Shown here: positions 1 through 64,000 of the stretch, one piece after another
Position numbering within the stretch: position 1 is the stretch's first letter
Layout: the number at the start of each line of letters is the position of its first letter
Notes under the pieces: generated by a model
What the model was told of the DNA's origin: nothing
Seen by the model: only the letters and a program-made list of their open reading frames with translations
Database searches by the model: none
Origin: an uncultured Sphingorhabdus sp.
GTDB taxonomy: Bacteria; Pseudomonadota; Alphaproteobacteria; Sphingomonadales; Sphingomonadaceae
NCBI GenBank assembly: GCA_947501885.1
Contig: CANMXN010000001.1
Coordinates: 1,240,001 to 1,304,000 of the forward strand
Direction: 5' to 3'
Length of the DNA stretch: 64,000 nucleotides
Program-made: the position numbers and the translations under genes

Positions 1-191
1 GTATGCCAATCTATATATTGATATTCGCTGCTATCATCGCAAGGTCGGCCCGTTTTTTCTTGGTGGCCCTGTTATTATGGAAATTTGGTCCGCCAATGAA
101 GGAGTGGATTGAAAGGAATTTTGCCCTTGCCACCACTTTGGTCGGTGCAGCATTTATTGGTGGTTTTGTTGCAATACGCTATCTTATATAA
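1..191 (+). CDS. C-terminal end of a YqaA/DedA-like membrane protein (5' truncated by window edge)
   Basis: The frame is open from the window edge, so the ATG at position 3 is probably internal. The visible 62 residues hold two hydrophobic segments around a short charged linker with WKFGPP and KEWIERN. This resembles the last two membrane segments of YqaA-type (SNARE-associated/DedA superfamily) inner-membrane proteins, which often end in a helix following an RFFLVA-like stretch. The call rests on that resemblance only; the upstream sequence is needed to settle it. Confidence 0.5.
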   Translation, partial: MPIYILIFAAIIARSARFFLVALLLWKFGPPMKEWIERNFALATTLVGAAFIGGFVAIRYLI

Positions 192-362
192 TGTATTACA
201 AATATAAGAATTGATTATTAACCGTTTTATATCAATAGAATTACAACTAATATAGAGGTTTAATATATCTATATTCTATATCTACGCCATGCAGACAATT
301 ATATTCATACATTATTCATGTTAGATTCATAGTATGTAAGATGAGGTAGAAGGAGACAGAGC

Positions 363-1577
363 ATGATTAAACTAGGTTCGTTCGTTAGTATATTATCATT
401 AATATATATGAGCAATGCGCAAGCACAGGAAACATCTATTAATGATGATATAATTGATAATGATGTTATTACTGTCATAGGGCCTAATTTAAATGAGACT
501 TTGGCGGTTTTACAAAATTGCATTGATAATAGATGTCAGCCAGATATTGATATTGACGCAACATTAGCCCATGCAGAAAATTTGTTCATCGAAGGTGAAT
601 ATAAAAGCGCCGAAGACGTTATAAAAGCATCCATAAAAAGGAATAGAAAATTCGCATCACAATATCCTCTCGCTGTTTCAGATTTATACCGCAGTGGCAG
701 TCGTATCATGGAACATCTTGGTCGTATTGATGCTTCTAATTTTAATATTATCAAAGCCAGTGCTACTATTAAAAAAAATCTCTCTAGCGAGAGAGCAATA
801 TTAGCAGCAGATCTTGAAATAGCGGGGTCCCGATTAAAGTCTGGTGCATTTGGTGCAGCAAAGAGACGCTATAAAAGAGTCCATAGAAAAGCTACTGAAC
901 TGGGGTTTGAGGATTTAGCTGGTGTTGCAAAAATTCGAGAACTTCATCTAAGGGCATCTCGAGCTTTATCATTTGGATCATCAAGTCTGATCAAAAAAGC
1001 TCAGCAAGAAATATTTGATTATATTGATGAAGTGAACGATCCTGAAGATAAATACTCTGCAGCTGCGAAACTTATATTCTTAAGATTAGATAGTGTGGTT
1101 AATGACACTATAATATCAGAACATGATATAGGTTCATTCGCTAGAATTTTTGCTGACCCTAAAAAACCAATTTTATTATCATCAGATCCTATCTCATCTG
1201 ATTTGTTAATAGAAAGTGGCAGTCTATCTGTTAACAATCGTAATTTAATTTCGACATTAGCATCAACATATAATCCCAGAGAATTTGAAAATCGTTGGGC
1301 TGATATAGGATTTATTGTGAATGAAAATGGACGTGTGGAAAATATTGAAGCATTAAGGATTAAAGGCGATGATAGTTGGATAGAGGCCATTATTACTCAT
1401 ATTAACAGTCGAATATATTCGCCGCGCATTGATCCAGACAATAAGCAACCTATCCAGCAATATGTCATTGAACGTTTCACATATACTCTGGGGTATGATG
1501 ATAATTCAAAATCTCGAGTAAGAACTCTAGCAGGAAGGCCCATTATTCGGATGCTTGATCTCACTCTTTATGACTAA
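363..1577 (+). CDS. Secreted protein of unknown function with TonB-C-like C-terminal domain
   Basis: This 404-residue protein starts with a signal peptide ending near NAQAQE, so the mature part should be periplasmic. The middle (about 60-230) is helical and rich in Lys, Arg, Glu and Ala, like TPR-type repeats. Residues about 306-375 (RWADIGFIVNENGRVENIEAL ... RIYSPRID) have the strand-helix-strand pattern of a TonB C-terminal domain: a GFIVNENG strand, then a helix, then a Y/F-P-R-xD turn. There is no TonB membrane anchor or Pro-rich linker, so it is not a canonical TonB. A good ribosome site (GAAGGAGA) precedes the ATG. Codons are AT-rich. It stands alone with AT-rich flanks and no clear partner. 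Function unknown. Confidence 0.75.
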   Translation: MIKLGSFVSILSLIYMSNAQAQETSINDDIIDNDVITVIGPNLNETLAVLQNCIDNRCQPDIDIDATLAHAENLFIEGEYKSAEDVIKASIKRNRKFASQYPLAVSDLYRSGSRIMEHLGRIDASNFNIIKASATIKKNLSSERAILAADLEIAGSRLKSGAFGAAKRRYKRVHRKATELGFEDLAGVAKIRELHLRASRALSFGSSSLIKKAQQEIFDYIDEVNDPEDKYSAAAKLIFLRLDSVVNDTIISEHDIGSFARIFADPKKPILLSSDPISSDLLIESGSLSVNNRNLISTLASTYNPREFENRWADIGFIVNENGRVENIEALRIKGDDSWIEAIITHINSRIYSPRIDPDNKQPIQQYVIERFTYTLGYDDNSKSRVRTLAGRPIIRMLDLTLYD

Positions 1578-1708
1578 ATACTGTCATAGAATATGAATTT
1601 AGCTATCTTCTGATCCATATTTTAGAAACAATAACAGATAAGTAAACTTTACTAGTAATCAACAAGCTGTCAGCAATAGCTCTATTCTAAGATATTTTGA
1701 GAGCCCCC

Positions 1709-1849
1709 ATGCGCAAAAAAATAGTCTGTCCATTAAAATATGTAATCGTCATAATTATGATGATGAGCGGTATAAATCCCGTGACATATGCGCAAACCAA
1801 TGCAAATCAATCCAATGATCAGAAGATCGGCCCACACTACATCCCATAA
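1709..1849 (+). pseudogene. 5' remnant of a secreted-protein gene
   Basis: A 46-codon frame begins at an ATG after AGAGCCCC and encodes a convincing signal peptide: a KK start, a hydrophobic VIVIIMMM core and a VTYAQ cleavage site. Only about 17 residues follow before a stop. The part after about position 1800 is antisense to a VOC gene fragment on the other strand. I read it as the start of a lost secreted protein whose body was deleted. A genuine 46-residue secreted peptide is the alternative. Confidence 0.45.
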
Positions 1850-1925
1850 TCTCGATATAGAAATGCCGCGCAGCGGCTAGATCATCAACAGGAAAAGCCA
1901 AATGAAAAGGACGTAATTCACTCAT
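1755..1925 (-). pseudogene. 5' remnant of a VOC (glyoxalase/bleomycin resistance) family gene
   Basis: On the minus strand an ATG at 1925, preceded by TAAGGATAT, opens a 56-residue frame. It begins [18 protein letters not shown] and continues through [10 protein letters not shown], the typical N-terminal strand and helix of single-domain VOC proteins of about 120-140 residues. Similarity stops after roughly residue 43 (near position 1800) and the frame ends soon after. The start lies 9 bases after the stop of the upstream minus-strand gene, so it was probably the second gene of a small operon. Confidence 0.65.
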
Positions 1926-1934
1926 AATATATCC

Positions 1935-2621
1935 TTAGGACCCAATCTCAACGCAGCGCTTAATCTGCTGATTGTCAAAAACCGTATCGCCATTTTTCTT
2001 AAGGCCCGCTGCATATTTTAGCACATCAGCACGCGCAAAAACGGTTACATCAGAGCTTCTTCTATATTTGCGCACCTTGTAACGATAGGTAAGGTTTTCA
2101 AACAATAGCTGTTCATTACCGAGTCTCTCGTCATTTTGATCGAGCAATAATGACACACGCGCCGCACATTGCAAATAATCATCAGCGCTCAGTTCAGACC
2201 CTTCCACAATGATGGCTAGTTTGGAAAGGCATTCATCCATACGCTCATTCAGGCGCACGCTCTGCTTTGCTTCTAATAATGGCAATTGTTCGCGCGCCGA
2301 TTCTTGCATCGCAATCGCCACCACTTCGCGTGATTGCGATGTTTCCTTAATAATGCGCTCGCCAACATCAGCGGCAAATACGCTTCCTAATTCAGCAAAT
2401 TCGCCAAAACGATCGAAACCAGCAACACCGCGCTTTTGCTGATCCGCAACTAGGCCTAATATAGCAACACAACCAATATCGCTGATATGTTCATCCGTGA
2501 GAGGAGTTGGTTGCAATGCTGGTTCGAGCGCAGATTGAGATGCTTGTTGTTGGACGGGTTGTTGTTGGAGAGGCTGCGCAGTGATTGCGGCCTGTAACAA
2601 TAATATGGCAAATATTTTCAT
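1935..2621 (-). CDS. Secreted hypothetical protein
   Basis: The 228-residue product starts with a short signal peptide (MKIFAILLLQAAITAQP) followed by a Gln/Pro-rich linker (about 16-40). The mature region is mostly helical and contains a few cysteines (IGCVAIL, MDECL, YLQCAAR, IKRCVE) that could form disulfides in the periplasm. No catalytic motif was recognised. It is divergent from lnt, sharing the 92-base intergenic region, and is followed on its own strand by the VOC remnant. Likely a sphingomonad-restricted periplasmic protein; function unknown. Confidence 0.7.
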   Translation of the reverse strand: MKIFAILLLQAAITAQPLQQQPVQQQASQSALEPALQPTPLTDEHISDIGCVAILGLVADQQKRGVAGFDRFGEFAELGSVFAADVGERIIKETSQSREVVAIAMQESAREQLPLLEAKQSVRLNERMDECLSKLAIIVEGSELSADDYLQCAARVSLLLDQNDERLGNEQLLFENLTYRYKVRKYRRSSDVTVFARADVLKYAAGLKKNGDTVFDNQQIKRCVEIGS

Positions 2622-2713
2622 ATTATATTGCTATCATAACTTAGATTGCCTTCCAATTAACAATTTGGTTTATTCATTCGTCCTAATCATTGCATTTTTT
2701 TTAAAGACATAGC

Positions 2714-4411
2714 ATGACGCAGATCATGTCAAAAATAATGTCACCCATTAAAAAATATAGCGGCACCGTCGCGCTAATCGTGGGTGGGATTTCTGCAATG
2801 GGGTTTGCGCCATTGGGTTTATGGCCAATCAGCCTAGCCTCCTTTGCTATATTAATATATTTGCTGATCCACGCAGAAAGCGCAAAAAATAGCTTTCGAT
2901 TGGGCTGGTTGTGGGGATTGGGCCATTTCACCATCACCCTGCAATGGTTGGCATTTTCGTTCACTTTTCAAGATACCATGCCCGTTTGGTTAGGTTATTT
3001 TGCGGTGCTAGCAGTATCCTTATATTTTGCGATATATCCCGCCATAGCAGCAGCCAGTGTGCGCTGGCTCTGTACAAAACTAGGCCTAGAAACGAGCCGC
3101 AATAGTGGCGCGGTGGTTTTCATCATCCTATTTTCGGCTACATGGATATTATCCGAATGGCTGCGCAGTATAGTGTTTACAGGCTCTGGTTGGAATCCGA
3201 TTAGCGCCTCCATGATTGATACAATATTGGCGGATTTTTTACCTTGGATAGGCAGCTATGGCGTGTCGGGATTGGTGATTGTTGTTGCTGGTATTTTGAT
3301 GAATACAATCACTATGGCCTATAAAGAAGCAAGCAATAATAATTCCGTAGATCGACTTCCTGCAATTTATAAAAGACTAATGATACCATTTTTGTTGTTA
3401 TGTTTTTTTGCTGTATTTAATTCATACGGAAAACCATCTTCTATAGTAGACAAAGAATCAGACTTAGACATCACCATCGTTCAGCCCAATATCAGCCAAG
3501 CAGATAAATATCGCGCAGGCTATAATCAAATCAATTATCAAAAATTATCCGAATTATCGCTACCCTTAGAGGGGCAAGAAAACAGACCACGCATCATATT
3601 ATGGCCCGAGGCTGCCATTCCCGATTATCTGGAAGGCGGTTATCCACAGCGCGCTTACTATGACACCATCGGCGGCAGCGCAGAAAATGCACTAGCTACT
3701 CTAGGCACACTAATGGGCCCAAATGATATATTGCTAACGGGCGGGACGCGATTAGAATTTGAGAATAATGCCCTGCTGGGCGCACGCAACAGCGTAATGG
3801 CGCTAAGGAAAAATGCAGCAAATGACAGTGCAGAATTATTTGCAACTTATGACAAAGCACATCTGCTTCCCTTTGGCGAATATCTACCGCTTCGGAGTAT
3901 ATTAGAGCCGATTGGACTGGCACGGCTTGTCCCGGGGGACATTGATTTTTGGCCTGGCGATGGCCCAGATTCTATTACAATCGCATCCGATCATCCCGAA
4001 TTTGGCGGTGTTAAAATCGGCATTCAAATTTGTTATGAACTGGTTTTTTCGGGCCGTATCATTGATCGGGATAATCGGCCTGATTTCATATTCTCACCCA
4101 GCAATGACGCATGGTTTGGCCCTTGGGGGCCGCACCAGCATGAAGCCCAAGGACGGCTGCGCGCTATCGAAGAAGGCATAACAATATTGCGCGTTACACC
4201 GACGGGGGTAAGCTCAGAAATATATAGCAATGGTGAAATATTTGAACGCGTAGAGGCGGGCGTAGCTGGACGGCTTGATCTAACATTACCGCATCCCAAT
4301 GCCCCAACATTTTTTTCTAAGCATGGCAATTCGATCCCTATAACCCTAGCGCTGTTGATTTTATTTCTCACCAGCATATCCACCATTGCCATTAGACGCG
4401 CTCGCCGCTAA
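2714..4411 (+). CDS. lnt: Apolipoprotein N-acyltransferase Lnt
   Basis: Lnt transfers an acyl chain from phospholipid to the N-terminal cysteine of apolipoproteins, the last step of lipoprotein maturation in the inner membrane. The N-terminal part (about 15-235) carries multiple membrane segments. The periplasmic nitrilase-like domain (about 250-535) holds the expected Glu-Lys-Cys triad: WPEAA near 299, [11 protein letters not shown] near 380 and QICYEL near 440. A final membrane helix precedes the RRARR end. At 565 residues it is slightly long for the family. The first ATG is used; a second in-frame ATG lies four codons on. It sits directly upstream of metK. Confidence 0.95.
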
Positions 4412-4413
4412 AG

Positions 4414-4442
4414 AAACATATAAACTTTGCTTTATATGTTTT
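4414..4442 (+). terminator. AT-rich hairpin between lnt and metK
   Basis: An 11-bp stem AAACATATAAA/TTTATATGTTT with a 6-base loop is followed by more T. It lies 3 bases after the lnt stop. It could be a weak intrinsic terminator or attenuating structure; the very low GC of the stem limits confidence. Confidence 0.4.
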
Positions 4443-4479
4443 AGCAAAACTATTTAATAATAATTATCAAGGGTTTATC

Positions 4480-5694
4480 ATGCGCTCAGAGTTTCTCTTC
4501 ACATCTGAATCGGTTTCAGAAGGTCATCCTGATAAAGTTTCTGATCAAATAAGCGACGCTATTGTTGATCTTTTTCTCTCTAAAGACCCCGAAGCGCGCG
4601 TAGCCTGTGAAACGCTTACTACTACTGATCGCGTTGTCCTCGCGGGCGAAGTACGCGGCAATGGCATGATCAGTACCGATGGCAAATGGGCCGATGGCGC
4701 TTTAGAAGAAATTGAAAAAACAGCACGCCAAGTCGTTAGAGATATTGGTTATGAGCAAGATGGTTTCCATTGGGAAACATTAAGCTTTGAAAACCACCTA
4801 CACCCGCAGTCTGCGCATATCGCGCAAGGTGTTGATGCTGGCGATGATAAAGAAGAGGGCGCAGGTGACCAAGGCATAATGTTTGGCTATGCCAGCGACG
4901 AAACGCCTGATCTTATGCCCGCCACATTGCAATATTCGCATCAGATTTTGCGCCGTATGGCCGATGATCGCCACAGCGGCAAAGCACCATTTTTAGAGCC
5001 TGATAGCAAAAGCCAAGTCACTTTGCGCTATGTTAATGGCGTGCCTGTAGAAGCCACAGCGCTTGTTGTCTCTACCCAGCACGCCCCTGGATATTATAAA
5101 GACAGCGATAATCCAGCATTATACACCGAATTACGCGATTATGTGATGGGTGTATTTCACGATATTTTACCCGATGGTTTTATTACAGATAATACTGCCA
5201 TTCACGTTAACCCAACGGGCCGCTTTGAAATTGGTGGCCCCGATGGCGATGCAGGTCTCACTGGCCGTAAGATCATCGTTGATACTTATGGCGGCGCATC
5301 ACCACATGGCGGCGGCGCATTTTCAGGCAAAGACCCCACCAAAGTAGACCGATCTGCAGCCTATATCACTCGTTATTTGGCCAAGAATATTGTGGCCGCT
5401 GGCCTTGCCAAACGCTGCGCTATTCAGCTTTCTTATGCCATTGGCGTTGCCGAGCCTTTGTCCATTCATGTTGATTTACATGGCACGGGAAGCGTTGATG
5501 AAGGCAAATTAGAAGAAATTTTGCCGACATTGGTGAAGTTAACCCCCAAAGGCATTAGAACGCATCTTGGCCTTAACAAACCGATTTATCGTTCTAGCGC
5601 AGCCTATGGCCATTTCGGGCGCGCAGTTGATGGCGATAAATTTGGTTGGGAAAAAACCGATTTGGTTGAGGCATTAAAAGCAGCATTTGCTTAA
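4480..5694 (+). CDS. metK: S-adenosylmethionine synthetase MetK
   Basis: MetK makes S-adenosylmethionine from methionine and ATP in the cytoplasm. All family signatures are visible: [15 protein letters not shown] at the N-terminus, [12 protein letters not shown] (methionine/ATP site), and [19 protein letters not shown] (phosphate and metal loop). The 404 residues are somewhat more than the roughly 385 of enterobacterial enzymes, mostly in the central segment. An AAGGG ribosome site precedes the ATG. No SAM riboswitch is visible in the 68-base leader. A strong terminator follows. Confidence 0.97.
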
Positions 5695-5717
5695 AACCAA
5701 CAATAATATTTTATAAG

Positions 5718-5744
5718 AGAGCAGCCTTTAAGCTGCTCTTTTTT
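5718..5744 (+). terminator. Rho-independent terminator of metK
   Basis: The 8-bp stem AGAGCAGC/GCTGCTCT with a 6-base loop runs into TTTTT, 23 bases after the metK stop. On the other strand it could also serve the convergent diguanylate cyclase gene, though the matching T-tract is absent there. Confidence 0.9.
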
Positions 5745-5768
5745 GCTAAATGAAGATTATATATTATT

Positions 5769-6962
5769 TTAAGCAACCTTTAATTTGACGCTAAAATCAG
5801 TGTGCGCATTGAATATTTTGACCATATTACGGCCAGCATCTTTCGCTTGGTAAAGCGCACGATCAGCATTCTCAATTGCCTGTTCAATAGTATAATAATT
5901 TTGTACTTCTGCTACTCCAAAACTTGCTGTACTTTTATGACCAATTGGCAATTCAGGATGATCTTTTGTAGCAAGAGCTTCACGCATATTATGGGCTAAT
6001 AATGTTGCTTGCTCTAATGTTATGTCTGGCAGCAATATTATAAATTCTTCACCGCCTATCCGTGCACAAGCACCGCGCTTATTAATGATTGATCTAATCA
6101 ACTGGGCGCTACGCTTAAGGATTAAATCCCCAACATTATGGCCATAATTATCGTTAATTTGCTTAAAATTATCAAGATCAAGTTGAATAGCATAATGTCC
6201 AGTAGATGGCAGCGATATGCGGTCTTGATACTCCGTAAAATATTTTTTAATACCGCGCCGATTTAACAGTCCTGTAAGAGGGTCTTTAATGGTTTCTTGC
6301 TTATAATTTTCTACAATATTTAATGCCACTTTCACAAGTAATGGCAATGACATAGCAACTGCTATCATTGACGATATAAAGTAAAATATAATGATGTAAG
6401 GTTCATGTGCATAAGTCTCTAATGTGATATTACGATCAATCATAAATATACCAATGATTGACCGAATAATATTTATCGCAATGATGGCCGCAAAACTCCA
6501 GAACAAGCCATAACTCATCATGTTGCGGCGATTATTCCATAAAATAGGAAGAACAGGCGCCATCAATAAAGATGCAACAATATCGGTTACGATAATCCGA
6601 ATATATAAATCATCAACGCCAAAGTGCCAATAGGCCTGAAAACCATAACCTAATATAAAAAGGGCCGAGAGGGACTTAATCGGCAATGGCCTTTTATGGC
6701 TAATGGCTATTCCCATAACGCTACAGATGCTGATCAGTAGATAGAGACCGTTAGATATGTCATCAAATCGCAAGAAACCAAAATCCAACCGTAAATGGAA
6801 AAGCTCAATTAATGATCCTAAAAAGGCACACATATAAGCGGCGCCAAACCACAACATATAGTTTGAGTCTTCGCGCAGCAGAAATATCAACAAAAAAGCT
6901 ATGCCAAAAAACCCAAAATTCAGCGGCAGAAACAATGTAAATATATCCAATTCGACATTCAT
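5769..6962 (-). CDS. Membrane-bound diguanylate cyclase (GGDEF)
   Basis: The protein should make cyclic di-GMP from two GTP. About seven hydrophobic segments fill residues 5-230, forming a membrane sensor part. The GGDEF domain (about 235-390) has DPLTGLLNRRG, DLDNFKQINDNYGH and the active-site loop GGEEF near residue 302. There is no RxxD inhibitory site at the usual place before GGEEF (the sequence there is NKRGACAR), so product inhibition through that site is unlikely. No EAL domain is present. The gene is convergent with metK and interrupts the lnt-metK-trmB order. The signal sensed is unknown. Confidence 0.9.
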   Translation of the reverse strand: MNVELDIFTLFLPLNFGFFGIAFLLIFLLREDSNYMLWFGAAYMCAFLGSLIELFHLRLDFGFLRFDDISNGLYLLISICSVMGIAISHKRPLPIKSLSALFILGYGFQAYWHFGVDDLYIRIIVTDIVASLLMAPVLPILWNNRRNMMSYGLFWSFAAIIAINIIRSIIGIFMIDRNITLETYAHEPYIIIFYFISSMIAVAMSLPLLVKVALNIVENYKQETIKDPLTGLLNRRGIKKYFTEYQDRISLPSTGHYAIQLDLDNFKQINDNYGHNVGDLILKRSAQLIRSIINKRGACARIGGEEFIILLPDITLEQATLLAHNMREALATKDHPELPIGHKSTASFGVAEVQNYYTIEQAIENADRALYQAKDAGRNMVKIFNAHTDFSVKLKVA

Positions 6963-7062
6963 TATTTTACATTAATATATATTCGTTAAGAAATAATTAG
7001 GGTTAATAAAACATTATAAGAAAGAGTTGCATCGCAGCTCATAATATCGCTATTGCACCGCT

Positions 7063-7779
7063 ATGTCCGATACTATCCATAAAGACACTGATAAGCCGCA
7101 TGACCCCTCAACAATTCGTCAGCTTTACGGGCGACGGCAAGGGCATAAATTGCGCCCGCAGCAAGTCCAATTGGTCAATGAATTATTACCGCAAATCTCT
7201 ATTGGCGAGAGCGGCCCTTTAACGGCAGACACTCTATTTGGTACAGATCGACCACTGCATTTTGAAATTGGCTTTGGTGCAGGTGAACATATGGCCGATC
7301 GCGCCGATATGCTGCCCGATCATGGGTTTATTGGTTGTGAGCCATTCCTTAATGGTATGGTGAGCGCGCTGCAACATATACGCGATAGAAATCTGCCCAA
7401 TATCCGCCTGCACATGGGCAATGCATTAGATGCGTTAGAGCGTATCCCCGATGGCAGCTTAAGCTTTATCTATTTGCTGCATCCTGACCCTTGGCCCAAA
7501 GCACGCCATGCAAAACGCCGCATTATGAATGACGGCCCCGTTGATCTGATTGCGGCAAAGTTGAAATCTGGCGGTGAATTTCGTTTCGGTACTGATCACC
7601 CTATTTATGTTCGCCATGCGATGATGGTGATGCAGCGGCATTTCGATCAATTTGACTGGTTATGCGATAGCGCGATAGATTTCCAAAAACGCCCTGGCGG
7701 CTGGCCCGAAACACGCTATGAGGCAAAAGCACGGCGCAAGGGCCATGAAGTTTGGTATTTTAGGTATCGAAAAAAATAA
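7063..7779 (+). CDS. trmB: tRNA (guanine-N7-)-methyltransferase TrmB
   Basis: TrmB methylates G46 in the tRNA variable loop using SAM. Visible motifs are FEIGFGAGEH (SAM-binding motif I), GCEPFLNG (motif II), and YLLHPDPWPKARHAKRRI, the characteristic PDPWPK-H-KRR signature that defines the family. The C-terminus (TRYEAKARRKGHEVWYFRYRKK) matches the usual end. At 238 residues the length is normal. The last 57 codons are repeated almost perfectly 970 bases downstream, but this copy is complete and should be functional. Confidence 0.95.
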   Translation: MSDTIHKDTDKPHDPSTIRQLYGRRQGHKLRPQQVQLVNELLPQISIGESGPLTADTLFGTDRPLHFEIGFGAGEHMADRADMLPDHGFIGCEPFLNGMVSALQHIRDRNLPNIRLHMGNALDALERIPDGSLSFIYLLHPDPWPKARHAKRRIMNDGPVDLIAAKLKSGGEFRFGTDHPIYVRHAMMVMQRHFDQFDWLCDSAIDFQKRPGGWPETRYEAKARRKGHEVWYFRYRKK

Positions 7780-7783
7780 TACA
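7611..7783 (+). repeat. Direct repeat copy 1 (3' end of trmB)
   Basis: This segment, from the last 57 codons of trmB to a few bases past the stop, recurs at 8581-8753. By hand alignment there are about six mismatches and no gaps over roughly 170 bases. Identity begins sharply at TCGCCAT and fades just after the stop codon. Confidence 0.95.
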
Positions 7784-7839
7784 TTCGCTGTTAATTTGAG
7801 ATCCATTATATAATTTTATAATTATTGGAGAGAGGTAAA

Positions 7840-8547
7840 ATGATCAAAAAGCAAATTTCAGGTTCATTTATGTGCCTCACCATAATGGCTTTACCAACGA
7901 CCGTTTACGCTGAGACTGATAGTCATATTCGTATTCAGAATTTTGCATTAATAAGCGCTGCATTGTTCCAGCGTTCTCAATCTACTTATGGTAATAGCAC
8001 CACGATTCCGACCCCTCATAGTGAAATAAATAATTCACCAAACCCTATGAGAGTTTGCATTGAAACATTAAATTCGATGAAGAAATTCCATAAGATTGAA
8101 ACAAAACTATTATTCAGAAGTTATGAATTTCCTCTAAGAGAACTCTATTCTCACAAGTTTGAAAATAAAGGTTATTTTTCAACTAAGGATTTAAAAATAA
8201 TTAAAGAATATCATGATGCAGAGCTAAAATGCTTTAAGGATAATATGAATAGTATTCCAGGCGGATATAATGAACAGGAAGTCAATAAATTAAAAGATGT
8301 ATATATAGAAATCTTTCAATTACCTCATACAGAAATGAATAAATCGCGCCATAAAGTCTCTATCGGAGAATATAATGATTTGATGATGAGAATCCGCAGT
8401 CTATGGGGTAAGTTATTCATTACGACAAGTAAATCCGAGGAAGAAAGAAAGAAGAAAAAAGGGTCCGCTATCAGCCAATTTCTCTTTGGATATGCAGGAG
8501 TCACATCTCGTGTTGATGCTTGGAACAAAAGAGACGAAAAGCCATAA
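7840..8547 (+). CDS. Secreted orphan protein between two trmB 3' copies
   Basis: A 235-residue protein starting at the ATG preceded by GGAGAGAGG (an upstream in-frame TTG is less likely). It has a signal peptide (MIKKQISGSF ... TVYAET). The mature region is Lys/Asn-rich and predicted helical, with two cysteines (RVCIET, LKCFKD) and a strongly basic stretch (EEERKKKKG) near 205-215. No domain was recognised. The codons are noticeably more AT-rich than trmB and the flanking peptidase, and it sits between two copies of the trmB 3' end, so acquisition by transfer is likely. Function unknown. Confidence 0.7.
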   Translation: MIKKQISGSFMCLTIMALPTTVYAETDSHIRIQNFALISAALFQRSQSTYGNSTTIPTPHSEINNSPNPMRVCIETLNSMKKFHKIETKLLFRSYEFPLRELYSHKFENKGYFSTKDLKIIKEYHDAELKCFKDNMNSIPGGYNEQEVNKLKDVYIEIFQLPHTEMNKSRHKVSIGEYNDLMMRIRSLWGKLFITTSKSEEERKKKKGSAISQFLFGYAGVTSRVDAWNKRDEKP

Positions 8548-8580
8548 TATAGATCAGAAGGTATGCTTCTCTAATTTACA

Positions 8581-8749
8581 TCGCCATACGATGATGGTGA
8601 TGCAGCGGCATTTCGATCAATTTGATTGGCTATGCGATAGCGCGATAGATTTCCAAAAACGCCCTGGCGGCTGGCCCGAAACACGCTATGAGGCAAAAGC
8701 ACGGCGCAAAGGCCATGAAGTTTGGTATTTTTGGTATCGAAAAAAGTAA
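8581..8749 (+). pseudogene. Detached duplicate of the trmB 3' end
   Basis: This fragment encodes the last 57 residues of TrmB with one clear substitution near the end (YFWYRKK instead of YFRYRKK) and is still open to a stop at the same place. It has no methyltransferase catalytic motif and no start of its own. It is the second member of the direct repeat with 7611-7783 and can be read as the displaced original 3' end or as a duplication scar. Confidence 0.85.
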
Positions 8750-8753
8750 TATA
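8581..8753 (+). repeat. Direct repeat copy 2 (trmB 3' end)
   Basis: Partner of 7611-7783, offset by exactly 970 bases. The two copies bracket about 800 bases that hold one secreted orphan gene. The sequence left of copy 2 shares no obvious similarity with the trmB interior, giving a sharp boundary. Confidence 0.95.
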
Positions 8754-8831
8754 TTTAAGAATAAAATTATATTTTTTTGTTGACTTCAATATATTATCTA
8801 AGAATATTGTTGAGCTAGAGGGGGCATTACT

Positions 8832-10742
8832 ATGCGTATAATATTCTTATTGTTATTCATTACATTTTCCGCACAGACGCATGCACAAAAACCTATTGCT
8901 AATTTTGCCAACCTGCCATTCATGCAAAGCCCTCAACTGTCCCCAAGCGGTGATAAATTTGCTGCGCTCCTTGCCGTTGATGGAAAACAATATTTCTTCA
9001 TCAGACATATTAGCGATAAAAACACTCCTTCCACTACAATTAGCTTAAGAGAATATGATCTTAGAGGCTGGCAGTGGGTTAATGAAGATTGGTTGATTGC
9101 AACTATTGCAGCCAATCAAACAGTCTCTGGCAGCCAATGGAGAATTACCAGAACCCTTGCTATCAGTGCTGATGGACAAACCATCAAAACGTTAAGAGCC
9201 AAAGAAGCTGGACAAAATGCCGCTGATGTTTTGTGGGTGGCATCTGATGGCCGCCCTTATATCATTCTATCTTATCAAACTTCTATTTTTTCGAATGAAA
9301 CAGGTTTTTGGCCTCGTGTCGATATGATTGACGTATCAAGAGACAAAGTTGTTAAGAAGCTGGTTGTTCCCAAAGTGAATGTACAAAGTTGGTATGCCGA
9401 TGCCGATGGTAATGTTCGCATGGGTATAAGCAGACAAGACCGATCGTTAAAAACGAAATTATTTTATCGTGACAGCAATAATAAGAATTTTAAAATTAAA
9501 GACCGAGCCAGCCGCAAAGATAATGAATCGATTACCGTTCCTTCCGTTTTTCTCGCGGACAAAAACCAAGCATTGGTATTTGACGATAGCAAAGGATATA
9601 ATGCCATCCGCAATTTTAACATTAGCGAATTTCAAATGGGAGAAGAGGTTTTTGCGGTAGACGGCTATGATGTAACGGGCATCAGGACCAATCAAGCTGG
9701 CAATGCAATAGCAGGTGTGACATGGATAGATACGAAAAGGCGCTACAAATGGTTTGATCCTGAAATGGAGACCCTTCATTCTAACCTCGACAAGGCAACA
9801 CCTGGGCAATCGGTCAATGTTATATCCTCTAATAAAGCGCAAACGCGTTTTATATTACATATTGGTAATGCGTCTCGTCCTGGTTCCTATTACATCTATG
9901 ATAAAGCATGGGGAGCATTGCAGCGTTTAGCGCATGTGAATGAAAAACTCCCTGCAAAGGCCTATGCTCCTGTTAAAACCATCCGTTATAAAGCGCGTGA
10001 TGGAGTGGAAATAGAGGCTGTTGTAACGATTCCTAAAGGCAAAGAAGCCAAAGACCTACCGCTCATTATGATGCCGCATGGCGGACCATTTGCTCGCGAT
10101 TATGAACGTTGGGATTGGCAGGCTCAATTTTTGGCCGATAGGGGGTATGCCGTCATCCAACCCAATTTTAGGGGGTCTTCGGGCTATGGTAATAAATTTT
10201 CTGAATTGGGCCAAAAGCAATGGGGTCTTGCGATGCAAGATGATCTAGATGATGGTGTTAAATATATGGTGGATCAAGGGATAGCTGCGAAAGACCGCAT
10301 ATGCATCATGGGCGGTTCTTATGGCGGATATGCTGCAATGTGGGGTGCTAAACGTAATCCTGAAATATATAAATGTGCGATCAGCTTTGCAGGTGTATCT
10401 GATTTGCCCTCGATGCTACGATATGACAAAGGCTTTTTAAATGGCCGCTTTTCCAATGCCTTCTTCGAAGATCAAATTGAGAATTTAAAAGCCGTATCTC
10501 CCATTAATTTTACTGAGGGTTTTGAGGTTCCAATCTTGCTAGTTCATGGCAAGTTAGACAAACGAGTTGAGGTTTCTCAGAGTAAGAAATTAGCCAAAAA
10601 GCTAGAAAAAGCGAATAAAGATATCCGCTATATCGAACAAAAAGAAGGAGATCATCACTTCTCTTTACAGGCCGATAGAGAAGAATTTCTTACCGAGGTA
10701 GAAGCATTTTTAAACAAACATAATCCTGCTACTATCAAGTGA
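8832..10742 (+). CDS. S9 family prolyl oligopeptidase-type serine peptidase
   Basis: A 636-residue exported peptidase with a signal peptide (MRIIFLLLFITFSAQTHAQ). Residues about 25-370 form the beta-propeller-like N-terminal part. The alpha/beta hydrolase domain follows, with the Ser nucleophile in GGSYGGYAAMWG near 496, Asp in HGKLDKRV near 576 and His in EGDHHFS near 609. Such enzymes cleave short peptides after Pro or Ala, or act as aminopeptidases; the substrate is not evident. GGGAGGPFA-like and NFRGSSGYG motifs fit the dipeptidyl-peptidase/acylaminoacyl-peptidase branch. It has an AGGGGG ribosome site and stands alone. Confidence 0.9.
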   Translation: MRIIFLLLFITFSAQTHAQKPIANFANLPFMQSPQLSPSGDKFAALLAVDGKQYFFIRHISDKNTPSTTISLREYDLRGWQWVNEDWLIATIAANQTVSGSQWRITRTLAISADGQTIKTLRAKEAGQNAADVLWVASDGRPYIILSYQTSIFSNETGFWPRVDMIDVSRDKVVKKLVVPKVNVQSWYADADGNVRMGISRQDRSLKTKLFYRDSNNKNFKIKDRASRKDNESITVPSVFLADKNQALVFDDSKGYNAIRNFNISEFQMGEEVFAVDGYDVTGIRTNQAGNAIAGVTWIDTKRRYKWFDPEMETLHSNLDKATPGQSVNVISSNKAQTRFILHIGNASRPGSYYIYDKAWGALQRLAHVNEKLPAKAYAPVKTIRYKARDGVEIEAVVTIPKGKEAKDLPLIMMPHGGPFARDYERWDWQAQFLADRGYAVIQPNFRGSSGYGNKFSELGQKQWGLAMQDDLDDGVKYMVDQGIAAKDRICIMGGSYGGYAAMWGAKRNPEIYKCAISFAGVSDLPSMLRYDKGFLNGRFSNAFFEDQIENLKAVSPINFTEGFEVPILLVHGKLDKRVEVSQSKKLAKKLEKANKDIRYIEQKEGDHHFSLQADREEFLTEVEAFLNKHNPATIK

Positions 10743-10865
10743 TCAGATAATTACGGATAAGTGAGTAATTACGGTCTATCTCTCAGGTTTCTCTGAAATA
10801 AGATAAAGGACTATGGTCAATGAATATAGGCCAATGTCTAATGTAATATTGGCAATAATAGCGCT

Positions 10866-11216
10866 TCATTTGCGTAATATATTCTCAAATTTCTTGCCTC
10901 TGGTAAGCTCATCAATCAGCTTGTCCATCCAGCGTATCTGTTGTGTTAGCGGATCTTCGATATCCTCAACCCTATGGCCACAAACTACGCCTTTAATGAG
11001 ATGCGCATTCGGGTTTATTTGCGGAGCATTTGCAAAGAAGGTTTTGAAATCAGCATCGCCATTAATATGATCTTTAAGCGCTGCATCATCATATCCTGTG
11101 AGCCATTTAATGATAATATCAAGCTGTTCTTTGTTGCCCGATTTCTTTTCGACTTTATTGACATAAAGCGGATAAATATCTGTAAATTTATAATCACCAA
11201 TGGCTTTACGCGGCAT
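10866..11216 (-). CDS. DUF2200 family protein
   Basis: A small (116-residue) cytoplasmic protein matching the DUF2200 pattern: FTDIYPLYVNKVEKK near the start, IIKWLTGYDDAAL, INPNAHLIKGVVCG, and EDIEDPLTQQIRWMDKLIDEL near the end. I place the start at 11216 because GAGAGGAGAGAG lies just upstream and homologues begin close to this point; a longer frame from 11273 is less likely. The family has no established function. It is convergent with the S9 peptidase. Confidence 0.85.
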   Translation of the reverse strand: MPRKAIGDYKFTDIYPLYVNKVEKKSGNKEQLDIIIKWLTGYDDAALKDHINGDADFKTFFANAPQINPNAHLIKGVVCGHRVEDIEDPLTQQIRWMDKLIDELTRGKKFENILRK

Positions 11217-11292
11217 CGCTCTCTCCTCTCGGAGAGCCTTACCATAGCAAATGTCAATTGTCAGCTTTTGCATCTATAGCATATTTGCTTGA

Positions 11293-11838
11293 TCAATAAC
11301 CACTCTCGACTTTTTCAACCCATTCAGGGAAAAATGAAGGGTTACGTCGAGACCAACCCACAGCTGTTGCAGCGGCCTCGCTGATCGATTGTAGCAATTT
11401 CTTGCGCTGTTCAGGCTCAAGCTGCGGCAATGATGCTGTACCGCAAAACACAGCGGGCAGCCAAGGCCGCACATTCGCGCCAAGCAAACGTTCATAGAGA
11501 AAACGATAGGCCGCAAAACTATCAATCTTACCATTCATAATATCAGAAGCCGACAATGCCATGAGATTAGAGAAAAATAAGGCATTTCCTTCAATATTCT
11601 CATTATTCGGGATCAACGCCTTAATCTGCTCTATCTTTTTATAATGCTTTCTCTGTTCGGCCATAGACTGTTCTTCACTATCATCGCGCGACCAGAGCGC
11701 CACCGCATCATCTCTATCAAATGCAATATCGAGCGAGCGTCTAATATAGCGCTGCGCCTTTGGTGAAAAACTCGCAAACTCCCTAATCTCTGACAGAGTG
11801 AGAGTGCCTGATACATCTTGCTTTACATGTTCGCTCAT
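11293..11838 (-). CDS. Hypothetical helical cytoplasmic protein
   Basis: 181 residues without signal peptide or membrane segment, mostly helical, with AQRYIRRSLDIAFDRDDAVALW near the start and LFFSNLMALSASDIM in the middle. The C-terminal third has PWLPAVFCGTASLP and EPEQRKKLLQSISEA. An AGGGG ribosome site supports the ATG at 11838. It lies upstream of DUF2200 on the same strand with a gap of about 75 bases. I do not recognise the family. Confidence 0.65.
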   Translation of the reverse strand: MSEHVKQDVSGTLTLSEIREFASFSPKAQRYIRRSLDIAFDRDDAVALWSRDDSEEQSMAEQRKHYKKIEQIKALIPNNENIEGNALFFSNLMALSASDIMNGKIDSFAAYRFLYERLLGANVRPWLPAVFCGTASLPQLEPEQRKKLLQSISEAAATAVGWSRRNPSFFPEWVEKVESGY

Positions 11839-11999
11839 AAGATTGCCCCTGCTTTACAGAGCCAATGTGCGCAAATATGGTTATTATTTGGTTAACTATG
11901 GCATTTGGTTACATTAGAAAGCTTTATTTCAGAGCAAATTGACGCTTTAATAGGAAAGCTTCGACAAAAGAGGGAAGCAATTCGACCAACATAGGAAAG

Positions 12000-13199
12000 A
12001 TGCATCGTAGTTTTCATTATATTTGCTATGGTAATGCGATGATAAAGTTTAAACGTAACACAAAACCTTTGGTGGGGGCACAATTAGCATTATTCTCAAT
12101 CTTGGGATTTTGGTCCTTTTACGCAGCAATTGTGACATTGCGCGCCGCTGTTATGAACTTTCAATCGCCTGGTGAATTAATCGCCTTAAGAATGGTAGTG
12201 ATAGCCGTTGGCATCGCTGTAACATGGGGCCTATATTTATTTTTACGCCTATTTGACCGCAAAACGTTACGCCACAGGATAACAGCAGCTTTCATTGGCG
12301 CAATACCTTGCGCAATATTTATTGCATTTGCTAATTATTATATTTTTAGCGCCTATGACCCCGTCAGCCTATTTGCAGATAATAATAATAATATTGAAAA
12401 CCAATTGCGCGAAATCAACAAAGTTTTGGGCATTTCTATCTATCAACAAATGGCCGAATTTGCGGTATCGCGCTATTTCTTCATTATCTCTTGGGCTTTA
12501 TTATTCATTGCCATTGGCTATGCTCGTGAAGTGCGCGAAATTGAACGCACCGCTTCACGCTTTGCGCAAGCAGCGCAAAATGCTGAACTTCGGTCCCTAC
12601 GTTATCAAGTAAACCCACATTTTTTGTTTAATACGCTCAATTCACTCAGCACCTTGATTATTAAAAATCATAATGAACGCGCAGAGACTATGATCCAAAA
12701 TCTATCAACTTTTTACAGAACTAGCCTCTCCAATGACCCGTTAGAAGATGTAACCTTGGCTGAAGAAGTCCACTTGCAAAAATTATATTTGGATATTGAA
12801 GCGGTGCGCTACCCCAAGCGTTTGATCGTTAAAGTCGATATTGATAACAGCCTTATGAATGTCCGTGTTCCAGGTTTAATTTTACAACCATTGGTTGAGA
12901 ATGCGATAAAATATGGTGTCTCACGTTCTACCAAACCTGTCACAGTCGAAATAAAAGCCAGTGTTAATGAATCGCAGCTACAAATATGTATCGCTGATGA
13001 CGGCGAATATTTTCCAGATATGCAAGATGGCGGCAGCGGCATTGGTCTTGCCAATGTAAGAGACAGATTGGAAACACGATTTGGTGACGCAGCAACACTC
13101 AAATGTATAGACCTTCCCGAAGGTGGCTATAAAGCAACAATAATAATGCCGCTTCACCATCATAATATTTACACAGAGGAATTAACAATCGATGGATAA
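12000..13199 (+). CDS. LytS/YehU-type sensor histidine kinase
   Basis: A membrane sensor kinase of the His_kinase (PF06580) type. Four hydrophobic segments lie between about 25 and 180, then a short coiled segment, then the phosphoacceptor motif LRYQVNPHFLFNTLNSLS with His near 207. The ATPase part has LQPLVENAIKYGV (N box near 300) and DGGSGIGLANVRDRL (G box near 345). The stop overlaps the start of the LytTR regulator, so the two are translationally coupled. The start is uncertain: the ATG at 12000 has AGGAAAG very close; an ATG at 12039 is the alternative. The stimulus is unknown. Confidence 0.88.
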   Translation: MHRSFHYICYGNAMIKFKRNTKPLVGAQLALFSILGFWSFYAAIVTLRAAVMNFQSPGELIALRMVVIAVGIAVTWGLYLFLRLFDRKTLRHRITAAFIGAIPCAIFIAFANYYIFSAYDPVSLFADNNNNIENQLREINKVLGISIYQQMAEFAVSRYFFIISWALLFIAIGYAREVREIERTASRFAQAAQNAELRSLRYQVNPHFLFNTLNSLSTLIIKNHNERAETMIQNLSTFYRTSLSNDPLEDVTLAEEVHLQKLYLDIEAVRYPKRLIVKVDIDNSLMNVRVPGLILQPLVENAIKYGVSRSTKPVTVEIKASVNESQLQICIADDGEYFPDMQDGGSGIGLANVRDRLETRFGDAATLKCIDLPEGGYKATIIMPLHHHNIYTEELTIDG

Positions 13200-13929
13200 C
13201 TCTCCCAAATTGCGTACAATAATTGTCGATGATGAACCATTAGCTATCGAACGTTTACAAATATTATGCGCCCAAATTGATAGTTTAGATTTAATTGGAA
13301 CAGCCGCCGATGGCGCTTCTGCTATTCGCCTAACCGAGAGTTTAGAACCTGACCTTATCTTATTAGACATTACCATGCCCATTATGGATGGTATCGAAAC
13401 CGCCAAAGCCATTGCCAAATTACCCAAGAAACCATCGGTCATTTTCATCACAGCCTTTGATAATTTTGCTTTGGAAGCCTTTGATTTAGACGTGGTAGAT
13501 TATGTTCTAAAACCCGTTGCTAGCGCGCGCCTCAATCGCGCCATCATGCGCGTTATTGAAAGCCGCGAAAGCAATAACAAAACCAATGAAGGATCAGACT
13601 ATGCTCAGGAATTTTGGGTATCTCACCGTAATGAGCTGATACGCATTGCAGCGCTCGATATCGATCATATCGAAGCAGAACGCGATTATATGCGCCTCCA
13701 TGTAGGGGACCGCAGCTATTTACTGCATCAAACCATTAGCTCTCTTGAAGAGAGATTGGATCCCGCAATGTTTCAACGCATTCACCGCTCACACATATTA
13801 TGCAAAGATAATATAACGGGATTACGCCATGAAGGCGGCGGTGTTTGGCATATATTGTTAAGAGATGGCAATTCATTGCGTATTGGGCGCAAATATCTAG
13901 CCGATGTTAAAAAACTCGCTGGCAAATAA
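13192..13929 (+). CDS. LytTR-family response regulator
   Basis: Partner of the upstream kinase, overlapping it by 8 bases. The receiver domain (about 5-125) has the acidic pair in VDDEP, phosphoacceptor Asp near 59 in LLDITMP, and the conserved Lys in VLKPV. The C-terminal LytTR DNA-binding domain (about 140-243) shows IDHIEAERDYMRLHVGDRSYL and FQRIHRSHILC. LytTR regulators bind short imperfect direct repeats; the target genes cannot be told from this window. The divergent-facing urcA gene downstream is only a neighbour. Confidence 0.92.
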   Translation: MDNSPKLRTIIVDDEPLAIERLQILCAQIDSLDLIGTAADGASAIRLTESLEPDLILLDITMPIMDGIETAKAIAKLPKKPSVIFITAFDNFALEAFDLDVVDYVLKPVASARLNRAIMRVIESRESNNKTNEGSDYAQEFWVSHRNELIRIAALDIDHIEAERDYMRLHVGDRSYLLHQTISSLEERLDPAMFQRIHRSHILCKDNITGLRHEGGGVWHILLRDGNSLRIGRKYLADVKKLAGK

Positions 13930-13975
13930 AGCAAAGATATAAATTCAAAATCAGCATAAGCTATAATTTACGCAA

Positions 13976-14006
13976 AATAATAGCCCAGAAATTCTGAGCT
14001 ATTATT
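13976..14006. terminator. Bidirectional terminator between the response regulator and urcA
   Basis: A long inverted repeat, AATAATAGC-(C)-CAGAA against TTCTG-(A)-GCTATTATT, with a single mismatch lies between two convergent genes. AT-rich outer arms give U-tracts on both strands, as expected for a shared terminator. Confidence 0.75.
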
Positions 14007-14033
14007 CGCATTTATATTAGAAGCATTTATATA

Positions 14034-14402
14034 TTAATTGCCTACGATAAAAATACTCGAATTGGCTAGTTTCACTTTTTTACTATCCATCAGGCTTGCG
14101 ACTTGCCGATATGCGCTCTTTATAGCTTTGGTTTTACAAGCAGTCATATTCTGACGTTCAACAATACTGCGCGTGGAGCGAATATCACAAGCTTTTTCGA
14201 CGGCTGCTTTAATACGGTAGGACAATCTTTTTTGACCTTTGGCACTGGCAAGATTTAGGTCTTGATAGTTAACCTTAATCTGCTTGGTATCAACATTCTC
14301 AACTGCCAAAGCAGGCTGAGATGCAAACGCTGCTATAGGCAATAAAGCCGCGGTTGTAATTTTTACGATGCGTGATTTATTATTTGTATGGGGGCTAGTC
14401 AT
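14034..14402 (-). CDS. UrcA family protein
   Basis: A 122-residue exported protein of the UrcA family, small periplasmic proteins common in Sphingomonadales with no proven function. It has a signal peptide ending in FASQPALA, then the family pattern VNYQDLNLASAKGQKRLSYRIKAAVEKACD and CKTKAIKSAYRQV. The two cysteines (KACDIRS, TACKTKA) are the usual disulfide pair. About 260 bases upstream on its strand are free of genes and contain short inverted repeats (for example GGAAC/GTTCC near 14494), so regulation there is possible but unproven. Confidence 0.85.
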   Translation of the reverse strand: MTSPHTNNKSRIVKITTAALLPIAAFASQPALAVENVDTKQIKVNYQDLNLASAKGQKRLSYRIKAAVEKACDIRSTRSIVERQNMTACKTKAIKSAYRQVASLMDSKKVKLANSSIFIVGN

Positions 14403-14662
14403 TATCTTTCCTTTTTATTTGTTAAGGCCAAGAAAGTAAGAGGGTTTTCTGGGCACTATGCGGGTGCAGGTGGAACAAAACTTAGTTTTGGGGAACAAGA
14501 TTTAGGTTCCAACCTGCCTATCCTATGTAGGAAAGAACATACCTAAGTTCTAAGCAAGATCGACTGACGACACTTGTCATCGTTAAAGCGACAAACGTAT
14601 AGACAAACGGCATATCGACTATGACAAAACGTGATTTGGTTTCATAATTTACTTAAATTTTA

Positions 14663-15433
14663 TCAAATCAAACCTGCAAGAGGCGATGATGGGTCCGCAT
14701 ATTGCCGTCTTCCCATACGCCCCGCCAAATAAGCCGCTCGTCCAGATTGTACCGCAAGCTTCATAGCATGCGCCATCATGATAGGGTCTTTTGCCTCTGC
14801 AATGGCCGTATTCATAAGCACGCCGTCACAGCCAAGTTCCATCGCAACGCTCGCATCGCTCGCCGTACCAACGCCAGCATCAACAAGCACAGGGACATTA
14901 GCGCCCTCCACTATCATTCGGATCATCACCTTATTCTGGATACCAAGGCCGCTGCCTATCGGTGCCCCTAGTGGCATGATTGCCACTGCCCCTGCATCTT
15001 CTAATTGCTTGGCAGCGATAGGGTCATCTGCGCAATAAACCATTGGCAAAAAGCCTTCTTTTGCTAAAACTTCAGTCGCCTTCAATGTTTCGCGCATATC
15101 GGGATAGAGCGTTTTCGCCTCGCCTAGCACTTCGAGCTTAACCAAATCCCAACCGCCAGCTTCGCGTGCGAGACGCAGCGTTCTGATTGCCTCGTCGCCT
15201 GTAAAACAGCCTGCTGTGTTGGGCAAATAGGTTGTCTTTTTGGGATCAATATAATCGGTAAGCATAGGAGCCTTCGGGTCCGATACATTGACGCGCCGAA
15301 CGGCAACGGTCACAATTTGCGCGCCCGATGTTTCTAAAGCCGCAGCATTTTGTTCAAAATCTTTATATTTACCCGTACCAACTATGAGCCGTGAATCAAA
15401 TGTTCGCCCTGCTACGCTCCAACTGTCCGTCAT
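14663..15433 (-). CDS. thiG: Thiazole synthase ThiG
   Basis: ThiG builds the thiazole phosphate ring of thiamine from deoxyxylulose phosphate, dehydroglycine and ThiS thiocarboxylate. The product is a TIM barrel with [10 protein letters not shown] at the start, [38 protein letters not shown] carrying the Schiff-base lysine, and [14 protein letters not shown] plus [14 protein letters not shown] for phosphate binding. I place the start at 15433 ([12 protein letters not shown]), where homologues begin; a longer frame overlaps thiS. It is downstream of thiS with a short gap. Confidence 0.95.
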
Positions 15434-15476
15434 CTTTTTATCCCAATTATTCGATTCATTATGATATTTGCTTCTA

Positions 15477-15695
15477 TTAGCCGCCACCTACAAAATGGAC
15501 AATTTCTAAAGCATCTCCATCTGCACATTGCACATCTGCCAGCGTAGAACGAGGAACAATTTCCATATTGCGCTCAACCGCCACTTTAGCAGGGTTAAGT
15601 TCAAGGCTTTCAATTAAAGCATATATTGTTTTTGGGCTTTCAATCACATGTTTTTCGCCATTTATTTGGATAGTGATATTGTTATTTTCAGTCAT
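15477..15695 (-). CDS. thiS: Sulfur carrier protein ThiS
   Basis: A 72-residue ubiquitin-like sulfur carrier for thiazole synthesis. The fold pattern ([38 protein letters not shown]) and the C-terminal Gly-Gly end used for adenylation and thiocarboxylate formation are present. Here the tail has three glycines after Val. It lies directly upstream of thiG, forming a thiSG pair. No TPP-riboswitch core was seen in the about 100 bases before it, which is unusual for thiamine genes but not rare. Confidence 0.93.
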
Positions 15696-15799
15696 AATTT
15701 ATCTTAAGCCTCGATTTTTTGCTTGATAGCCCTATAGGAAAGGGGCAACAAGCAATGCAACAGCAAAGCGTAATCAAACATATTGAATATGGGGGCATT

Positions 15800-16240
15800 A
15801 TGGCGGATAATCCGACAATATATATAATCAATGGGCCGAATTTAAATATGCTAGGCGTCCGTGAACCCGAAATATATGGCCATGAAACATTAGATGATGT
15901 CGCGGGAAAGCTAGAAGATAAAGCCAAAGATTTAGGCCTAGATATTGATATGCGCCAATCCAACCATGAAGGCCATTTGATTGATTGGGTCCAAGAAGCC
16001 TATGCCAATAGTGCAAAAGCAATCATTTTAAACGCGGGCGCCTTAACCCACACATCTATGGCTTTATATGATGCTATTCGTGCCGTGGAAACACCCGTTA
16101 TTGAAGTGCATATATCCAATCCTGCAGCGCGCGAACATTATCGTACGAAAAGCTGGATCAGCAAAGCTGCTATTGGCACAATATCTGGTTTTGGCACCCA
16201 ATCTTATATTTTAGCGCTTGATGCGGCAGATAATCTATAA
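15800..16240 (+). CDS. aroQ: Type II 3-dehydroquinate dehydratase AroQ
   Basis: AroQ dehydrates 3-dehydroquinate in the shikimate pathway. The 146-residue protein shows the catalytic lid IINGPNLNMLGVREPEIYG with the reactive tyrosine, NAGALTHTSMALYDAI, and VEVHISNP-like EVHISNPAAREHYR with the catalytic histidine. The start at 15800 follows a GGGGG ribosome site; an upstream TTG at 15719 is not needed. It is divergent from thiS and precedes accB by about 80 bases. Confidence 0.95.
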   Translation: MADNPTIYIINGPNLNMLGVREPEIYGHETLDDVAGKLEDKAKDLGLDIDMRQSNHEGHLIDWVQEAYANSAKAIILNAGALTHTSMALYDAIRAVETPVIEVHISNPAAREHYRTKSWISKAAIGTISGFGTQSYILALDAADNL

Positions 16241-16319
16241 ATATTAACAAAATTGCATCTTTACGGGCTGCACCATGCGCCTCTATAAGACATAAAAATA
16301 ATGAAGGAGTTCCCTTACT

Positions 16320-16802
16320 GTGGCTGCAAAACAATCTAATAATATGAATGTAGATACAAAATTGGTCAAAGAATTGGCCAAATTGCTCGATGCGGGAAAT
16401 TTAAGCGAGATTGAAGTCGAAGATGGCGAACGTAAAATAAGGGTAGCACGCACACTCAACGCTGCGCCGCAAACGATCACAGCGCCCCAGACTATTGCAG
16501 CGCCCGTTGTTCAACCCGCAGCAGCTCCTGCCGCAACACCAGCCGCACCAGCAGCAGATGCCGCTCCCGTCAACGCTCTTAAATCACCAATGGTTGGCAC
16601 CGCATATTTAGCAGCCGAACCCGGCGCAGCGCCATTCATTAATGTTGGTCAAAAAGTCAATGCAGGCGATACATTATTAATCGTTGAGGCCATGAAAGTG
16701 ATGAACCCCATCATTGCAGACAAAGGCGGTACCGTTTCTGCTATCTTAGTTGAAGACAGCCAACCGATAGAATTTGATCAACCCCTAGTTGTGATCGATT
16801 GA
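16320..16802 (+). CDS. accB: Biotin carboxyl carrier protein of acetyl-CoA carboxylase
   Basis: AccB carries biotin for acetyl-CoA carboxylase. The N-terminal part (about 10-45) has the usual [29 protein letters not shown]. An Ala/Pro/Gln linker (about 50-85) follows, then the biotinyl domain with the biotinylated lysine in [10 protein letters not shown] (Val replaces the second Met of the common MKMMN). The start is a GTG at 16320, supported by AAGGAG about 10 bases upstream. It is followed by accC after 1 base, forming a classical accBC operon. Confidence 0.95.
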
Positions 16803-16803
16803 T

Positions 16804-18156
16804 ATGCGAATCAAGAAGATATTAATCGCCAACCGCGGCGAGATTGCACTTCGCATTCACCGTGCAGCCCATGAAATGGGCATAAAAACTGTTGCGGTTC
16901 ACTCAACGGCTGATGCTGATGCCATGCATGTCCGCCTAGCCGATGAAGCGATATGTATTGGTCCAGCACCTGCTGCACAAAGTTATTTGAACATTCCAGC
17001 GATCATCTCGGCCGCTGAAATTAGCCAAGCCGATGCTATCCATCCAGGCTATGGCTTTTTATCCGAGAATGAAAAATTTGCTGAAATTGTTGAGAGCCAC
17101 GATATTAAATGGATTGGCCCGAAACCAGAGCATATTCGTACTATGGGCGATAAGGTTGAGGCCAAGCGTAGCGCTGGTAAATTAGGATTACCGCTCGTTC
17201 CTGGTTCTGATGGCGCTATTGAGGATGTTGAAGAAGCCAAAAAATTAGCATTAGAAGTCGGCTATCCCGTTATCATCAAAGCCGCATCAGGTGGCGGTGG
17301 ACGCGGTATGAAGGTTGTTCAAAATGCAGAAGAGCTTGAAAGCCAGATGCAGCAAGCGGGCAGTGAGGCAAAAGCAGCCTTTGGTGATGCTACCGTTTAT
17401 TTGGAAAAATATCTGGGCAACCCACGCCATATTGAATTTCAAGTTTTCGGCGATGGTGAAGGCAATGCTATTCATCTGGGCGAGCGTGATTGTTCGCTGC
17501 AACGCCGTCACCAAAAAGTATTAGAAGAAGCGCCATCACCCGTTTTATCCAAAGAAAAACGCGATGAAATGGGTGAGATATGCTCAAAAGCTATGGCCGA
17601 TATGGGTTATCGCGGTGCGGGAACGATTGAATTTCTCTATGAAAATGGAGAATTTTATTTTATCGAAATGAACACGCGTTTGCAGGTTGAGCATCCCGTG
17701 ACCGAGATGATTACAGGTATTGATTTGGTGCGCGAACAAATTCGTATTGCGGCGGGCAAACCACTCACCTTCACCCAAGACGAGATCACATTTTCGGGTC
17801 ATGCTGTTGAATGCCGCATCAATGCCGAAGACCCCGAAACATTCATGCCATCTCCTGGTACCGTCACTTGGTATCATCCACCTGGCGGTCTCTATGTGCG
17901 CGTTGATAGCGGCCTTTATCATGGATATAAGGTACCACCCAATTATGATAGTATGATTGCCAAACTTATCGTCTATGGCCACACGCGTGAGGGTTGCTTG
18001 ATGCGCCTGCGCCGTGCGCTTGATGAATTTGTTATTGAGGGTATGAAGACCACGATACCACTCCATCAAAAATTATTAGAAGACCCAGAAGTACAAAGCG
18101 GCGATTATACCATCAAATGGCTCGAGGAATGGCTTGAAAAGGATGAAGACGTATAA
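16804..18156 (+). CDS. accC: Biotin carboxylase AccC
   Basis: AccC carboxylates biotin on AccB using ATP and bicarbonate, the first half-reaction of malonyl-CoA formation. The 450-residue ATP-grasp enzyme has [25 protein letters not shown], the glycine-rich [12 protein letters not shown] loop, [11 protein letters not shown]-like [13 protein letters not shown], and the metal/catalytic [14 protein letters not shown]. Length is typical. It is cotranscribed with accB. Confidence 0.97.
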
Positions 18157-18194
18157 TTAATTATTGAGAAAGTAACGATTATAAGGAGATTATC

Positions 18195-18728
18195 ATGTTT
18201 CGTAAAACACCGCTGATTATAAGCTTTGCTGCATTAGCATCTATTGCTGGCCCACAGAGCAATGCGCAAGATAATCAGAATAATGATGATCCCCTCATAT
18301 TAAAAAATCTCACGGCTTGTGGGACGATTGAAAATGACAAGAAGCGACTTGCTTGCTTTGATGAAAATATCAAAACCTTCCAATCCGCGCAGGAAACAGG
18401 TGATATTATTGTTGCGGATAAGAAGGTGGTTGAAAAAGCACGTGAAGATCTTTTTGGGTATAAAACGCCCGACAATCCATTATTTAATGGCAAAAATGAT
18501 TCCAACTTAAAACAGATAGAATCCACCATCAAATCTGCCCGTAAAACATCAACAGGCAAATGGTTATTTGTATTGGAAAATGATTCTGCATGGCAACAGA
18601 CCGATACGAGAAGATTGCGATATGGCCCTGAAAAAGGACATAGTGTGATTATTAAAAAAGCGAGTTTTGGTGGTTTTAACGCAAATATTAGAGACCAGAG
18701 ATTTATCAAAGTTAAGCGCGTTAGGTAA
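18195..18728 (+). CDS. Secreted hypothetical protein
   Basis: A 177-residue exported protein with a signal peptide (cleavage around PQSNAQD). The N-terminal mature part has LTACGTIENDKKRLACFDENIK, a Cys-x11-Cys unit that also occurs at the start of various periplasmic proteins. The C-terminal half (about 110-175) contains a strand pattern GKWLFVLENDSAWQQTD and GHSVIIKKASFGGFNANI. Its AAGGAG ribosome site is good. It follows accC by 38 bases and might be cotranscribed, but no link to fatty acid synthesis is evident. Confidence 0.7.
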   Translation: MFRKTPLIISFAALASIAGPQSNAQDNQNNDDPLILKNLTACGTIENDKKRLACFDENIKTFQSAQETGDIIVADKKVVEKAREDLFGYKTPDNPLFNGKNDSNLKQIESTIKSARKTSTGKWLFVLENDSAWQQTDTRRLRYGPEKGHSVIIKKASFGGFNANIRDQRFIKVKRVR

Positions 18729-18897
18729 AGCTTATCACCTGAAACAATGGGTTAATTACAATATTGTTCATAAAAATACATTGTTTCCTGAATATTTATA
18801 CTTTGTTCAGCATAATGTAAGGTGCGATTCTCTAAACATAGGTCAACATTAGGGCTAAGATGAAATTCCTCATACCATGCCCAGTTAAGGATTGGAC

Positions 18898-20016
18898 ATG
18901 AACAAATATTTCCTAGCCAGCCTTTTGGCATCGATTACATTCATCCCTGCATCTGCAAACGCAGCGGAGATTAATAAAACGGCTCCCACGCAGGTTAACA
19001 CTGTTAATCAATTGCTCAATGGAATATCTAATATCGCCATCAATGTAGCATTGGATGAGCAACAGTTACAGCGACGTGATGGCAGACGCGGCAATGCGCG
19101 GCGCGGTGGACGCGGTAATCGCCAAGCGCGCGGTAACAGAGGCAATCGCAGTAGAGAAACACGCGGAACCCGCAATAATCGCCAAGTACGCGGTAATCGT
19201 GAGGTAAGGCAAAGTCGCCGTCAGGCCAATTCTTCCCGTAGAGAAGCACGTCAATCACGCCGTGCAGTGAACCAAAGCCGCCAAAATAGAAACCAAGCAC
19301 GGCGCGATGTAAATAATAGCCGCAGAGATTTGCGCCAAGCACGCCGCAATAATGGCAATGTACAAAATGCGCGTCAAAATGTTAGAAATGATAGAAGAAA
19401 CTTGCGCAATGAACGTCGTAATTTACAGAGCAATCGCGGCGAACTTCGTAATGATCGCCGTCAGGCACGCCGTGACAATCGTCAGTTTAGAAATGATCGC
19501 AGAAACATACGCAATGATCGTGGTTTCCGTGGAGATCGCAGACTATCTAGTCGTAATGATAGAAGGTTTCGTGATGGCCGCAGAGGCGTTCGTAATGACA
19601 GAGGTTTTCGCGGAGACCGCAGAGGTTTTCGAGGCAATAGAGGGTTTCGCAATGGTAAGCGCTTCGCCCGCGGTGATAAATATTTCTTCAAGGGGAAATT
19701 TCACAATCGCTGGAACAGAGGCTGGAGAAGCAATAAGCGCTTTAATTTCCGTTCGCACCGTTCACGCTTTGCCAATAGCTTTCGCTTAGGGCTATATAGG
19801 TCACCATTTCGTAGCCACCGTTACACACGTTTTGGGATAGGCGGTTATTTAGGGTCAGCATTTTTCCACGATAGATATTGGATCAGTAACCCTGGTTTTT
19901 ATAGACTACCCGCAGCTTATGGAGCCTATCGCTGGGTAAGATATTATAATGATGTATTCCTCATCGATACCCGCAGCGGCTTCATCGCGGATGTCGAATA
20001 TGGTTTCTTCTTCTAA
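18898..20016 (+). CDS. RcnB-family periplasmic protein with long Arg/Asn-rich repeat region
   Basis: A 372-residue exported protein; the start at 18898 follows TAAGGAT. After a signal peptide (ending SANAAE), residues about 60-270 are an extreme low-complexity region of Arg, Asn, Gly, Asp and Gln built from short units such as NDRRN, RQARR and RGFRGDRR. The last 45 residues (YRLPAAYGAYRWVRYYNDVFLID ... YGFFF) match the RcnB-type domain (PF11776), named for a nickel/cobalt homeostasis protein. The basic repeat could bind polyanions such as DNA, LPS or polysaccharide; that is inference. A terminator follows. Confidence 0.8.
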   Translation: MNKYFLASLLASITFIPASANAAEINKTAPTQVNTVNQLLNGISNIAINVALDEQQLQRRDGRRGNARRGGRGNRQARGNRGNRSRETRGTRNNRQVRGNREVRQSRRQANSSRREARQSRRAVNQSRQNRNQARRDVNNSRRDLRQARRNNGNVQNARQNVRNDRRNLRNERRNLQSNRGELRNDRRQARRDNRQFRNDRRNIRNDRGFRGDRRLSSRNDRRFRDGRRGVRNDRGFRGDRRGFRGNRGFRNGKRFARGDKYFFKGKFHNRWNRGWRSNKRFNFRSHRSRFANSFRLGLYRSPFRSHRYTRFGIGGYLGSAFFHDRYWISNPGFYRLPAAYGAYRWVRYYNDVFLIDTRSGFIADVEYGFFF

Positions 20017-20038
20017 ATAGAAGATATAATGGATAGAG

Positions 20039-20068
20039 AAGGGCTGAGAATTTTTCTTGGCCCTTTTT
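20039..20068 (+). terminator. Terminator after the RcnB-like gene
   Basis: The stem AAGGGC/GCCCTT with a 15-base loop is followed by TTT. It lies 23 bases past the stop codon. Confidence 0.6.
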
Positions 20069-20154
20069 ATATGCACTTTTGGCTTTCGGGGCTTTATGCT
20101 TGAATTATAAGCTGTTGCATCGCAATATAGATTTATAATTATAGGAGCCGACTC

Positions 20155-21450
20155 ATGCCCAAAATTTCCTACTCCAAGACAATTACAATTCTTATGGCAT
20201 CTGCCGCCGCAATGTTAAACTCATCTGCTCTTGCAGACACCATCGTCATACGTGCGGGTAATGTAATCCTCGATGCTAATGAAGGCAGTATCGGCCCAGC
20301 AGTCATCACGGTGAGCGATGGCCGCATCACAGCCATCGATAGAGGAACAGGGTCAGGCGAATATAAAGCCGATAAAATTATCGATATGCCCAATAAAACA
20401 ATATTACCTGGCCTTATCGACACACATACCCATTTATCAAATAACCCAGGCGGAGATTTTTGGAGACAGGCCGTAGATCCCGTTGAATGGGAGACAATTA
20501 TCGCTACTAAAAACGCTAAAACCACAGTACTTTCAGGGTTTACAACTGTACGCGATGTTGGTTCTTCATCACAGGTTATGCAATCCATAAGACGCGCAAC
20601 CGCTAGCGGCATCATTGATGGACCGCGCATTCAAACTGGTGGTAATAGTCTCGCTATCATTGGCGGTCATGCTGACGTATCGGGCTTCACACCTCATATT
20701 AACGAAGCCCTTGCCACAGGCTTTACATGCACAGGTGCTACCGAATGCGCCGCCACTGTGCGCAAAGCATCAAAAAACGGCGCAGACCTCATTAAGATTA
20801 CTGCGACTGGTGGGGTTTTATCACAGCAAGCCCGCGGTCTGGATCAACATTTCACCAATGCTGAAATGCAATCTATTGCAGACGCAGCGCATGGTTTGGG
20901 CATGAAAGTAGCCGCCCATGCCCACGGCCCGCGCGGTATTGAATCTGCCGCCAATGCAGGCATTGATTCTATCGAGCATTGCACCTTTGCCGATGACAAA
21001 AGCATTGCCGCGATGAAGGCCAATGGCACGGTTTGTGTTCCCACATTATTGGCCTTTATTGGTGTCAAAGAAGGCCTTGGTAAAGGCGTTTATACTGCGC
21101 CCGTGGAAGCAAAAATTCGCCAGACATTAGACAGTCTCGGCAAAGCTCCCGCCGCTATGCATAGGGCTGGCATACCGATAATATTTGGCACCGATAGCGG
21201 CGTTACAAAACATGGCCGCAATGCAGAGGAATTTTCATTGATGGTTGAATATATCGGCTTAACCCCGAGCGAAGCATTATCAAGCGCAACCATTGGTGCC
21301 GCCAAATTAATGGGTTTAGAAAATGAGATCGGCCGCTTAAAAGTTGGCTTTTCAGCGGATATTATCGCCGTCGAAGGCGACCCAATGCGCGATATTGAGA
21401 CATTGGAAAAAGTGGATTGGGTGATGGTACGCGGCCGCATTATCGACTGA
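20155..21450 (+). CDS. Exported amidohydrolase family protein
   Basis: A 431-residue metal-dependent hydrolase with a signal peptide (cleavage near SALADT). The amidohydrolase barrel shows the first metal pair in GLIDTHTHLS, a likely carboxylated lysine in GADLIKITATGG, the later histidines in AAHAHG and IEHCT, and the final aspartate in FGTDSGV. It resembles the imidazolonepropionase-like/Xaa-Pro dipeptidase branch, often periplasmic peptidases in sphingomonads. An AGGAG ribosome site precedes the ATG. The dioxygenase gene starts 4 bases after its stop, suggesting cotranscription. Confidence 0.9.
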   Translation: MPKISYSKTITILMASAAAMLNSSALADTIVIRAGNVILDANEGSIGPAVITVSDGRITAIDRGTGSGEYKADKIIDMPNKTILPGLIDTHTHLSNNPGGDFWRQAVDPVEWETIIATKNAKTTVLSGFTTVRDVGSSSQVMQSIRRATASGIIDGPRIQTGGNSLAIIGGHADVSGFTPHINEALATGFTCTGATECAATVRKASKNGADLIKITATGGVLSQQARGLDQHFTNAEMQSIADAAHGLGMKVAAHAHGPRGIESAANAGIDSIEHCTFADDKSIAAMKANGTVCVPTLLAFIGVKEGLGKGVYTAPVEAKIRQTLDSLGKAPAAMHRAGIPIIFGTDSGVTKHGRNAEEFSLMVEYIGLTPSEALSSATIGAAKLMGLENEIGRLKVGFSADIIAVEGDPMRDIETLEKVDWVMVRGRIID

Positions 21451-21454
21451 GTAA

Positions 21455-22126
21455 ATGAATATGAGTATTGACCCCTATAACAATCCAAAACTATTAGCAC
21501 GCCAAGGAAAAGAAGGCGTCAAGACATTAAAAGCCAATCCATTGGTGCAGCATGTACCCAATGAACATATTGAGTTTTATGTATGGCAAAACTTTTTGTC
21601 ACCAGAAGATTGCAAAAAACTAATCATCCTTATCGATAAAGGTTCCGTGCCCTCCACCCTCTATAAAGGCACTGCAGAGGCCGGGTTTCGTACCAGCTCT
21701 AGCTGCAATATGGACCCCCATGATCCATTTATCATAAATCTTGATAATAGGATTAGCAAAGCCATTGGCATGAAACCCAAACATTCAGAAACTATCCAAG
21801 GACAGCGCTATAAAGAAGGGCAGCAGTTTAAAGCGCATCATGACTTTTTCCACACCAGTGCCGACTATTGGCAACAAGAACGCACCAATGGCGGACAGCG
21901 CAGTTGGACAACGATGGTGTTTCTCAACAATGTTGAAGAAGGCGGCACCACCGAATTTCCCAATGCACGATTAGGTGTTCGTCCGCTTGCGGGTATGCTG
22001 CTCGCATGGAATAATATGACACCCAAGGGCAATCCTAATTATAACACGCTGCACACTGGTATGCCCGTTATTAAAGGCACAAAATATATCATCACCAAAT
22101 GGTTCCGCCAAAACAAATGGGGATAA
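21455..22126 (+). CDS. 2-oxoglutarate/Fe(II)-dependent prolyl 4-hydroxylase-like dioxygenase
   Basis: The 223-residue protein resembles the P4Hc domain. Iron ligands are the His and Asp of FKAHHDFF near 130 and the His of YNTLHTGMPV near 203; the Lys in VIKGTKYIITKWF should bind 2-oxoglutarate. VFLNNVEEGGTTEFPN is the characteristic strand. Bacterial members hydroxylate proline in target proteins or peptides; the target is unknown. It follows the amidohydrolase almost without gap. Confidence 0.9.
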   Translation: MNMSIDPYNNPKLLARQGKEGVKTLKANPLVQHVPNEHIEFYVWQNFLSPEDCKKLIILIDKGSVPSTLYKGTAEAGFRTSSSCNMDPHDPFIINLDNRISKAIGMKPKHSETIQGQRYKEGQQFKAHHDFFHTSADYWQQERTNGGQRSWTTMVFLNNVEEGGTTEFPNARLGVRPLAGMLLAWNNMTPKGNPNYNTLHTGMPVIKGTKYIITKWFRQNKWG

Positions 22127-22152
22127 TTGCGATATATTGTGATTATATTCGC

Positions 22153-22175
22153 CGATAGAGCATAGACGTCTATCG
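22153..22175. terminator. Stem-loop after the dioxygenase gene
   Basis: CGATAGA and TCTATCG pair across a 9-base loop, 26 bases past the dioxygenase stop. No U-tract follows, so this may be a processing or regulatory hairpin rather than a terminator. Confidence 0.35.
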
Positions 22176-22241
22176 AAACATAATAGGTTCAGAACATATA
22201 ATATTGAACAATGGTTGCAACATTATCTAAAGGAACTTGCA

Positions 22242-24044
22242 ATGAAACTACGCACTATATTATGGCTCGGGGCCATAGCATCCATCGGCACGATACACCC
22301 TGCTTATGCCAATGCACAACAAGAAGCCGTGCAAAGCGAAGATATGAAATTGCGGGCTTTATTTGCCGCCGATGATGAAGCGACGCTAAAACGTAATCCT
22401 TTAAATGCCTTATTTCGCGGTGATTTGCGTTATGCAGATCAATTGGGAGATTTTATTAGCGATGAATATTTTGCGAAAGAAAAAGCCGCCGCAGAAGAAA
22501 ATCTTATCGCCTTAAACGCAATTGATCGCAGCAAATTGGGCAGTGTAGAAGCCATCGCTTATGATGTATTCAAGCGCACACAGATGAATGCCATCAAAGG
22601 CCTGTCTGATGAAATATTAGATTTAACAGTCGTGCGTCCCGTCAATCATTTTACGGGTCTCCATACATTTTATCCTACATTTAGCAGCGGTAAAGGTATT
22701 GCGCCCTTTAAAACAAAAACAGATTATGACAATAATTTGAAACGTCACAAACGCTTTATAGAATTGATTGATGCCAGCATCGTACGGTTCCGCGAAGGCA
22801 TGGATTCGGGTGTGCTTGAAACCGAACTCACCATCAAAAATGTTATCGAACAATTGAATACGCAGCTTGCCCAAAGCGTTGAAACATCACCCTATTATGG
22901 ACCTGTCACCAATTTCCCCGAAACTATTTCTGAGACGGATAAAACACGCTTAACAAAAGAATATAGCGCCATCATTAGCGAGGGAATTTACCCAGCCTAT
23001 GAACGTTTGCGTAATTTTCTGCGCGATGAATATTTACCTGTTGCACGCAAAGGCGTTGGCCTCTCCTATATGAAAGGCGGTGACATATTATATGAATATT
23101 TGATCGAACAAACCACAACATTGCCATTAAAGGCCGATGATATTCATAATATTGGTTTGAGCGAAGTCGCACGGATCACCGCCAATATGGAAGAGATTAA
23201 AAAGGAAGTTGGTTTTGAGGGAACGCTCAAAGAATTTTTTAATCACATCCGTACCGATGATCAATTTAAACCGAAATCACGCGAAGGTTTGACCCAACGT
23301 TATTATGATGTTGGTAAATTGGTGGATGCAAAAATATCCGAACAATTTAAAGTCTTACCGAAATCAGGTTTGGAAATTAAACCCTATGAACCATTTCGTG
23401 AGAAATTTTCTGCCGGTGGATCCTATCAGCCTGGTACACCCGATGGGTCGCGCGCGGGTACATTCTATTTCAATGCCTATGACTTACCCAGCCGCACCAC
23501 GCCTGGCATCACTACCCTCTATTTACACGAAGGGGCACCAGGGCATCATTTTCAAATCAGCCTCGCCCAAGAAAATGAAGCATTACCTGCCTTCATGCGC
23601 TTTGGTGGTAACACCGCTTATGTCGAAGGATGGGCGCTCTATGCCGAAACATTGGGATATGATATGCAATTGCTAGATGATCCCTATCAGCGCTTTGGAC
23701 AATTGGATGATGAAATGCTCCGCGCGATGCGCTTGGTTGTTGATACAGGTCTGCACAGCAAAAAATGGACCCGCGAACAAGCCATCCAATATATGTTAGA
23801 CAATAGCAGCATGGGCGAAACGCCAGCAACATCAGAGGTCGAGCGTTACATCGCGATACCAAGCCAAGCCCTTGCCTATAAAATTGGCGCGCTCACCATC
23901 CAACGCCTCAAAAAAGAAGCGCAAGATACATTGGGTGATAAATTCGACGTGCGCGAATTTCACGATCAAGTGTTGGGTACGGGCGCGCTGCCATTATCTG
24001 TGCTAGAGAGCAAAATTCGTAATTGGGTGACAACACAACAATAA
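22242..24044 (+). CDS. DUF885 family exported protein (putative metallopeptidase)
   Basis: A 600-residue exported protein of the DUF885 family, whose members look like zinc carboxypeptidase-type enzymes. The start at 22242 follows AAAGGAAC; the signal peptide ends near AYANA. The metal site is visible in TTLYLHEGAPGHHFQ (HExxxHH-like), followed by AYVEGWALYAE with a further likely Glu ligand. RLVVDTGLH and SQALAYKIG are also family patterns. Length is typical. The next gene overlaps its stop codon, so translation is coupled. Confidence 0.9.
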   Translation: MKLRTILWLGAIASIGTIHPAYANAQQEAVQSEDMKLRALFAADDEATLKRNPLNALFRGDLRYADQLGDFISDEYFAKEKAAAEENLIALNAIDRSKLGSVEAIAYDVFKRTQMNAIKGLSDEILDLTVVRPVNHFTGLHTFYPTFSSGKGIAPFKTKTDYDNNLKRHKRFIELIDASIVRFREGMDSGVLETELTIKNVIEQLNTQLAQSVETSPYYGPVTNFPETISETDKTRLTKEYSAIISEGIYPAYERLRNFLRDEYLPVARKGVGLSYMKGGDILYEYLIEQTTTLPLKADDIHNIGLSEVARITANMEEIKKEVGFEGTLKEFFNHIRTDDQFKPKSREGLTQRYYDVGKLVDAKISEQFKVLPKSGLEIKPYEPFREKFSAGGSYQPGTPDGSRAGTFYFNAYDLPSRTTPGITTLYLHEGAPGHHFQISLAQENEALPAFMRFGGNTAYVEGWALYAETLGYDMQLLDDPYQRFGQLDDEMLRAMRLVVDTGLHSKKWTREQAIQYMLDNSSMGETPATSEVERYIAIPSQALAYKIGALTIQRLKKEAQDTLGDKFDVREFHDQVLGTGALPLSVLESKIRNWVTTQQ

Positions 24045-24682
24045 TGCATGCCACCCTCTATCACATACCTATGACCTGTTCCCTGAGCGTGCGCATCGCC
24101 GCCGCTTTCGGGGATGTGCCGCTGCATATCATCCAAGCCGACACGCTAGGCCGCGATGCCTATCAAGCCATTAATCCATTGGGCCAAGTCTGCACCCTGA
24201 TTACCCCCGATGGCGAGACCATCACTGAGACCAGTGCCGCGCTTATGTGGGTGCAATCACAATCGACCGATGATGCTTTTCGCCGCGAACCCAAGGATGC
24301 GGATTATTATCAACTCATCCGCTGGATAGGATTCGTCGCCACAGAGATTCACAAGCAAATTTACCGCATGGTATTTTACGATGAATTGGACGATGGCAGC
24401 AAAGATAATATTCGCGCCTTAGCGCCAGCGCGTTTTGGGTTGCTCGATGAACATTTAACGGAGCGTAAATTTCTGCTTGGCGATCATATCAGCGCTGCCG
24501 ATGCTTATCTGTGTTGGGCGATGCGTTTGGCGGAACGTGCAGGGCTTGATCCCGCTCCTTATCAGCATCTCAATAGCTATGCGCAGCGCGTCCACGCTAT
24601 TCCTACCATTGATGCTACCCTCGCCGATGATTGGGCCAGAAAGCAGGCAGAGATGCGCAAGAAAGAAAAGATGCACAAGTAG
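24044..24682 (+). CDS. Glutathione S-transferase family protein
   Basis: A 212-residue GST-like protein. The thioredoxin-fold N-terminal domain (about 1-78) starts LYHIPMTCSLSVRIAAAF, with Ser/Cys at the glutathione-activating place, and has NPLGQVCTLITPDG and ETSAALMWV. The C-terminal helical domain (about 85-200) has LLDEHLTERKFLLGDHISAADAYLCWAM. The ATG overlaps the stop of the DUF885 gene (TAATG). The C-terminal tail (RKQAEMRKKEKMHK) is unusually basic. Substrate unknown. Confidence 0.88.
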   Translation: MHATLYHIPMTCSLSVRIAAAFGDVPLHIIQADTLGRDAYQAINPLGQVCTLITPDGETITETSAALMWVQSQSTDDAFRREPKDADYYQLIRWIGFVATEIHKQIYRMVFYDELDDGSKDNIRALAPARFGLLDEHLTERKFLLGDHISAADAYLCWAMRLAERAGLDPAPYQHLNSYAQRVHAIPTIDATLADDWARKQAEMRKKEKMHK

Positions 24683-24723
24683 TAAGATATGCGCCAGTAG
24701 GAAGATATACCGAACTAACAAAC

Positions 24724-24801
24724 GTCATTGCGAGGAACGAAGCAATCTATTACGATTACCGTGCATCACACTCTGGATTGCCGCGCTCCGCTCGCAATGA
24801 C
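24724..24801. repeat. Palindromic dispersed repeat, GTCATTGCGAG type
   Basis: The outer arms GTCATTGCGAG and CTCGCAATGAC are perfect inverted repeats, and inner parts (AAGCAATC ... GATTGCCG) also pair. The RNA would form one long imperfect hairpin. This looks like a dispersed intergenic REP/MITE-like element seen in several proteobacterial genomes. Only one copy was seen in this window. Confidence 0.8.
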
Positions 24802-24845
24802 AAATTTAATAAGATAAACAAGAAATCGTCATGTAAACCCATCAC

Positions 24846-24871
24846 CATCATGCGGAACTTGCTTCAGTATA
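24846..24871. repeat. Degenerate partial copy of the GTCATGCTGAAC-type repeat
   Basis: CATCATGCGGAACTTGCTTCAGTAT-like sequence resembles the left arm of the next element (24884-24908) with a few changes. It has no matching right arm of its own. Confidence 0.55.
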
Positions 24872-24883
24872 CAATCAAAACAA

Positions 24884-24965
24884 ACGTCATGCTGAACTCG
24901 TTTCAGTATAACAAAAATCCAACAATTCCCGCATAGGGGTATCCTAAAATAAATTCAGGATGACG
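24884..24965. repeat. Palindromic dispersed repeat, CGTCATGCTGAAC type
   Basis: The left arm CGTCATGCTGAACTCGTTTC and the right arm ending AAATTCAGGATGACG are imperfect inverted repeats about 40 bases apart. It is a different family from the element 80 bases upstream. Together the elements fill most of the 348-base gap between the GST and argE genes; I see no gene there. Confidence 0.7.
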
Positions 24966-25030
24966 AATGAGGATAGGGTAACGAATAGATTCACCTTCCC
25001 AACGCACCGAATAATCCCTAATATCGCCGC

Positions 25031-26230
25031 ATGAACGCATCCCCACAAAAAAACGATATTTTGGCACATGCGCTCGATATATTATCGACGCTCATCGCCT
25101 TTGACACGACATCGCGCCACAGCAATTTAGAGCTGATAAAATGGGTCGAGGACTATCTCTCTTCGCACGGCGTAGCATCGCAGCGCGTCCCCAATGCCGA
25201 TGGAAATAAGGCCAATTTATTCGCCAGTATCGGTGCATCAGACACCCCTTCACAGGTCGAGGGAGGCATCATCCTATCAGGGCATAGCGATGTTGTTCCC
25301 GTCGATGGGCAAGACTGGAACAGCGATCCTTTCACCCTAACTACTGACCAGCATCAGGGCCAAGACGCGCTCTATGGGCGGGGTACATGCGATATGAAGG
25401 CTTTTATCGCATTGGCTCTAGCGGCGGTTGAGCACTTCACATCATGCAGCAAACCCGTGCATCTGGCGATCAGCTATGACGAAGAAGTGGGCTGTCAAGG
25501 CGCCCCTGAAATGATTGCGAGAATGGCGCACAATATCGCCGCACCGCGCGCTGCCATCATTGGTGAGCCGAGTATGATGAAGGTGATTAATGGGCATAAG
25601 GGCATAGCGCTCTATGAGGTCGAAGTAACGGGCCACGAAGCGCATAGCAGCCTGACGCATCTGGGTATTTCGGCCAATATGGTGGCGGTGGAGTTGATGC
25701 ATGATCTTGCTGTTTTAGCACGGAAATTATGGGAAAAGGCCGATCCGCAATCACCATTCATACCGCCGCATGCGACGCTGACTATTGGCGAGATTCATGG
25801 CGGAACGGTATCCAATATTTTGGCCCGGCACTGCAAATTTATCTTTGATTTGCGCTGTCCCCCTGGCCAAGATGCGGACAAAATTATCACGCCTTTCAAG
25901 GTTAAAATTGATGCCCTCAATAGCGAACTTAACGCCGCATTTGACGGTACAGGCGTCACCATGAAACGCCACAGCAACGCCCCCGCTCTCGCCCCAACAG
26001 CAGGCGCAGATATAGAGAATTTCGTGCGCGCTTTAACGGGCGATAATGGCGATAGCGGCGTGGTTTCCTATGCGACCGAAGGCGGACAATTTGCCGCAGC
26101 AGGCTTTCCAACAGTTATCTGCGGCCCTGGCTCTATTGAACAAGCGCACCAACCCAATGAATATATTCTATTAAGCGAGATGGAAAAGGGTGCAGCCTTT
26201 ATGGAGCGGCTTGCGCAAGCACAATCATAA
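25031..26230 (+). CDS. argE: Acetylornithine deacetylase ArgE (M20 family)
   Basis: ArgE removes acetyl from N-acetylornithine in arginine synthesis. The 399-residue M20 metalloprotein has the first zinc motif LSGHSDVVPVDGQDWNSDPF, the bridging Asp in YGRGTCDMKAF, the catalytic Glu pair in SYDEEVGCQGAP, and later GEPSMMKVINGHKG and the dimerisation domain with GHEAHSS. The order fits ArgE rather than DapE. No clear ribosome site precedes the ATG. Confidence 0.9.
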   Translation: MNASPQKNDILAHALDILSTLIAFDTTSRHSNLELIKWVEDYLSSHGVASQRVPNADGNKANLFASIGASDTPSQVEGGIILSGHSDVVPVDGQDWNSDPFTLTTDQHQGQDALYGRGTCDMKAFIALALAAVEHFTSCSKPVHLAISYDEEVGCQGAPEMIARMAHNIAAPRAAIIGEPSMMKVINGHKGIALYEVEVTGHEAHSSLTHLGISANMVAVELMHDLAVLARKLWEKADPQSPFIPPHATLTIGEIHGGTVSNILARHCKFIFDLRCPPGQDADKIITPFKVKIDALNSELNAAFDGTGVTMKRHSNAPALAPTAGADIENFVRALTGDNGDSGVVSYATEGGQFAAAGFPTVICGPGSIEQAHQPNEYILLSEMEKGAAFMERLAQAQS

Positions 26231-26312
26231 CAGCCCATTTAGACCGATGCCCTAGCGCATTTGGCAAGCGCTATATTTTGCGATATATAGCCATGATGAG
26301 AGAGAAATTATC

Positions 26313-27377
26313 ATGCCATCGGTAAAGGCCGCACGCCCATTGGAGATATTCGACAAAGCAGTTTGGCAGCGCCTCACCCATGTGTCAGGCGTACGCGGAA
26401 TATGGCTTGTGATGCACGCATGGCTTATGGTTGCAATATTATCAGGCAGCGCAGCTTTGCTCTGGCAATGGCACTGGCTTGCAGGGTTAATCGCAGCGCC
26501 AATTACCATATTAGCCGTTGGCGCACGGCAGCTTGGCCTCTCAATATTGATGCATGAAGCGGCCCATGGTTTGCTGCATCCCAATCGCAAAATTAATAAT
26601 TTTATGGGCCAATGGCTCACGGGGGCATCGACGGGTAGCGATTTGCACGCTTATCGCAGCTATCATTTGACGCACCATCGTTTTACCCAGCAAGCAGAAG
26701 ATCCTGATCTTGCTCTATCAGCTCCCTTCCCTACCAGCACAGCCAGTATGAAACGTAAGATTATCCGAGATTTAACAGGGCAGACTTTCTTTAAACAGCG
26801 CAGCCATCAATTCGCCAAGGCATGGCAAGGATTAATAGCGATGCTGCGCAGTGAGAGCGATATTGAGGGCACTCCGCGTGATACCAGCGCTGGCCGCGCA
26901 CTCAATAATAGCGCACGCGCTGGCATTGGCCCACCCGAAACCAGCATCGAAGGTGCCATCATCACCGCCAAAACCGTAGGACGATTTTTAGCTGTACAAT
27001 TGGCACTCCTCATCATCAGCCTCATGACATTGGGTGTCATACCCTTTCTGATTTGGATAATGGCGCTGGCAACCAGCTTTCAAATGGTGCTACGCATTCG
27101 TAATATTGCCGAACATGCCTGCACCGAGGTAGGTAGCGATGATCCATTTAGCCATGCGCGCACAACATATGCCAACTGGGCAGAGCGCATGTTTATCGCG
27201 CCTTATTGGGTCAATTATCATTGCGAACATCATCTCTTCATGGGCGTGCCATGCTATCATTTGCCCAAAGCTCATACGCATCTAATCGCCAATGGTTATG
27301 GTGAAAATATGACAATAGCGCATGGCTATACATCGGTTATGCAGAGCATCACAGCATCGCCACAACCATCAACATAA
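26313..27377 (+). CDS. Membrane fatty acid desaturase family protein
   Basis: A 354-residue integral membrane di-iron enzyme. The three histidine boxes are clear: HEAAH near 90, HLTHHRF near 120, and HCEHHLF near 305, with hydrophobic segments between them (about 40-75, 220-255). Family members introduce double bonds or hydroxyl groups into acyl chains or carotenoids; the substrate is not predictable here. The stretch from about 165 to 215 (SESDIEGTPRDTSAGRALNNS) is longer and more polar than usual between the boxes. Confidence 0.85.
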   Translation: MPSVKAARPLEIFDKAVWQRLTHVSGVRGIWLVMHAWLMVAILSGSAALLWQWHWLAGLIAAPITILAVGARQLGLSILMHEAAHGLLHPNRKINNFMGQWLTGASTGSDLHAYRSYHLTHHRFTQQAEDPDLALSAPFPTSTASMKRKIIRDLTGQTFFKQRSHQFAKAWQGLIAMLRSESDIEGTPRDTSAGRALNNSARAGIGPPETSIEGAIITAKTVGRFLAVQLALLIISLMTLGVIPFLIWIMALATSFQMVLRIRNIAEHACTEVGSDDPFSHARTTYANWAERMFIAPYWVNYHCEHHLFMGVPCYHLPKAHTHLIANGYGENMTIAHGYTSVMQSITASPQPST

Positions 27378-27382
27378 GATAG

Positions 27383-27742
27383 TCACAACGGCATATTGAG
27401 TTTGATTTTTAAGCCTATAGGGTTGAATGTACCGCGCATCGGCCACCAATCAGGGGTAAGCTTTATTTCGGTAGAGAAAACCTCTGGTGCCTCTGGTTCT
27501 TTTATCTCAACCTCATCTTCATTTGATCTTATATTTTTACAACAAGACAATAATATTGGCTTTGCATTACTTTGATCATCGAGCCTAACCATAATTATGG
27601 GATTAATGATCTTAGGCAAATCTATCGCGGTTTCTTCTAACTTTGGTTGATAAGACTTCATCCCCTCAAGCGATGCTATATCACTTGGTGCACTGCACAT
27701 AAATGCGGACATGCAAATCATTAAAGAAGACTGTAAAACCAT
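27383..27742 (-). CDS. Small secreted hypothetical protein
   Basis: A 119-residue frame with a plausible signal peptide (MVLQSSLMICMSAFMCSAPS) and a mature part with LPKIINPIIMVRLDD, a Cys pair (LLSCCKN), an acidic linker (NEDEVEIKEPEAPE) and FNPIGLKIKLNM. GGGAT lies just upstream of the ATG. It is convergent with the desaturase (5-base gap). No homologous family recognised; real but unsure. Confidence 0.5.
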   Translation of the reverse strand: MVLQSSLMICMSAFMCSAPSDIASLEGMKSYQPKLEETAIDLPKIINPIIMVRLDDQSNAKPILLSCCKNIRSNEDEVEIKEPEAPEVFSTEIKLTPDWWPMRGTFNPIGLKIKLNMPL

Positions 27743-27802
27743 AAATCCCGCATAGGAGATAATATTTAATATTATCCTAAAGAATGGATAAATATTGATA
27801 GT

Positions 27803-28282
27803 TTATAAAGATTTAAAACGCCCAGCAGCACGGTCCTTCACCGTGATACGCGGATCAAAAACCTGTCCATTCATCGCCACATAGATGCCATTTGGTAGCG
27901 CCTGTACGGCCGCCAATGCAAAACCCACGTTAAATTCTGCATCGCTGTTGCGCAAGCTTGCAGGTTGCAATGCGCCCGTCAAGACAATCACCTTATCCGC
28001 AATATCTGCAAGAGCTTTTCCCGTTTCTACCATCGTGTCGGTACCGTGCGTGATTAATATTTTATCGGCATCGCTTGCTAAGGCTGCATCATGAATAAAC
28101 GCACGATCAACATCGGTAAGATCCAAGCTATCCTTGCGCATAAGCTGCGTAACACGGTGCGGGGCATAGACATTATTCTCGCGCAACATATCGGGCAATG
28201 TTGTCGGCCCTATTTGATATTCAGATAATGCATCAAAATAGACTTTATCAATCGTGCCGCCTGTGGTGAATATGTCGATCAT
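27803..28282 (-). CDS. Short asparaginase-domain protein
   Basis: A 159-residue protein containing only the N-terminal asparaginase domain. The catalytic elements are there: FTTGGTIDK with the nucleophilic Thr, THGTDTMVETG with Thr-Asp, and ADKVIVLTGALQPASLRNSDAEFN with the Lys. Standard L-asparaginases have about 330 residues and a C-terminal domain that completes the dimer active site, so this is a half-length form, known from other proteobacteria. It starts 9 bases after lysS, so the two form an operon. Whether it hydrolyses asparagine is not established. Confidence 0.85.
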   Translation of the reverse strand: MIDIFTTGGTIDKVYFDALSEYQIGPTTLPDMLRENNVYAPHRVTQLMRKDSLDLTDVDRAFIHDAALASDADKILITHGTDTMVETGKALADIADKVIVLTGALQPASLRNSDAEFNVGFALAAVQALPNGIYVAMNGQVFDPRITVKDRAAGRFKSL

Positions 28283-28291
28283 GATTATCGA

Positions 28292-29875
28292 CTATTCAGC
28301 CAAAGCATCAGCGATTAATTTGCGGCTATTTTCAATACCATAAAGCGCGATAAAGCTGCCCATACGCGGTCCCTGCGAAGACCCCAACAATGTTTCATAA
28401 AGCGCCTGAAACCAATCCCGCAAATTCTCAAAACCCGTTTCTTTGCCGATGGTGAAGACGATCGTTTGAATATCTTCTGCCGCGCTATCATCAGACAATT
28501 TTGCCAATTCTTCATCTAAGCGTTGCAATGCCGCCACCTCTATACCTGTCGCCTTGCGCCGCTGCAAAGTGGGCGCGATAAAATCTTTATGATAGGCCAT
28601 AGCATTGCCGATAAGTTCATCCATATCTGGATATTTTTCAGGCGATACATCGGGTGCATATTGACGCAAATAATTCCATATTTGTTCGCGGTTGGCATCC
28701 CCCATCACCCCCACTAGGTTTAATAACAACCCAAAGGTTACGGGAATGACATCATCTGGGACATCGCCATTATGAATATGATGCACGGGGTTGCCAAGCT
28801 GCTTATCGGGCGCTTGATCATGCCATGAAGCTCGGAATTGGAAATATTCATCTGCCGCTTTGGGAATAACGCCCATATGCAATTGTTTCGCGGCTTTCGG
28901 GTCGCGGTAGATATAGAAAGCAAGGCTATTTTGACTGCCATAGCGCAACCATTCATCGAGCGATAATCCGTTACCCTTGGACTTAGAAATCTTCTCGCCT
29001 TTTTCGTCCAGGAACATTTCATAAATTAAACCTTCGGGCTTGCGTGCGCCAAGCACTTTGGCAATTTTACCCGATTGTATTCCGCTATCGGTAAGGTCTT
29101 TGCCATACATTTCATAATCAACACCCAGCGCCACCCAACGCATCGCCCAGTCGACCTTCCATTGTAATTTCGCACCGCCCGATAGGATATTATGTTCGAT
29201 CATCTCGCCATCATCTTCAAAGCGCACCATGCCATTTTGTGCATCGATAATCTCAACGGGGACTTGTAAAACATGGCCGCTCTTAGGGCTAATCGGCAAG
29301 ATCGGTGAATAAGTCGCCTGGCGTTCTTTACCCAAAGTTGGCAGAATGATGTCCAATATCTGTTGATTGCGCTCTAACACCAATTTCAACGTTTCATCAA
29401 AAGCACCGCTTACATATTGCTGCGTTGAGGACATAAATTCATAATCAAAACCATAACGATCCAAAAACTCGCGCAGCATCGCATTATTATGATGGGCAAA
29501 GCTTTCATATTTTTCATAAGGGTCAGGCACTTGGGTGAGCGGTTTGTGCAAATGTTCAGCCAACATTTCCTGGTTGGGAACATTGGTCGGCACTTTGCGA
29601 AACCCATCCATATCATCAGAAAAGCAAATCAAACGCGTGCTGTTACCCGTTAGCGTTTCATAAGCCCTACGCACCATAGTGGTCCGCAGCACCTCGTTAA
29701 ACGTGCCGATATGCGGCAACCCAGATGGACCATAGCCCGTTTCGAACAACATCTTTTCGCCGCCCGGCTTGGGCGCAGGCGCACCGCGCTCGCCGCGATA
29801 ACGTTTGAGCAATTTGCGCGCTTCTTCAAAGGGCCAAGCTTTGGATTTCATCGCAAATTCACTATAATCGGTCAC
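28292..29875 (-). CDS. lysS: Class I lysyl-tRNA synthetase
   Basis: This is the class I (archaeal-type, LysK-like) enzyme charging tRNA-Lys, typical of many alphaproteobacteria. The Rossmann domain has the HIGH-like motif SGLPHIGTFNE near 55 and the KMSKS-like KISKSKGNGLS near 295. An alpha-helical cage domain follows to 527 residues. The start is a GTG (VTDYSEF), with AAGGA somewhat far upstream; an ATG eight codons later is the alternative. It is upstream of the short asparaginase and divergent from the helicase gene. Confidence 0.95.
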   Translation of the reverse strand: MTDYSEFAMKSKAWPFEEARKLLKRYRGERGAPAPKPGGEKMLFETGYGPSGLPHIGTFNEVLRTTMVRRAYETLTGNSTRLICFSDDMDGFRKVPTNVPNQEMLAEHLHKPLTQVPDPYEKYESFAHHNNAMLREFLDRYGFDYEFMSSTQQYVSGAFDETLKLVLERNQQILDIILPTLGKERQATYSPILPISPKSGHVLQVPVEIIDAQNGMVRFEDDGEMIEHNILSGGAKLQWKVDWAMRWVALGVDYEMYGKDLTDSGIQSGKIAKVLGARKPEGLIYEMFLDEKGEKISKSKGNGLSLDEWLRYGSQNSLAFYIYRDPKAAKQLHMGVIPKAADEYFQFRASWHDQAPDKQLGNPVHHIHNGDVPDDVIPVTFGLLLNLVGVMGDANREQIWNYLRQYAPDVSPEKYPDMDELIGNAMAYHKDFIAPTLQRRKATGIEVAALQRLDEELAKLSDDSAAEDIQTIVFTIGKETGFENLRDWFQALYETLLGSSQGPRMGSFIALYGIENSRKLIADALAE

Positions 29876-30014
29876 GTCTGTTTCTTTCCTTGATGGGCAT
29901 TATTGCCGCTGCATGTTGCAATAGATTAATCATCCTGCAAATCCAAGCGATTATAAATGCTTCTATTATCTCAAAACAGTTGAACCTTATCATCAACCAC
30001 GATAGGCCGATTGC

Positions 30015-32783
30015 GTGAGTGATAATGAACTGCCTTTCCCCACTTTGCACGCCAGCCATAGCGGCATTTGGATTTGTGAGAGCAATGGCGAGGTTCATCC
30101 TGTGACCAAAGGCGATGCCATAGGGCGGGCTGCCGATACGCCAATGATAATGATGAATGCCCCTTTGATATCGCAAAGACTGGGTTATGCTGATCTATCA
30201 GGGTTAGATTTGCTCGAACTCTTTGCCTTTATATTGCCTGCACAATTTATGGTACCCACACCGAGCGGCCTTGCAAAAGCACTTAACTTTGAGGTGCCGA
30301 ATAGCGAAGACGCCTACCCATTGCTTTATCGTAAAGCCGCGCTTTATCTGCTCAAAACAATGCAATCTCCAGCATGGGAGCAACGCATAGGCGCATGGGA
30401 TAGCGCACAAAGCCTTTATCGGCTTCGTTGGCCTTGGGCGGCGGCAATGATGCCGTATCTCAATAAGCCCAAAGAGGCCGAACCTTGGCTATTTTCGCGG
30501 CTAAAAGAATGGGAAGAAAGCGCGCCGCGCGGTGCGCCGCGTAATATTGCAATCGAACCCGAAACCATATTGGGCAAGCTTGATCAATTAACAGGCAAAG
30601 ATGCAGAAAAAAGACAAGGGCAACGCGATTATGCGCAGGCCGCTGGTCATATTTTCACACCGCGCAAACATGAAGACAATCCCAATATGCTACTCGCAGA
30701 AGCTGGTACGGGTATTGGCAAGACGCTCGGCTATTTGGCCCCTGCATCCCTATGGTCAAAGGCTGCTGATGGTGCGGTATGGATTTCAACATATACCAAA
30801 GCATTGCAGCGCCAGCTTACGCAAGAGACCCGCAGATTATACCCAAGCGATGATGAATTTAAGGCAAAGGTTGTGGTCCGCAAAGGCCGCGAAAATTATC
30901 TATGCTTGCTCAACCTAGAAGATGCTTTGCAAGGCGGGTTTGCAGGGCGTGCCGCTATATTGGCGCAGCTCGTTGCGCGCTGGGCGGCCTATAGCAAAGA
31001 TGGCGATATGGTGGGCGGTGATTTGCCAGGATGGCTCACCACATTGTTTCGCCGCAATGGGTCCACAGCCCTAACCGATCGGCGCGGCGAATGCATATAT
31101 GCGGGCTGTCCACATTATAAAAAATGCTTTATCGAACGCGCTAGTCGCAACAGCCAAAATGCCGATATCGTCATCGCCAATCATGCGCTTGTCATGGTCA
31201 ATGCAGCTCGAGGCCGCGAACATGAACATCGCCCCACACGCATAATTTTTGACGAAGGGCATCATTTGTTCGATGCTGCTGACTCTATGTTTGGCGCAGC
31301 GCTTACTGGACAAGAAACAATCGAACTACGCCGTTGGATAATAGGCCCCGAAGGCAAAGCACGCGGGCGGCGGCGCGGACTATCAGCTAGACTCGCCGAT
31401 GTTGCTTCTTATGATGAAGCAGGTGGTAGCGCCATTGCCGCTGCATCTCAAGCGGCCGAAGCCTTTCCAGCAGAGGGATGGCTGGGCAGAATCCAAGAAA
31501 ATATGCCGCTGGGGCCATTTGAGAAATTATTCGCAAGCGTGCGCACCATGGTTTATGCACGCGATGAAAATGCCGATAGCGGCTATAGCATGGAAACTGA
31601 GTTGAGCCAGATTGACCCGGCGCTCATAGATGCCACCGAAGAAGCATTAAGCGCGCTTGATGACCTCTATAAAGCGCTCAATATTTTGGGTATTAGATTG
31701 GAAACGATGATCGGTGATCCCCCCGATTGGATGGATGGTCCAGCCCGCGCACGCATAGAAGGGGCTATCCAAAGCCTAGCATGGCGGGTGGATACAGTAT
31801 CAGGTTGGATGGCACTCCTCACGAGGGTTAATGGGGTCATGGACCCTGACTTTGTCGATTGGATAGCGATACAACGTTTTGATGGCCGAGAATATGATAT
31901 GGGTCTGCACCGCCATTGGCTCGACCCTATGGTCCCTGTAAATAAGAGCGTTTATGAACCCAGTCACGGAATTATGGTGACATCAGCCACATTACGCAGC
32001 GGCGGGGATTGGGATAATGCCAATCAACGCTGCGGGACACATCATCTATCGCATCCACCCATAGAGTTTGAAGCCGCAAGCCCCTTTGCTTATAGTGAGC
32101 AAGCCGAAGTGCTTATCGTGACTGATGTTAAGCGCGGCGATAATGCAGCGCTAGCCAATGCTTATGCAAAGCTCATCATCGCTTCTAATGGCGGAGCATT
32201 GGGATTATTTACGGCTATAAAACGCTTGCGCACCGTTCATGCACGCATAGCTGATCGTATGGCACGCGATGGGTTGCCGCTCTATGCTCAGCATATTGAC
32301 CCAATCGATACGGGTACATTGGTGGATATTTTTCGTGATGATCCCAATGCATCTTTACTAGGCACCGATGCACTGCGCGATGGTGTAGATGTGCCAGGTC
32401 ATAGCTTGCGGCTCGTGATTATGGAACAAGTTCCATGGCCGCGCCCTGACATATTGCATAAAGCGCGCAGGCTTGCCAATGGCGGCAGCGCCTATGATGA
32501 CAGGATTATCCGCGCCCGCTTGGCTCAAGCTTTTGGCCGCTTAATAAGACGCAGTGATGATCAAGGGCAGTTTGTGCTGCTCTCAGCGGCCACGCCATCA
32601 CGATTATTAAATGCTTTTCCAGAAGGCACACAAATTAAGCGTGTCACATTAGACGAAGCGGTCGCTTCAATTAAATCAAGACTTCCCTCGGCAGATAAAT
32701 TCGGGCAAGAAGAAAAGACAAATAATGATAATTCTAATAATAAATCCGAAGATGATTTTGAAATAGAAGATAATATTTTTTAG
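30015..32783 (+). CDS. DinG/Rad3-type Fe-S ATP-dependent DNA helicase
   Basis: A 922-residue superfamily 2 helicase. Walker A is AEAGTGIGKTLGYL near 228, the DEAH-type box is IFDEGHHLFDAADS near 413, and motifs V-VI appear as GTDALRDGVDVPGHSLRLVIMEQVPWPRPD and QAFGRLIRR. Four cysteines (297, 360, 365, 371 in ENYLCLL and ECIYAGCPHYKKCF) should bind a 4Fe-4S cluster as in XPD/DinG. The start is a GTG; the acidic Asn-rich tail (DNSNNKSEDDFEIEDNIF) is unusual. Such enzymes unwind forked DNA and DNA-RNA hybrids. The longer N-terminal region (1-200) is typical of the alphaproteobacterial branch. Confidence 0.92.
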   Translation: MSDNELPFPTLHASHSGIWICESNGEVHPVTKGDAIGRAADTPMIMMNAPLISQRLGYADLSGLDLLELFAFILPAQFMVPTPSGLAKALNFEVPNSEDAYPLLYRKAALYLLKTMQSPAWEQRIGAWDSAQSLYRLRWPWAAAMMPYLNKPKEAEPWLFSRLKEWEESAPRGAPRNIAIEPETILGKLDQLTGKDAEKRQGQRDYAQAAGHIFTPRKHEDNPNMLLAEAGTGIGKTLGYLAPASLWSKAADGAVWISTYTKALQRQLTQETRRLYPSDDEFKAKVVVRKGRENYLCLLNLEDALQGGFAGRAAILAQLVARWAAYSKDGDMVGGDLPGWLTTLFRRNGSTALTDRRGECIYAGCPHYKKCFIERASRNSQNADIVIANHALVMVNAARGREHEHRPTRIIFDEGHHLFDAADSMFGAALTGQETIELRRWIIGPEGKARGRRRGLSARLADVASYDEAGGSAIAAASQAAEAFPAEGWLGRIQENMPLGPFEKLFASVRTMVYARDENADSGYSMETELSQIDPALIDATEEALSALDDLYKALNILGIRLETMIGDPPDWMDGPARARIEGAIQSLAWRVDTVSGWMALLTRVNGVMDPDFVDWIAIQRFDGREYDMGLHRHWLDPMVPVNKSVYEPSHGIMVTSATLRSGGDWDNANQRCGTHHLSHPPIEFEAASPFAYSEQAEVLIVTDVKRGDNAALANAYAKLIIASNGGALGLFTAIKRLRTVHARIADRMARDGLPLYAQHIDPIDTGTLVDIFRDDPNASLLGTDALRDGVDVPGHSLRLVIMEQVPWPRPDILHKARRLANGGSAYDDRIIRARLAQAFGRLIRRSDDQGQFVLLSAATPSRLLNAFPEGTQIKRVTLDEAVASIKSRLPSADKFGQEEKTNNDNSNNKSEDDFEIEDNIF

Positions 32784-32793
32784 GTTTAGAAAT

Positions 32794-33336
32794 ATGAAAA
32801 TAATCAGCCTTTTACGGCATGCTAAATCTGATTGGCAAGACCCAGCCTTGCGCGACTTTGATCGCCCCATTAACGAGAAAGGCGAGCGGGTATCACGCGC
32901 AATGGGGCAATGGATAGCCTCACAAAAAATTAAATTTGATTATATTATTGCCAGTCCTGCCTTACGCGTCGAACAAACATTGAAACATTTTACCAAAGGA
33001 TATGGCAATAAACTGACTATTGAATCAGAGCGAAAAATATATCTCGCCTCATCAGCGACAATATTGGATGTGATCAGAGAAACTGGCGAGGAGCATGATC
33101 ATATTTTGGTAGTCGGCCATAACCCGGGGCTAGAAGATGTTATATTCGATTTGGTGCGTGATAATGGTTCTTCTTCATTGCGCAACGAAGTCGAGAAAAA
33201 ATATCCAACAGGCGCCTATGCGCAATTGCATATCGAAGCCAACAATTGGTGTGATATCATAAAGCATGATGCAACATTAGAGATTTTTATGCCGCCGCGC
33301 GAATTGGATCCAAGTTTTGGCCCCGACATTTATTAA
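32794..33336 (+). CDS. SixA-like histidine phosphatase family protein
   Basis: A 180-residue member of the histidine phosphatase (RHG) superfamily. The catalytic motif is SLLRHAKSDW near residue 8, with ASPALRVEQT near 53 and the second catalytic His in VVGHNPGLED near 107. SixA removes phosphate from histidine of phosphotransfer proteins in enterobacteria; here the substrate is not known. It follows the helicase by 10 bases and is probably cotranscribed. Confidence 0.9.
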   Translation: MKIISLLRHAKSDWQDPALRDFDRPINEKGERVSRAMGQWIASQKIKFDYIIASPALRVEQTLKHFTKGYGNKLTIESERKIYLASSATILDVIRETGEEHDHILVVGHNPGLEDVIFDLVRDNGSSSLRNEVEKKYPTGAYAQLHIEANNWCDIIKHDATLEIFMPPRELDPSFGPDIY

Positions 33337-33420
33337 ACTATTACTGTTTTAAATTGCCCATAGCTTTATCGGGATATTGGTAAAAACCTCGATAATAAAC
33401 TCAAATTATCGGGCAAGCGA

Positions 33421-33795
33421 CTAAACAGCCAGAGCCTTGCGCAACCCATCAGCGATATTCTCTAATTCACGCCGCACATCAGCAGATATATGACCGTGAT
33501 TAGCAGAAGTAGAATTTTCTGTCGTTGGTTTTTCGATTTTAGGAGTTGATGCTTTTTTTGCATCTCGGATATATTTTTGTGCACCCTTTATCGTAAAACC
33601 TTCATCGTAAATTAAATGATGAATCTGCCGCAGCAAAGCAGCGTCTTCGCTACGATAATAGCGCCTACCACCAGCGCGTTTCAGCGGGTTTAGAATCGAA
33701 AATTGCTCTTCCCAATAGCGCAATATATGGGGTTGTACGCCCAAAGCCTTGGACATTTCACCAATAGTCTTCAGAGCGTTTTCAGATTTTTGCAA
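33421..33795 (-). CDS. MerR family transcriptional regulator
   Basis: A 124-residue MerR-type protein. The winged helix-turn-helix covers about 8-80, with IGEMSKALGVQPHILRYWEEQF and GRRYYRSEDAALLRQIHHLIYDEGFTIKGAQKYI. It lacks a C-terminal metal or effector domain, ending in a short helix. A MerR gene next to ihfA is a conserved arrangement in alphaproteobacteria. Start follows ihfA by 20 bases, so it is the last gene of the rpmF-plsX-fabH-ihfA-merR run. Confidence 0.88.
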   Translation of the reverse strand: MQKSENALKTIGEMSKALGVQPHILRYWEEQFSILNPLKRAGGRRYYRSEDAALLRQIHHLIYDEGFTIKGAQKYIRDAKKASTPKIEKPTTENSTSANHGHISADVRRELENIADGLRKALAV

Positions 33796-33815
33796 GGCGT
33801 TATTCTCCGCTAATA

Positions 33816-34106
33816 TTAGCTAACGCGGCTGCGCATTCCTTGGCTTGCACGGAATGTCAAAACACGGCGTTTTGAAATTTCGGCTTCCACACCTGTTTTT
33901 GGGTTTCGGCCAATACGAGGCGCTTTATCACGGACAACAAATGTACCAAAGCCAGATATTTTCACATTTTCACCAGCCGTTGCCGCAGACAAAATATGCT
34001 CCATCAAAGATTCGATAAAATTAGACGCATCGGAGCGCGAAAGCCCAACTTGTTGTTTAATAATATCTGCTAAATCTGCTCGTGTAAGTGTTGCATCGGT
34101 GCCCAT
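33816..34106 (-). CDS. ihfA: Integration host factor subunit alpha
   Basis: A 96-residue nucleoid protein of the HU/IHF family. It has [32 protein letters not shown], the arm region [34 protein letters not shown], and SQGMRSRVS. The IGRNPKTG-E pattern and the R-RRVLTF strand are those of IhfA. IHF bends DNA in recombination and promoter control. The 114-base gap to fabH contains an AT-rich inverted repeat (34186-34206) and could carry its own promoter. Confidence 0.93.
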
Positions 34107-34185
34107 TTAAATCCCTTTCGATGTGAAATTTTACGCGGCTTCCAAGCCATTTTTTGTCTTATAACATAATAGTTAGTGTATGTAA

Positions 34186-34206
34186 ATTATCACTATTAAT
34201 GATAAT
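34186..34206. other. AT-rich inverted repeat between fabH and ihfA
   Basis: ATTATCA and TGATAAT are perfect inverted arms around a 7-base AT loop, in the fabH-ihfA gap. It may be a protein site near an ihfA promoter or a weak hairpin; nothing distinguishes these. Confidence 0.3.
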
Positions 34207-34220
34207 GTAAATAATATTGT

Positions 34221-35183
34221 TCAATATTGAACGACAGATGCGCCCCAAGTAAAACCGCCGCCCATCGCTTCCAGCACCAATATATCGCCTTCTTTTATAC
34301 GGCCATCGCGGATCGCTACATCAAGAGCTAGCGGAACAGAGGCCGCCGATGTGTTCGCATGTTGATCAACTGTTTTGATCACTTTATCTATGGGTAGTTT
34401 TAGTTTTTTTGCAGTACCATCAATAATACGGGCATTGGCTTGATGCGGCACGACCCAATCGACATCGCTTGGAACAACGCCTGCACTTTCAAGCGTTTCA
34501 AGCAGGACATTGGTCAAATTCACCACAGCATGACGAAAAACCTCTCGGCCTTTCATGCGTAATTTACCGACAGTCCCCGTTGTCGAAGGTCCGCCATCAA
34601 CATAGAGCAATTGGTTATGTGCCCCATCGGCGTGCAATTTTGTTGCCAAAGCGCCTTTGCCGCTATCATCGGCGCACAATACAACCGCGCCCGCACCATC
34701 ACCAAATAACACGCAAGTCGTGCGGTCTTCCCAATCCAATATGCGGCTAAAAGTTTCTGAACCTATTACTAGAGCATTTGTTGCGCTACCAGCGCGGATC
34801 ATACTTTCCGCCACAGAAAAAGCATAAAGAAAGCCTGAGCATACGGCGGCCACGTCAAAAGCGACACCACCATTTGCGCCAATTATATTTTGTACAATGG
34901 TTGCAGTTGCAGGAAATGTTTGATCAGGCGTAGCCGTTGCAACAATAATCAAATCAATATCGCTTGCCGCCATATTAGCGCTCTTAAGAGCTTCTTTGGC
35001 GGCATCTGCGGCTAGGCTCGATGTTGTTTCATCATCTTCAGCAATATGGCGAAATTTTATTCCTGTACGCTCGGTAATCCACTCATCTGATGTATCCACA
35101 CGCATAGCAAGCTGTGCATTTGACACTTTATTCCGAGGCAGTGCAGAGCCTGTTCCTTTTATGGCGGCTCTAATCTGTTTCAT
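34221..35183 (-). CDS. fabH: 3-oxoacyl-ACP synthase III FabH
   Basis: FabH condenses acetyl-CoA with malonyl-ACP to start fatty acid synthesis. The Cys-His-Asn triad is visible: VAAVCSGFLYA with Cys 115, VVPHQANARI with His near 246, and DQHANTSAASVP with Asn near 276. EWITERTGIKFRHIA and GDGAGAVVL are family patterns. At 320 residues the length is normal. Its start overlaps the plsX stop by 4 bases, indicating translational coupling. Confidence 0.96.
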   Translation of the reverse strand: MKQIRAAIKGTGSALPRNKVSNAQLAMRVDTSDEWITERTGIKFRHIAEDDETTSSLAADAAKEALKSANMAASDIDLIIVATATPDQTFPATATIVQNIIGANGGVAFDVAAVCSGFLYAFSVAESMIRAGSATNALVIGSETFSRILDWEDRTTCVLFGDGAGAVVLCADDSGKGALATKLHADGAHNQLLYVDGGPSTTGTVGKLRMKGREVFRHAVVNLTNVLLETLESAGVVPSDVDWVVPHQANARIIDGTAKKLKLPIDKVIKTVDQHANTSAASVPLALDVAIRDGRIKEGDILVLEAMGGGFTWGASVVQY

Positions 35184-36259
35184 GTGCTAGGTTCACTATC
35201 TTGCTTGCTCACATTAGAAAACATAGCATTAATTGAATCAATATCATTTGCTATACGCGAATTAATATTATCCTCAGCCAAGCGCGCCGCCACTTTGATT
35301 GCATTGGCCACACCAATATCATTAGCGCTACCATGGCTTTTAACAACCACACCATTTAATCCAAGGAATACCGCGCCATTATGGTTATTAGGGTCTAAAT
35401 GATGGCGTAATAATTCGGTTGCTGGGCGCGATACTAAGAAACCAAATTTTGATCGTATCGAGCTTGTAAAAGCCCGCTTGAGTAAATCGGTCACAAAGCG
35501 CGCAGCACCTTCAACAGCCTTTAGCGCAATATTACCCGAATATCCGTCGCATACGACCACATCAACATCACCGCTGTTAATCTTATCAGCTTCGGTAAAA
35601 CCTTTAAAATCCATCGGTAGAGCTTTGGCATCATTTAGATAATTAGCGGCATCGCGCACCGCATCTTTGCCTTTTAAGTCTTCGGTGCCTATATTGAGTA
35701 ATTTCACACTTGGATTTTCAAAACCATATATAGCCCGTGCATAAGCTGCGCCCATAATCGCGAATTGCACCAAGTTACGCGCATCACATTCGGTGTTAGC
35801 GCCCAAATCAAGCATCACCACATCGCTATCAATCATCGTCGGCAGCAAGGCAGCTAAGGCAGGACGATCAATCCCTTTCATAGTGCGCAAGGCCAATTTG
35901 GACATCGCCATCAATGCCCCCGTATTACCAGCACTTACCGCTGCATTTGCCTGTCCGCTTTTCACAGCATTAATTGCCAAGCCCATTGAGCTGCCCCGCG
36001 ATTTGCGCAATGCTTGGCTAGGGCGGTCTTCGCCACTAACAACCTTATCCGTATGTAATATTTCGCAATTTTCGATTAAACCATCGCGCTTTGCCAATGC
36101 CGTTTTTATCTGGGTTTCGTCCCCAACCAATAAAAACCGTAAATTGGAATTTCTGCTATGTGCCAATGCAACACCAGCCACCATAACAGATATGCCTTCA
36201 TCTCCACCCATCGCATCGATGGCGATAAGCGGTTGATGATTCACTGGGACATTCTCCAT
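35180..36259 (-). CDS. plsX: Phosphate acyltransferase PlsX
   Basis: PlsX makes acyl-phosphate from acyl-ACP for phospholipid synthesis. Recognisable motifs are IAIDAMGGDEG at the start, VSAGNTGALMAMSK, ALLPTMIDSDVVMLDLGANTEC, NIGTEDLKGKDAVRDA, and VVCDGYSGNIALKAVEG. The 359 residues are close to the usual length. It is second in the rpmF-plsX-fabH operon. Confidence 0.96.
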   Translation of the reverse strand: MENVPVNHQPLIAIDAMGGDEGISVMVAGVALAHSRNSNLRFLLVGDETQIKTALAKRDGLIENCEILHTDKVVSGEDRPSQALRKSRGSSMGLAINAVKSGQANAAVSAGNTGALMAMSKLALRTMKGIDRPALAALLPTMIDSDVVMLDLGANTECDARNLVQFAIMGAAYARAIYGFENPSVKLLNIGTEDLKGKDAVRDAANYLNDAKALPMDFKGFTEADKINSGDVDVVVCDGYSGNIALKAVEGAARFVTDLLKRAFTSSIRSKFGFLVSRPATELLRHHLDPNNHNGAVFLGLNGVVVKSHGSANDIGVANAIKVAARLAEDNINSRIANDIDSINAMFSNVSKQDSEPST

Positions 36260-36355
36260 TGCAAAGATAAAATATTGTTTCTTCTCAACATAGCGAGAAG
36301 GTATGGGGCAAAGGCGCGATATTCAAGTCTTATTATCACCCGCGCCGAATAAATA

Positions 36356-36532
36356 TCAAACAGCAGAAATAATTTCACGGCCATTATAATGACCACATTC
36401 GCCGCACATATGGTGTGGACGTTTCAATTCACCGCAATTTGGGCATTCTTGAAAGGCTTCTGCTTTCAACGCATCATGTGATCTACGCATACCGCGCTTA
36501 GATGGTGTGGTTTTTCTTTTAGGTACAGCCAT
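36356..36532 (-). CDS. rpmF: 50S ribosomal protein L32
   Basis: A 58-residue ribosomal protein, [20 protein letters not shown] at the start. The zinc-binding four-cysteine pattern is CPNCGEL and CGECGHY. It was found by reading the minus strand between plsX and MAPEG genes. The rpmF-plsX-fabH order is classical in bacteria. The upstream intergenic region (36533-36778) should hold the operon promoter; no clear consensus was identified. Confidence 0.95.
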
Positions 36533-36778
36533 TTCGAGACCCGCTCTTTGTTAAAATCATTGTAAGAATAAGCACTTAATTTTGTTTTCTTCATATAACG
36601 ATCACGCCATTTAAGAATCACAAAATCATAATAATGCTTGTGTAAGCGATGCGATATAGCGGTTTTTTAGGACTTTGCAACATGTCAGATTGCAGCTAGA
36701 GCATAATATGTGAAAAATAATCATCAATTTGGTCAAAAGCTATAAATTCATAGCATAATTTTATCGAGGAAAATCACA

Positions 36779-37168
36779 ATGTCTATCGCTATAACACTCA
36801 CTATTGCAGCAGCAGCGGCCCTTATCAATATATGGTTGATGATGCGCGTCGGCAAAATGCGATTGGCGGAAAAAGTTTCCATTGGTGATGGCGGCAATGA
36901 AAATGTTACGCGCCGTATGCGCGCGCACAGTAATTTTATTGAAAGCGCTCCGCTTGTTCTGATTTTGATTGCTGCTATTGAACTTAGCAGCGGTACATCA
37001 ATGGCGCTATGGGCGGTATCGGCTCTTTATATTTTGGGGCGTATCGCCCATGCTCTGGGTATGGATGGCGGCGCAATGGAAAAAGGGCGTTTAATAGGCA
37101 CTATTATCACGATTTTAACGCTACTTGGCCTGGCTGGCTGGGCCGTATATATTGGCTATGGGCTGTGA
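36779..37168 (+). CDS. MAPEG family membrane protein
   Basis: A 129-residue protein of the MAPEG (membrane-associated proteins in eicosanoid and glutathione metabolism) family with about four membrane helices. The characteristic stretch NVTRRMRAHSNFIESAPLVLILIAAIE (R-x-x-R-A-x-x-N-x-x-E) is present near 42-67. Bacterial members may use glutathione, but activity cannot be assigned. The ATG follows ATCGAGGAAAA. Confidence 0.88.
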   Translation: MSIAITLTIAAAAALINIWLMMRVGKMRLAEKVSIGDGGNENVTRRMRAHSNFIESAPLVLILIAAIELSSGTSMALWAVSALYILGRIAHALGMDGGAMEKGRLIGTIITILTLLGLAGWAVYIGYGL

Positions 37169-37173
37169 AATAA

Positions 37174-38001
37174 ACGAGACTTATTGTAGGGATTTTTGTC
37201 ACAAAGAAATTAATCGATAATGATGAGTGGGAATGGCAATTAGCCTGCTTCAAGTGGCTGTTAACTAATACTGGTGGAATAGAGGCATTCCGTGAGTATT
37301 CATTAATCACACCAACACGTCATTTTTTTTCATCGACTTTTGCAGATAAACCAAATCAAGCAGAGCTACTATTTGATATTATAAAAAAACATGTCGGCAT
37401 GGCTGATTGGCCTGTTACGCTTATCGCAGGAGAGAGCAGCAAACCAAATTCATTACATCCAGGTACGTATTTGGTTCATGATAACACCCCAGCACTTGGT
37501 ACTTTTGAACAACAAGAAACCAATGATGAGAAAATTATCACTAACATTACCTATAATCCCGATTTGCTCAATGATATCGAGAATTTTGTCGCAACCATGG
37601 CACATGAACTCGGCCATTATCTATTGCACAGTTTTGAAACGCTTCCTCCTGGTGGAAAAAGTCTTGAAGAACATGCAACCGATTTATGCACTGTGTTTAT
37701 GGGCTTTGGCATATTTTTATCCAATAGCGCAAAAGTCACGGACGGCTTTTCTGCTTTTGATAGCCAAGGTTGGCAAATTGGATATGCAGGATATCTGAGT
37801 GAGCAAGCCCTGATTACCGCATTATCAATAAACGAAACATTAGCAGGTCGTGATCCAATGGAGGCCGCAAAATATCTTAAACCCTATCTGGCAAAAGACC
37901 TAAAGAAAGCATGTAGATATCTATCAAAACGCGATATATACTGTGAAATTATGGCAACTGATCTATCTGAATTTGGGGACTATTCCAAGCTAGTCTCTTG
38001 A
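37174..38001 (+). CDS. HExxH metalloprotease-like protein lacking a canonical start codon
   Basis: The frame is open from 37174, but the first in-frame ATG is at 37399. The 75 codons before it read like real protein (DEWEWQLACFKWLLTNTGG, REYSLITPTRHFF) and run smoothly into MADWPVTLIAGE, so the annotated ATG is probably internal. Candidate starts are ATT at 37183 or 37192 near a TAGGG. The zinc motif is MAHELGHYLLHS, about 145 codons into the frame, with EEHATDLC as the likely third ligand segment. This suggests a small peptidase. Either a non-standard start or a recent start-codon loss or frameshift is likely. It is downstream of the MAPEG gene. Confidence 0.6.
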   Translation, partial: TRLIVGIFVTKKLIDNDEWEWQLACFKWLLTNTGGIEAFREYSLITPTRHFFSSTFADKPNQAELLFDIIKKHVGMADWPVTLIAGESSKPNSLHPGTYLVHDNTPALGTFEQQETNDEKIITNITYNPDLLNDIENFVATMAHELGHYLLHSFETLPPGGKSLEEHATDLCTVFMGFGIFLSNSAKVTDGFSAFDSQGWQIGYAGYLSEQALITALSINETLAGRDPMEAAKYLKPYLAKDLKKACRYLSKRDIYCEIMATDLSEFGDYSKLVS

Positions 38002-38024
38002 TCACAATAACAGCCATAACCCCC

Positions 38025-38702
38025 TCATCGATTAGCCAAAACATCGTCGGCAACAAAAGCATTATTTTTGCGTTCATAGCCAAATTGACTGGTCGGGCCA
38101 TGGCCTGGAACAAAAGTAACATCATTACCGAGCGGCCATAATTTCTGCGTGATAGCATCGATTAAATCTTGGTGATTGCCACGCGGAAAATCAGTACGGC
38201 CAATCGACCCCTGGAATATTACATCGCCAACAATAGCAAATTTACTTGGTTCATGATAAAAAATTACATGGCCTGGTGTATGGCCTGGGCAATGGATAAC
38301 ATCCAATATTAAATCACCCACACTGACTTGATCACCATCATCAAGCCAACGATCGGGCTCAAACACTTGGCCGTTAACACCATATTTTGCACCATCTTCA
38401 CCCAATCGATCAATCCAAAATATATCATCTTTATGCGGCCCTTCGATAGGAAGGCCCAATTCCTTGGCCAATATGCCCGCCTCTCCGCAGTGGTCGATAT
38501 GACCATGTGTGATAATTATTTTCTCCAGTTCAACCCCTGCCTGTTTCACAGCGGCCTTGACCTTGTCCAAATCCCCTCCAGGATCACTCAACGCTGCTTT
38601 GTTAGTTTTAGTACACCAAAGCAGCGTACAATTTTGCTGTAAGGGTGTAACGGGGATAATGGCAGCGCGCAAAGGCGGCTGCTTTGATGTAACATTGCTC
38701 AT
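38025..38702 (-). CDS. MBL-fold hydrolase (glyoxalase II/YcbL-like)
   Basis: A 225-residue metallo-beta-lactamase fold protein. The metal motif is ITHGHIDHCGEAG, with HCPGHTPGHVIF and GDVIFQGSIGRTDFPRG providing other ligands and FVPGHGPTSQFGYERKNN the C-terminal His. The short C-terminus is like YcbL-type enzymes rather than full glyoxalase II. Possible roles are thioester or glutathione conjugate hydrolysis; the substrate is unknown. Confidence 0.88.
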   Translation of the reverse strand: MSNVTSKQPPLRAAIIPVTPLQQNCTLLWCTKTNKAALSDPGGDLDKVKAAVKQAGVELEKIIITHGHIDHCGEAGILAKELGLPIEGPHKDDIFWIDRLGEDGAKYGVNGQVFEPDRWLDDGDQVSVGDLILDVIHCPGHTPGHVIFYHEPSKFAIVGDVIFQGSIGRTDFPRGNHQDLIDAITQKLWPLGNDVTFVPGHGPTSQFGYERKNNAFVADDVLANR

Positions 38703-38769
38703 ACCGTATATTTGGCCCTATTTAGCATCAGAATCAATATATTCTTTATGTGCAGCTTTGCGTTCATAT

Positions 38770-39471
38770 CTATAATTTGCGTCCAACCCAAATAACAGGC
38801 CCAATAATGACAAGCGCCGCACCATCAACATCGCGCCAATTGCTATAACTCGGATTATCGCTTATCACATCAACATGTTTGTTCGGCCCAAAAGATAATC
38901 GCTTCACCATCAACACATCATCCATGCGTATCACATAAATACCATCGCGCATGGCTCCTGTTTCATGACACGCCACCATAATATCATCACCATGCGACAA
39001 TGTTGGCAGCATACTATCGCCATCTACCGTGACAATAGAGAGGTTTTTCTTGTCATAAGGAAATTGCCTTAGCCATTTCGGATCAAAAGCAATTTTCCCT
39101 GCCAGTGACTCGGACTGTTCCAAATTACCAGCACCCGCAGAAACACCCACCGATAATTTAGAAATTAATTCCAATCCGCCATTGCCATCATCAATAGGTG
39201 CGCCCAATATCTTCTGATTCACCCCATAATAGCGGGCCAAGATATGTCGGTCCTTCTCTGCCAAATATTTTGGTGTCCCGCGCTCAATATATTGCTGAAT
39301 ATAGGATGGGTTACGGCCAATAAGATCTGATAGGCCTTTGTAATCATCACCTTTATTCTTAATAAGGGTTTTTAGATTATCTCTATAGTGACGGCTTTGA
39401 CCGCCATATGATGGGTCCATTGGTTCGGGCATCATTGGTGGCTGCGGTGTATTTTTCTCTATTTTGGACAT
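38770..39471 (-). CDS. S24 family (LexA/CI-like) transcriptional repressor
   Basis: A 233-residue repressor. Residues about 30-95 form a helix-turn-helix region (DYKGLSDLIGRNPSYIQQYIERG). The C-terminal half is an S24 peptidase domain: the nucleophile Ser is in DGDSMLPTLSHGDDIMV near 165 and the Lys is in VIRMDDVLMVKRLSF near 205. A cleavage site would be in the linker around SVGVSAGAGNLEQSE, with Ala-Gly present. Its own promoter (TTGTCT-17-TATAGA) puts the transcript start at about the ATG, so the message may be leaderless. Related S24 proteins are common in sphingomonads. Confidence 0.88.
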   Translation of the reverse strand: MSKIEKNTPQPPMMPEPMDPSYGGQSRHYRDNLKTLIKNKGDDYKGLSDLIGRNPSYIQQYIERGTPKYLAEKDRHILARYYGVNQKILGAPIDDGNGGLELISKLSVGVSAGAGNLEQSESLAGKIAFDPKWLRQFPYDKKNLSIVTVDGDSMLPTLSHGDDIMVACHETGAMRDGIYVIRMDDVLMVKRLSFGPNKHVDVISDNPSYSNWRDVDGAALVIIGPVIWVGRKL

Positions 39472-39477
39472 TATTTT

Positions 39478-39506
39478 TCTATAGCAATAGGATTTTTCCT
39501 AGACAA
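39478..39506 (-). promoter_or_regulatory. Promoter of the S24 repressor gene
   Basis: On the minus strand, TTGTCT (39506-39501) and TATAGA (39483-39478) are separated by 17 bases. The expected start of transcription is about 39471, which is the A of the proposed ATG. Operator 1 lies inside the spacer. Confidence 0.6.
39488..39501. promoter_or_regulatory. Operator 1 (TAGGA-N4-TCCTA)
   Basis: TAGGATTTTTCCTA is a perfect palindrome with 5-bp arms and a TTTT centre. It lies in the spacer of the repressor promoter, a position expected for autorepression. Confidence 0.6.
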
Positions 39507-39507
39507 G

Positions 39508-39521
39508 TAGGATTTTACCTA
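39508..39521. promoter_or_regulatory. Operator 2 (TAGGA-N4-ACCTA)
   Basis: TAGGATTTTACCTA repeats the operator 1 pattern with one mismatch between the arms. The centres of the two sites are exactly 20 bp apart, about two DNA turns, so dimers would bind on one face and could cooperate. Confidence 0.6.
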
Positions 39522-39529
39522 TCACAAAT

Positions 39530-39544
39530 GTTCTTATTATGTTC
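39530..39544 (+). promoter_or_regulatory. Candidate LexA box (GTTC-N7-GTTC)
   Basis: GTTCTTATTATGTTC exactly matches the direct-repeat LexA box known in alphaproteobacteria (GTTC, 7 bases, GTTC). It overlaps a possible TATTAT -10 element for the rightward genes. The pattern is short, and one or two chance matches are expected in 64 kb, so the position rather than the match is the support. Confidence 0.45.
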
Positions 39545-39618
39545 TCATTGATTCGAGAAGGAATATACCGCCGCTTAATACCCCAATAACCAGACAAGCA
39601 TGATGATAGGAGATAAAT

Positions 39619-39795
39619 ATGCATATGCTACGGATAGTAGAAAAATTTTTGCGCGATCATGATATCCCACCAACCAAATTTGGACGGATCGTCGCCAAAG
39701 ACCCCAGACTTGTACTGGATATGCGATTAGGGCGTGAAGTGCGTACACCGATGCAACGTAAAATTATCGCTTATATTGAGAGCGTTGGAGAGTGA
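39619..39795 (+). CDS. Small helix-turn-helix-like protein divergent from the S24 repressor
   Basis: A 58-residue protein beginning MHMLRIVEKFLRDHDIPPTK, with FGRIVAKDPRLVLDMRLGRE and RTPMQRKIIAYIES. The helical pattern suits a small DNA-binding (Cro-like) fold, and similar small proteins occur in sphingomonads. A perfect AGGAG six bases before the ATG supports the start. It is shorter than usual annotation cut-offs. The next gene begins 3 bases after the stop, so they form an operon. Confidence 0.75.
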   Translation: MHMLRIVEKFLRDHDIPPTKFGRIVAKDPRLVLDMRLGREVRTPMQRKIIAYIESVGE

Positions 39796-39798
39796 AAT

Positions 39799-40185
39799 AT
39801 GAATCAATTGCGCCATAATTTCACAAAAATAGACCGCTTATCAGCTCAGATAATTGCGTATATTGAGCAATTCTCTGCACAATATAGAACGCTAGGCCAA
39901 GATGATTCCATAAGCTGTCAGATTGAGAATGTGGAGATAAATGATTGGCAGAGCGCGACATATGATGGCGAGAAGCACCACTATCTGATAAAAATATATT
40001 GGAGCGAAGAAAATCCAATAATAAATAGCAATGATTATAAGACCAAATTAGCATCAGGTCTAAATGACTATGAATTTATTTTGTCCAAATCATTTGTTGC
40101 AGATATCAATATTAGCCAGCTCCAAATCATGGATAGGAATATCTGGAAACTCAATATCGAAACGCTTATCATCCATGAAGAATGA
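39799..40185 (+). CDS. Hypothetical protein downstream of the small HTH-like gene
   Basis: A 128-residue acidic, soluble protein with a helical start (IDRLSAQIIAYIEQFSAQY) and a strand-rich remainder (HYLIKIYWSEENP, EFILSKSFVADINISQLQIM). No motif recognised. Its start is 3 bases after the previous stop. It is convergent with the acidic membrane protein gene. Being in an operon with a likely regulator and behind the repressor control region suggests a regulated accessory function; that is inference. Confidence 0.65.
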   Translation: MNQLRHNFTKIDRLSAQIIAYIEQFSAQYRTLGQDDSISCQIENVEINDWQSATYDGEKHHYLIKIYWSEENPIINSNDYKTKLASGLNDYEFILSKSFVADINISQLQIMDRNIWKLNIETLIIHEE

Positions 40186-40198
40186 AAGCATGAGATTA

Positions 40199-41656
40199 TC
40201 AAGCGCTACGTTCATTCATTTTGTGCAATGTATCTAGCGCCGCCTGCAAGGCAGAGTCCATCTCTTGCTTTTGGCTTTCGCTTGCCTCTTTTGCATGCTC
40301 ATTAGAAGTATCATCGCTATATTCTTTTTTTGCAACCAACCCTATTTTTTGAGTGACTACTTTTTTTTCCAAATTCTCACTTGTATCTGATGCAGTCGTT
40401 TTTACTATAGTTTCAAGACTCTCCGTCTTAGACGCGTCATTATCCAAATCAATCGATGCAGGTTTATCATCAGAAATAACCCTCTCACCCTGTGATCTTA
40501 CTATATCAATATTCTCACGCAATTCTCTGCGGCGCATCACGACCTTATCCAAGCGCTTCATCAAATCATCAAGAGTAGGAAGATCATTATCGTCAGAAAC
40601 TTTTCTTAGATGCGGTTGATCTTGCTCAGGCTCAGCAGCTTGATCATCAATATTATGGTCAGTTTTAACATCATGATTTATATCTGCAACTTCTTCCTCA
40701 AAATCAGCCGCCTCAACAGGAATTTCTTCCATATATGTGGTTGTTACTTCGGATTCTACAGCTTCTTCCACATATGCTTCTGCATTATATGGTGTTGTTT
40801 CAGGTCCTGTAATATCCTTTGCTGATGCTTCTAATGTTTCTGACATTTCAATATCTTGCAAATGTTCTTCAGAAGAAGAGCCTAAAATCTCATCTAAGTC
40901 TGATTCATCTTGTACATCATCATAATCATTATTTTCGGGGTCCAATATTTTGTCACCCAAATCTTCATTGGCTGATAGGGGCCGACGCGGCGGAGCATCT
41001 GGATGGCTATCTGCGTTACGCAATTTCGGCAGATCATCAAAACTTCTTACGCTATCATCACCGCCCATGAAAGGTAGCTTACGAAATGAAGATCTCATCT
41101 TAGTAGCAAGCGCCTTAACGCCGCTGATAGATTTGAAACCAGCACTATGGTCTCGATAATTAGAAGTCTCTTCTTGTTGAGTCTCTTCAAACTCTTCATA
41201 GCGCTCACTATCTTGCTGATATATTTTTTGTGCGATTTCCGTATCATCATCCATAACAGGCATGCGATTACGCGCCCGCGCTCTTTCATTCACTTCATCC
41301 GATGTCATATATTCTTCTTGTTCATCAGTTGCGAAACGCATTAATATAATCAATAAAATTGCAGACGATAATATAGCTAAAAAAGCTACGAACAAAATAC
41401 GTGCCGTAAAACCCAATGGAGCACTCGCCGCAGGAATAATCTCTGATAAGCCTGAAGCACCAGTGAACATTTCAAGGATATAAACGGGGATTAGCAAAGC
41501 GATAAGTGCGACAATAAAGCCACCTGCGCCTGCAAATAATATCGCATTCATCTTAGTTATTTGAGGCAGTCCTCTAGAGGCTTTATTGAAAGATACTTGA
41601 GAGTTAACAGACGCAACATTACCCCTCATGCCTTTCATTTTATCCATAATACCCAT
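40199..41656 (-). CDS. Acidic membrane protein of unknown function
   Basis: A 485-residue protein with two membrane helices near the start (about 38-62 and 80-108) and a long, hydrophilic, highly acidic cytoplasmic part rich in Asp, Glu and Ser (about 115-485). A more basic patch (KSISGVKALATKMRSSFRKLPFMGG) lies near 170-200 and a helix with Arg (TLDDLMKRLDKVVMRRRELREN) near 365. Topology suggests a membrane-tethered scaffold. GGAG is at a good distance from the ATG. It is adjacent to the XrtA-associated glycosyltransferase, 32 bases away on the same strand. No family recognised. Confidence 0.7.
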   Translation of the reverse strand: MGIMDKMKGMRGNVASVNSQVSFNKASRGLPQITKMNAILFAGAGGFIVALIALLIPVYILEMFTGASGLSEIIPAASAPLGFTARILFVAFLAILSSAILLIILMRFATDEQEEYMTSDEVNERARARNRMPVMDDDTEIAQKIYQQDSERYEEFEETQQEETSNYRDHSAGFKSISGVKALATKMRSSFRKLPFMGGDDSVRSFDDLPKLRNADSHPDAPPRRPLSANEDLGDKILDPENNDYDDVQDESDLDEILGSSSEEHLQDIEMSETLEASAKDITGPETTPYNAEAYVEEAVESEVTTTYMEEIPVEAADFEEEVADINHDVKTDHNIDDQAAEPEQDQPHLRKVSDDNDLPTLDDLMKRLDKVVMRRRELRENIDIVRSQGERVISDDKPASIDLDNDASKTESLETIVKTTASDTSENLEKKVVTQKIGLVAKKEYSDDTSNEHAKEASESQKQEMDSALQAALDTLHKMNERSA

Positions 41657-41688
41657 TCATTCGACTCCATAGGTCGGCAGCTAATTAT

Positions 41689-42921
41689 TTATGCCACCTT
41701 ACTCGGTTTATCTTTACCTAACAGAAAATGGTAAACAGGATCGTAACGACGAATATTTATTTCCCAATTGCGTTGTTTTTTAACAAAGTCCTTAGCAATT
41801 CTGCGTCTTTCAGGCCATTTTTCTTTATTAGAAAATAAACCATATAATGCATCAGCAATCGAATTTGGATCATCTGCGGCAAATAATGTACCCGTCTCAC
41901 CATCGATAATTAACTCTTTATGGCCGCCCACATCTGATGCGGCGACCAGCTTTTCCTGCGCCATAGCCTCAAGCGGTTTAAGCGGCGTCACCAAATCCGT
42001 AAGCCGCATATTTTTGCGCGGATAAGCAAGTACATCAATGACCGAATAATATTTTTCAACCTCTTCATGCGGAACCCGCCCTAAAAAGTGAATATGCTCA
42101 CAGGCATCGGATGCTTGTGCCTGCGCACGCAAGGCATCCTCCATAGGCCCACCACCAACCAAAACCAGCTTGGCATTCCTACCTTTTGCTCGTAAAATAG
42201 GCATTGCTGTGATGAGATCATCAAGACCTTCATAATCATAGAAGCTACCGATAAACCCTATAACATCACTGTCTCGCAGCTGTAGCTTTTCAAATAATGC
42301 ATTATCACACGGCTTAGCGCTGCCAAATACTGACATATCAACGCCATTGGGTGATATGGTTATTTTCTCTTGAGAAATTCCACGTCTTATCAAATCAGAC
42401 TTCAGCCCCTCACAAATCACAGCAATATGATCTGCACGGCTAATAACATAATCCTCAAGTGCCCGCGTAAGACGATATTTCATATTACCTTCGCTACCCG
42501 TTCCATTGCCTACAGCAGCATCTTCCCAGAAAGCTCTTATTTCATATATGAAAGGTATGTTTAATTCAGCCGCGGCTAGTGCTGCCGCCAGACCATTGAG
42601 CGCAGGCGAGTGGGCATGGACAATTCTGAAGGGCGATTCATTATATGTTTTTACAATGGCATCACGCAAAGCACTGACTTCATTCCATTCACGCCAAAGA
42701 AAAGGACCGCTTGATTCGGCCATTGTGCGAAAGAAGTGAAGCCCTTCAACCTCTTCTTGTTTAGCTGACAATATTTGACCATTTTGATATTGGCGAACAC
42801 CCGTAATACCCGCAACTTTCCACCCTGCCTTGATCTGCGCTTTCATTATAGCGCGCGTGCGAAAAGTATATCCACTATGCAATGGCAGACTATGGTCTAA
42901 TATATGTAAAATGTCATTCAT
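41689..42921 (-). CDS. Exosortase A (XrtA)-associated glycosyltransferase
   Basis: A 410-residue GT4-type glycosyltransferase. The start ILHILDHSLPLHSGYTFRTRAI is characteristic of the TIGR04063 family found with the PEP-CTERM/XrtA system. Donor-site patterns are visible: SPNGVDMSVF, IGFIGSFYDYEGLDDLI, LVLVGGGPMEDALR and the EAMAQ acidic motif followed by VAASDVGGHKELI. It should transfer a sugar in surface polysaccharide assembly on the cytoplasmic side. It is divergent from the ligase genes. Confidence 0.88.
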   Translation of the reverse strand: MNDILHILDHSLPLHSGYTFRTRAIMKAQIKAGWKVAGITGVRQYQNGQILSAKQEEVEGLHFFRTMAESSGPFLWREWNEVSALRDAIVKTYNESPFRIVHAHSPALNGLAAALAAAELNIPFIYEIRAFWEDAAVGNGTGSEGNMKYRLTRALEDYVISRADHIAVICEGLKSDLIRRGISQEKITISPNGVDMSVFGSAKPCDNALFEKLQLRDSDVIGFIGSFYDYEGLDDLITAMPILRAKGRNAKLVLVGGGPMEDALRAQAQASDACEHIHFLGRVPHEEVEKYYSVIDVLAYPRKNMRLTDLVTPLKPLEAMAQEKLVAASDVGGHKELIIDGETGTLFAADDPNSIADALYGLFSNKEKWPERRRIAKDFVKKQRNWEINIRRYDPVYHFLLGKDKPSKVA

Positions 42922-43071
42922 AATTGCTATTAACCATAAAAATATTAACGTGACGTCAACTCAATTAGGCTATGCACATAAACATAACAAGTCAGAGCAT
43001 TATCTATAATATTCTGAATATATGACAAAAAACACTTTATAACGTAAATTAATAATGCGAAAGGAGCGAAT

Positions 43072-43281
43072 ATGATTGATAATTTTTCTATATTACTCAG
43101 CCATGCTCTCATCTTACTCGCATTTTACCATCTTCTCTATCGGGATGATTTGGATGTCGAAGACCCCCCTATCCCCGATGATGACCCACGCGGTTTTGAA
43201 AAAAAGCCCGATGCATCGATAAAAAAAAGCACAAGATTGACCACCATGCGCGAAGATATGGAAGAGAGACGCCGTGCGTGA
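43072..43281 (+). CDS. Small single-pass membrane protein
   Basis: 69 residues: one hydrophobic helix (about 5-25, LLSHALILLAFYHLLY) and a polar tail with an Asp/Pro-rich part (DDLDVEDPPIPDDDPRGFE) and a basic end (TTMREDMEERRRA). A strong AAAGGAG ribosome site is present. Its stop overlaps the next gene by 8 bases, so it is translationally coupled to the O-glycosylation ligase-like gene. It may be a subunit or partner of that protein; function unknown. Confidence 0.75.
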   Translation: MIDNFSILLSHALILLAFYHLLYRDDLDVEDPPIPDDDPRGFEKKPDASIKKSTRLTTMREDMEERRRA

Positions 43282-44689
43282 TCTAATTTTTGTCGGTTAT
43301 CTTGCACTAATTGCATTGATCGCTTTTAAGCGGCCTTTTTTATATACGCTTATATATGCTTATATTGATATTGTAGCGCCTCAACGCTTAAGCTATTTTT
43401 TACTCAATTCAATACCAATTTCAATGATCATGTTTGGGCTGGCCTTAGCAGGGTTTTTGATCAACGATAATAAAACTGACATCCGTGTAGCCCCTAGGCA
43501 TTTCGTCATTCTACTACTGCTGGTATATTGCGGTTACACCACAACACAAGCCGATGAACCTTGGGCCGCAGCAGAAAAATGGGGGTGGGTATGGAAAGCC
43601 TTAGTCTTTGCCGCTTTCTTACCATTGGTGCTCAAAACGCGCCTGCGCATTGAGGCATTAGCCCTTATGCTGGTACTAACAGTATCAACTCTTATCGTCA
43701 CAGGGGGCATAAAAACTGCTGGAGGCGGAAGCGGCTATGGTCAACTCGTGTTATTAATCTATGAGAATAGCGGCCTTTTTGAGAGTAGCACTATTGCTTG
43801 TGTTTCCATTATGATAATACCGCTTATCCTATGGCTGCGTAAATATGGGACAATTTTTAAACCCGACTGGCGCGTTAATTTATACGCGACAGCCCTTATA
43901 TTTGCTTGCTTATTAATACCTGTTGGGACACAGGCCAGAACTGGCCTTATATGTGCTGCGGTATTAGCAATATTATTGTTATTAAAACTTATTACCCATA
44001 ATATACGCTATATCCTACTACCGATCATTGGGGGCCCAGTTCTCATATTTGCGGCTATACCATTTCTACCCCAGACATTTATTGATCGCATGGAAACAAT
44101 AAAAAATTTCGAGGCAGATCAATCCGCATCCACACGTGTAGCAGTATGGCGCTGGACAATCGAATATGTCGAAGAAAACCCTCTAGGCGGAGGATTTGAA
44201 GCCTATCGTCAAAATAAGGTTAGATATGAAATCGAGGAAGTCGATGAAAATGGCCAAGTAACTGGTCAAAAAAGTGATAATGACGTCGTCGATGAAGGTC
44301 GGGCCTATCATAGTAGCTATTTTGAAATGCTAGGTGAACAGGGATATGCAGGATTACTCATGTGGTTGTTCATACATGTTGGCGGTGTATGGAGAATGCA
44401 ATCCATTCGAAGGCTCTACAAAAAACGAAACCGCCCTGATGAAGAATGGGTTGGGCCACTCGCATCGGCATTGCGCAATTCTCAAATCATTTATTTGGTA
44501 GGTTCTTTATTTGTTGGTATTGCGTTCCAGCCCTTTGTTTACATGCTTATAGCCCTACAGCTAGGCCTTGATACCTATCTTGCCAGACGCAGAGCAGAGG
44601 CAGCATGGAAGCCGCTAGTAGATACAGGTGATATATCACCTAATTTATTGAGATATGGTACGGCCAATATCAAAAATAAAACTGTATGA
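43274..44689 (+). CDS. XrtA-associated putative O-glycosylation ligase (Wzy/WaaL-like)
   Basis: A 471-residue polytopic membrane protein matching the putative O-glycosylation ligase family of exosortase A systems (TIGR03097). There are about ten hydrophobic segments, a conserved ADEPWAAAEKWGWVWKALVFA region, a loop with TRVAVWRWTIEYVEENPLGGGFEAYR and AYHSSYFEMLGEQGYAGLLMWL, the usual Wzy-type Arg and His. It would join or polymerise lipid-linked sugars at the periplasmic face. Start overlaps the small gene; the stop overlaps the acyltransferase (ATGA). Confidence 0.88.
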   Translation: MRDLIFVGYLALIALIAFKRPFLYTLIYAYIDIVAPQRLSYFLLNSIPISMIMFGLALAGFLINDNKTDIRVAPRHFVILLLLVYCGYTTTQADEPWAAAEKWGWVWKALVFAAFLPLVLKTRLRIEALALMLVLTVSTLIVTGGIKTAGGGSGYGQLVLLIYENSGLFESSTIACVSIMIIPLILWLRKYGTIFKPDWRVNLYATALIFACLLIPVGTQARTGLICAAVLAILLLLKLITHNIRYILLPIIGGPVLIFAAIPFLPQTFIDRMETIKNFEADQSASTRVAVWRWTIEYVEENPLGGGFEAYRQNKVRYEIEEVDENGQVTGQKSDNDVVDEGRAYHSSYFEMLGEQGYAGLLMWLFIHVGGVWRMQSIRRLYKKRNRPDEEWVGPLASALRNSQIIYLVGSLFVGIAFQPFVYMLIALQLGLDTYLARRRAEAAWKPLVDTGDISPNLLRYGTANIKNKTV

Positions 44690-45774
44690 CACAGAGTATA
44701 AAAGAAGATTTAAAGGCCTTGACGGGCTTACGTGGTATAGCTGCATGGTTGGTTCTATTCTATCATATTAGAACGGGTATGGCTGACTATGTACCTAGCG
44801 AAATAATGGATATTTTTGCAAAAGGCTATCTCGCAGTTGATCTATTTTTTATCCTATCGGGTTTTGTCATGTATCTGAATTATGCGGATCGGTTTCAAAC
44901 GTTAAAATTATCCTATTATAAACAATTTATAACCCGCCGTATCGCAAGAATATGGCCATTACATATATTTATATTGCTTCTATGTTGTGCTTTTGTGTTC
45001 ATATTAATTATAACAGGACGAGCCGATCATGCAGGCTATCCCATCATGGAATTACCGCTGCATATCATGCTCATACAAAATTGGGGTTTTACCGATGCTT
45101 TGAGCTGGAATCATCCCGCATGGTCTATCAGCACCGAGCTTTTTGCCTATCTTATCTTCCCCTTTTTAGCATCCTATATCGCATTTCATCGTTACTCCTC
45201 GCTTACATTAATTTCTGCGATTATTTTGCTTACAGGTCTATTGGCCTTCTATTTTAACATATTAGGTTATGATAAATTAGGCCAAGATATTCCGAAAACG
45301 GGCCTGATACGTTGTCTGATAGAATTTTCTATCGGCATGATAATATGCGCCCTTTGGAATAAATGGAAAACAACACCTACTATAGCCATTATTGCTAGCG
45401 CCCTAATATTTTTAATATCATTGACATTATTATTACTGGGTCAACTGCAAGAAGTCTTTGCTATCCCTATTGGTTTTGCTGCATTTTTATTGTGCAATGC
45501 ATTGCTCGCACAAAATCCAAAAAACCCTCTGGGCAATAGAGTTTTTTATTATCTCGGTGAAATAAGCTACGCTACCTATTTGGTCCATTTTATATTCTAT
45601 ATTTTGTTTAAAATCATTTTTGTTGAAGACCCACTATTCGTCTCGTCCTATCTGGTTGGCCTCTATTGCATATTGGTGCTGATATTATCCTCAATACTCT
45701 ATCATATCATCGAAAAACCGTCGCAAAAATGGATGAATATGAAATTCTCAAAAGCCATGAAATTAGGCAAATAA
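44686..45774 (+). CDS. Acyltransferase 3 family membrane protein (OafA/YrhL-like)
   Basis: A 362-residue acyltransferase with about ten membrane segments. ALTGLRGIAAWLVLFYHIRTG contains the catalytic His, followed by DLFFILSGFVMYLNY and RRIARIWPLHIF, and later NHPAWSISTELFAYLIFP and YATYLVHF. This family O-acetylates or otherwise acylates surface sugars. The 4-base overlap with the ligase-like gene indicates a single operon (43072-45774), consistent with decoration of the same polysaccharide. Confidence 0.9.
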   Translation: MTQSIKEDLKALTGLRGIAAWLVLFYHIRTGMADYVPSEIMDIFAKGYLAVDLFFILSGFVMYLNYADRFQTLKLSYYKQFITRRIARIWPLHIFILLLCCAFVFILIITGRADHAGYPIMELPLHIMLIQNWGFTDALSWNHPAWSISTELFAYLIFPFLASYIAFHRYSSLTLISAIILLTGLLAFYFNILGYDKLGQDIPKTGLIRCLIEFSIGMIICALWNKWKTTPTIAIIASALIFLISLTLLLLGQLQEVFAIPIGFAAFLLCNALLAQNPKNPLGNRVFYYLGEISYATYLVHFIFYILFKIIFVEDPLFVSSYLVGLYCILVLILSSILYHIIEKPSQKWMNMKFSKAMKLGK

Positions 45775-45878
45775 CGCGCCTTAGAAATTTGATATTCTAT
45801 CAACCCTTACACATAATATATGGTGATATAGCGCGATAATAAGGTTGAAAATCTAATATAAAACCCTAAGTCTTGGCC

Positions 45879-47057
45879 ATGCTATTCAATATCATGACAT
45901 CATCACTTCTGGTTTTTGCCGTAAATTCAGACAATGGCTCTACCGCTCAAACCATTACAGGGAAATTTCCTGGTAATTGGCAGCAATATTGGGACATTTT
46001 CATTGATTGGGTTGGCGCCAATTGGCTGATCATGCTCATTACTCTCATTGCTGCTGTCATCATATATTTAGCGCTTAATTGGGTTCAAAAAAGAGCCAGC
46101 AAATTCGCTAAAAAATCACAAAGCATCCTTGATTTCAGATCTATTATTGGACGTACTATCGGTAAGATGACGGTATTTTTTAGAGTCATGATTGCCGTTG
46201 AATTGGTCAACCATTTCAGCAACCCTCCCGCGCAAATTCATTCTGCTCTCAATTTTCTATTTTTGGTCGCCATCGTCATCCAAATCGCCATTTGGGTTCG
46301 CCAGATATTATTCGGCCTCGTTGAGCGCAGATCAGCCCGCGAAGATGAAGATAGCGAGATGATCAACAATGCCATGACAATCATCCAATTGTTTATCACT
46401 TTCGCTGTTTTTGCTATCGCAACGATCGTCATATTGGATAATCTTGACGTTAATATAACGGGGCTTCTGGCTGGTTTTGGTATTGGCGGTATCGCCATTG
46501 GTTTGGCCGCTCAAGGCATATTTGCCGATCTATTTGCCACTATATCCATTATATTTGATCGCCCGTTCCAACGCGGTGACACAATCGAATATGACAATAC
46601 AATAGCAACAGTTGATAAAATTGGGATGCGCTCCACACGCCTCACCAGCGTGATGGGAGAGAGAAAAATCATCTCCAATGTCAATTTGCTCAATACCGAG
46701 ATTACCAATTATGCGCGCCTTAACAGACGCCGTACCCGCCATATCATTGGTGTGACCTATCAAACAGCGCCCGATGTTGCGCTCGAAATACCCAATATGC
46801 TGGAGAAATTAGTCGTGGATGCAGGGCATAAATTCCTGCGCTGTGGTTTTACAGAATTTGCCGATAGTTCCCTCAATTTTCAACTCGATTATGACATATT
46901 GAGTGCTGATTATGAGATAGTGTTCCATGAACGCCATAAAATTGGTTTGGAAATATTAGAATTGTTCAACGCGAAAGGCATTGATTTTGCTTATCCCACC
47001 AACACACAATTTTCAGCAGGCCCTGACGGGAAATTGGTGATGCCTGGCGCCCAATAA
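45879..47057 (+). CDS. MscS-family mechanosensitive ion channel
   Basis: A 392-residue MscS-type channel. Membrane segments are at about 35-65, 85-120, 130-150 and 170-190, followed by the pore helix TM3 rich in Gly/Ala (GLLAGFGIGGIAIGLAAQGIFADLFATISI). The beta domain has FDRPFQRGDTIEY and RSTRLTS, then the C-terminal alpha/beta domain. Upstream TTG at 45873 is possible but ATG at 45879 (or 45894) is preferred. It releases solutes on osmotic downshock. Confidence 0.9.
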   Translation: MLFNIMTSSLLVFAVNSDNGSTAQTITGKFPGNWQQYWDIFIDWVGANWLIMLITLIAAVIIYLALNWVQKRASKFAKKSQSILDFRSIIGRTIGKMTVFFRVMIAVELVNHFSNPPAQIHSALNFLFLVAIVIQIAIWVRQILFGLVERRSAREDEDSEMINNAMTIIQLFITFAVFAIATIVILDNLDVNITGLLAGFGIGGIAIGLAAQGIFADLFATISIIFDRPFQRGDTIEYDNTIATVDKIGMRSTRLTSVMGERKIISNVNLLNTEITNYARLNRRRTRHIIGVTYQTAPDVALEIPNMLEKLVVDAGHKFLRCGFTEFADSSLNFQLDYDILSADYEIVFHERHKIGLEILELFNAKGIDFAYPTNTQFSAGPDGKLVMPGAQ

Positions 47058-47236
47058 TATTCGCTATTATCTAACCATATCCAAACTCTATTATACTGAT
47101 TCGTATTAGCTATAGTTCGATCACATTGTTTTGCATCTATCCAAGGCTCGCAAATCCGTAGCGATATCAGCAAAGCACTTGTACAAAGATGAATTTAACG
47201 CCACATTGTACGCAACATCGATAGAGGAGAGATATT

Positions 47237-47698
47237 ATGCCGCACATTTCATCAGAAGAATTATTATCCAAAGTCGGGGAAGTGATTGGCACATCCGATT
47301 GGGTGACCGTTGAACAAGAGCGCATCAATCAATTTGCTGATGCTACGGGCGATCATCAATTCATTCACTTGGATGCAGAAAAAGCCAAAATGACACCTTT
47401 TGGCACCACTATTGCGCATGGGTTTCTAACCCTATCATTGCTGCCCTATCTTATGGCGCAGTCTAATGACCTTTTGTCGATGGATGGCGTGAAAATGGGC
47501 GTTAATTATGGCATTGATAAATTGCGTTTTCTATCGCCTGTAAAATCGGGCAAGCGCGTGCGCGGTGTTTTCACATTGGGCGCATTAGTCGAAAAACGCC
47601 CCGGCCAATGGCGACAAACATTAGATTGTAGCGTCGAAATTGAAGGCGAAGACAAACCAGCGCTTGTTGTAAGCTGGATCAACCAAATATTTGTATAA
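47237..47698 (+). CDS. MaoC-like (R)-specific enoyl-CoA hydratase
   Basis: A 153-residue hot-dog protein. The catalytic motif is FADATGDHQFIHLD (Asp/His pair) followed by PFGTTIAHGFLTLSLLP. It hydrates enoyl-CoA in fatty acid degradation or toward polyhydroxyalkanoate synthesis. It precedes a thiolase after 23 bases; AGGAGAG marks the start. Since an intracellular PHA depolymerase is encoded 2.4 kb away, a role around PHA is possible. Confidence 0.92.
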   Translation: MPHISSEELLSKVGEVIGTSDWVTVEQERINQFADATGDHQFIHLDAEKAKMTPFGTTIAHGFLTLSLLPYLMAQSNDLLSMDGVKMGVNYGIDKLRFLSPVKSGKRVRGVFTLGALVEKRPGQWRQTLDCSVEIEGEDKPALVVSWINQIFV

Positions 47699-47721
47699 CA
47701 TAAACAATTAGGAGAAATATC

Positions 47722-48900
47722 ATGCGTGATGCCGTTATCGTATCAACCGCCAGAACCCCCATTGGCAAAGCTTATCGCGGTGCTTTTAACAATACTGCTG
47801 GCCCTACATTGGGGAGTTTTTCAGCCACAGCAGCCGTAGAGCGCGCTGGTATTGATCCAGCAGAAATTGCCGACTGTGTATGGGGCAGCGCCCTACAACA
47901 AGGCACACAAGGCGGCAATTTGGCGCGTAATGTGGCGCTGCGTTCTGGCTTTCCAATTAGCACCCCTGGCATGACCTTGGACCGTCAATGCTCCTCTGGC
48001 CTAATGGCGATTGCAACGGCGGCCAAACAGGTCATTATTGATCGTATGGATGTTGTGGTTGCGGGCGGACAGGAATCTATCTCTATGGTGCAGACCAAAG
48101 AGATGCGTATTTCACCCGATAAAGAATTAGTCGCCATGCATGACGATATTTATATGCCGATGCTACAAACGGCCGAGGTCGTCGCCAAACGTTATGACAT
48201 TAGCCGCGATACTATGGACGAATATGCGCTCCAATCACAAATGCGTACCGCCGCCGCACAAGAAGCTGGGCATTTCGACGATGAGATTGTTCCCACCACC
48301 ACGGTAATGAATGTGATGGATAAAGAGACCAAAGAAGTATCACAAAAAGAAATCACCCTGACCAAAGATGAAGGCAATCGCCCGCAAACCACGCTTGAGG
48401 GATTGCAAGGCCTCAACCCTGTGCTTGGCCCAGATATGACCATCACCGCAGGCAATGCGAGCCAGCTTTCCGATGGTTCATCAGCTGCGGTAGTAATGGA
48501 AGCCAAATTGGCCGAACAACGCGGCCTAACCCCGCTTGGCCGTTATATCGGCATGGCCGTTGCTGGCACCAAACCAGATGAAATGGGCATTGGCCCCGTA
48601 TATGCTATCCCTGCATTGCTGGAACGTTTTAACCTTAAAGTTAGCGATATTGACTTGTGGGAACTCAACGAAGCCTTCGCGGTGCAAGTGCTTTATTGCC
48701 GCGATAAACTGGGTATTCCTAATGAGCTACTCAATGTCAATGGTGGTTCAATCTCTATCGGCCACCCCTATGGCATGACAGGTGCACGCTGCACGGGACA
48801 TGCTCTGATAGAGGGCAAACGCCGCGGTGCGAAATATGTTGTAGTAACCATGTGCGTTGGCGGCGGTATGGGCGCGGCTGGCTTGTTTGAAGTATTATAA
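47722..48900 (+). CDS. Acetyl-CoA acyltransferase (thiolase)
   Basis: A 392-residue thiolase, cleaving 3-oxoacyl-CoA or condensing two acetyl-CoA. The acylated Cys is at 90 in [12 protein letters not shown]; the second active-site part is [17 protein letters not shown], and the last Cys is in [16 protein letters not shown]. Length is typical. AGGAG precedes the ATG. The gene lies between maoC-like and monooxygenase-fold genes with short gaps, forming an operon. Confidence 0.95.
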
Positions 48901-48914
48901 AAGGGATAGGAATT

Positions 48915-49205
48915 ATGAGTATTGGTGTTATTGCGACATTGACCATCCAGAAAGGCAAAAATGCAGAATTTGAAGCTATTTTTGCTGAATTGGCCAAACA
49001 AGTAAATGCAAAGGAAGAAGGGTGTTTATTTTACGCTATTTTTCAAAGCAATGGCAATGCACAGGAATATAAAGTTATGGAACATTATGTGGACCAAGCT
49101 GCATTTGAAGCCCATGGTGCAACCGAATATTTCAAAGCAGCAGGTCCTAAAATGGCTCCATTTTTGGCCAGCGCTCCGCATTTAGAGTTTTTAAAGGGAG
49201 TATAG
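48915..49205 (+). CDS. Antibiotic biosynthesis monooxygenase (ABM) domain protein
   Basis: A 96-residue dimeric alpha/beta barrel protein with IGVIATLTIQKGKNAEFEAIFAEL, EEGCLFYAIFQSNGNAQEY and MEHYVDQAAFEAHGATEYFKAAG, the ABM (PF03992) pattern as in YgiN-like quinol monooxygenases. Function in this operon is unclear. The AGGGATAGGAA ribosome site is 5-10 bases upstream of the ATG. It is followed by a 500-base gene-poor region. Confidence 0.88.
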   Translation: MSIGVIATLTIQKGKNAEFEAIFAELAKQVNAKEEGCLFYAIFQSNGNAQEYKVMEHYVDQAAFEAHGATEYFKAAGPKMAPFLASAPHLEFLKGV

Positions 49206-49309
49206 AGAATAAGCGCTGTTCATCATTACGATAAACAATTCTTGATTTATTAAGATAATAAAGATATATAGTTTACAACGAAAGTCAGAAGTTTTCTTTT
49301 GATAGATAC

Positions 49310-49339
49310 GAAGCTCAGTCATTGCCGTGACTGGGCTTC
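49310..49339. other. Strong hairpin with TTGCCG loop (1)
   Basis: GAAGCTCAGTCA and TGACTGGGCTTC pair over 12 positions (one wobble on the plus strand) around the hexaloop TTGCCG. No U-tract follows directly. It lies 105 bases after the ABM gene and could end it or be part of a structured RNA. Confidence 0.7.
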
Positions 49340-49347
49340 AATCATTT

Positions 49348-49373
49348 GGAGAGCAGGTTGCCGCCTGCCCTCC
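49348..49373. other. Strong hairpin with TTGCCG loop (2)
   Basis: GGAGAGCAGG and CCTGCCCTCC pair with one mismatch (a G-U wobble if transcribed from the minus strand) around the same TTGCCG hexaloop as the first hairpin, 8 bases away. It lies just beyond the stop of the minus-strand microprotein. Confidence 0.7.
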
Positions 49374-49384
49374 TCCTGAAGTTT

Positions 49385-49477
49385 TTACTCGGGTTTATTA
49401 AAATCAAGGATTTTCATTAGAAAAGTCCCAAATGCTAATAAAACACCAAGGAAAAGACATAATTCAACGAAAGTCAT
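49385..49477 (-). CDS. 30-residue single-helix membrane microprotein
   Basis: A minus-strand ATG at 49477 has an ideal ribosome site, AAGGAG, 7 bases before it. The 30-residue product begins MTFVELCLFLGVLLAFGTFL and ends in KILDFNKPE. It is one hydrophobic helix with an acidic start and a charged tail. The quality of the translation signal supports a real gene. Small membrane partner protein or type I-like toxin are both conceivable; neither is shown. Confidence 0.55.
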   Translation of the reverse strand: MTFVELCLFLGVLLAFGTFLMKILDFNKPE

Positions 49478-49702
49478 TGTTTTCTCCTTATGTATGTAGC
49501 GGAATTGCTACACTTCTATTTATACAACAACTATATATGACAATGCATTATTTTTCTTTTGCACCGCAGTGAACCACATATAATATCCAATAAGTAAATT
49601 CGGCCTATGTAGCAGTTCTTTTGCTGCACACATGATGTAGAACAATATTAAAAGTTTAGAAATAAGGGCATATTGTAGATAAGGTCATACACAATATTTC
49701 GT
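49478..49702. other. Gene-free AT-rich region upstream of the microprotein
   Basis: With 49206-49384 this makes up a 500-base gap between the ABM and GNAT genes. I see no further open frame with a good start. A small inverted repeat (GCAG/CTGC around 49617-49632) is present. It could contain the microprotein promoter, but no clear consensus was read. Confidence 0.4.
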
Positions 49703-50269
49703 TTATTCATATTGTACATTATGGGCGGCTTCGCGCTCAAAAATAATAACCTTATCATCTTTATAATCTGTGCGACCTGTTTCTTGAAAATCAAATTTTT
49801 GGGCCAATGCAATAGACGGCAAATTCTTGTGCGAAATAATGCACTGATAACGATTATAATCTAAATATTCTTCACCCCATGCTAACACCGCCAGCAAAGC
49901 CTCACTACCATAACCAAGGCCGCGTCCCTCATGGCCGCGCGCATCACGCCCAAGCATCCACGCCATCTCTGGTACATTCTTGAGCGGCGGATGAATATCA
50001 CGCATAAAGTCAGCATAGCCGACTTGTCCCAATACAGCGCCATCCACGCGCCGCTGTACAATCCACATACCATAACCCAGCAATTGCCACATAGCGGGAC
50101 CGCGCAAAAACTTCTCCCACGCTATAGTACGACTCTCAATGGGACCACCCATATATTGGGTGATTTTAGGATCAGCAGAAATAGCATAGATAGCCTCAAA
50201 ATCAGCGCGCTGGTAAGCCCGCAATATTAAACGCTCTGTTTTCAACGTCGGCGCCTCTTTATGGCGCAT
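49703..50269 (-). CDS. GNAT family N-acetyltransferase
   Basis: A 188-residue RimJ/RimL-like acetyltransferase: TLKTERLILRAYQRADFEAIYAISADP at the start, PEMAWMLGRDARGHEGRGLGYGSEAL with the acetyl-CoA pyrophosphate loop, and NLPSIALAQKFDFQETGR near the end. Substrate unknown. Its start overlaps the end of the dipeptide epimerase gene by 11 bases, so the two are coupled. Confidence 0.9.
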   Translation of the reverse strand: MRHKEAPTLKTERLILRAYQRADFEAIYAISADPKITQYMGGPIESRTIAWEKFLRGPAMWQLLGYGMWIVQRRVDGAVLGQVGYADFMRDIHPPLKNVPEMAWMLGRDARGHEGRGLGYGSEALLAVLAWGEEYLDYNRYQCIISHKNLPSIALAQKFDFQETGRTDYKDDKVIIFEREAAHNVQYE

Positions 50270-51248
50270 GGATCATACCATTTTCGAATATAAAAGCATC
50301 CTTACGGTCTTTGGCTAGCAACGCTGGCCCATCCAAATCCACCCATTGGGCAGATTGCGCGACCAAAAAAGCGGGCTTTATTCCAAGGCTGGTCGAGAGC
50401 ATACAGCCAACCATGATTTTTAAATCACGCGCTTTTGCAGCCCGCGCCAATTTTAGCGCCTCGGTTAACCCACCCGCTTTATCAAGCTTAATATTGACCG
50501 CATCATAATAGCGCGCACAGAGCGCCACATCATCTGCGCTATGACAGCTCTCATCGGCACATAATGGCACAGGAGATTGCACTCCTTCGAGCAAATGGTC
50601 CTGCCCATGCGGTACAGGTTGCTCGATCAATTCAACGCCAAGTGCGGCTAGTTCGGCTGCTTGCCCTGCAATATCCAATGATAATTTCCCTTCCTTGGCC
50701 CAACTCTCATTCGCATCAACAATCAACCGCGCATTAGGCGCGCCATCCCGTACAGCGGCAACACGCTGCGTATCACCCTCGCCTGTTAGTTTTAATTTCA
50801 GCAAATCATAGCCTTTAGCAGCGGCATCAACAGCATCACGCCGCATTTGATTTTCATCATTGAGCGAAATTGTAAAGGCTGTTATCAGGGGTTTTGGTTC
50901 ATCTAATCCAACCAATGCAGCTATGCTTATGCCCTTTTGCTGCGCTTCTAAATCCCATAAAGCGGCATCCAGCGCATTACGTGCAGCTCCGCGTGGTAAA
51001 AGCATCTGTGTTGCCTCGCGCGCTTCATAGGCACTCATAGTCTCTATTCGGGGGATAATTGCTTCTATTTGCGCAAGGCATGTTTCAGCGCTCTCGCCTT
51101 CATAATAGATCGCCGTTCCTTCGCCCATGCCTGTAAAACCATTATCACGTACAGCAGCAACCAAAACATCAACATATGTTTTCGCACCGCGTGATATGTT
51201 AAAAGAACCAGCGACTGGCCAACGCTCTACCACAGCAGAAATTTGCAT
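50259..51248 (-). CDS. L-Ala-D/L-Glu-type dipeptide epimerase (enolase superfamily)
   Basis: A 329-residue enolase-superfamily enzyme. The acid/base lysine is in LLKLKLTGEGD (KxK), metal ligands are in LIVDANESW, ELIEQPVP and CADESCHSADD, and the second lysine is in NIKLDKAGG. The likely role is epimerising murein-derived dipeptides for recycling. I place the start at 51248, where GAGGGGG lies 6 bases upstream; a longer frame starts at 51287. It is between phaZ and the GNAT gene on the same strand. Confidence 0.9.
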   Translation of the reverse strand: MQISAVVERWPVAGSFNISRGAKTYVDVLVAAVRDNGFTGMGEGTAIYYEGESAETCLAQIEAIIPRIETMSAYEAREATQMLLPRGAARNALDAALWDLEAQQKGISIAALVGLDEPKPLITAFTISLNDENQMRRDAVDAAAKGYDLLKLKLTGEGDTQRVAAVRDGAPNARLIVDANESWAKEGKLSLDIAGQAAELAALGVELIEQPVPHGQDHLLEGVQSPVPLCADESCHSADDVALCARYYDAVNIKLDKAGGLTEALKLARAAKARDLKIMVGCMLSTSLGIKPAFLVAQSAQWVDLDGPALLAKDRKDAFIFENGMIHAP

Positions 51249-51299
51249 ATTTTGCCCCCTCATATTGGGAATTAGGCGTTCCAACAATGATACGCAAGT

Positions 51300-52535
51300 C
51301 TATCTATTATGATCCAATATCCACTGCTCCACTACGGGGGCGATTGTTTTACGCCATTTCTTCCCATTAAAGATACCATAATGGCCAGCACCTTTGGCTA
51401 GGAAATATTGCTTTTTCGTATCGGGCAATGCCGTGGTTATATCAAGCGCAGCCTTGGTTTGACCAATACCGCTTATATCATCTCGTTCACCCTCAATTGC
51501 CAATATAGCCGTATCCTGCACATCATCCATATTTACCAAATGGCCGCGATGCTCAAATAGTGAATCTGGCAACAGATGCCGCTGGAAGACCGCATCAACC
51601 GTTTGCAGATAAAATTCTGCTGTCATGTCGCAAACGCTGCGATATTCATCATAAAAATCTTTGGTCGCATCAGCGCTTTCTTCATCGCCGCTCACCAAAT
51701 GTTTAAACATCTCCCAATGGCTTTTCATATGATTACCAAGGTTCATCGACATAAAGCTCGCTAGCTGCATAAAGCCAGGATAAACATTGCGCCCTGCACC
51801 CTGATAATGCGCTGGCACCGTTGCAATAACCATATTTTTGAACCAACTATGCGGCCTATCAACCGCCATAGTGTTGACAGCCGTGGGGCATTTGCGCGTA
51901 TCGATTGGTCCGCCCATCATAGTAAGCGTCTTTGGTCGGCATTCATGATTATCGCGGCCCATAATTGCCGCAGCAGCCAAAGCAGGGACCGATGGCTGAC
52001 AAACCGCAAGCAAATGGGTGTTGGGACCAATATATTCCAAAAACTCTATCAAATAATCAATATAATCATTCAAATCAAATGTGCCATCGCTCATCGGTAC
52101 ATCGCGGGCATCGCGCCAATCGGTAATCCATACATCATGGCGCGGCAACATGCGCTCCACTGTTCCGCGCAGCAGAGTCGCAAAATGACCAGACATTGGT
52201 GCAATGATGAGCAATTTGGGATCGCCTTGTACAGTCTTGCCATCGGGCGTTTTTCGGATGAAATGTTTAAGCTGGCCAAAAGGCTTGCGGCATTCAATCT
52301 CTTCTACGACGCTATGCGATATATCATTGATAAAACAATGATCCAAGCCAAACACTGGTTTGCCGCGTGCTTCCGCGCTATGGGCAAAAACCTCTAAAGC
52401 AGACGATAACATCGATATGTTAGGAATATAACCCACAGGGTTCATCGGATTGGTAAGCCATTTGGCTTGCGCATCAGCCAAAAATCCAACTCCGCTGAGC
52501 ATTATCTTTTGAAATTCATAACCATGATATAACAT
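51300..52535 (-). CDS. phaZ: Intracellular polyhydroxyalkanoate depolymerase PhaZ
   Basis: A 411-residue alpha/beta hydrolase that mobilises stored polyhydroxyalkanoate granules. The N-terminal part YHGYEFQKIMLSGVG matches the PHA depolymerase family. The nucleophilic cysteine is in LLAVCQPSVPALAAAA near 183; DWRDARDVP is conserved, and the Asp/His partners are in AIEGERDDISG and GAGHYGIFNGKKWR. The stop lies 51 bases before the epimerase start. No PHA synthase gene is in the window. Confidence 0.93.
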   Translation of the reverse strand: MLYHGYEFQKIMLSGVGFLADAQAKWLTNPMNPVGYIPNISMLSSALEVFAHSAEARGKPVFGLDHCFINDISHSVVEEIECRKPFGQLKHFIRKTPDGKTVQGDPKLLIIAPMSGHFATLLRGTVERMLPRHDVWITDWRDARDVPMSDGTFDLNDYIDYLIEFLEYIGPNTHLLAVCQPSVPALAAAAIMGRDNHECRPKTLTMMGGPIDTRKCPTAVNTMAVDRPHSWFKNMVIATVPAHYQGAGRNVYPGFMQLASFMSMNLGNHMKSHWEMFKHLVSGDEESADATKDFYDEYRSVCDMTAEFYLQTVDAVFQRHLLPDSLFEHRGHLVNMDDVQDTAILAIEGERDDISGIGQTKAALDITTALPDTKKQYFLAKGAGHYGIFNGKKWRKTIAPVVEQWILDHNR

Positions 52536-52659
52536 TTACATACCTTTGACCAATTATCAGAGAGTATCTAGCTGATTATTGTGCAGCGCACCATAGATAT
52601 TATTTATAATTATTATTTATGCCTATTGCGTGATTGTCGCAGCCCACATCCGCTGCTAG

Positions 52660-54486
52660 ATGATGCGCATGACCAAAGATAAAACGCCCATATCTGAATC
52701 AACAGATGTAGAAAAAACCGATAATAATAGTGATAAAAAGAAGGATCCTTCTAAAAAACTCGCTAATTTGCGTATGATTTGGGATGCTGCCAAACATTAT
52801 CCAAAACAGATTTTTGCGGCCGCAATAGCTCTAATAATCGCGGCCGTTGCGACCATCTCAATACCCGTTAGTTTACGCTATATCGTTGATGAAGGCTTTT
52901 CTGCAAGCGGTGGGGATATCGCTCCTTATTTTCAAGGTCTTTTGGTGATCGTACTCATTTTGGCCGTTGCAACGGCCGCACGATTTTACTTTGTGAGCTG
53001 GCTTGGCGAACGCGTTGTTGCCGATATAAGAATGAAAGTGCATGAAAATCTTCTAAGGCTCGCCCCTCGCTTTTTTGAAGAAAACCGCCCATCTGAAATA
53101 GCATCGCGTATGACATCGGACACTGCCATTATCGAACAAGTGGTCGGCACGACCGTGTCGATAGCATTACGCAATATCATTCTTGGCATATTAGGAGTTG
53201 TCGTTTTATTCTTTCTTGCTCCCAAGCTTACTGCTGGTCTGCTTATCGGGATTCCCATCACTATCTTTCCCATCGTCCTCATTGGCCGTAAGTTAGAAAA
53301 GACATCCCGCAAAAGCCAAGACCGTGTTGCCGATGTTGGTAGCATCATATCCGAGACATTGGGCGCGATGAAAATTGTCCAAGCTTTTGGCCAAGAAAAA
53401 CGTGAATATGAACGTTTTGGTGAAAAAGTTGATGAAACATTTGAAATGGCCAAAAAGCGTATCCGTTTGCGCGCCATGCTCACATCGATTGTCATCGGAC
53501 TTATATTTGGCGGTATTACATTATTGATGTGGAGCGGCGCCAATGCAGTATCTAGTGGCACTATGACGGGCGGTACAATATTCTCTTTTGTTGTCACAGG
53601 CGGCTTAGTCGCAGGGTCATTTGGAGCCTTAACAGAAGTCTATGGCGATTTGGTGCGCGGTTCTGGCGCTGCTAGTCGATTGGCAGAATTAATGCGCGAG
53701 ATACCTGAAATAGCGCCGCCAGCTAATCCGATTGCTCTGCCATCACCGCCGCGCGGACAATTAAATTTTGATCATATCAGCTTTCGCTACCCAACGCGTC
53801 CAGAACATCTGGCCCTCGATAATTTCAGCCTGAAAGTTGAACCTGGCGAAACTGTCGCTGTTGTTGGACCGTCTGGTGCAGGCAAATCAACCTTATTTCA
53901 GCTCGCTCAGCGCTTTTATGACCCCGAAAGTGGTTCTGTACGCCTTGATGGTGTCGCGCTGCCCTCAACAGATCCGGCGGACATACGCAAACGCCTTGCT
54001 TTTGTTCCGCAAGATACGATCTTATTCGCGGCCTCTGCACGCGATAATCTACGCTATGGCAATTGGAATGCAAGCGATGATGAGATTTGGGCAGCAGCCA
54101 ACCAAGCCAATGCCAGTGAATTTTTGGAGACATTGACCGAAGGCCTCAACACGTTCTTGGGCGAAGATGGCGCTCGCCTCTCTGGTGGACAGCGTCAACG
54201 CATAGCAATTGCACGGGCGATATTGCGCGATGCACCTATTTTATTGCTTGATGAAGCCACCTCGGCACTAGATGCCAAAAGCGAGCGGCTGGTTCAGGAT
54301 GCACTCGATAAACTCATGCAGGACCGAACGACCATTGTCATTGCACACCGCCTAGCAACGGTTAGGAATGCAGATCGTATCATCGTTATGGATGAGGGCC
54401 GCATTGTCGAACAAGGCACGCATGAAGAGCTTAACAAAGCCAAAGGTCTCTATAATGATCTGGCCAAGCTACAATTCAACCATTGA
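52660..54486 (+). CDS. ABC transporter, fused permease and ATPase (MsbA-like exporter)
   Basis: A 608-residue half-transporter. The membrane domain (about 40-330) has six helices. The ATPase domain contains Walker A GPSGAGKST near 408, Q-loop FVPQDTILF, signature LSGGQRQRIAIARA near 512, Walker B ILLLDEATSALD near 535, and switch His in IAHRLATV. It is of the MsbA-related type (TIGR02204-like), probable lipid or drug export. The start is unsure: ATG at 52660 lacks a clear ribosome site; ATG at 52669 is also possible. Its stop abuts the convergent exbD stop with no gap. Confidence 0.9.
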   Translation: MMRMTKDKTPISESTDVEKTDNNSDKKKDPSKKLANLRMIWDAAKHYPKQIFAAAIALIIAAVATISIPVSLRYIVDEGFSASGGDIAPYFQGLLVIVLILAVATAARFYFVSWLGERVVADIRMKVHENLLRLAPRFFEENRPSEIASRMTSDTAIIEQVVGTTVSIALRNIILGILGVVVLFFLAPKLTAGLLIGIPITIFPIVLIGRKLEKTSRKSQDRVADVGSIISETLGAMKIVQAFGQEKREYERFGEKVDETFEMAKKRIRLRAMLTSIVIGLIFGGITLLMWSGANAVSSGTMTGGTIFSFVVTGGLVAGSFGALTEVYGDLVRGSGAASRLAELMREIPEIAPPANPIALPSPPRGQLNFDHISFRYPTRPEHLALDNFSLKVEPGETVAVVGPSGAGKSTLFQLAQRFYDPESGSVRLDGVALPSTDPADIRKRLAFVPQDTILFAASARDNLRYGNWNASDDEIWAAANQANASEFLETLTEGLNTFLGEDGARLSGGQRQRIAIARAILRDAPILLLDEATSALDAKSERLVQDALDKLMQDRTTIVIAHRLATVRNADRIIVMDEGRIVEQGTHEELNKAKGLYNDLAKLQFNH

Positions 54487-54921
54487 TTATAGGCCATTGT
54501 CGGCCTTACCAAATTCGGCATATTGTTCATTGCCAACAAAACCAAATTTTTCAACATCAGCACCTTTTATTCGCGCTAATGTAAAATCCACAATATCATA
54601 GCGAGCCGTCGCCGCTGGTTGAAATTGTAATTCTGGTTCTGGTGTCATAGCCTTTGTTTGTTTTAAAAAGTCGCTCATCTGGTCCAAAGAGATAGGCTGA
54701 CCATTCCATAATATATTGCTGTTGGGCAATATCACTATTTTATTAATAACAGGGTCAGGGCCTTTAGGCTGCGGCTTGCCAGTTGATGGTAGATCAACCT
54801 TTACAGCATGGTTTACAGGAGGAATTGTAATAATGAACATGATAAGCAAAACCAACATCACATCAATAAGCGGCGTTGTATTCATCTCTCCCATTGGTGA
54901 TTTTTGTTCAATATAAGACAT
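54487..54921 (-). CDS. exbD: ExbD-type biopolymer transporter (third copy)
   Basis: A 144-residue ExbD. One N-terminal membrane helix (TPLIDVMLVLLIMFIITIPP) has the proton-path Asp, and the periplasmic domain follows. It is very similar to the copy at 55138, including PVINKIVILP, ELQFQPA and VEKFGFVGNEQY, so it arose by tandem duplication. The start at 54921 follows AAGGAGAGG; the longer frame to 54948 is unnecessary. A strong terminator and its own promoter separate it from the tonB operon, so it is separately expressed. Confidence 0.93.
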   Translation of the reverse strand: MSYIEQKSPMGEMNTTPLIDVMLVLLIMFIITIPPVNHAVKVDLPSTGKPQPKGPDPVINKIVILPNSNILWNGQPISLDQMSDFLKQTKAMTPEPELQFQPAATARYDIVDFTLARIKGADVEKFGFVGNEQYAEFGKADNGL

Positions 54922-54969
54922 ATACCTCTCCTTAATATTTATTCTCATTTCTCCATTTTCTTATAAGAT

Positions 54970-54997
54970 ATGATATATCATTTTATGTAATTGTCAA
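54970..54997 (-). promoter_or_regulatory. Promoter of the third exbD gene
   Basis: On the minus strand TTGACA (54997-54992) and TATCAT (54975-54970) are 16 bases apart, about 50 bases before the start codon. TTGACA is a perfect -35 and TATCAT matches the -10 at five of six positions. Confidence 0.65.
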
Positions 54998-55083
54998 ATT
55001 AACCGAATAACTCGCTTAAATGGTATCTGATATTATCATGATGTAATATATTACTCTCCAGTCCCATTCACTTTGACATGCAC

Positions 55084-55109
55084 AAAAAAAGGCGGCCCGA
55101 AAGCCGCCT
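55084..55109 (-). terminator. Rho-independent terminator of the tonB-exbB-exbD-exbD operon
   Basis: On the minus strand AGGCGGC/GCCGCCT form a 7-bp GC-rich stem with a 6-base loop followed by seven T. It lies 28 bases after the stop of the second exbD. Confidence 0.93.
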
Positions 55110-55137
55110 CATATTTTCTGAAATTACCGATAATCAA

Positions 55138-55584
55138 TCAAGGTTCATTATCAGCCTTACCAAAATTGAAATATTGCTCATTGCCAACGAAACCAAATTT
55201 CTCAACCTCGGCTCTCTTAATCCGCGCTAGCGCAAAATCAACAATTTCATAACCCGTTGTTGGGGCAGGCTGAAACTGAAGCTCAGGTTCTGGGCTCATT
55301 GCCTTTGTTTGATCCAAATATTGGGCCATTTGGTCCAATGATACCTGCGTGCCATTCCATAAAATTTCATTGGTTGGCAAAATAACAATTTTGTTGATCA
55401 CAGGATCAACAGGGTTATCAACTGGTTGATTATTGGGGATAGGCAAATCAATCTTTACCGCATGGGTAACAGGTGGGATTGTAATGATGAACATGATGAG
55501 CAAAACAAGCATAACGTCGATTAACGGCGTTGAGTTCATTTCTCCCATTGGTGAGCCATCGTCCTTACCGCCGCTCATAGCCAT
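55138..55584 (-). CDS. exbD: ExbD-type biopolymer transporter (second copy)
   Basis: A 148-residue ExbD, next to last in the locus. The helix STPLIDVMLVLLIMFIITIPP carries the essential Asp; the periplasmic domain has DPVINKIVILP, TKAMSPEPELQFQPAP and FVGNEQYFNFG. It is a close paralogue of the third copy. The ExbB-ExbD complex uses the proton gradient to energise TonB. It follows the first exbD by 34 bases and is closed by a strong terminator. Confidence 0.95.
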   Translation of the reverse strand: MAMSGGKDDGSPMGEMNSTPLIDVMLVLLIMFIITIPPVTHAVKIDLPIPNNQPVDNPVDPVINKIVILPTNEILWNGTQVSLDQMAQYLDQTKAMSPEPELQFQPAPTTGYEIVDFALARIKRAEVEKFGFVGNEQYFNFGKADNEP

Positions 55585-55618
55585 AAAATATACTCCTAAA
55601 AATTATTGTTACAGCACA

Positions 55619-56146
55619 TTAACGCACTGGTGATGAAACAAATCCGATTTTAAAGAAACCAGAACGCTGCATAGATGTAATAGCACCGCCGATACATTTA
55701 TATGGGGTGTTAATATCACCACGAATGTGCGCCTCTGGTAATTCTTCAATGTCGATATCACCAGAAATAAGAGCATCTTCACCGCCAAGGGCTTCAATCT
55801 CTACTTCCATATGCTTCGTAGCTCTTTCAACCAACTCAGGTGCCGAAATAGGGGTCGTGTTCCAATATATTCTGCACTCTCCATTGGGAGTGGCACCTTG
55901 GTAACCCGCATCGCCTGGATCATTACCAGCAGCATCTGTAGTGGTGACAGATAATGCAATGTTGGAGGCTTTGTTTTCATTCGGATTGAATGTTTGTGTT
56001 GGTATTTCCAAATCAACAGCCTGAATCGCAACCGGAACCGCGATTAGGAAGATGATAAGCAACACGAGCATCACATCCACCAAAGGTGTAGTGTTAATAT
56101 CGGATAAGGGCGTATCTTCGCCGCTACCTCCCATACTGATTGCCAT
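55619..56146 (-). CDS. exbD: ExbD-type biopolymer transporter (first, divergent copy)
   Basis: A 175-residue ExbD with the helix TTPLVDVMLVLLIIFLIAVPV and the Asp. Its periplasmic domain is longer, with an insertion around 60-90 (GNDPGDAGYQGATPNGECRIYW) and two cysteines (GECRIYW, YKCIGG) that could pair. It is much less similar to the other two copies than they are to each other. It comes straight after exbB. Confidence 0.95.
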   Translation of the reverse strand: MAISMGGSGEDTPLSDINTTPLVDVMLVLLIIFLIAVPVAIQAVDLEIPTQTFNPNENKASNIALSVTTTDAAGNDPGDAGYQGATPNGECRIYWNTTPISAPELVERATKHMEVEIEALGGEDALISGDIDIEELPEAHIRGDINTPYKCIGGAITSMQRSGFFKIGFVSSPVR

Positions 56147-56228
56147 TGGCTAATCCTCTCTTAAAAAATACACGCTAATCGCAACGGATTAGCAGGGTAT
56201 AGCCCAACGCGAGCGCTGGGCGTTACCT

Positions 56229-56996
56229 TTACTTACGTGCCGCAGGTGCAGCTGGTTTCGCAGCTGGCTTCGCAGTTGTTTTCGCAGGAGCAGCAGCTCT
56301 TACGGCTGGTTTCACTTTACCATCTGAAGTGATGTAACCAAGCACATCATTAGAGAAAGCAGAAAGATCACGACCAATAGATTTGTTGCGAGCTTGGAGC
56401 CAGTTATATGCAAGCACAGCAGGCACAGCCACAAATAAACCAATAGCTGTCATGATAAGCGCCTCACCCACAGGACCAGCAACATTTTCAATCGAAGCAT
56501 CGCCTTGGATACCAATTTTAATAAGCGCGTTGTAAATACCGATCACAGTTCCAAGCAATCCGATAAAAGGAGCCGTAGCACCAACCGTTGCAAGAAATGA
56601 CAGACCGCCACTCAGCTTGTTATTAATAGAATCTTCTGAACGTGTCATCGCGCCGTGAAGCCAATCATGTGCTTCTACAGGATCAGATAATTGACCATGC
56701 TTGTCACGGGCATCGATACCATCGTCTACCAATTGACGATACGCACTGTTTTTACCAAGCTTAGATGCACCTTCTTTAAGACCACCAGCTTGCCAAAATT
56801 TGGCTTTCACTTCGTCAAATTGTTTGTTCACCTTATTTTGTTCGAACAATTTTGTGAACAAGATATAGAATGAGAATATAGACATAATAACCAAGCTACC
56901 GAAGATAGCCCAACTAATCGGCCCACCTTCTTCTAGAGCGGCGATTAAGCCAAAGTTTTTAGCAGATACTGCTTCGTTTAAGATTACAAAAGACAT
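56229..56996 (-). CDS. exbB: MotA/TolQ/ExbB-type proton channel
   Basis: A 255-residue ExbB with three membrane helices: about 27-50 (ISWAIFGSLVIMSIFSFYILF), 150-175 (LSFLATVGATAPFIGLLGTVIGIYNAL) and 195-220 (LIMTAIGLFVAVPAVLAYNWL). The Thr/Pro-rich TM2 and TM3 show the proton-channel residues. The tail is Ala/Pro/Lys-rich (APAKTTAKPAAKPAA). It lies between tonB and exbD, sharing the operon. Confidence 0.95.
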   Translation of the reverse strand: MSFVILNEAVSAKNFGLIAALEEGGPISWAIFGSLVIMSIFSFYILFTKLFEQNKVNKQFDEVKAKFWQAGGLKEGASKLGKNSAYRQLVDDGIDARDKHGQLSDPVEAHDWLHGAMTRSEDSINNKLSGGLSFLATVGATAPFIGLLGTVIGIYNALIKIGIQGDASIENVAGPVGEALIMTAIGLFVAVPAVLAYNWLQARNKSIGRDLSAFSNDVLGYITSDGKVKPAVRAAAPAKTTAKPAAKPAAPAARK

Positions 56997-57047
56997 TTTA
57001 AAAAATTTCCTCTCAGAAAAAATATAGTAATATTCGATAGTTTATTA

Positions 57048-57770
57048 TTATTGGGGTATTTGCCACCTAACCCTATTGGACCATCTGCCTGCAATTTCAT
57101 TGCCGTCAGGATCAAGTGCAGGGCGGAAACGTGCACGTCGTTTTATATTTCTGCACGTTGCATCGTCTAAGTCTGTATGACCACTTGAGCCCGTCACAAT
57201 GCATTCGTCAACACGGCCTTTAGCATTTACAGTCACACTAAAGCGTGTTGTCCCTTCACGTTCCTCACGAAGCGCTCTCGATGGATAGTCATTAGCATTA
57301 GCCCAGCGACTAGGGTTGCCGCGCGGCACAGGATTAGGACGCGTTGATACTTTTGGCGGCGGAGGCGGAGGCGGACATGCCTCAGTAGCCAATACCGATA
57401 TACCACCTCCACATGATTTTGTTGCAGGCGGCGGCGGCGGCCCTGCATCCAGTGTAATTGGCGGTGGTGGTGGACGTACATCAACCGTTGTAATTTGCGG
57501 CGTTTGCTGCGGTGGGACCACAGGCGGCGGCGGTACAAATACAGGTGGCGGTACAATTTCAACAACTTCTGGTTCAGGTGGAGGAGGTTCCTCTTCATCA
57601 GGAATCTCTTCTTCCACTTCAACAGCTGTAATTGTTGATACGGCCTTTTCGACAGCCTCATAAGCGAGACCAGTTATCAGCGCATATCCTAAGAATATGT
57701 GCAGACCCACGACCAATATGATTGATACCAATCGGCCGTTCGTCATTTCATTTGAATCAGCATAAGCCAT
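57048..57770 (-). CDS. tonB: Energy transducer TonB
   Basis: A 240-residue TonB: one N-terminal membrane helix (LVSIILVVGLHIFLGYALITGL), an acidic and Pro-rich periplasmic spacer (about 50-160, EEPPPPEPE, PPPVFVPPPPVVPP), and the C-terminal domain (about 170-238) with YPSRALREEREGTTRFSVTVNAKGRVDECIV and RFRPALDPDG. It transmits energy from ExbB-ExbD to outer-membrane receptors. The ribosome site AAGGAGAG precedes the ATG. First gene of tonB-exbB-exbD-exbD. Confidence 0.95.
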   Translation of the reverse strand: MAYADSNEMTNGRLVSIILVVGLHIFLGYALITGLAYEAVEKAVSTITAVEVEEEIPDEEEPPPPEPEVVEIVPPPVFVPPPPVVPPQQTPQITTVDVRPPPPPITLDAGPPPPPATKSCGGGISVLATEACPPPPPPPKVSTRPNPVPRGNPSRWANANDYPSRALREEREGTTRFSVTVNAKGRVDECIVTGSSGHTDLDDATCRNIKRRARFRPALDPDGNEIAGRWSNRVRWQIPQ

Positions 57771-58078
57771 GCAGAAACAACTCTCCTTACTTTCCTCTTT
57801 ACACTCTGGTTACTCATTAAGTTTAATTTAATGATGTAGCAACCATAATGATCATTCTGTTCAAGTCCAAACGCGACACTTAACGAGCCATATCCAAGCA
57901 AGCAATGCCATTTTTAACATTGCCGCCAAAAATTCACGCTTAATTCATCTGAACTATCTGTATATTTGGCTATACAATATAAAATTTAGAGGACATGTTA
58001 TATAATGCAACCAAATTCTAAGTTGCATATTGCAATTTATATCTGGATTAATTTGTAGTTTGAAAGAAGGTGCCGCTA
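57771..58078. other. Intergenic region between tonB and the divergent secreted-protein gene
   Basis: About 308 bases without a gene. It must hold the tonB operon promoter (minus) and one for 58079 (plus). A TTGAAC -35-like element is at 57864-57859 (minus). A perfect 10-base palindrome AATGATCATT (57847-57856) lies just downstream of it; a weak hairpin GCAATG/CATTGC is at 57902-57923. No coding frame was seen. Confidence 0.5.
57847..57856. promoter_or_regulatory. AATGATCATT palindrome in the tonB promoter region
   Basis: A perfect 10-bp palindrome about 77-86 bases upstream of tonB, between a TTGAAC element and the expected -10. It resembles half of a Fur/iron-responsive palindrome (ATAATGATCATTCT), which would suit a tonB operon; the match is incomplete and the call is tentative. 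Confidence 0.3.
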
Positions 58079-58954
58079 ATGATTATTTCATTTAAAACTT
58101 TGATTATAAACAGTTTAACAATGGTGTTTTCTTTGATTATTTATGCACCAATGCTCGCCGCACAAACACCCGTACCCCAATCAAAAAATATTCTAGGGCA
58201 AGCAAGACCTAGCTATGACGCGCTAACAAATATTACGCTCGAATCGCCATTAGTCGCCGATATTATCGTTACAAAAGTGAAAAAATTACCTGAGACACAA
58301 ACAATCGGAGTTCCAGCGAATAGAAAAAGAATATTAATTATTGCAGAGTTACAATCACTGATTCGAGCACAAAAAGGTCTCAACAGTGAAATAAAATTTC
58401 TTTTCGATGCACCACTTGATTCGCGCGGCAAGATGCCCAAACTCAAAAAACAACGATTCTTAGTCTTTGGTTCTAATGTTAATAACCGTCCTGATTTTAT
58501 CAAATTAACACACACAGCATCTATGTTACCCTATTCACAAGATGATAATAATGTACTGCGTAATATCATTAGGAGCATCATAGCAAGCGATGCACCGCAA
58601 AAGATCGTGTCAATATCAAGCGCCTTTCATTCACCAGGAACTATAATCGGTGAAGGCGAAACACAAATTTTTCTCAATACAGAGTTTGGCCAACCCATTG
58701 CTATTTCCGTGGTTAGCAAAAGAGGGGAAAGTCAAAGATGGTCCGTATCAACCAGCGAAGTTATTGACATTAACGCAAGCGAGCCAACACGTAATAGTCT
58801 GCTAGGGCATAGATTAGCATGCGGTTTACCAAATAGTCTCAGTAATGAAAATATAGAAGCATCAAACGCACAAGACAGGCGTAAAGCAGCCGCAGATTAT
58901 GATTATGTTAGAAAAGCGCTTGGGAATTGTAATCTCAATATCAATTGGAAATAA
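58079..58954 (+). CDS. Secreted hypothetical protein
   Basis: A 291-residue exported protein; the start at 58079 is placed after AAGAAGG. The signal peptide ends near PMLAAQTP. The mature region has strand-rich stretches (ADIIVTKVKKLPE, KRILIIAELQSLIRA, SEIKFLFDAPLD) and a C-terminal part with HRLACGLPNSLSNEN and ALGNCNLNINWK; the two Cys could pair. An RKAAADYDYVRKALG helix lies near the end. No family recognised. It is convergent with egtD and ends at a terminator. Confidence 0.7.
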   Translation: MIISFKTLIINSLTMVFSLIIYAPMLAAQTPVPQSKNILGQARPSYDALTNITLESPLVADIIVTKVKKLPETQTIGVPANRKRILIIAELQSLIRAQKGLNSEIKFLFDAPLDSRGKMPKLKKQRFLVFGSNVNNRPDFIKLTHTASMLPYSQDDNNVLRNIIRSIIASDAPQKIVSISSAFHSPGTIIGEGETQIFLNTEFGQPIAISVVSKRGESQRWSVSTSEVIDINASEPTRNSLLGHRLACGLPNSLSNENIEASNAQDRRKAAADYDYVRKALGNCNLNINWK

Positions 58955-58978
58955 AATATAGATATAGCCTAAGATATT

Positions 58979-59000
58979 AAGCGCTAATCATGGCGCTTTT
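58979..59000 (+). terminator. Terminator after the 58079 gene
   Basis: AAGCGC and GCGCTT pair across an 8-base loop followed by TT, 24 bases past the stop. The hairpin overlaps the 3' end of the convergent egtD. Confidence 0.6.
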
Positions 59001-59929
59001 GCAAAGGGTTGTGCTTCGGCCAATAGGATAGAGAAATAATCATCCTCATCGCTCCAATGCTGCACAGGAACCCACCCCGCTGCACGCAATAATGTCTGCG
59101 CCTCTGCCACATGATATTTATGGCTATTTTCGGTATGGATTGTCTCACCTTCTTGCATGGTGAAGTCTTCACCCAAAATAGTGAAGCTTACATCTTGTCG
59201 TGATTGCAAGTGCATTTCAATACGATTCATAGCATCATTCCATTTTGCTACATGTTGAAACTTATCAATCGGTATATCACCATCTAATTCGCTGTTTACA
59301 CGTTTCAATAGATTTAAATTAAAAGCTGCCGTTACGCCTTGGCTGTCATCATAGGCAGGAATCAAAACTGATAAATCTTTGATTCTGTCAAAGCCAATCA
59401 TCAACATCGCATCATCACTCAAGCTGACCCGCATAGAGCGCAGTAAATCCACCGCTGTGACAGGAATCATATTACCAATGGTTGATCCAGGGAAAAACCC
59501 AAGCGCTTTATTATCAGGCAAAGCATTGGGCATACTCACTTTTTGCATAAAGTCTGCTTCGATCGGATATATCGATAGACTTGGAAACTTACTTTGCAGT
59601 TTTTCAACCGAAGAACGCAAAAACTCACCCGATATGTCAATGGGAATAAAAGCCGTAGGATTGACCGCCTCTAAAAGCAGAGGCGTCTTGGTAACGCTAC
59701 CTGCACCAAATTCGACGACATTACGATGCGGGCCAATGATATTCGCAGCATCTGGTAATATCGATTCTAACAATGCCGTTTCGGTCCGCGTTGGGTAATA
59801 TTCAGGTAGCTCGGTGATGGTATCAAATAGTTTTGATCCTTGATAATCATAGAGCCAGCGTGCAGGAACAGCGCGCCGAGTTGCACGAAAACAATCCAAT
59901 ATATCAGCTTTAAACTGAGGATCAGTCAT
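58988..59929 (-). CDS. egtD: L-histidine N-alpha-methyltransferase EgtD
   Basis: EgtD trimethylates histidine to hercynine, the first step of ergothioneine synthesis. The 313-residue protein shows PARWLYDYQGSKLFDTITELPEYYPTRTE at the start, the SAM site VVEFGAGSVTKTPLLLEA, FFPGSTIGNM, and FDRIKD with VLIPAYDDSQGVTAAFN; the end has HTENSHKYHV. It is 42 bases downstream of egtB, in the order ATR-egtB-egtD. Confidence 0.94.
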   Translation of the reverse strand: MTDPQFKADILDCFRATRRAVPARWLYDYQGSKLFDTITELPEYYPTRTETALLESILPDAANIIGPHRNVVEFGAGSVTKTPLLLEAVNPTAFIPIDISGEFLRSSVEKLQSKFPSLSIYPIEADFMQKVSMPNALPDNKALGFFPGSTIGNMIPVTAVDLLRSMRVSLSDDAMLMIGFDRIKDLSVLIPAYDDSQGVTAAFNLNLLKRVNSELDGDIPIDKFQHVAKWNDAMNRIEMHLQSRQDVSFTILGEDFTMQEGETIHTENSHKYHVAEAQTLLRAAGWVPVQHWSDEDDYFSILLAEAQPFAKAP

Positions 59930-59971
59930 TATTATGTCCTTAAGAATTATGTCTTTGAAAGATAATATCGA

Positions 59972-61273
59972 TCAGCCGATATATTTTGCCAAACGAAGGC
60001 CAGTGAATTGCCATCTTTGGTGCGGATAAAAGAAATTACGATAGCTGCTTCTAATATGGCCGCGCGGCGTTGCGCAGCTCCCACCCTTTAGTACAAATTG
60101 CCCGCTCATAAATTTGCCATTATATTCGCCAACGGCGCCTTTGGCCGCCTCAAATCTAGGATATGGCCGAAATGCACTGCCTGTCCATTCCCAGACATTA
60201 CCAAAAAAACCCTGACCAATGGCCTTAACGGGGCCAGCTTGATCAAGTTGATTACCATTCTCGCTCTGATAATTTTGCGCTAATGCTTCCCATTCGCCTT
60301 CGGTGGGCAAACGAACGCCTTCACAGCCCGCTATATTGTCCGCAGCCCAGCTTGCAAAAGCATCAGCTTCATAGAGGCTAATATGGCTCACAGGGGCATT
60401 AGGGTCGATCTCATGCAAACCATCCAGCGCAAATTGATACCATATTCCATCACGCTGCACCCAATATAAGGGCGCCTTAATATCGTCCTTATTCACCCAA
60501 GCCCAACCATCAGATAACCAATATTGCGCATCGGTATAGCCACCATCACCGATAAATTGCAGCCATTCTGCATTGGTAATAGTACGATCAGCCAAGGCAT
60601 AAGGTTCCAGTAAGATATCATGCCTTGGGCCTTCGCAATCAAAAGCAAAGTCGCTGGAAGGTGAAACATCAATGCCAATTTTTTGCAACCCAGCTTGCCC
60701 TTCTATCCATTGGATAGGGTGTATTGGTTCGGCCAATGTCTTATCTTTCGGCCAAAGCGCTGGGTAAAGCGGATTACACGAGAAAAGATGCAATATATCG
60801 GTAAGTAGCAATTCTTGATGTTGTTGTTCATGATGAATGCCCAATTCAAGCAAGGCCAGAACATCTTCATTCAAATCATTAAAATTATCGGCAATGCTAT
60901 TTGTCACATGCGCCCGATACGCCATAATATCATCCAGTGAGGGACGCGTTAGTATGCCGCGCGCATGACGCATATGACGTGCGCCTTCTGCTTCATAATA
61001 GCTGTTAAACAAATAGGGGTAATCATCATTATAAAGCAGATAGTCCGCTACATGATCGCGCAATATAAAGGTTTCAAAAAACCAACTTGTATGCGCCAAA
61101 TGCCATTTCGCAGGCGAAGCATCCTCCATTGATTGCACGCTGGCGTCGGCATCACTTAAGTTTTCACATAGAGATTCCGTCAATTGGCGGCATTGCTGAA
61201 AACGCTCTAATATCTCGGTATCAATGGATAATATTTTACTATGTTGATTCAACGAGACCCCCCAGGCACCCAT
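59972..61273 (-). CDS. egtB: Ergothioneine biosynthesis sulfoxide synthase EgtB
   Basis: EgtB uses iron and oxygen to join a thiol (gamma-Glu-Cys or Cys) to hercynine. The N-terminal DinB-like part has the iron-ligand segments KWHLAHTSWFFETFIL and GIHHEQQHQELL. The C-terminal FGE-sulfatase domain has VRLPTEGEWEALA, GNVWEWTGSAFRPY, and KGGSCATPRGHIRSSYRNFF. The ATG at 61273 overlaps the adenosyltransferase gene by 25 bases; a TTG at 61252 with GGGGG before it is an equally sensible start. No egtA, egtC or egtE is in the window. Confidence 0.93.
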   Translation of the reverse strand: MGAWGVSLNQHSKILSIDTEILERFQQCRQLTESLCENLSDADASVQSMEDASPAKWHLAHTSWFFETFILRDHVADYLLYNDDYPYLFNSYYEAEGARHMRHARGILTRPSLDDIMAYRAHVTNSIADNFNDLNEDVLALLELGIHHEQQHQELLLTDILHLFSCNPLYPALWPKDKTLAEPIHPIQWIEGQAGLQKIGIDVSPSSDFAFDCEGPRHDILLEPYALADRTITNAEWLQFIGDGGYTDAQYWLSDGWAWVNKDDIKAPLYWVQRDGIWYQFALDGLHEIDPNAPVSHISLYEADAFASWAADNIAGCEGVRLPTEGEWEALAQNYQSENGNQLDQAGPVKAIGQGFFGNVWEWTGSAFRPYPRFEAAKGAVGEYNGKFMSGQFVLKGGSCATPRGHIRSSYRNFFYPHQRWQFTGLRLAKYIG

Positions 61274-61833
61274 AATATGTCATCGGCTCCACCATTATTC
61301 ATGCTACGGCAAAGCGTAAAAAGCAAATCAGAAAGGCGATTTATATAAGCCATAGCTGCTGGATTCACACCATGCTCATTATGAGCTGCTGTAATGGAGC
61401 GTTCTGCACGGCGTGTGATAGCGCGCGCCAAATGCAATGCCGATGCAGAGGCACTGCCGCCTGGTAATATAAAGCTGTTTAAAGGCTGTAAATCAGCATT
61501 GGTTTCATCAATTAGATTTTCCAACCATATGATGCGCTCATCAATAATGCGCAGCACCATTTCGCTGGGCGTAAAATCATCGCCTGGCGTTGCTATATCT
61601 GCGCCCAGATCAAACAAATCATTTTGAATGGCCCGAAGGCTGGCAAGCACATTAGAATGCTGCGGATATTCTGTTTGGATAGCAGAAATGGCAAGGCCTA
61701 TGGTGCAATTACATTCATCAACATCGCCAATGGCTTGCATACGCGAATCATATTTGGCGATACGCGATCCATCCGCCAAACCGCTGGTGCCATCATCACC
61801 CGTACGTGTATAAATTTTGTTCAATTTAACCAT
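61249..61833 (-). CDS. Cob(I)alamin adenosyltransferase (PduO-type)
   Basis: A 194-residue PduO-type ATP:cob(I)alamin adenosyltransferase that makes adenosylcobalamin. The ATP site is KIYTRTGDDGTSGLADGSRIAKYDSR, followed by GDVDECNCTIGLA, FILPGGS, and ARAITRRAERSI. It is the first gene of a run with egtB and egtD, overlapping egtB. The functional link between cobalamin and ergothioneine is not evident and may be operon convenience. Confidence 0.92.
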   Translation of the reverse strand: MVKLNKIYTRTGDDGTSGLADGSRIAKYDSRMQAIGDVDECNCTIGLAISAIQTEYPQHSNVLASLRAIQNDLFDLGADIATPGDDFTPSEMVLRIIDERIIWLENLIDETNADLQPLNSFILPGGSASASALHLARAITRRAERSITAAHNEHGVNPAAMAYINRLSDLLFTLCRSMNNGGADDILWVPGGSR

Positions 61834-61902
61834 ATGCGTGCTTGTGATACTCTATTCGATCTTTCTGGTCGATTTTTCTGGTCGATTATTATAGCGTAAC
61901 CA

Positions 61903-62130
61903 TTATCCAGCCGATGCAATAATCATCAACAATACCATGATCGCAATCGCAATAGCTTGCCATTTCACACGAGAAAACATCATCTTATTCTGCGTATGTA
62001 ATGATTTGGGAATACCATTTTCATCAACTTCATTGGGTTTCATATTGGCAAAAGCAATCAAACCTCTGGTCAACGCAAATACAACAGCGCCAACAGCGAA
62101 AACAGCAGCGATAATTAAGACATAGCCCAT
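61903..62130 (-). CDS. HIG1-type twin transmembrane protein
   Basis: A 75-residue protein with two membrane helices (about 3-25 and 52-73) separated by a loop with PNEVDENGIPKSLHTQNKMMFSRVKWQA. The KMMFSRVKWQ pattern is that of the HIG1 domain, proteins linked in mitochondria to respiratory supercomplexes and present in alphaproteobacteria. It precedes the adenosyltransferase by about 70 bases and could be in one transcription unit. Confidence 0.8.
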   Translation of the reverse strand: MGYVLIIAAVFAVGAVVFALTRGLIAFANMKPNEVDENGIPKSLHTQNKMMFSRVKWQAIAIAIMVLLMIIASAG

Positions 62131-62198
62131 CAGGGACTCCTATTACATGATATTGTGCAGCCCAATAGCATCACAATATTGCTCTATAGATAGGCTGT

Positions 62199-63125
62199 TT
62201 ATGATAAATTTCCAGTGATGATTTGATTTTCTTTACAAGAGTTCAACACATCTAAAGCGCTATAACCCTGATTTCGCAAATTATGTAGCGACAATGAGTC
62301 AGCACTTTTTGACAATTTTTCACCATCCTCGCCCAATAATAACGCATGGTGCCAATAAAGCGGTTGCGGCAATTGCAAATGATATTGGAGCAATCGGTGC
62401 AGCGCAGTATATGCAAATAAGTCCATCCCACGGATCACATGAGTAATCTTTGCATCATCACATGTCGCCGCCAAATGATAGCTAGCGGGAGCATCTTTGC
62501 GCCAGATAATAATATCACCAAAAAGTGATGGGTCGGCCAATTGCTCGCCATGCTGCATATCCTGCCAATAGAGCGGCGGTACATTTTGCAATGCTTTTTT
62601 CATATCAAGCCGCCAACAATGAGGTGCATTACGTTCAACCTTCATATGCTTGCAGGTTTCAGGATAATTGGGTCCATCTGGCCCATGTCTCACATTGCAC
62701 GTCTGCAAAACGGCATTAATATCAGAGCGTGTACAATAGCATTTATAGAGCAACTCTTTATCGCGCAAAACATCAAGAGCTGCCTGATATGTTGCCATAT
62801 TATCCGATTGATAAATGATATTGCCATCCCATTGCAGGCCAAGCCATTGCATATCTTGCGCAATCATATCGCAATATTCAGGCCGTGATCGAGAGGCATC
62901 AATATCTTCAATTCGCAGTAAAAATTGGCCTACATCTAGGCCATAATGTCGTTTATAATATTGGACAAATTGATGATTATAATATGCCGATAGCGCATGG
63001 CCTTGATGCAAATATCCATTAGGGCTAGGCGCAAAGCGCGCGCTCACTCTCTGGTCAGCAGGCCTTAATTCCAAAGCCGAAACCAAAATATCTTCCATAT
63101 TTATTATATCAGTATTTGACGTCAT
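62199..63125 (-). CDS. gluQ: Glutamyl-Q tRNA(Asp) synthetase
   Basis: A 308-residue truncated glutamyl-tRNA synthetase that attaches glutamate to queuosine in tRNA-Asp. The catalytic motif RFAPSPNGYLHQGHA (HIGH) is at about 30-44, YCTRSDI with cysteines follows, and GEDGEKLSKSADSLSL (KMSKS) is near 272. The anticodon-binding domain of full GluRS is absent. The start is not certain: an ATG ten codons later is also possible. Confidence 0.9.
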   Translation of the reverse strand: MTSNTDIINMEDILVSALELRPADQRVSARFAPSPNGYLHQGHALSAYYNHQFVQYYKRHYGLDVGQFLLRIEDIDASRSRPEYCDMIAQDMQWLGLQWDGNIIYQSDNMATYQAALDVLRDKELLYKCYCTRSDINAVLQTCNVRHGPDGPNYPETCKHMKVERNAPHCWRLDMKKALQNVPPLYWQDMQHGEQLADPSLFGDIIIWRKDAPASYHLAATCDDAKITHVIRGMDLFAYTALHRLLQYHLQLPQPLYWHHALLLGEDGEKLSKSADSLSLHNLRNQGYSALDVLNSCKENQIITGNLS

Positions 63126-63292
63126 ATCATTATCTATTAGGATAGTATGATGAGCTGTGAAAGTTCAAACATCATAGAGCAAATAATTATGGAGATGCAG
63201 TAACAAAGTCATATCAATGTCATATTTGCATGAAAGATATAATTTCATACAGCAATAGTGGCGATATATTTTGTGATTAAGGGGTAGAGCGA

Positions 63293-63895
63293 ATGTTACG
63301 AGATGCAGAAGCATATGATGCGATAGTGCAAGAATATGATGAAAGCGAGAGCCATCCAGAAAGCTGTCCAGCGCTAGTGCTAAATGCCGACTATACGCCG
63401 CTTAGCTATTATCCGCTCAGCCTCTGGCCTTGGCAGACCGCAATTAAAGCCGTATTTCTTGATAAGGTTGATGTGATTGAAAGCTATGACAGGCACGTCC
63501 ATAGCCCAAGCTTAGATATGAAAATACCATCGGTCATTGCCCTCAAGCAATATGTCAAACCTAATGAATATCCTGCCTTCACACGGTTTAATTTATTTTT
63601 GCGTGATCGGTTTCAGTGCCAATATTGCGGCTCACCCGAAAATCTAACCTTTGATCATGTCATTCCGCGCCGAGCAGGCGGGATCACCAGTTGGGAAAAT
63701 GTCGCTGCGGCTTGCCTTAAGTGCAATCTTAAAAAAGGCGGACGTGACCCCAAACAAGCCCATATGCAGCTCGCCAAAAAACCAATCAAACCGACCAATT
63801 GGCAATTACAAGATTGCGGACGCGCATTTCCGCCCAACCATTTGCATGAAACGTGGCGCGATTGGCTCTATTGGGATTTGGAATTAGAGAGCTAG
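63293..63895 (+). CDS. HNH endonuclease family protein
   Basis: A 200-residue HNH protein. The N-terminal part is ALVLNADYTPLSYYPLSLWPWQTAIKAVFLDKVDV. The zinc/HNH core has FQCQYCGSPENLTFDHVIPRRAGGITSWENVAAACLKCNLKKGG, with the CxxC pairs and the DHVIPR and N motifs. This type is common as a single core gene in alphaproteobacteria and is distinct from phage or restriction nucleases; its role is unproven. AAGGGGT precedes the ATG. Confidence 0.9.
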   Translation: MLRDAEAYDAIVQEYDESESHPESCPALVLNADYTPLSYYPLSLWPWQTAIKAVFLDKVDVIESYDRHVHSPSLDMKIPSVIALKQYVKPNEYPAFTRFNLFLRDRFQCQYCGSPENLTFDHVIPRRAGGITSWENVAAACLKCNLKKGGRDPKQAHMQLAKKPIKPTNWQLQDCGRAFPPNHLHETWRDWLYWDLELES

Positions 63896-63918
63896 GGACA
63901 GAATCTAATATAACTGAT

Positions 63919-64000
63919 TTAATTATCTGGCTCATCATTTGTTTTGTCGCTAAGCGCAGGCACCGCTTTAGCTGCGTCACTAGCTGTTATTCCAGGTGGC
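63919..64000 (-). CDS. 3' end of a minus-strand gene running off the window
   Basis: The last visible codons read PPGITASDAAKAVPALSDKTNDEPDN before a stop at 63919. The frame is open to the window edge. This is only a hydrophilic tail, so no family can be named; it is convergent with the HNH gene. Confidence 0.4.
   Translation of the reverse strand, partial: PPGITASDAAKAVPALSDKTNDEPDN

Follow-up and report, generated by a model that had tools for sequence, protein, structure and literature searches.

The closest described system is the FddR unit of Francisella, in which an S24 repressor of phage type has become fixed in a bacterial lineage, is autoregulated at a palindrome and is described as controlling essentially itself and one divergent gene (PMC13148647). 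Its operator is given as GTG-N11-CAC, against TCCTA-N6-TAGGA at the locus studied here; Francisella is described as having no canonical LexA SOS response, whereas here lexA is present and its box lies in the same intergenic region; and GANTC is conserved here, whereas none is mentioned for FddR in the text sections consulted (PMC13148647). Unlike in the FddR unit, the divergent product here is a small protein resembling a helix-turn-helix (HTH) regulator and is spread over a whole family. The next closest system is UmuDAb/DdrR of Acinetobacter, where a LexA-like repressor gene is always found beside a divergent gene for a small protein and the binding site overlaps -35 elements. The passages on these genes add that UmuDAb also represses several umuDC genes, that Acinetobacter has no LexA and that DdrR has no homology to other proteins (PMC7273328). 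There is also a likeness to promoters controlled by GcrA and CcrM, at which GANTC lies in a GcrA-preferred context near the promoter; the passages concerned do not describe such a site combined with an S24 operator (PMC7987155, PMC4287350), and methylation dependence at our locus is predicted. The locus is set apart from FddR and UmuDAb/DdrR in that LexA coexists with the S24 repressor at one locus, GANTC is conserved, the arrangement reaches across the whole family and the partner is a small HTH-like protein. Among the publications listed in literature searches, none deals with this locus as far as titles and opening lines of abstracts show, and none of the papers searched for four operator strings contained them.

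The locus resembles the lambda CI/Cro switch, which has an S24 repressor, a divergent small HTH gene, operators between the two and a leaderless repressor message; here the HTH of the small gene is predicted, the operators are putative and the message is probably leaderless. It differs from lambda in that the 10 neighbors tested include no phage genes, a single conserved core takes the place of OR1-OR3, LexA and GANTC are putative inputs, and there are variants led by a Shine-Dalgarno (SD) sequence. An earlier note on the window (the whole 64,000-nucleotide stretch of DNA that was analyzed) had proposed a CI/Cro design. The autoregulatory layout, with divergent genes and a shared region that are directly observed, and the CI-type protein agree with this; for the small protein, an HTH is a prediction of no more than moderate confidence. 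We give a probability of about two in three to the following reading: the CI-like S24 repressor controls its own synthesis and has its divergent promoter region as essentially its only target, and the chromosome has co-opted it and connected it to SOS and, probably, to the cell cycle. Conservation among relatives points to a chromosomal switch kept across one Sphingomonadales family, with a shared control region that has a single conserved core over the repressor -35 element; between this core and the small gene lie GANTC and, in some lineages, a LexA box. When re-read from the sequence, the promoter, spacer, ATG, both palindromes and their 20-bp offset were all at the positions given by the earlier note. 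The features are as follows.

38770-39471, minus strand: S24 (CI/LexA-type) repressor, 233 aa (Pfam, PHROG, alignment and fold matches)
39471-39469, minus strand: repressor ATG (sequence)
39477-39472, minus strand: six nt between -10 element and ATG (sequence)
39483-39478, minus strand: -10 element TATAGA, with transcription predicted to begin at 39471, the A of the ATG (leaderless; sequence)
39500-39484, minus strand: promoter spacer, 17 nt (sequence)
39506-39501, minus strand: -35 element TTGTCT of the repressor promoter (sequence; CTTGTCTAGG plus a readable repressor frame in 75 loci)
39488-39501, no strand: proximal N4 palindrome TAGGATTTTTCCTA, TAGGA-N4-TCCTA, the first of the earlier note (sequence, genus and family counts)
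39508-39521, no strand: distal N4 palindrome TAGGATTTTACCTA, TAGGA-N4-ACCTA, the second of the earlier note, 20 bp from the proximal one (sequence, genus counts)
39492-39515, no strand: family-wide conserved 24-bp core ATTTTTCCTAGACAAGTAGGATTT (matches in family loci)
39497-39512, no strand: dyad TCCTA-N6-TAGGA over the repressor -35 element, main operator candidate (family-wide conservation)
39500-39505, plus strand: candidate -35 element TAGACA for the small gene, opposite the repressor TTGTCT (sequence)
39530-39544, plus strand: LexA box GTTCTTATTATGTTC, GTTC-N7-GTTC (motif search, genus and family conservation)
39550-39554, no strand: CcrM methylation site GATTC within the GcrA-preferred TGATTCG at 39549-39555 (family conservation)
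39609-39612, plus strand: SD-like GGAG of the small gene (sequence)
39619-39795, plus strand: small Cro-like gene, 58 aa, predicted four helices (divergence, profile matches, AlphaFold2)
39799-40185, plus strand: second gene of the divergent unit, 128 aa (ORF; similar ORFs in relatives)

The repressor matched Pfam Peptidase_S24 (E 4.5e-17) and PHROG 4, transcriptional repressor (E 4.8e-30). Its predicted structure has two domains (mean pLDDT 74), with lambda and 186 repressors as the best fold matches, followed by LexA. An HTH was predicted at helices 44-50 and 57-64, from the structure model and the PHROG match only. A putative cleavage site, A112-G113, and the putative catalytic residues S153 and K190 were invariant in seven aligned sequences; Ala-Gly cleavage and Ser/Lys catalysis are presumed here by carrying them over from LexA and lambda CI. 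Together, the HTH, the S24 domain, the Ser/Lys dyad and the Ala-Gly site indicate a repressor of the CI/LexA type, and the PHROG and fold matches agree with the CI-type assignment made earlier. Identity with LexA itself was considered and rejected: no LexA model was among the NCBIfam matches of the protein (all below cut-off), and Pfam gave no LexA DNA-binding domain. The true lexA lies elsewhere in the genome (L040). A PDB sequence search with the repressor returned nothing at E 0.001.

The window's genome is Sphingorhabdus-like (2.65 Mb), and the sole named match of the repressor, at 74% identity, comes from an uncultured Sphingorhabdus. A repressor match was found in 55 of 61 relatives. The genus set comprised the 30 best loci, all same-genus, from 37 same-genus genomes; in the other seven genomes the match was missing, fragmentary, broken or only distantly related. 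The pattern CCTA-C-WWGTCT-AGG was present in all 30 loci, as were the distal form TAGGNNAAATCCTA (read on the other strand; exact TAGGA-N4-TCCTA in 24) and the proximal form CTAGGA-N4-TCCW (exact TAGGA-N4-TCCTA in 12). The family set comprised 90 loci from 90 genomes and 34 genera, made up of the 30 best profile matches and 60 picked for genus spread, a non-random draw in which related species are not independent. CCTAGACWWGW was found in 85 of these loci. Counts on 85 leave out the five loci without the anchor CCTAGACWWG, namely G250 (where a phage splits the locus and the 17-mer described below lies elsewhere), G038 (which belongs to another family), G234, G101 and G285. An S24-type HTH frame follows in the right direction in 81 of the 85 anchored loci, and four gave no frame by pattern.

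Across the family, 34 of 85 loci, from 13 genera, carried an exact proximal N4 palindrome; the distal one was found in seven loci, all of the Sphingorhabdus genus and none outside it. Taken by itself, the window has no excess of the palindromes over chance (two matches with at most one mismatch, 0.95 expected; 21 of 100 shuffles reach two), and they were judged real because they are conserved in relatives, not because of their frequency in the window. When the 24-mer ATTTTTCCTAGACAAGTAGGATTT was searched for without any anchor, it was exact in 50 of 90 loci and had no more than three mismatches in 79 (34 genera), whereas the best of 450 shuffled regions had eight mismatches; these shuffles, and those for the LexA-box and GANTC tests, keep base composition only. 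Genus-weighted information was 1.2-2.0 bits at the free positions of the core and mostly below 1 bit in the flanks (exceptions at -15, -8 and +26); profile positions 0-9 are fixed by the anchor pattern, hence the anchor-free repeat on all 90 loci. The two palindromes had been proposed earlier as autoregulatory operators. Both are present, but the distal one is confined to the genus and the family-wide element is the N6 dyad with its flanks. As judged from conservation, the ancient element is this TCCTA-N6-TAGGA dyad with flanks, lying on the repressor -35 element.

An element that overlaps a -35 may be conserved partly for RNA polymerase. The core could even be kept mainly as overlapping divergent -35 elements, with the palindromes as side effects: TTGTCT and TAGACA lie on opposite strands inside it, and the A at 39524, 17 bp beyond TAGACA, is conserved in 79 of 85 family loci. 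We regard this as unlikely. Conservation over 24 bp is unusual for a promoter, both TCCTA/TAGGA arms, of no use to -35 elements, are among the fixed positions, and the 18 relatives with AAGTCT or ATGTCT have lost the TTG of the -35 yet keep the CCTA-N6-TAGG arms. For the small gene, TAGACA and the conserved A fit a promoter, although the -10 is poor, its T is missing and none is convincing. A generic sigma-70 scan did not report the repressor promoter, because the scan demands T at -10 position 6; it listed one other site (1.4 expected). A T at this position is described as often absent from alphaproteobacterial promoters, and more than 80% of Novosphingobium promoters are reported to have a -10 that ends without T (PMC8407463). 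The -10 forms at the repressor loci (TATAGA, TAGGAA and TATGGA) match the Novosphingobium report in ending without T.

Of 199 family genomes, 145 contained a 17-mer from inside the core, TTCCTAGACAAGTAGGA, with no more than one mismatch; they represent 75 of 96 genera, and the other 54 genomes were without it at this threshold. There were 146 sites in total, against eight for the reversed pattern, and the 17-mer occurred once per genome in 144 of the 145 positive genomes. Sequence counts thus give the putative operator essentially one address per genome, and because the element occurs once per genome, the circuit would be local and self-acting rather than a global regulon. A genome-wide search for TAGGA-N4-TCCTA, which the earlier note had suggested, yielded in the window's genome (G000) one exact palindrome besides the locus itself, at C6:175, 59 nt before an unrelated small ORF that is lipoprotein-like by eye. 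With one mismatch there were 29 sites, one of them the distal palindrome of the locus. Among the 13 of the other 28 that were viewed, most were intragenic; L073 lies 46 nt upstream of a short ORF resembling purS (by eye), and L066, L069 and L076 lie 100-195 nt before an ORF, yet inside another gene. Exact TCCTA-N6-TAGGA had two sites in G000, the second at C1:829878. A genome-wide operator regulon was rejected on the few exact sites and the mostly intragenic near-matches (13 of 28 viewed); weak extra targets are possible. Outside the genus, 19 order-level regions with S24 relatives were compared (L077-L095; repressor ORF not found in two): several had TAGGA/TCCTA-like sites upstream (by eye), and the small gene was found only in G038.

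A CI-type repressor with a divergent small gene could also be what is left of a prophage, or of a gene-transfer-agent immunity region, functionless beyond self-repression. Related S24 proteins occur in 253 phage records, and weak small-protein matches lie inside three transposable-phage records. The best phage match of the repressor, however, has approximately 35% identity, and the small protein only weakly matches three cyanophage records. No phage gene was recognized by Pfam among the 10 neighboring genes or ORFs, as the earlier note had stated; these neighbors are housekeeping genes, surface-polysaccharide genes or genes without assignment, a setting different from that of an active prophage. 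The conservation of a single-copy core over 34 genera likewise argues against a functionless remnant, which we consider improbable.

A start 7 nt past the -10 element, as read from the sequence, would coincide with the A of the repressor ATG. Among the 75 loci (29 genera) that had CTTGTCTAGG and a readable repressor frame, four of the 85 without a repressor frame being left out, the distance from the first T of TTGTCT to an in-frame ATG was 33-36 nt in 50 loci from 19 genera. This is the distance at which a promoter with a 17-bp spacer would start transcription, and the best non-overlapping 4-nt window elsewhere holds 14 of the 75 loci. The remaining 25 loci did not have this geometry; in 23 of them the in-frame ATG was at 54-60 or 96-102. 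Among the genus loci, all 12 with TTGTCT had a -10-like hexamer at 16-17 bp and then an ATG 6-7 nt on, and 18 of the 30 loci had AAGTCT or ATGTCT instead of TTGTCT. GGAG was nearby in all 18 of the latter (in G017 after the first ATG), against one of the 12 TTGTCT loci. These comparisons support selection for leaderless geometry in many lineages, including that of the window, and its replacement in others by a longer leader or an SD-like form. The leaderless message that had been called probable is consistent with the geometry conserved over 19 genera, but the form is not universal.

The small gene was divergent from the repressor in all 30 genus loci (29 by pattern, and G034). Of 296 genomes in the order, 205 gave a match to its protein profile; G038 is the only one of these outside a single family. 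No significant match to the small protein was found in Pfam, PHROGs, NCBIfam or PADLOC. The AlphaFold2 model (mean pLDDT 72) has helices at 3-13, 18-25, 29-36 and 43-56, and the protein has invariant basic residues. Its top three fold matches, VanUg twice and C.EcoT38IS, HTH regulators by class, were non-significant (with E values such as 5.4 and 9.0); the fourth was HNF-1A. An HTH is predicted with moderate confidence, and the product would probably bind DNA. The claim of a small HTH-like divergent gene held for the divergence, which is kept together with the repressor, but for the HTH there are a moderate-confidence model and non-significant fold matches.

With fold evidence this weak, the locus could instead be an FddR-like unit, in which the S24 protein is a simple autoregulated DNA-damage repressor, the divergent gene is its only output, and the small protein, instead of being a Cro-type antagonist, is an effector or (like DdrR) a co-repressor in a circuit that is no bistable switch. 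Such a unit has precedents, since Francisella FddR is described as controlling itself and one divergent gene (PMC13148647), and umuDAb is described as always having the ddrR gene in divergent orientation beside it, with an operator that the -35 elements overlap (PMC7273328). However, the four predicted helices in an HTH-like arrangement and the invariant basic residues fit DNA binding by the small protein, and we rate this alternative a serious one that falls a little short of an even chance.

ORFs of approximately 100-130 aa similar to the second gene follow the small gene in many genus loci (by eye). Searches with the second gene itself up to E 1 found nothing in Pfam, NCBIfam or PADLOC, and its best PHROGs match had E 0.095. 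Relatives of the small protein were also found on plasmids: NZ_CP155750.1 359223-359381, on an 853-kb Sphingomonas replicon (49% identity), and NZ_CP094518.1 19996-20145, on a Bradyrhizobium plasmid (44% identity). Because of these matches, the small protein is neither purely chromosomal nor confined to the order. Six paralogous S24/small-gene cassettes were observed in the genus (L097-L102, in G024, twice in G028, and in G031, G032 and G025); in these, the small gene, the LexA box and GANTC are kept and the operator has diverged.

The LexA box and the GANTC site had no mention in the earlier note. GTTC-N7-GTTC is stated to be the alphaproteobacterial LexA site (PMC7987155), and the box at 39530-39544 was its sole match in the window (0.76 expected). 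It was exact in 29 of 30 genus loci and had one mismatch in G001. Over the family, 33 of 85 loci had an exact box, in either orientation, in the stretch that separates the core from the small gene (0.17 loci on average and 2 at most after shuffling), and half-sites at other spacings, from 3 to 12, each occurred at most once in the 85 loci. The same motif precedes recA, lexA and radA in the window's genome (genes above NCBIfam cut-offs) and genes homologous, below cut-off, to a Y-family polymerase, a UvrD/PcrA-type helicase (cut by the locus end) and RmuC. Genome-wide there were 36 matches, against 63 for the reversed pattern; there is no enrichment by count, and the box is meaningful by position only (30 of the 36 matches inspected). 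The promoter region has the host-type LexA box of an SOS-regulon member, but because the exact box is present in only 33 of 85 loci, the predicted SOS wiring is not universal.

Read toward the small gene, the box has the form GTTC-N7-GTTC in Sphingorhabdus and g44, and GAAC-N7-GAAC in the other genera that have it. At G000:C1:759975 (L044), radA and a gene that looks patatin-like by eye lie divergently on either side of a single LexA box. Another GTTC-N7-GTTC box was seen at the start of a small ORF at G000:C1:1234466 (L048, around 1501), approximately 45 kb from the locus and close to a portal-like gene that may belong to a gene transfer agent cluster (by eye).

All 30 genus loci have GANTC, and 84 of the 85 family loci have it in the interval from the core to the small gene (shuffled sequences gave 15.8 loci on average and 27 at most); of the other N-centered palindromes, the best reached 25 of 85. 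Its N varies (T38, G29, A28 and C11 over 106 sites). The passages concerned describe TGATTCG as the GcrA-preferred form, caution that LexA motifs can overlap GANTC and report no preference for an extended motif in Brevundimonas (PMC7987155). At our locus GANTC overlaps the box in six of 33 loci and is not only part of it, because it is kept in 51 of the 52 loci without an exact box. TGATTCG alone is not rare in the genome (121 sites, 137 for the reversed pattern). The window's genome has a GcrA-family gene and a gene with a RAMA domain, a CcrM candidate, so that both the conserved GANTC and the gcrA and candidate ccrM genes expected for a GcrA/CcrM promoter were found.

In the preferred reading, the repressor would bind the core (in Sphingorhabdus perhaps as two dimers) and shut both its own leaderless transcript and the divergent promoter. 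Upon DNA damage, RecA would trigger self-cleavage of the repressor. In lineages with the box, LexA would also leave, and the small Cro-like protein and its neighbor would be expressed only with both repressors gone. CcrM methylation, perhaps via GcrA, would couple the small-gene promoter to replication, and the small protein would probably act back on the same operator, like Cro or Ner, or assist repression, like DdrR. If this is true, a large alphaproteobacterial family has a conserved phage-style switch beside LexA rather than replacing it, and the locus is a natural case both of SOS and cell-cycle methylation combined at one promoter pair and of captured phage repressors becoming host regulators, a route proposed by the authors of the FddR study (PMC13148647). 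A single-target operator would make the circuit easy to test.

The 17-mer was also found in 16 IMG/VR contigs. Three of these look like chance matches, and 13 (approximately 11 distinct, as two pairs look alike) carry the operator and cassette genes. In these 13 (L203-L205, L207-L209 and L211-L217), phage DNA lies in the small gene or within approximately 100 bp of it; 11 have a Mu-type transposase and the other two are short. They look like host DNA beside a transposable phage. In G446 and G451 the small-gene match lies at the far contig end, as expected if the phage sits inside the small gene. Among the 199 family genomes, 31 have a Mu-type transposase domain. In the four that were inspected a transposase lies near the 17-mer. 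The small gene of G418 is intact, whereas a phage end interrupts that of G115 and of G342, and in G250 the phage end lies directly before the small-gene ATG, with the 5-bp repeat GCCAA at both flanks (L221-L224 for G250, G115 and G342). The small gene looks like an insertion hot spot for transposable phages, which partly break it; this is a lead outside the main claim.

A wider reading, which is tentative and which we find rather doubtful, would have a family-wide domesticated CI/Cro-type switch with a single target, joining S24 self-repression, LexA/SOS and CcrM methylation in one region as a two-state module that reads DNA damage against replication stage; transposable phages would repeatedly insert in or beside the small gene, either targeting it or because its breakage favors the lysogen. 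A scan of the virus collection with the window's small protein found no relative, by a method that reaches close relatives only, because the 17-mer scan did find contigs with small-gene relatives. Weak matches to the small-protein profile were observed inside phage contigs at G448:C1:27805-27978 (E 2.8e-5), G450:C1:29152-29265 (E 2.7e-8) and G455:C1:12757-12882 (E 2.1e-4), and transposable phages may carry their own relative of the small protein.
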